Shown here piece by piece: positions 1-11,566 of a stretch of 11,566 nucleotides of DNA. The position numbers and the translations under genes were made by a program. The notes below the pieces were generated by a model. The model was not told the DNA's origin. It saw only the letters and a list, made by a program, of their open reading frames with translations, and ran no database searches. Source of the stretch: Micrococcales bacterium (GTDB lineage: Bacteria; Actinomycetota; Actinomycetes; Actinomycetales; Dermatophilaceae); NCBI GenBank assembly GCA_030537915.1, contig JAUNUZ010000036.1, positions 1-11,566 on the forward strand, in the 5' to 3' direction. Position 1 is the stretch's first letter. Every line of letters begins with the position of its first letter.

Positions 1-42
1 CAGCAGACGTCGTGAACACGATATGCAGGACGAACCTTGTTT

Positions 43-60
43 CCTGGGACAGCGCCCAGG
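43..60. promoter_or_regulatory. Inverted repeat upstream of the TetR gene, candidate operator
   Basis: CCTGGG (43-48) and CCCAGG (55-60) form a perfect 6-6-6 inverted repeat that ends 35 nt before the regulator's GTG start. TetR-family proteins usually bind palindromes near their own promoter, so this is a plausible autoregulatory operator. The half-sites are short and GC-rich and could arise by chance. No clear -35/-10 pair was seen in the 95 nt left of the gene. Confidence 0.3.
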
Positions 61-95
61 GTACGTTGACTTTGGGAAGACGATAAGGAGGACCC

Positions 96-671
96 GTGAT
101 TCCCTCGACGGGCAAGGGCGAGCAGCGACGCCGGGATATCACCGACGCTGCAGCAGCGTTGTTGCTGGAATCGGGACCGACCGCGGTCTCGCATCGTGCC
201 GTGGCCCGGCGTGCGGGCTGTTCACTCTCGGCGACGACATATTACTTCAAGGGGCTGGATGACCTCCTCCAGGCGGCGGGTGAACACAACATCGCGCGCT
301 GGGCCCAGCGCGCCGAGCAGGTGGCCGAGCGGGTCGAGGCCGGGCCGATCCCGATGGCCCGCGCCGAGACGGTACGGTCGATTCTCGCCGCCACATTGCC
401 CAGCGATGAGGCGCTGCTCGGCCACTACCTCACCCTCCTCGCAGCGGGAGGCTCCCCACCCGTCGCGCGCGCCTATCGCACCGGACGGGCTCGCCTTAAT
501 GCGGCCATCCTGCGGGTGCTGCGCCGGGTGGGCAGCCCCCTGTCCGTAGAGCTCGTCATCGCCGTCGTCGACGGCGCCGCGGTGAGTGCCCTGAGCGAGG
601 GGCGAGACGTGTGGACGACGGCCGAACGGGCGCTCACCCAGCTCCAGGAGGCCAGTGCCCCGACCACCTGA
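96..671 (+). CDS. TetR-family transcriptional regulator
   Basis: A 191-residue protein of usual TetR length. The N-terminal region (about residues 9-55) has the TetR DNA-binding pattern: a first helix with RRRDITDAAAALLLESG, then the helix-turn-helix AVARRAGCSLSATTYYFKGLDDLL. The YYF followed by an acidic/leucine segment is the family's typical end of the recognition helix region. The rest is an all-helical ligand-binding and dimerisation domain whose ligand cannot be read from sequence. The start is GTG at 96, preceded by a strong AAGGAGG (85-91) with a 4-nt spacer. It points toward the leftward block and ends 51 nt from the stop of the last permease, so it is convergent with the block. It may control the guanidino/arginine genes, but its distance from the candidate arcA promoter makes this only a possibility. 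Confidence 0.88.
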   Translation: MIPSTGKGEQRRRDITDAAAALLLESGPTAVSHRAVARRAGCSLSATTYYFKGLDDLLQAAGEHNIARWAQRAEQVAERVEAGPIPMARAETVRSILAATLPSDEALLGHYLTLLAAGGSPPVARAYRTGRARLNAAILRVLRRVGSPLSVELVIAVVDGAAVSALSEGRDVWTTAERALTQLQEASAPTT

Positions 672-672
672 G

Positions 673-725
673 TGATCGGGGTACCGGTTGGTGCATCTGT
701 CTTAGCCGTCGGCCCAAGCCGATCA
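673..725. terminator. Possible bidirectional terminator between convergent genes
   Basis: The 51-nt gap between the regulator and the permease contains TCGGC (709-713) and GCCGA (718-722) around a 4-nt loop. There is also a wider pair, TGATCGG (673-679) with CCGATCA (719-725), which would compete with it. The location between two convergent stop codons suits a shared terminator. The short hairpin is weak and there is no clean U-tract on either strand, so the call rests mainly on position. Confidence 0.3.
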
Positions 726-1790
726 GAGACGTCCGCCGATCTCAGCGCTGGTCACAGCTTCGGATCCGCCGTCGTCACCCTTCGGCAGTTCAGGGGCCTC
801 CTCGCGCATTGAGAACGCCGGGGCCATGCCGCCGACGACGATGAGCAAGCCGCCGAGTAGGCCGATCGCTGTCAACGACTCGCCGAAGATGAGGATTCCC
901 AGGATGAGTGCGACGACCGTCTCCCAATAGGACACGCACGACAGCTCCACGGCCTTCAGGTGCTTGCCGGCGACAACGAGGAAGCCGATGGCGAAGAATC
1001 CACAGAACAAGAACAGTGCGGCGGCCCACAACCAGTTAGTCGGCGTCATGACCCGAATCGGGTTGGTGTCGTCGAGGAACCGCAAGCGGAAACCCATGAC
1101 GACGAGGGCTCCGATGGCGCCGAAGATGAAGTTCCAGAATCCACGCACCTCGGAGTCTATATCGCCGCGATAGCGGTAGAAGAAGAGCGCCAGCCCGTAG
1201 AAGACACCCGAAGACAACCCGAAGATGTCACCGATCGTCTTGTTGGGGAACTCCGGATCTTGGCCCAATTTGAGACCGAATGAGATGCCCTCCCCGGAGG
1301 TGTAGTTGATGATCCCGATCGTCATGAGCATGCCGACGAACACCAGAGACAGGAAGAATCCGTTGCGAGCTGAGATCTTCTCGCGGAGGAAGATCCAGGC
1401 GAGGATCGCCGAGAACAACGGCCCGGTGTAGATGAGGAAGACGGCGTTGGCGATCGACGTCATGAGCGTCGACGACACATAAAGTGCGAGCGATGTGCCG
1501 ATGCACACGCCGCCGGCGACGACGGTGAACGAAATTCGCGTGGTGCGCAGTGCTGCCAACTTCTTCACCGCAAGGATGATGAGCACCATGCCCACCGCCC
1601 CGGTGGTCATGCGTCCGAAGGCGAGGAAGTCCCCGATGATGTACTTGGTGTCGGTGGAGGGGTCGATTGGGGTTGAGAAACGGCCGAGTGTGCCGACGAA
1701 TCCCATGCCGGTCGCGGACAGGACCATGGCGATGAAACCAAGCTTCTTGTTCATCACGAACTGTCCCGCATCCGCCAGTGTGGCGGTCAT
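723..1790 (-). CDS. EamA/DMT-superfamily permease, copy 1
   Basis: A 355-residue integral membrane protein. Hydrophobic stretches suggest about ten membrane helices in two EamA-like halves, the usual design of drug/metabolite transporter superfamily carriers, many of which export amino acids or metabolites. Conserved patches include FLIYTGPLFSAILAWIFLREK at the end of the first half and IGIINYTSGEG in the linker, then a second half with SYWETVVALILGILIFGES. The C-terminal tail of about 35 residues is hydrophilic and acidic. The start ATG at 1790 follows TTAGGAG with a 7-nt spacer. It is the last gene of the leftward block, 193 nt after amidinotransferase copy 1, and is clearly homologous to the permease at 5640-6614. 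The substrate is unknown; a guanidino compound, sarcosine, glycine or ornithine would fit the neighbours, but this is inference. Confidence 0.88.
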   Translation of the reverse strand: MTATLADAGQFVMNKKLGFIAMVLSATGMGFVGTLGRFSTPIDPSTDTKYIIGDFLAFGRMTTGAVGMVLIILAVKKLAALRTTRISFTVVAGGVCIGTSLALYVSSTLMTSIANAVFLIYTGPLFSAILAWIFLREKISARNGFFLSLVFVGMLMTIGIINYTSGEGISFGLKLGQDPEFPNKTIGDIFGLSSGVFYGLALFFYRYRGDIDSEVRGFWNFIFGAIGALVVMGFRLRFLDDTNPIRVMTPTNWLWAAALFLFCGFFAIGFLVVAGKHLKAVELSCVSYWETVVALILGILIFGESLTAIGLLGGLLIVVGGMAPAFSMREEAPELPKGDDGGSEAVTSAEIGGRL

Positions 1791-1983
1791 GTCTTTTCTC
1801 CTAAATCGGGAGGAATGGATATCTTGCTGCCGCGCGGGAGTCGATCGTTCGCGGATGGCGCTAGCGCAGCTATGTCGCTGCGACCGGTGCTCTCACCGCC
1901 AGGGCGGCGGCGAGGGTCGTTCGCGGCGGGGGCAACAAGCCCCGGTGGTGTGGCACCGGTTAGACCGGTGCCACACCGTGGTC
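1791..1983. other. 193-nt intergenic leader of permease copy 1
   Basis: No coding frame is supported here. Reading leftward, it begins with a strong hairpin (1947-1977). It then contains a small palindrome at 1896-1907, a hairpin CGCAGC/GCTGCG (1865-1882), the 10-bp palindrome GCGCTAGCGC (1858-1867), and the direct repeat TCGTTCGCGG at 1845-1854 and 1917-1926. It ends with the permease ribosome binding site. I could not identify a convincing promoter. The structure-rich leader suggests that the last gene has some independent control. Confidence 0.5.
1947..1977 (-). terminator. Strong hairpin just after amidinotransferase copy 1
   Basis: A perfect 14-bp stem: GGTGTGGCACCGGT (1947-1960) and ACCGGTGCCACACC (1964-1977), with a 3-nt loop. 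It begins 6 nt after the amidinotransferase stop codon. No U-tract follows, so it resembles the U-less hairpin terminators proposed for actinobacteria. It could also be a partial terminator, or a 3'-end stabiliser that lowers permease expression relative to the amidinotransferase. Confidence 0.7.
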
Positions 1984-3111
1984 TCAGACGAGCGTGGGGT
2001 CTTCAACCTGGTTGGAGAAGTAGTCCTCGCAGCCGCCCTCGCGGTAGACGTCGGCGGTCGCGCAGTGCATGCCGCCACCGAAGGCGTAAGCATCACGCAG
2101 CGGCACCGGGATGACGTTCATCCCGAGCTTGTCCATCTGCTCCATCTGGTGCACCTCGGATGCCTCGACGCAGACCGTCTTGTGGTCCACGACCAAGCAG
2201 TTCATCGACAGCCAGACCGAGGAGTAGCACAGCGGCGGGGGCTCGGTGTGAGCCGGCTGAGCCGCGTCCACGATCTGCCAGTCGTTCGCCTCGAAGATCT
2301 TGCGCTGTTCCTCGGGAAGGCGACGGTGCGGGTTGTTGATGATCAGACCCGGCCGCAGCGGCACGAACGTCGCGTCGATGTGGATCGGGTAGGGGTCGCC
2401 CGGGAAGTTCACCGCGTGCACCCGCAGGTCGGGGTAGTACCGCTTGAACCACTCCATAGCCGACCGGTTCGTGGTCAGACCGTGCTGGATGAACAGGTCC
2501 TTGCCGACACGCATGACATCCGCCGCGTCCCACATGGGCTCGAACTCAGTCGTGACGAAGTCCTTGTTCGCGGTCCGCTCCAGGCGGTCCTCGAGCGAGA
2601 TCTGCTCGTCGTAGTAGTTGTGCTTGAACGACTGATCCGTCAGCCGCGGGCGAGGCGCCTGGCTCCACTTGAACTTCGGGTCGTTCTCGAAGTACTCCTG
2701 CATGAGCGGCCAGTAGGCCAGGTACTCGAAGTAACGGCAACGGAACGCGTTAGCCGAAGCCATGATCTCGTTACCGACGGTGAGCAGAATGTCGCGAGGC
2801 GGCATACAGGTCATCATCGCATCGGTGCGGAAATCCGGCGTCATGACCGGGGCGTTCCACTGCAGCGGCGTCGGCCGGTCCACGCGGATGCCGAGCCCCT
2901 CCAGGGTCTTGGCGTAGTTATCGAGCTGCTCATTCGCAACCTCGACAGTCGCCGTCGGGCGGGGACCCCACATGCCGCGCATCTCAGAGTCAACCGGCAC
3001 CTTCTCAGAGGTAGCGGGCTCCTCCGGCGGAATAACACTGTTATCCGCACGGCCTACAATAACGTGCTTGAGCGGGTCGAAGTCATTCCATGAATTAACG
3101 GTCACCGACAT
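1984..3111 (-). CDS. AGAT-family L-arginine amidinotransferase, copy 1
   Basis: A 375-residue enzyme of the glycine/inosamine-phosphate amidinotransferase family (pentein fold), which transfers the amidino group of arginine to an amine, or the reverse. The N-terminal SWNDFDPLKHVIVGRAD is the family's opening strand motif. The catalytic triad is visible: Asp195/Asp198 in EPMWDAADVMR, His244 in PIHIDATF, and Cys350 in GGGMHCATADV. Arg263 and Ser297/298 match positions that bind the arginine carboxylate in human AGAT. Tyr241 and Ile243 stand where human AGAT has Asn300 and Met302, so the acceptor may not be glycine. The frame stays open upstream into the BCCT gene, but ATG 3111 is chosen because GAAGGAG lies 5 nt before it, 28 nt after the BCCT stop. 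Its nucleotide sequence matches the copy at 6788-7915 exactly. The likely partner amine here is ornithine/sarcosine or glycine (inference). Confidence 0.93.
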   Translation of the reverse strand: MSVTVNSWNDFDPLKHVIVGRADNSVIPPEEPATSEKVPVDSEMRGMWGPRPTATVEVANEQLDNYAKTLEGLGIRVDRPTPLQWNAPVMTPDFRTDAMMTCMPPRDILLTVGNEIMASANAFRCRYFEYLAYWPLMQEYFENDPKFKWSQAPRPRLTDQSFKHNYYDEQISLEDRLERTANKDFVTTEFEPMWDAADVMRVGKDLFIQHGLTTNRSAMEWFKRYYPDLRVHAVNFPGDPYPIHIDATFVPLRPGLIINNPHRRLPEEQRKIFEANDWQIVDAAQPAHTEPPPLCYSSVWLSMNCLVVDHKTVCVEASEVHQMEQMDKLGMNVIPVPLRDAYAFGGGMHCATADVYREGGCEDYFSNQVEDPTLV

Positions 3112-3139
3112 GTGCACTCCTTCGTGTTGGTGTTGCTGG

Positions 3140-4810
3140 TTAGTCAGTAAGTTCTTGGGATAAGCCATCCTGTGCTCGTTCGAGGCTGGCCCAATGCTCG
3201 TCGTTGGCCACGAAGGCCTCAACGTCCGACGTCCTGCGCCATGTGTTCCACACCATCAAGACCACCACGACCGTGTATGGAAGCGCGCCCAGAATCGTCC
3301 CGGTCTGTACCGTCGAGACGACGCTCTCGCCACCGATCGTCAGCAGCAGGAAAGCGATCAGTGCAATGCCGATGACCAGTGTCGACCGGAAGATCTTGGA
3401 CGGGCGCGAGGCAGACTCGACGAAGCCGGCCAAGGCGTGAACGCCCGAGTCCAGAGACGTAACGTAATACGTCCCGACAAGCACCGTTGCGACAAGCAGC
3501 AGCGCGACGGAAACCGCTCCCAGCGGGATCTCGCGGAGCATCACGAACAACCCTCGCGACGTTTCTGCGTTGACCGCGGTAGTGATCACGCCACCCGTCT
3601 TCTCGTCGTAGTGCAAGGCCGCGCCACCCACGATGGCAATCCACACGACCACGACCAACGAGGGAAGCCCCAGGACGCCGATCACGAATTCGCGGACGGT
3701 CCGGCCACGTGAGATGCGCGCCACGAACGAGCCCACGAATGTCGAGAAGGCCCACGTCCATGCCCAGATGAAGACCGTCCACCAGCCATTCCAGCTGTCG
3801 GTCCAGCTTTCGATCCCGGCCGCGGAATTGCTCGCGTCGGTCCAGAGCCCCATCCACCACAGATTGAAGCCGTACTGTCCAAGGGTTTGCGGCAATACCG
3901 ACAGGACGTAGAGCGTCGGACCGAAGACCAGCACCCCCACAAGGAGTACGCCGCTCAGGGTGGAGTTGATTTCCGAGATCCGCTTCATCCCGGCATCGAT
4001 CCCGATGTAGACGCTGACCGCTCCCACCAAGCCGATGGCCACGATGACGGAGGTCCACACGACTTTTCCGGTGGGGAAGCCGAAGATCTCGGACAGCCCC
4101 GAACTCAGCTGCATCGCAGCGAACGCGAACGAGGTCGCCAGTCCGAAGACCGTCGCCAGGATGACCACGATTTCCACAACCAGGCCGGCTCCCCGCCGTG
4201 CCCGGGGTGGGAACACTTCAACGACGGCGTCCCGGAAGGTCATGGGTGCCCTGCGGTTGTGGAAGGACAGCGCGAGGCAGAGTGCGACCGTGCCGTAGAT
4301 CGCCCAGCCGTGCACGCCCCAGTGGAAGAAGCCCCAGATGAGAGCACCGTCCGCGGCGTCGGTCCCGACAACTGACGCGAGCGGGTTGTCCGACTTGACC
4401 ATGATGGGTTCGGCCACCGACCAGAAGATCAGGCCGACTCCCTGCCCGCACGCGAAGAGCATCGAGTACCAGGCAAAACGGCTGTACTGCGGCCGAGCGT
4501 CTGGGCCCCCGAGCACGATCCGGCCGCGCCGCCCGAAGGCCATCGAGAGCACAAAGAACAGCGCTGCGGATGCCAGGATCACGAAATACCAGGTGAAGTA
4601 CTGGGTCACGAAGGTGCGGAAGGTACCGATTCCGGATGCGGCCGCATCTGCGTTCGCGACCGCAAAGATCACGACCGCACCGATCAGCACCAGGCTGACC
4701 GCCTTGATGATGGAGTCGTCCCTGCTGCGGTGGGTGTTCAGTTCCGGTACCCCGGTCACCATCGCGGCGACCTGGCCCTCATCGTTGCCACTGCTAGTGG
4801 AATTTTCCAT
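3140..4810 (-). CDS. BCCT-family transporter, candidate creatinine/creatine/guanidino-compound importer
   Basis: A 556-residue membrane protein of the betaine/carnitine/choline transporter family, with about 12 hydrophobic segments. The first starts near residue 35, after a polar tail. Family landmarks are GQGVGLIFWSVAEPI (122-136, the glycine-rich unwound helix), HWGVHGWAIYG (163-173) and WAWTWAFSTFVGSFVARISRGR (349-370). Against BetP, the aromatic-box residues Trp189, Trp194 and Tyr197 are kept (Trp164, Trp169, Tyr172). Trp374 is replaced by Thr352, and Trp377 by Phe355, so a trimethylammonium substrate is less likely. The start is ATG 4810, 8 nt after the creatininase stop, with GAGGG upstream; an in-frame start 36 codons earlier would lie inside creatininase. 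Its place between creatininase and an amidinotransferase suggests a zwitterionic or guanidino substrate, which is inference. Glycine betaine or carnitine uptake remains the alternative. Confidence 0.92.
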   Translation of the reverse strand: MENSTSSGNDEGQVAAMVTGVPELNTHRSRDDSIIKAVSLVLIGAVVIFAVANADAAASGIGTFRTFVTQYFTWYFVILASAALFFVLSMAFGRRGRIVLGGPDARPQYSRFAWYSMLFACGQGVGLIFWSVAEPIMVKSDNPLASVVGTDAADGALIWGFFHWGVHGWAIYGTVALCLALSFHNRRAPMTFRDAVVEVFPPRARRGAGLVVEIVVILATVFGLATSFAFAAMQLSSGLSEIFGFPTGKVVWTSVIVAIGLVGAVSVYIGIDAGMKRISEINSTLSGVLLVGVLVFGPTLYVLSVLPQTLGQYGFNLWWMGLWTDASNSAAGIESWTDSWNGWWTVFIWAWTWAFSTFVGSFVARISRGRTVREFVIGVLGLPSLVVVVWIAIVGGAALHYDEKTGGVITTAVNAETSRGLFVMLREIPLGAVSVALLLVATVLVGTYYVTSLDSGVHALAGFVESASRPSKIFRSTLVIGIALIAFLLLTIGGESVVSTVQTGTILGALPYTVVVVLMVWNTWRRTSDVEAFVANDEHWASLERAQDGLSQELTD

Positions 4811-4818
4811 CGCCGCCC

Positions 4819-5589
4819 TCAGAACCGGCTGGAGATGGCATCGACCATCCCGGCCATTATCGACTCGGCCAGGATCTGGCCCTTCTGTGCGGTTGACACC
4901 TTCCCGGAGGACAGGCAACCGGATTCCGGCGTGAGTGATGCATCAGCCGGTAGAAGATCATACAGCGGCAATTCGGCCGCGGCATGATCGATGAGCCTGT
5001 CCATCCAGACCAGCTCGGGGAAGTACTCGAGCATGAGCGAGGTCTCCATGACACCGCCGTGCTCCACGTCCCAGCCGGGGAAACCATCGGGATAGAGCCT
5101 GGCGATGACCTGCGGTGTGACGAAATCCCAATAGGACAACATCATCACCTGGGAAGCGCCCTGGCTCGATCCCGCAAGGTCGCGAAGTGCGAGGTCGACG
5201 CCCTCATAGATGAACTGGTAGTTCTCATAGTGCCCGTTGACGAACACCACCTTCTTCACACCGTGGCGTGACAGCTCGCGAACCAGTGTGCGGCAGACGC
5301 CGACGACGGTATCCGCGTCGAAGCCGAATGAACCCACGATGTGGTTGCCGCCGCCGGAGCGCTGCTGGGACTTGTACCCGACACTCACGGCGGGCCCGAC
5401 CAACGCGTCAATCCGCGCAGCCGTCAACTCGGCAATCTTCGTCGATAACATCGTGTCGACTCCTAGCGGCATGTGCGCACCGTGCTGCTCAACCGAGCCG
5501 ACGGGGACCAGCATTACTGAATCGCCACTCTTGATCGATTCACGATAAGTAAATGCGTCCATGCGCGTGATGTTCACTTCGCGAGTCAT
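4819..5589 (-). CDS. crnA: Creatininase (creatinine amidohydrolase)
   Basis: A 256-residue cytosolic metal-dependent hydrolase that interconverts creatinine and creatine by opening or closing the lactam ring. Residues matching the metal ligands of Pseudomonas creatininase fall at the same numbers: Glu34 and His36 in SVEQHGAHM, Asp45 in LGVDT, His120 and Glu122 in NGHYEN. Ser78 and Trp154 (SYWDF) also match, and GWDVEHGGVMETSLM (172-186) carries Trp173, His177 and Glu182. Long stretches such as GYKSQQRSGGGNH and LYPDGFPGWDVEHGG resemble true creatininases rather than the distant mycofactocin MftE branch of the superfamily. The start ATG 5589 follows GGAAGGAG with a 6-nt spacer. It lies 50 nt after the upstream permease and 8 nt before the BCCT gene, so it is probably co-transcribed. 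No creatinase (creatine to sarcosine plus urea) accompanies it here, which leaves the amidinotransferase as the candidate next step. Confidence 0.92.
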   Translation of the reverse strand: MTREVNITRMDAFTYRESIKSGDSVMLVPVGSVEQHGAHMPLGVDTMLSTKIAELTAARIDALVGPAVSVGYKSQQRSGGGNHIVGSFGFDADTVVGVCRTLVRELSRHGVKKVVFVNGHYENYQFIYEGVDLALRDLAGSSQGASQVMMLSYWDFVTPQVIARLYPDGFPGWDVEHGGVMETSLMLEYFPELVWMDRLIDHAAAELPLYDLLPADASLTPESGCLSSGKVSTAQKGQILAESIMAGMVDAISSRF

Positions 5590-5639
5590 TACCAGCTCCT
5601 TCCCTTACCTTGAGGTCTTGACGCCAGTACTATCCGTTC

Positions 5640-6614
5640 CTAACGCTGCGCAACCAAACCTTCCGTCAGGGGATCCTCCGCAGTTGCGATACCCGCCGGC
5701 CGCGTCTTCCTTGTCGAGAACAGGATCTGCGCAAGGCCGCCGAAGATGATCAGGGCGCCACCGAGCATCTGCATGCCGGTGATGCCCTCGCTGAACAGGA
5801 CGATTCCGAGAATCGTCGCCATGATGGTCTCTTGGTAAGAGATGGTCGCCAGCTCACCCGCCAACAGGATCTTGGACGCGACCGTCAGGAAGTAGAACGC
5901 CGCTGCGCCTGTGACGAAGGCGGCGATCACCAGCACGATCCAACCGCGAGCGGTCATCCCACTCAGATCCGGTCGGATCGCGATCACCAGGATGCCCAGG
6001 GTGATGACGGCGAAGATGAAGTTCGTGTGGGCGCGCAGATCGGAATCGACATCGGTCCGATAGCGACTGATGAAGAGGAAGAGCCCGTAGGCCACACCCG
6101 AAGCCAGGGCCACCATGTTGCCTGCGAAGTACTGCGGGTCCAGATCAAGCGAAACAGAGAGGCCCTCGCCCGAGGCGTAGTTGATGATGCCGATGATGAG
6201 CAAGCAGCCAACGAAGACGGAACTGAGTGAGAACGCCGTCACCTTTGTGAACGGCTCCTTCAGGAAAATGCTCGCGAGGATAGTGGAGTAGATCGGCCCC
6301 GTGTAGATGAGAAAGGCTGCGTTGGCAAGCGTCGTCATCTGCGTGGACATCACATACAGACCGGAGAGCAGGCCCAAGAAGACACCGGAGAAGATAATCG
6401 CCGGCGTCATCCTGAATCCCTTGAATTTTACATACTTATGCCCCGCCACGAAGATCAGGGTCATCAGAATGAGCCCGGCGAGGTTCCGGCAGAACGAGAT
6501 GAAGATTCCCGGAGCCTCAATGTAGCGGGCGAAAGCGCCTATCCCGCCCATGAGGCTCGAAGACAGGAACATCGTGGCGAAGCCGATAAGCTTCTGCCGA
6601 CTTGCAGCGTGCAT
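5640..6614 (-). CDS. EamA/DMT-superfamily permease, copy 2
   Basis: A 324-residue integral membrane protein with about ten predicted helices in two EamA-like halves. Shared signatures with the permease at 723-1790 include FLIYTGP, a SVFVG segment, IGIINYASGEG and SYQETIMATILGIVLFSEG. The two are clearly paralogous but only moderately similar (I estimate about 35-40 percent identity by eye). The start is ATG 6614 (MHAASRQKL), with GGAG 9 nt upstream; the longer open frame upstream is non-hydrophobic and runs toward the terminator hairpin, so it was not used. It lies 173 nt after amidinotransferase copy 2 and 50 nt before creatininase. DMT carriers often export amino acids and related metabolites, so export of the reaction product (sarcosine, glycine or ornithine) or uptake of a guanidino compound is possible. 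The substrate cannot be read from the sequence. Confidence 0.88.
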   Translation of the reverse strand: MHAASRQKLIGFATMFLSSSLMGGIGAFARYIEAPGIFISFCRNLAGLILMTLIFVAGHKYVKFKGFRMTPAIIFSGVFLGLLSGLYVMSTQMTTLANAAFLIYTGPIYSTILASIFLKEPFTKVTAFSLSSVFVGCLLIIGIINYASGEGLSVSLDLDPQYFAGNMVALASGVAYGLFLFISRYRTDVDSDLRAHTNFIFAVITLGILVIAIRPDLSGMTARGWIVLVIAAFVTGAAAFYFLTVASKILLAGELATISYQETIMATILGIVLFSEGITGMQMLGGALIIFGGLAQILFSTRKTRPAGIATAEDPLTEGLVAQR

Positions 6615-6787
6615 TTGTGTCCGCTCCTTAGCGGGGTACCGCGGGCAACCAATCCGTCCATGCAGGCCATGCACGTCGATCGAAGAAATTGCCGGCCGAT
6701 AACGGTTGGTTGACGTTCTTCGTGTGTTCGGTGGAACGGGGTTCCCCCGTGGGGGTGTGCACCGCACACCCCCACCGGGAAACTGGA
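6615..6787. other. 173-nt intergenic region between amidinotransferase copy 2 and permease copy 2
   Basis: No coding frame is supported. Reading leftward it holds the strong hairpin at 6749-6775, a smaller overlapping hairpin at 6736-6750, a little inverted repeat GCGG/CCGC at 6631-6642, and the permease ribosome binding site. By eye it shows no similarity to the equivalent 193-nt gap after copy 1, although both gaps begin with a strong hairpin. Confidence 0.5.
6736..6775 (-). terminator. Tandem overlapping hairpins after amidinotransferase copy 2
   Basis: GTGGGGGTGTGC (6749-6760) and GCACACCCCCAC (6764-6775) make a perfect 12-bp stem with a 3-nt loop, extendable through a one-base bulge (CCC 6746-6748 with GGG 6777-6779). 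It begins 12 nt after the stop codon. A second stem, ACGGGG (6736-6741) with CCCCGT (6745-6750), overlaps the first by two bases, so the two cannot both form in full. No U-tract follows. It is probably a terminator or attenuator between the amidinotransferase and the permease. Confidence 0.68.
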
Positions 6788-7915
6788 TCAGACGAGCGTG
6801 GGGTCTTCAACCTGGTTGGAGAAGTAGTCCTCGCAGCCGCCCTCGCGGTAGACGTCGGCGGTCGCGCAGTGCATGCCGCCACCGAAGGCGTAAGCATCAC
6901 GCAGCGGCACCGGGATGACGTTCATCCCGAGCTTGTCCATCTGCTCCATCTGGTGCACCTCGGATGCCTCGACGCAGACCGTCTTGTGGTCCACGACCAA
7001 GCAGTTCATCGACAGCCAGACCGAGGAGTAGCACAGCGGCGGGGGCTCGGTGTGAGCCGGCTGAGCCGCGTCCACGATCTGCCAGTCGTTCGCCTCGAAG
7101 ATCTTGCGCTGTTCCTCGGGAAGGCGACGGTGCGGGTTGTTGATGATCAGACCCGGCCGCAGCGGCACGAACGTCGCGTCGATGTGGATCGGGTAGGGGT
7201 CGCCCGGGAAGTTCACCGCGTGCACCCGCAGGTCGGGGTAGTACCGCTTGAACCACTCCATAGCCGACCGGTTCGTGGTCAGACCGTGCTGGATGAACAG
7301 GTCCTTGCCGACACGCATGACATCCGCCGCGTCCCACATGGGCTCGAACTCAGTCGTGACGAAGTCCTTGTTCGCGGTCCGCTCCAGGCGGTCCTCGAGC
7401 GAGATCTGCTCGTCGTAGTAGTTGTGCTTGAACGACTGATCCGTCAGCCGCGGGCGAGGCGCCTGGCTCCACTTGAACTTCGGGTCGTTCTCGAAGTACT
7501 CCTGCATGAGCGGCCAGTAGGCCAGGTACTCGAAGTAACGGCAACGGAACGCGTTAGCCGAAGCCATGATCTCGTTACCGACGGTGAGCAGAATGTCGCG
7601 AGGCGGCATACAGGTCATCATCGCATCGGTGCGGAAATCCGGCGTCATGACCGGGGCGTTCCACTGCAGCGGCGTCGGCCGGTCCACGCGGATGCCGAGC
7701 CCCTCCAGGGTCTTGGCGTAGTTATCGAGCTGCTCATTCGCAACCTCGACAGTCGCCGTCGGGCGGGGACCCCACATGCCGCGCATCTCAGAGTCAACCG
7801 GCACCTTCTCAGAGGTAGCGGGCTCCTCCGGCGGAATAACACTGTTATCCGCACGGCCTACAATAACGTGCTTGAGCGGGTCGAAGTCATTCCATGAATT
7901 AACGGTCACCGACAT
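6788..7915 (-). CDS. AGAT-family L-arginine amidinotransferase, copy 2
   Basis: It encodes a 375-residue protein identical to that at 1984-3111, and the nucleotide sequences agree throughout, from ATG to TGA. Catalytic and binding residues are therefore the same: Asp195/198, His244, Cys350, Arg263, Ser297/298. The start is ATG 7915, preceded by AAAGGAAA with a 7-nt spacer. The frame continues open into arcC, but an upstream start would overlap it by over 200 nt and has no such site. It lies 46 nt after arcC, so it probably belongs to the arc transcript. That position is telling: arginine deiminase and this enzyme share arginine, and ornithine carbamoyltransferase releases the ornithine that the amidinotransferase would use as acceptor in the arginine-forming direction. 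The ribosome binding site differs from that of copy 1, so the two genes may be translated at different rates. Confidence 0.93.
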   Translation of the reverse strand: MSVTVNSWNDFDPLKHVIVGRADNSVIPPEEPATSEKVPVDSEMRGMWGPRPTATVEVANEQLDNYAKTLEGLGIRVDRPTPLQWNAPVMTPDFRTDAMMTCMPPRDILLTVGNEIMASANAFRCRYFEYLAYWPLMQEYFENDPKFKWSQAPRPRLTDQSFKHNYYDEQISLEDRLERTANKDFVTTEFEPMWDAADVMRVGKDLFIQHGLTTNRSAMEWFKRYYPDLRVHAVNFPGDPYPIHIDATFVPLRPGLIINNPHRRLPEEQRKIFEANDWQIVDAAQPAHTEPPPLCYSSVWLSMNCLVVDHKTVCVEASEVHQMEQMDKLGMNVIPVPLRDAYAFGGGMHCATADVYREGGCEDYFSNQVEDPTLV

Positions 7916-7937
7916 GCTTGCGTTTCCTTTCTCTGTT

Positions 7938-7955
7938 GGGGACGTCGATGTCCCC
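7938..7955 (-). other. Small hairpin between arcC and amidinotransferase copy 2
   Basis: GGGGAC (7938-7943) and GTCCCC (7950-7955) form a 6-bp stem with a 6-nt loop in the 46-nt gap after arcC. It is short and has no U-tract. It may be an RNA processing or partial termination site that sets the ratio of arc enzymes to amidinotransferase, or it may be incidental. Confidence 0.35.
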
Positions 7956-7961
7956 ATTTGT

Positions 7962-8936
7962 TCAGTCTTCGCGGACCCGAGTGTCACGTGGGGTCGGCAC
8001 GGGGATGTCACCGGGGCCGCCATAGTTGCCGCCCGGCGTGATGATCGTCCCGGCGGTGCCGGCGACGATCTTTTCGGCGTCGGCCAGCCTGCCGATGGCA
8101 GCGGTATCGCCGGTGAGTTCGACGAAGCGACTAGCCGCTTCGACCTTGGGGCCCATCGATCCGGCCGGCAGTCCGAGCCCACGCAAAGACGCGGGCGTGG
8201 CCCGGTTGATCTCGCGCTGCTCCGGGGTGCCGTAGTCGACCAGCACTGCGGGCACGTCCGTGAGGATCATGAGGAAGTCCGCATCCAGGGCCTCGGCAAG
8301 CACGCTCGCCGTGAGGTCCTTGTCGACGACGGCCTCCACGCCCTCCAGCTTGCCCTGCGCGTTGCGGACGACGGGCACTCCGCCACCACCGGCGCACACA
8401 ACGACTGCTCCGTCGTGGATGAGCGCTCGCACGAGCCGCGTTTCGATGACTCGCTGCGGGAAGGGGGACCCGACGACCCGACGGAAGTGCCCACCGTCCG
8501 CCTTCATCGTCCAGCCACGCTCGGCCGCGAAGCGGTCCGCTTCCTCCTTGGAATAGACCTCACCGATGAACTTCGTCGGGTTCTCGAAGGCCGGGTCGCC
8601 CGCGAGCACGAGAGTCTGGTTGACGATGCTGGCTACGTGCCGTCCGGGCAGGTGGTTCTGCAGGGACTGCAGCAACCAGTATCCGATCATTCCCTGGGTC
8701 TGTGCCCCGAGGGTGTCGAACGGGTACGGCTGTGACAGCTTGGGATCGTTCGCCGACTGCAGGGCGAGCACGCCGACCTGCGGCCCGTTACCGTGGGTGA
8801 GGATGATCTCGTGCTGTGCAGCCAAGGGGGCGAGCGCGGTGACCGCAGTCTCCACGTTGGCGATCTGCGTCGAGGCGTCCGGCTTCTCGCCCCGCTTGAG
8901 CAGGGCGTTGCCGCCCAGCGCGATGACGATACGCAT
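7962..8936 (-). CDS. arcC: Carbamate kinase
   Basis: A 324-residue cytosolic enzyme that uses carbamoyl phosphate and ADP to form ATP and carbamate, which breaks down to ammonia and carbon dioxide. This is the energy-yielding last step of the arginine deiminase pathway. The amino acid kinase fold is shown by MRIVIALGGNALL at the start, THGNGPQVG near residue 50, the glycine-rich CAGGGGVPV in the middle, and TDVPAVLVDYGTP later. Length is normal for the family. The ATG at 8936 is 6 nt after the arcB stop, and a GGGGAG site lies within the end of arcB, indicating tight translational linkage. The order arcA-arcB-arcC matches many bacterial arc operons. Confidence 0.96.
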   Translation of the reverse strand: MRIVIALGGNALLKRGEKPDASTQIANVETAVTALAPLAAQHEIILTHGNGPQVGVLALQSANDPKLSQPYPFDTLGAQTQGMIGYWLLQSLQNHLPGRHVASIVNQTLVLAGDPAFENPTKFIGEVYSKEEADRFAAERGWTMKADGGHFRRVVGSPFPQRVIETRLVRALIHDGAVVVCAGGGGVPVVRNAQGKLEGVEAVVDKDLTASVLAEALDADFLMILTDVPAVLVDYGTPEQREINRATPASLRGLGLPAGSMGPKVEAASRFVELTGDTAAIGRLADAEKIVAGTAGTIITPGGNYGGPGDIPVPTPRDTRVRED

Positions 8937-8942
8937 ATCTAG

Positions 8943-9947
8943 TCAGCTCCCCAAGGTGGCGACCATGACGGCCTTGATGGTGTGCATCCGGTTCTCGGCC
9001 TGGTCGAAGACGATGCTGGCCGGGGACTCGAAGACCTCGTCGGTCACCTCGAGGGCGCTCATGCCGGTCTTCTCGAAGATGTCTTTCCCGACGGCCGTGT
9101 TCGTGTCGTGGAATGCGGGCAGGCAGTGCAGGAACTTGCAGTCCGGGTTTCCGGTTGCCGCCATCATCTCCGCGTTGACCTGGTAGTCCTTCAGCGCGGC
9201 GATTCGGGCGTCCCACTTCTCCTTGGGCTCGCCCATCGAGACCCACACGTCGGTGTAAAGGAAGTCGCAGCCCTTGACACCTTCGGCGACGTCGTCCGTC
9301 ACCGTAATCCGGGCGCCGGTGGTCTTGGCGATCTCCTTCGCCTGCGCGACGATGTCGTCGGCCGTGAGCAGGTCCTTCGGACCGACCATCCGCACGTCCA
9401 TGCCGAGCATCGCGCCGCTGATGAGCGTCGAGTTGGCGACGTTGTTGCGGGCGTCTCCGAGGTAGGCCATGACGATGTCCGCGTCGGCCTTACCGCCGGC
9501 GTGCTCACGCATGGTCAACTGGTCGGCGAGCATCTGGGTCGGGTGCCAGTCGTCGGTCAAGCCGTTCCACACCGGGACGCCGGACAGTTCACCGAGCGTC
9601 TCGACGTGCTCCTGCTTGGAACCGCGGAACTCGATGCCGTCGTAGTAGCGGCCGAGCACGCGAGCGGTGTCCGCGACGGACTCCTTGTGGCCCATCTGCG
9701 AACCCGAGGGGTCCAGATAGGTCACGTGGGCGCCTTGGTCGAAGGAAGCCGTCTCGAAGGCGCATCGGGTGCGGGTCGAGGTCTTCTCGAAGATGAGCCC
9801 GATGTTCTTGCCGGCGAGGCGCTGCGTCTCCGTGCCCGCCTTCTTGCTGGCCTTGAGCTCAGCAGCGAGATCGAGCAGGCCGCGCCACTCCTCAGGGGTG
9901 AAGTCCAGCTCCTTGAGGAAGTTCCGACCGTGCAGTGCGTGGGGCAT
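8943..9947 (-). CDS. arcB: Ornithine carbamoyltransferase, catabolic role
   Basis: A 334-residue enzyme that in this setting splits citrulline with phosphate into ornithine and carbamoyl phosphate. The carbamoyl phosphate site STRTR is at 57-61, the HPTQ motif at 135-138, the ornithine-binding loop DVWVSMGE at 233-240, and the catalytic HCLP at 274-277. By sequence alone it could be an anabolic ArgF. Placement between arginine deiminase and carbamate kinase, and the length of about 334 residues, support the catabolic form. The ATG at 9947 follows GAAAGGAA with a 7-nt spacer, 43 nt after arcA. Ornithine released here could be re-amidinated by the amidinotransferases downstream, which would make ornithine a recycled carrier (inference). 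Confidence 0.96.
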
Positions 9948-9990
9948 GTACGTTCCTTTCGATGAAGAATGTCGCGGGATGTCGTAGGGA

Positions 9991-11211
9991 TCAGGCGGGG
10001 TCGCGCTGAATGGGGCAGGTCATGCAGCGGGGGCCACCCCGCCCGCGGCCGAGTTCGTTGCCGGGCACCTCGATGACCTCGATGCCCTGGTTGCGCAGGT
10101 AGTTGTTGGTTGTCGTGTTGCGTTCATAGGCGACGACGACTCCCGGCTCTAGCGCAAGCACGTTGCACGCGTCGTCCCACTGCTCGCGCTCAGCCGCGAG
10201 CGAGTCCTGCGCGGCGGTGAGGATTCGCAGATCGTCGACGCCCACGGCCTCCGCAATGGATTCGTGCATGCGGCTCGCGTCGTGGAGCTTGACGGACAAC
10301 TCCTTGGTGGTCGCACCCGGGGTGATCGTCACGGTGGGAAGCATGCCCAGGCCGGCGTACTTGGTGAACGAGTGCGGATCGACCATGGTCATGACGGTGT
10401 CGAGGTGCATGACGGCACGCGCCTTGGGCATGACGACCGCGAGGACCGTGTGCGCCGAACCGGCGTCGAAGAGCTTTTGGGCGAGTCGCTCGACGCCCTG
10501 GGCGGACGTGCGCTCGCTGAGACCGACCAATACCGCACCGTTTCCGATCACGAGGACGTCGCCACCCTCGACCGTCGCGGCGGCCTCGTCCCGACCCTCG
10601 GACCACACGTGGTGGCCACCGTCCGCGAAGCGGGGGTGCCAGCGGTAGATCGCCTCGAAGTTGATCGTCTCGCGCATCCGCGCGGTCATCCGCATCGAGT
10701 TGATCGCGACGCCGTCGTATATCCAGCACGACGTATCGCGCGTGAAGAGGTGGTTGGGCAGCGGCGGCAAGACGAAGTCGTCAGGTCCCAGGACGTCGAG
10801 GACGACCGAGTGCGGAGCCTCGACCCGTTCGAGAAGCTCGTTCTTGGTCAGGCCGGCGATGAGGGTTTGGGCCAGATCGGCGGGCGTGGCCGCGTCGACA
10901 TGGTTGCGTAGAGCGTCGATGAGGCCGATCCCGAACGACCGATCGTCGACGATTCCGTCGACGATGAAGCGCCGGGCGTCGAGATCCTCCAGCGACTCGG
11001 TCAGCAGATCGGAGAACTCAAGCACTTCGATGTCACGCGAGGTCATTGCGTCAACGAAGGCGTCGTGCTCACCTTGCGCCTTGGACAGCCACAGCACATC
11101 GTCGAAGAGCAGATCCGCCTTGTTGCCTGGCGTCAGACGGGACATCTCCTTGCCCGGTCGGTGGACCATGACGGTCCGCAGCTTTCCTACCTCGGAATCC
11201 ACCCGATACAT
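9991..11211 (-). CDS. arcA: Arginine deiminase
   Basis: A 406-residue cytosolic pentein-fold hydrolase converting arginine to citrulline and ammonia. Catalytic and substrate residues known for bacterial arginine deiminases are visible: Asp159 (FTRDTS), Glu215 (EGGDV), His269 and Asp271 ([11 protein letters not shown]), and the nucleophile Cys396 in [13 protein letters not shown]. Length is normal. The start chosen is ATG 11211 ([10 protein letters not shown]), because GAAAGGAG at 11218-11225 then has a 6-nt spacer. An in-frame TTG at 11217 would abut the ribosome binding site. It is the first gene of the leftward block, downstream of a candidate promoter with adjoining palindromes. It is homologous in fold to the amidinotransferases encoded downstream, although the sequences are far apart. 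Confidence 0.97.
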
Positions 11212-11217
11212 AGACAA

Positions 11218-11225
11218 CTCCTTTC
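11218..11225 (-). promoter_or_regulatory. Ribosome binding site deciding the arcA start
   Basis: GAAAGGAG on the minus strand, 6 nt before ATG 11211. It rules out the in-frame TTG at 11217 as the main start. Confidence 0.8.
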
Positions 11226-11246
11226 GATGTCCTCATCAGATCAGTT

Positions 11247-11264
11247 CTGGTACGCCCGTACCAG
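11247..11264. promoter_or_regulatory. Perfect palindrome upstream of arcA, candidate operator
   Basis: CTGGTACG (11247-11254), CC, CGTACCAG (11257-11264) is an 8-2-8 perfect palindrome in the arcA leader, 35 nt before the start codon. It does not resemble the ArgR box. It could bind a dimeric repressor or form a hairpin in the mRNA leader. Confidence 0.5.
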
Positions 11265-11276
11265 GGACCAAGGTCC
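11265..11276. promoter_or_regulatory. Second, adjoining palindrome upstream of arcA
   Basis: GGACC (11265-11269), AA, GGTCC (11272-11276) directly abuts the larger palindrome. It would overlap the transcription start predicted from the candidate promoter at 11279-11307. Two adjoining palindromes suggest a composite operator or a structured 5' leader. Confidence 0.4.
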
Positions 11277-11278
11277 GT

Positions 11279-11307
11279 AGATTCTGCGGTGTCCGCTGTG
11301 GTGTCAC
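11279..11307 (-). promoter_or_regulatory. Candidate arc operon promoter
   Basis: On the minus strand GTGACA (11302-11307, five of six matches to TTGACA) is followed after 17 nt by GAATCT (11279-11284), which keeps A2 and T6 of the -10 consensus. Transcription would start near 11272, inside the palindromes. The -10 match is poor, so this is a hypothesis based on spacing and position. Confidence 0.35.
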
Positions 11308-11492
11308 GACATCCCGGACGCGGCCGTCGCCGGGGTCACCACCGGTGTCCCGATACCGCGATCCGAGGCCAGGGGTTGGGTCAGCGGACGCTTCGGGTCA
11401 GGTCCCGACGAGAGCGTCCGGCGAGGTCTTTCACAGCCGCCGCGACCACGCCTATAAGCGCCACCCGGGCGGCGCTGGTCAGCCGCTCAGCC

Positions 11493-11566
11493 CTAGGCCG
11501 TCGGCCGCCCCGGCGACGACGGCGAATCCACCGTGTCGATCGTGTCGATCGTGTCCGGGGCGATCG
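11493..11566 (-). CDS. Possible 3' end of an unidentified gene (partial)
   Basis: The minus-strand frame ending in TAG (11493-11495) has 23 codons to the window edge, of which 22 end in G or C, as expected for a real gene of this genome. The residues are low-complexity and polar, with TIDTIDTVDSPSSPGRP, as in a disordered C-terminal tail. No family can be named from this. The other frames of this short segment are also open, so the call is tentative. Confidence 0.28.
   Translation of the reverse strand, partial: IAPDTIDTIDTVDSPSSPGRPTA
11532..11555. repeat. Short 9-bp tandem repeat
   Basis: The unit CGTGTCGAT occurs at 11532-11540 and 11541-11549, followed by a partial CGTGTC at 11550-11555. 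If the partial minus-strand gene is real, each unit encodes the repeated residues ATCGACACG-type Ile-Asp-Thr. Confidence 0.6.

Follow-up and report, generated by a model that had tools for sequence, protein, structure and literature searches.

Organization of the locus

The window analyzed here, the whole 11,566-nucleotide stretch of contig JAUNUZ010000036.1, carries on the minus strand, with intact open reading frames, all the genes named in the initial annotation (Table 1), and both the gene calls and the family profiles bear out that arcA, arcB and arcC, two copies of an amidinotransferase gene, a creatininase gene, a BCCT carrier gene and two DMT permease genes share one strand. The range first given for the block (4819-11211) holds arcABC through to the creatininase gene; three further genes that were listed with it, for the BCCT carrier, the other amidinotransferase copy and the other DMT permease, lie outside it. 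The arginine deiminase (ADI) pathway set is complete and contiguous. No arginine/ornithine antiporter gene, arcD, is found among the 10 window proteins scanned, and because the contig stops 355 bases before arcA an antiporter gene may lie just outside the window. TetR genes recur beside the module elsewhere, their protein cluster being represented in 43 of the 79 named loci with this amidinotransferase.

Table 1. Features of the window, in order from arcA
Feature	Position	Strand	Evidence
arcA, arginine deiminase	9991..11211	-	PF02274, 391.6 bits; NF002381, 524.3 (cut-off 414); TIGR01078, 483.2, just below the cut-off of 489.1
arcB, ornithine carbamoyltransferase	8943..9947	-	TIGR00658, 411.4 bits against 280.85
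arcC, carbamate kinase (ATP-forming step)	7962..8936	-	TIGR00746, 358.9 against 358.25; NF009008, 441 against 361
AGAT-family amidinotransferase, copy 2, DPYPIH lid	6788..7915	-	DNA identical to copy 1; catalytic Asp/His/Cys kept
Strong hairpin 3' of amidinotransferase copy 2	6741..6783	-	Fold z -4.5 against dinucleotide shuffles
DMT2, EamA permease, creatininase-linked clade	5640..6614	-	PF00892; clade of 16 rows, support 100/99
Creatininase (creatinine to creatine)	4819..5589	-	TIGR04448, 320.7 bits (cut-off 235); 274 bits to the solved creatininase 1q3k
BCCT carrier	3140..4810	-	PF02028, 432.7 bits
AGAT-family amidinotransferase, copy 1	1984..3111	-	281 bits to human AGAT; DNA identical to copy 2 over 1984-3112
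Strong hairpin 3' of amidinotransferase copy 1	1947..1977	-	Fold z -5.3
DMT1, EamA permease of the general cassette	723..1790	-	PF00892; falls outside the creatininase-linked clade
TetR-family regulator, weakly BetI-like	96..671	+	PF00440, PF17940; BetI model 34.6 bits, far below the cut-off of 201.3

The two window copies of the amidinotransferase gene match base for base (100%) along 1129 bases, from the start codon to the stop codon plus one base, and are embedded in unrelated flanking DNA; this identity is a point that the initial annotation did not make. An assembly artefact is an unlikely source of the identical copies, as pairs that are 97-100% identical in DNA are also found in eight other genomes, where the flanks that were inspected are largely unrelated, and one such pair (1149/1149 bases) lies in a single-contig genome of 3.6 Mb. 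Four genomes (the window, L017, L053/L059 and L089/L090) contain both cassettes; the paired amidinotransferase genes agree there in 97-100% of their DNA, so that the two cassettes seem to share a single enzyme.

Association of the amidinotransferase with arc genes

The families of the block also occur together in other genomes. A gene set confined to this one genome, which the initial annotation named as grounds for giving up its pathway, is therefore not what is seen. An arc gene lies immediately before the amidinotransferase gene in 45/79 loci, the order arcA-arcB-arcC is found in 30/79, and arcC is present in 43/79. Outside the Coriobacteriia, 41 loci have 4 kb or more of upstream sequence; a same-strand arc gene is found within 4.5 kb in 35 of these and all three genes in 28. 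In the Coriobacteriia, where 23 loci have that much upstream sequence, arc genes are adjacent in only 3, which counts against the route proposed below. At the level of whole genomes, an ADI match was obtained in all 49 amidinotransferase genomes searched (in Cutibacterium namnetense, G177, the ADI matches as two pieces in different frames), and in a sample of 296 genomes of the phylum an ADI match at E <1e-60 is found in 11/11 genomes with the amidinotransferase as against 81/285 without it. A chance gathering of unrelated genes is ruled out by this recurrence, because the same arrangement is seen in other genera and classes. In Austwickia chelonae (L022), a true arginine-ornithine antiporter is encoded 3' of the module (TIGR03810, 630 bits against 591), and external arginine may therefore be used there too. 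A plasmid search with the amidinotransferase returned 43 records, all below 60% identity, the best match being unannotated in its record. A putative decayed amidinotransferase in Raoultibacter (L119) was dropped, consisting of just two ends fused to foreign gene pieces around a short run of N; this has the look of a repeat at which the assembly or scaffold was broken.

The amidinotransferase subfamily

No Pfam or NCBIfam model matches the amidinotransferase at E 0.001. The catalytic residues Asp254, His303 and Cys407 (human numbering) are kept in 83/83 locus copies; of 120 proteins from the database, all have the Asp and the His and 117 have the Cys. The arginine-site residues Asp170, Asp305, Arg322, Ser354 and Ser355 are each conserved in 83/83 locus copies and in 120/120 database proteins, save Arg322 (119/120). 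The catalytic triad and the arginine-site residues are common to this enzyme and to AGAT/GATM, CyrA, AmtA and StrB1, from which the window enzyme differs by its catabolic gene context. It also differs in the lid, where Asn300 and Met302 of arginine:glycine amidinotransferase proper are absent and Tyr and Ile are found instead in 83/83 and 120/120 proteins, at positions 241 and 243 of the window enzyme; the subfamily motif is DPYPI, as against DPNPM in the human enzyme, DIFPS in CyrA and DMHPM in AmtA. The changed lid residues are consistent with the caveat of the initial annotation, which called for a specificity other than that of mammalian AGAT. Two points weigh against the route proposed below: we know of no characterized amidinotransferase that uses creatine, and swapping two lid residues of AmtA to the human ones is reported to have left its specificity unchanged (PMC4887976).

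Creatininase, carriers and the missing creatinase

A creatininase gene is present in 15 of the 79 amidinotransferase loci, and in 15/15 of these, as in the window, it is preceded by a DMT permease gene of the creatininase-linked clade. Because the fetched stretch is without a creatininase gene in 64/79 loci, creatinine is not the general substrate. In the phylum sample, a creatininase above the cut-off is found in 6/11 amidinotransferase genomes (including the window's own) and in 7/285 others, and in 5 of those 6 genomes it lies at most 2.2 kb from the amidinotransferase gene or from a piece of it; in genome G360 the two genes are about 44 kb apart. A true creatinase was found in 2 of the 41 genomes searched and in 1 of the 20 that bear a creatininase; because 19/20 are without one, creatine would lead nowhere in them unless some other enzyme used it. 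The window's own genome (assembly 83% complete) has no creatinase at E 1e-10 and no Creatinase_N protein. M24 proteins were considered as hidden creatinases and rejected: two, compared with solved structures, are nearer Xaa-Pro peptidases, and the remaining creatinase-like ones reach at most 78 bits as against 835 and 954 for true creatinases.

The carriers point in the same direction. The window BCCT protein is 51% identical to a BCCT carrier (L118) that adjoins a creatininase and a true creatinase, and an MHS protein encoded beside a true creatinase (L123) is 45-60% identical to five MHS proteins of the module, both being raw identities; the BCCT protein of Eggerthella lenta type is just 42% identical to that of the window. 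In Georgenia, the operon reads arcABC-amidinotransferase-DMT2-creatininase-NCS1 permease-argB, and this argB is the genome's second. For the c9 protein of the Coriobacteriia cassettes, Pfam matches reach E 0.028 at best, the PDB gives none at E 1, and the structure model is poor (pLDDT 53.5).

A proposed route and its alternatives

The explanation that best accommodates the protein families and the gene context, and which we consider likely, is that the block is an energy-conserving module for creatin(in)e catabolism. The BCCT protein, judged from its context, is probably the uptake carrier for creatine and creatinine, and creatininase, a strong family assignment, would open creatinine to creatine. 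Homology and context suggest that the amidinotransferase would then pass the amidino group of creatine to ornithine, yielding arginine and sarcosine; guanidinoacetate is likely also accepted, yielding glycine. ArcA, ArcB and ArcC would convert the arginine to ornithine, carbon dioxide, ammonia and one ATP, and since ornithine would be regenerated by ArcABC it would act catalytically, making arginine/ornithine exchange dispensable for creatine use. Sarcosine would probably exit via the DMT permeases, with DMT2 as putative sarcosine exporter and DMT1 as putative exporter of the amine product. On balance, creatine would give sarcosine, CO2, 2 NH3 and ATP, where creatinase would give sarcosine and urea.

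Like the ADI pathway, arcABC(D), the module has contiguous arcA-arcB-arcC genes and would draw ATP from carbamoyl phosphate; it differs in that the window, whose contig ends just before arcA, shows no antiporter gene like that of Austwickia, and in that the amidinotransferase would supply arginine from other guanidino compounds, ornithine being recycled inside the cell. The creatininase-creatinase-sarcosine oxidase route has the same first enzyme and related BCCT and MHS carriers; it releases urea, whereas in the module the amidino group would pass to ornithine with formation of ATP, and a true creatinase is present in few module genomes, the window's own having none.

The strongest rival is that guanidinoacetate is the main donor: instead of creatine, the amidinotransferase would take guanidinoacetate or some other guanidino acid, the ADI pathway would receive the arginine formed alongside glycine, and creatininase would supply creatine for another use, for example as an osmolyte. 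Osmolytes are frequent cargo of BCCT carriers, most loci show no creatininase, and at one locus (L060) the DMT position is occupied by an alanine/glycine carrier that resembles AgcS weakly (25.4 bits against 24). Guanidinoacetate is a natural reverse-direction donor for human AGAT and CyrA (PMC4887976). However, creatininase co-occurs with and adjoins the amidinotransferase far above background, is accompanied by its own DMT clade, and is found with BCCT and MHS carriers whose relatives adjoin true creatinases; the near-identity of the enzyme copies in the four genomes with both cassettes, as if one enzyme served both, also speaks against it. We regard this alternative as unlikely.

A biosynthetic direction, in which arginine and an amine would give a guanidino compound and ornithine, with the DMT permeases exporting the compound, seems improbable to us. 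EamA permeases are frequently exporters, and the relatives AGAT, CyrA, AmtA and StrB1 work in that direction (PMC4887976, PMC3684758), but arcABC directly before the amidinotransferase would destroy the arginine, the operons hold uptake-type carriers (BCCT, MHS, NCS1) and creatininase, and no biosynthetic partner is present among the 10 scanned window proteins. Least probable of all is that the creatine route serves chiefly for nitrogen or for acid resistance through ammonia, ATP being incidental: pH homeostasis is a common role of ADI pathways, but arcC, whose role in the pathway is ATP formation, accompanies more than half of the amidinotransferase loci.

Relation to known creatine-consuming bacteria

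An energy-conserving creatine module would bear on two organisms in which creatine disappears by a route lacking its expected genes. Eggerthella lenta lowered creatine in the mouse colon, and genes for creatine breakdown are described there as not found (PMC11149096). A genome fitting E. lenta DSM 2243 (3,632,260 bases) carries the order amidinotransferase-DMT2-c9-creatininase-BCCT-MHS. Simple sarcosine release fits poorly with the same study, because sarcosine fell alongside creatine in the colonized mice (PMC11149096). Tissierella creatinophila converts creatinine anaerobically to creatine and on to sarcosine, a sequence like that proposed for the module, and in it, too, no gene for creatinase or for creatine reductase was detected; it differs in that its later steps are tied to sarcosine and glycine reductase (PMC5364220).

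Our literature search, which covered titles and the opening parts of abstracts and left most subscription papers and bioRxiv outside, returned no description of the gene set or of the route. With somewhat more reserve than for the block itself, we favor the view, drawn from comparative sequence analysis, that it represents a widespread, undescribed form of energy-conserving creatine catabolism, in which an amidinotransferase subfamily with a DPYPIH lid and catalytic ornithine would feed the guanidino group of creatine or creatinine into the ADI pathway in Actinomycetota of the mouth, skin and gut, as well as in Neisseriaceae and one sulfate reducer, and that this amidinotransferase may be the missing creatine-degrading enzyme of E. 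lenta and possibly of Tissierella. If so, a family known from biosynthesis would have a catabolic role, and related gene sets in host-associated bacteria could explain creatine use by microbes that lack the textbook enzyme. Host creatine and creatinine would then be a source of ATP for many such bacteria, with neither creatinase nor urea involved; the amidinotransferase gene would be a candidate for gut creatine consumption by E. lenta, and the route would bear on the loss of creatinine through bacteria.

Module organization and conservation

The window, which is contig C146 in full, comes from a genome that is 83% complete in 525 contigs, and it carries on its minus strand, in this order, arcA, arcB, arcC, an amidinotransferase gene, DMT2, creatininase, BCCT, a second amidinotransferase gene and DMT1 (Table). 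Three same-family genomes (G002, G064, G090) have amidinotransferase DNA identical to the genes of Austwickia chelonae (L022) and of two MAGs, one from Humibacillus (L029) and one from Dermatophilus (L046), and we therefore regard our organism as a Dermatophilaceae-type actinomycete. We place the amidinotransferase in the AGAT family (281 bits to human AGAT), and at E 0.001 neither window copy is matched by any Pfam or NCBIfam model. Of 141 relatives confirmed when genome contigs were scanned, the best 80 were retained, giving 79 named loci that are 79–89% identical to the window enzyme; the hosts among these best 80 of 141 include Actinomyces, Schaalia, Georgenia, Cutibacterium, Eggerthellaceae, Neisseria and Desulfosarcina. 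The initial annotation had proposed that these genes form one pathway, and their co-occurrence is indeed conserved across genomes: among the 79 loci (best 80 of 141 relatives), 45 have an arc gene as the immediate 5′ neighbour of the amidinotransferase, 30 have arcA-arcB-arcC directly 5′ of it, and 15 contain creatininase. By counts of called-gene clusters over the full stretches fetched (at most 10 kb on each side), the other neighbours in the same 79 loci are an MHS-type MFS carrier (66), an EamA/DMT permease (65), arcC (43), arcB (39), arcA (37) and TetR (43), with BCCT in 6 by tblastn. When the count is limited to loci whose contig extends 4 kb or more upstream, and Coriobacteriia are separated from the others by the taxon in the record, a same-strand arc gene lies within 4.5 kb upstream in 35 of 41 non-Coriobacteriia loci (all three arc genes in 28), as opposed to 3 of 23 in Coriobacteriia.

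Coordinates of features in the window and in related loci
Feature	Location	Coordinates	Remark
TetR gene	window	96–671	convergent to minus-strand block
Amidinotransferase copy 1	window	1984–3111	minus strand
Amidinotransferase copy 2	window	6788–7915	minus strand
Identical stretches	window	1984–3112; 6788–7916
Hairpins after amidinotransferase	window	1947–1977; 6741–6783
argB after permease gene	L031 (Georgenia)	14073–15008	creatininase operon
argB after permease gene	L032 (Georgenia)	14804–15736	creatininase operon
ABC transporter genes	L051	6086–9173
ABC transporter genes	L073–L075
c9 gene	L051	12594–13154
c9 gene	L090	5815–6375
Arginine deiminase match	G177 (Cutibacterium namnetense)	C1 45394–46607	two pieces, different frames

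Some loci carry further genes. In Gordonibacter and Slackia the module adjoins genes for the binding protein, permease and ATPase of an amino-acid-type ABC transporter. The conserved 186-residue protein c9, of no known family, occurs in 15 of the 79 loci (best 80 of 141), lying in Coriobacteriia cassettes (L051, L090 and others) between DMT and the carrier or creatininase. We considered a decayed amidinotransferase in Raoultibacter timonensis (L119), where only the two ends of the gene, fused to foreign gene pieces, precede DMT2-creatininase-BCCT; this is probably an assembly break at a repeat and not decay.

The two window copies of the amidinotransferase are identical across 1129 bases, that is, the coding sequence plus one base, while their flanks are unrelated. 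Copies 97–100% identical in DNA are found within the window and eight other genomes (L017, L064, L065, L072, and the pairs L053/L059, L054/L066, L069/L071 and L089/L090), with largely unrelated flanks where compared. The copies evolve in concert, probably by gene conversion. A strong hairpin follows the stop codon, with a fold z below −2 in 70 of 82 copies (window and related loci), compared with 5/43 after arcB, 13/43 after arcC, 29/58 after DMT1, 1/15 after DMT2 and 7/15 after creatininase; a possible role is to adjust the dosage of the membrane genes that lie downstream.

Linkage to arginine deiminase and creatininase

Arginine deiminase (ADI) is matched in all 49 genomes searched, which represent a choice of 50 of the 79 amidinotransferase loci, 18 of them over a strict cut-off that the window's own ADI also just missed. 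The match in C. namnetense may reflect a broken gene or a sequencing error. A phylum sample of 296 genomes, our own included, has ADI in 113 genomes at E 0.001 and in 92 at E below 1e-60, and the amidinotransferase at 71% identity or more in 11, three of which have it in pieces on separate contigs; eight genomes with matches of 26–43% identity were excluded as carrying other family members. ADI at E below 1e-60 is present in 11 of 11 amidinotransferase genomes versus 81 of 285 others (Fisher 5e-6, own genome excluded, with kinship ignored and ten of the 11 in one family). No arginine/ornithine antiporter was found among the window proteins, the contig ending 355 bases before arcA. Of seven carrier-sized genes scanned near the module in other loci, one in L022 (Austwickia) encodes a true antiporter (630 bits versus 591), and those in L007 and L013 encode amino acid permeases, so that some organisms with the module can probably also use outside arginine.

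CREATININASE belongs to the module. Creatininase exceeds the cut-off in 13 of the 296 genomes, namely 6 of the 11 amidinotransferase genomes versus 7 of the 285 others (Fisher 1e-5, own genome excluded), and in five of those six it lies about 2.2 kb or less from the amidinotransferase, or from its piece at a contig end; in the sixth (G360) the two are about 44 kb apart. Creatininase is invariably preceded by a single kind of DMT, which stands immediately before it in 13 loci, is separated from it by c9 in two, and forms a clade of 16 members including the window's (support 100/99) that spans Actinomycetaceae, Dermatophilaceae, Georgenia, Eggerthellaceae and Neisseria. Two more entries flagged as adjacent in the DMT tree are DMT1-type genes, located two genes upstream. 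In an Adlercreutzia locus (L120), the 16 kb stretch holds a DMT2-creatininase-MHS cassette and lacks an amidinotransferase, copies of which lie elsewhere in the genome. This cassette, together with the near-identical copies in two-cassette genomes, suggests that one amidinotransferase serves both cassettes.

Alternative fates of creatine

Creatinase is absent from most genomes tested. A search of 21 genomes for Creatinase_N proteins came up empty in 14, our own among them, and just two of 41 genomes have a true creatinase, those of Georgenia (G168) and Humibacillus (G166), at 954 and 835 bits, all other matches scoring 78 or less. Creatininase exceeds the cut-off in 20 of the same 41 genomes, 14 of which were chosen as creatininase loci and two of which are G000 and G476 (the choice-free figure is 4/25); creatinase is absent from 19 of these 20, several being drafts or MAGs. 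Among the 21 genomes, heterotetrameric sarcosine oxidase (soxB) is over the cut-off only in G168 and G166, a strong Desulfosarcina match falling under it at 404 bits, and this scarcity, which concerns the soxB type only, fits sarcosine export in the other genomes.

Two genomes act as natural controls. Georgenia thermotolerans carries both routes: besides an arcABC-amidinotransferase-DMT2-creatininase-NCS1 permease-argB module, it has a second stretch, apart from the first, that holds creatininase, BCCT, soxB and a creatinase scoring 567 bits to 1chm. The BCCT of that stretch is 51% identical to the window BCCT, which BCCTs of known structure (trimethylamine, choline and betaine carriers) match at 214–277 bits; in Humibacillus, an MHS carrier 45–60% identical to five module MHS carriers lies immediately 5′ of the true creatinase (549 bits to 1chm). 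Since relatives of both stand beside true creatinases, both carrier types appear tied to creatine independently of the amidinotransferase. The module argB (acetylglutamate kinase) of G. thermotolerans is a second copy, the other lying on a different contig, and is consistent with a requirement for an ornithine pool. In our own genome, contig C451 carries a partial second argB.

Enzyme specificity

All 83 locus copies keep the catalytic triad of Asp, His and Cys as well as the residues of the arginine site, and 120 database proteins do so almost without exception, whereas each of these 203 subfamily sequences has Tyr and Ile in place of Asn300 and Met302 of the human lid. The lid motifs of characterised relatives are DPNPM (human), DIFPS (CyrA) and DMHPM (AmtA); lid changes are reported to have broadened the substrate range of CyrA, and swapping two lid residues of AmtA to the human ones to have left specificity unchanged (PMC4887976). 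Arginine/ornithine recognition thus seems kept and the lid altered, as a different second substrate might require, and we infer that this substrate is creatine. Among database proteins P0015–P0119, several subfamily members (from Cutibacterium acnes, Neisseria and Slackia) are misleadingly named serine/threonine protein kinase at NCBI.

Implications for creatinine metabolism

Genome G476, which is probably that of Eggerthella lenta DSM 2243, has an amidinotransferase-DMT2-c9-creatininase-BCCT-MHS cassette and, elsewhere, an amidinotransferase-DMT1-c9-MHS-TetR cassette, the two amidinotransferase copies being identical. The module also bears on gaps in published accounts. E. lenta is reported to lower colonic creatine and sarcosine in gnotobiotic mice, and its genome yielded creatininase and no genes for the next reactions to those authors (PMC11149096); the fall in sarcosine, as described there, is unexplained by simple sarcosine release. 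Tissierella creatinophila breaks creatinine down via creatine and sarcosine, and creatinase and creatine reductase genes went undetected in its genome (PMC5364220).

No description of the gene set was found in the literature searched; the component enzymes are of known kinds, and within that literature the novelty lies in their combination, direction and subfamily. The creatininase-free cassette (amidinotransferase-DMT1-MHS) probably acts directly on creatine, or on guanidinoacetate, and a weakly AgcS-like carrier in L060 would fit glycine as its product. In the module, the carriers would serve uptake, creatine and ornithine would yield arginine and sarcosine, and ArcABC would recycle ornithine with a gain of ATP, sarcosine being exported.
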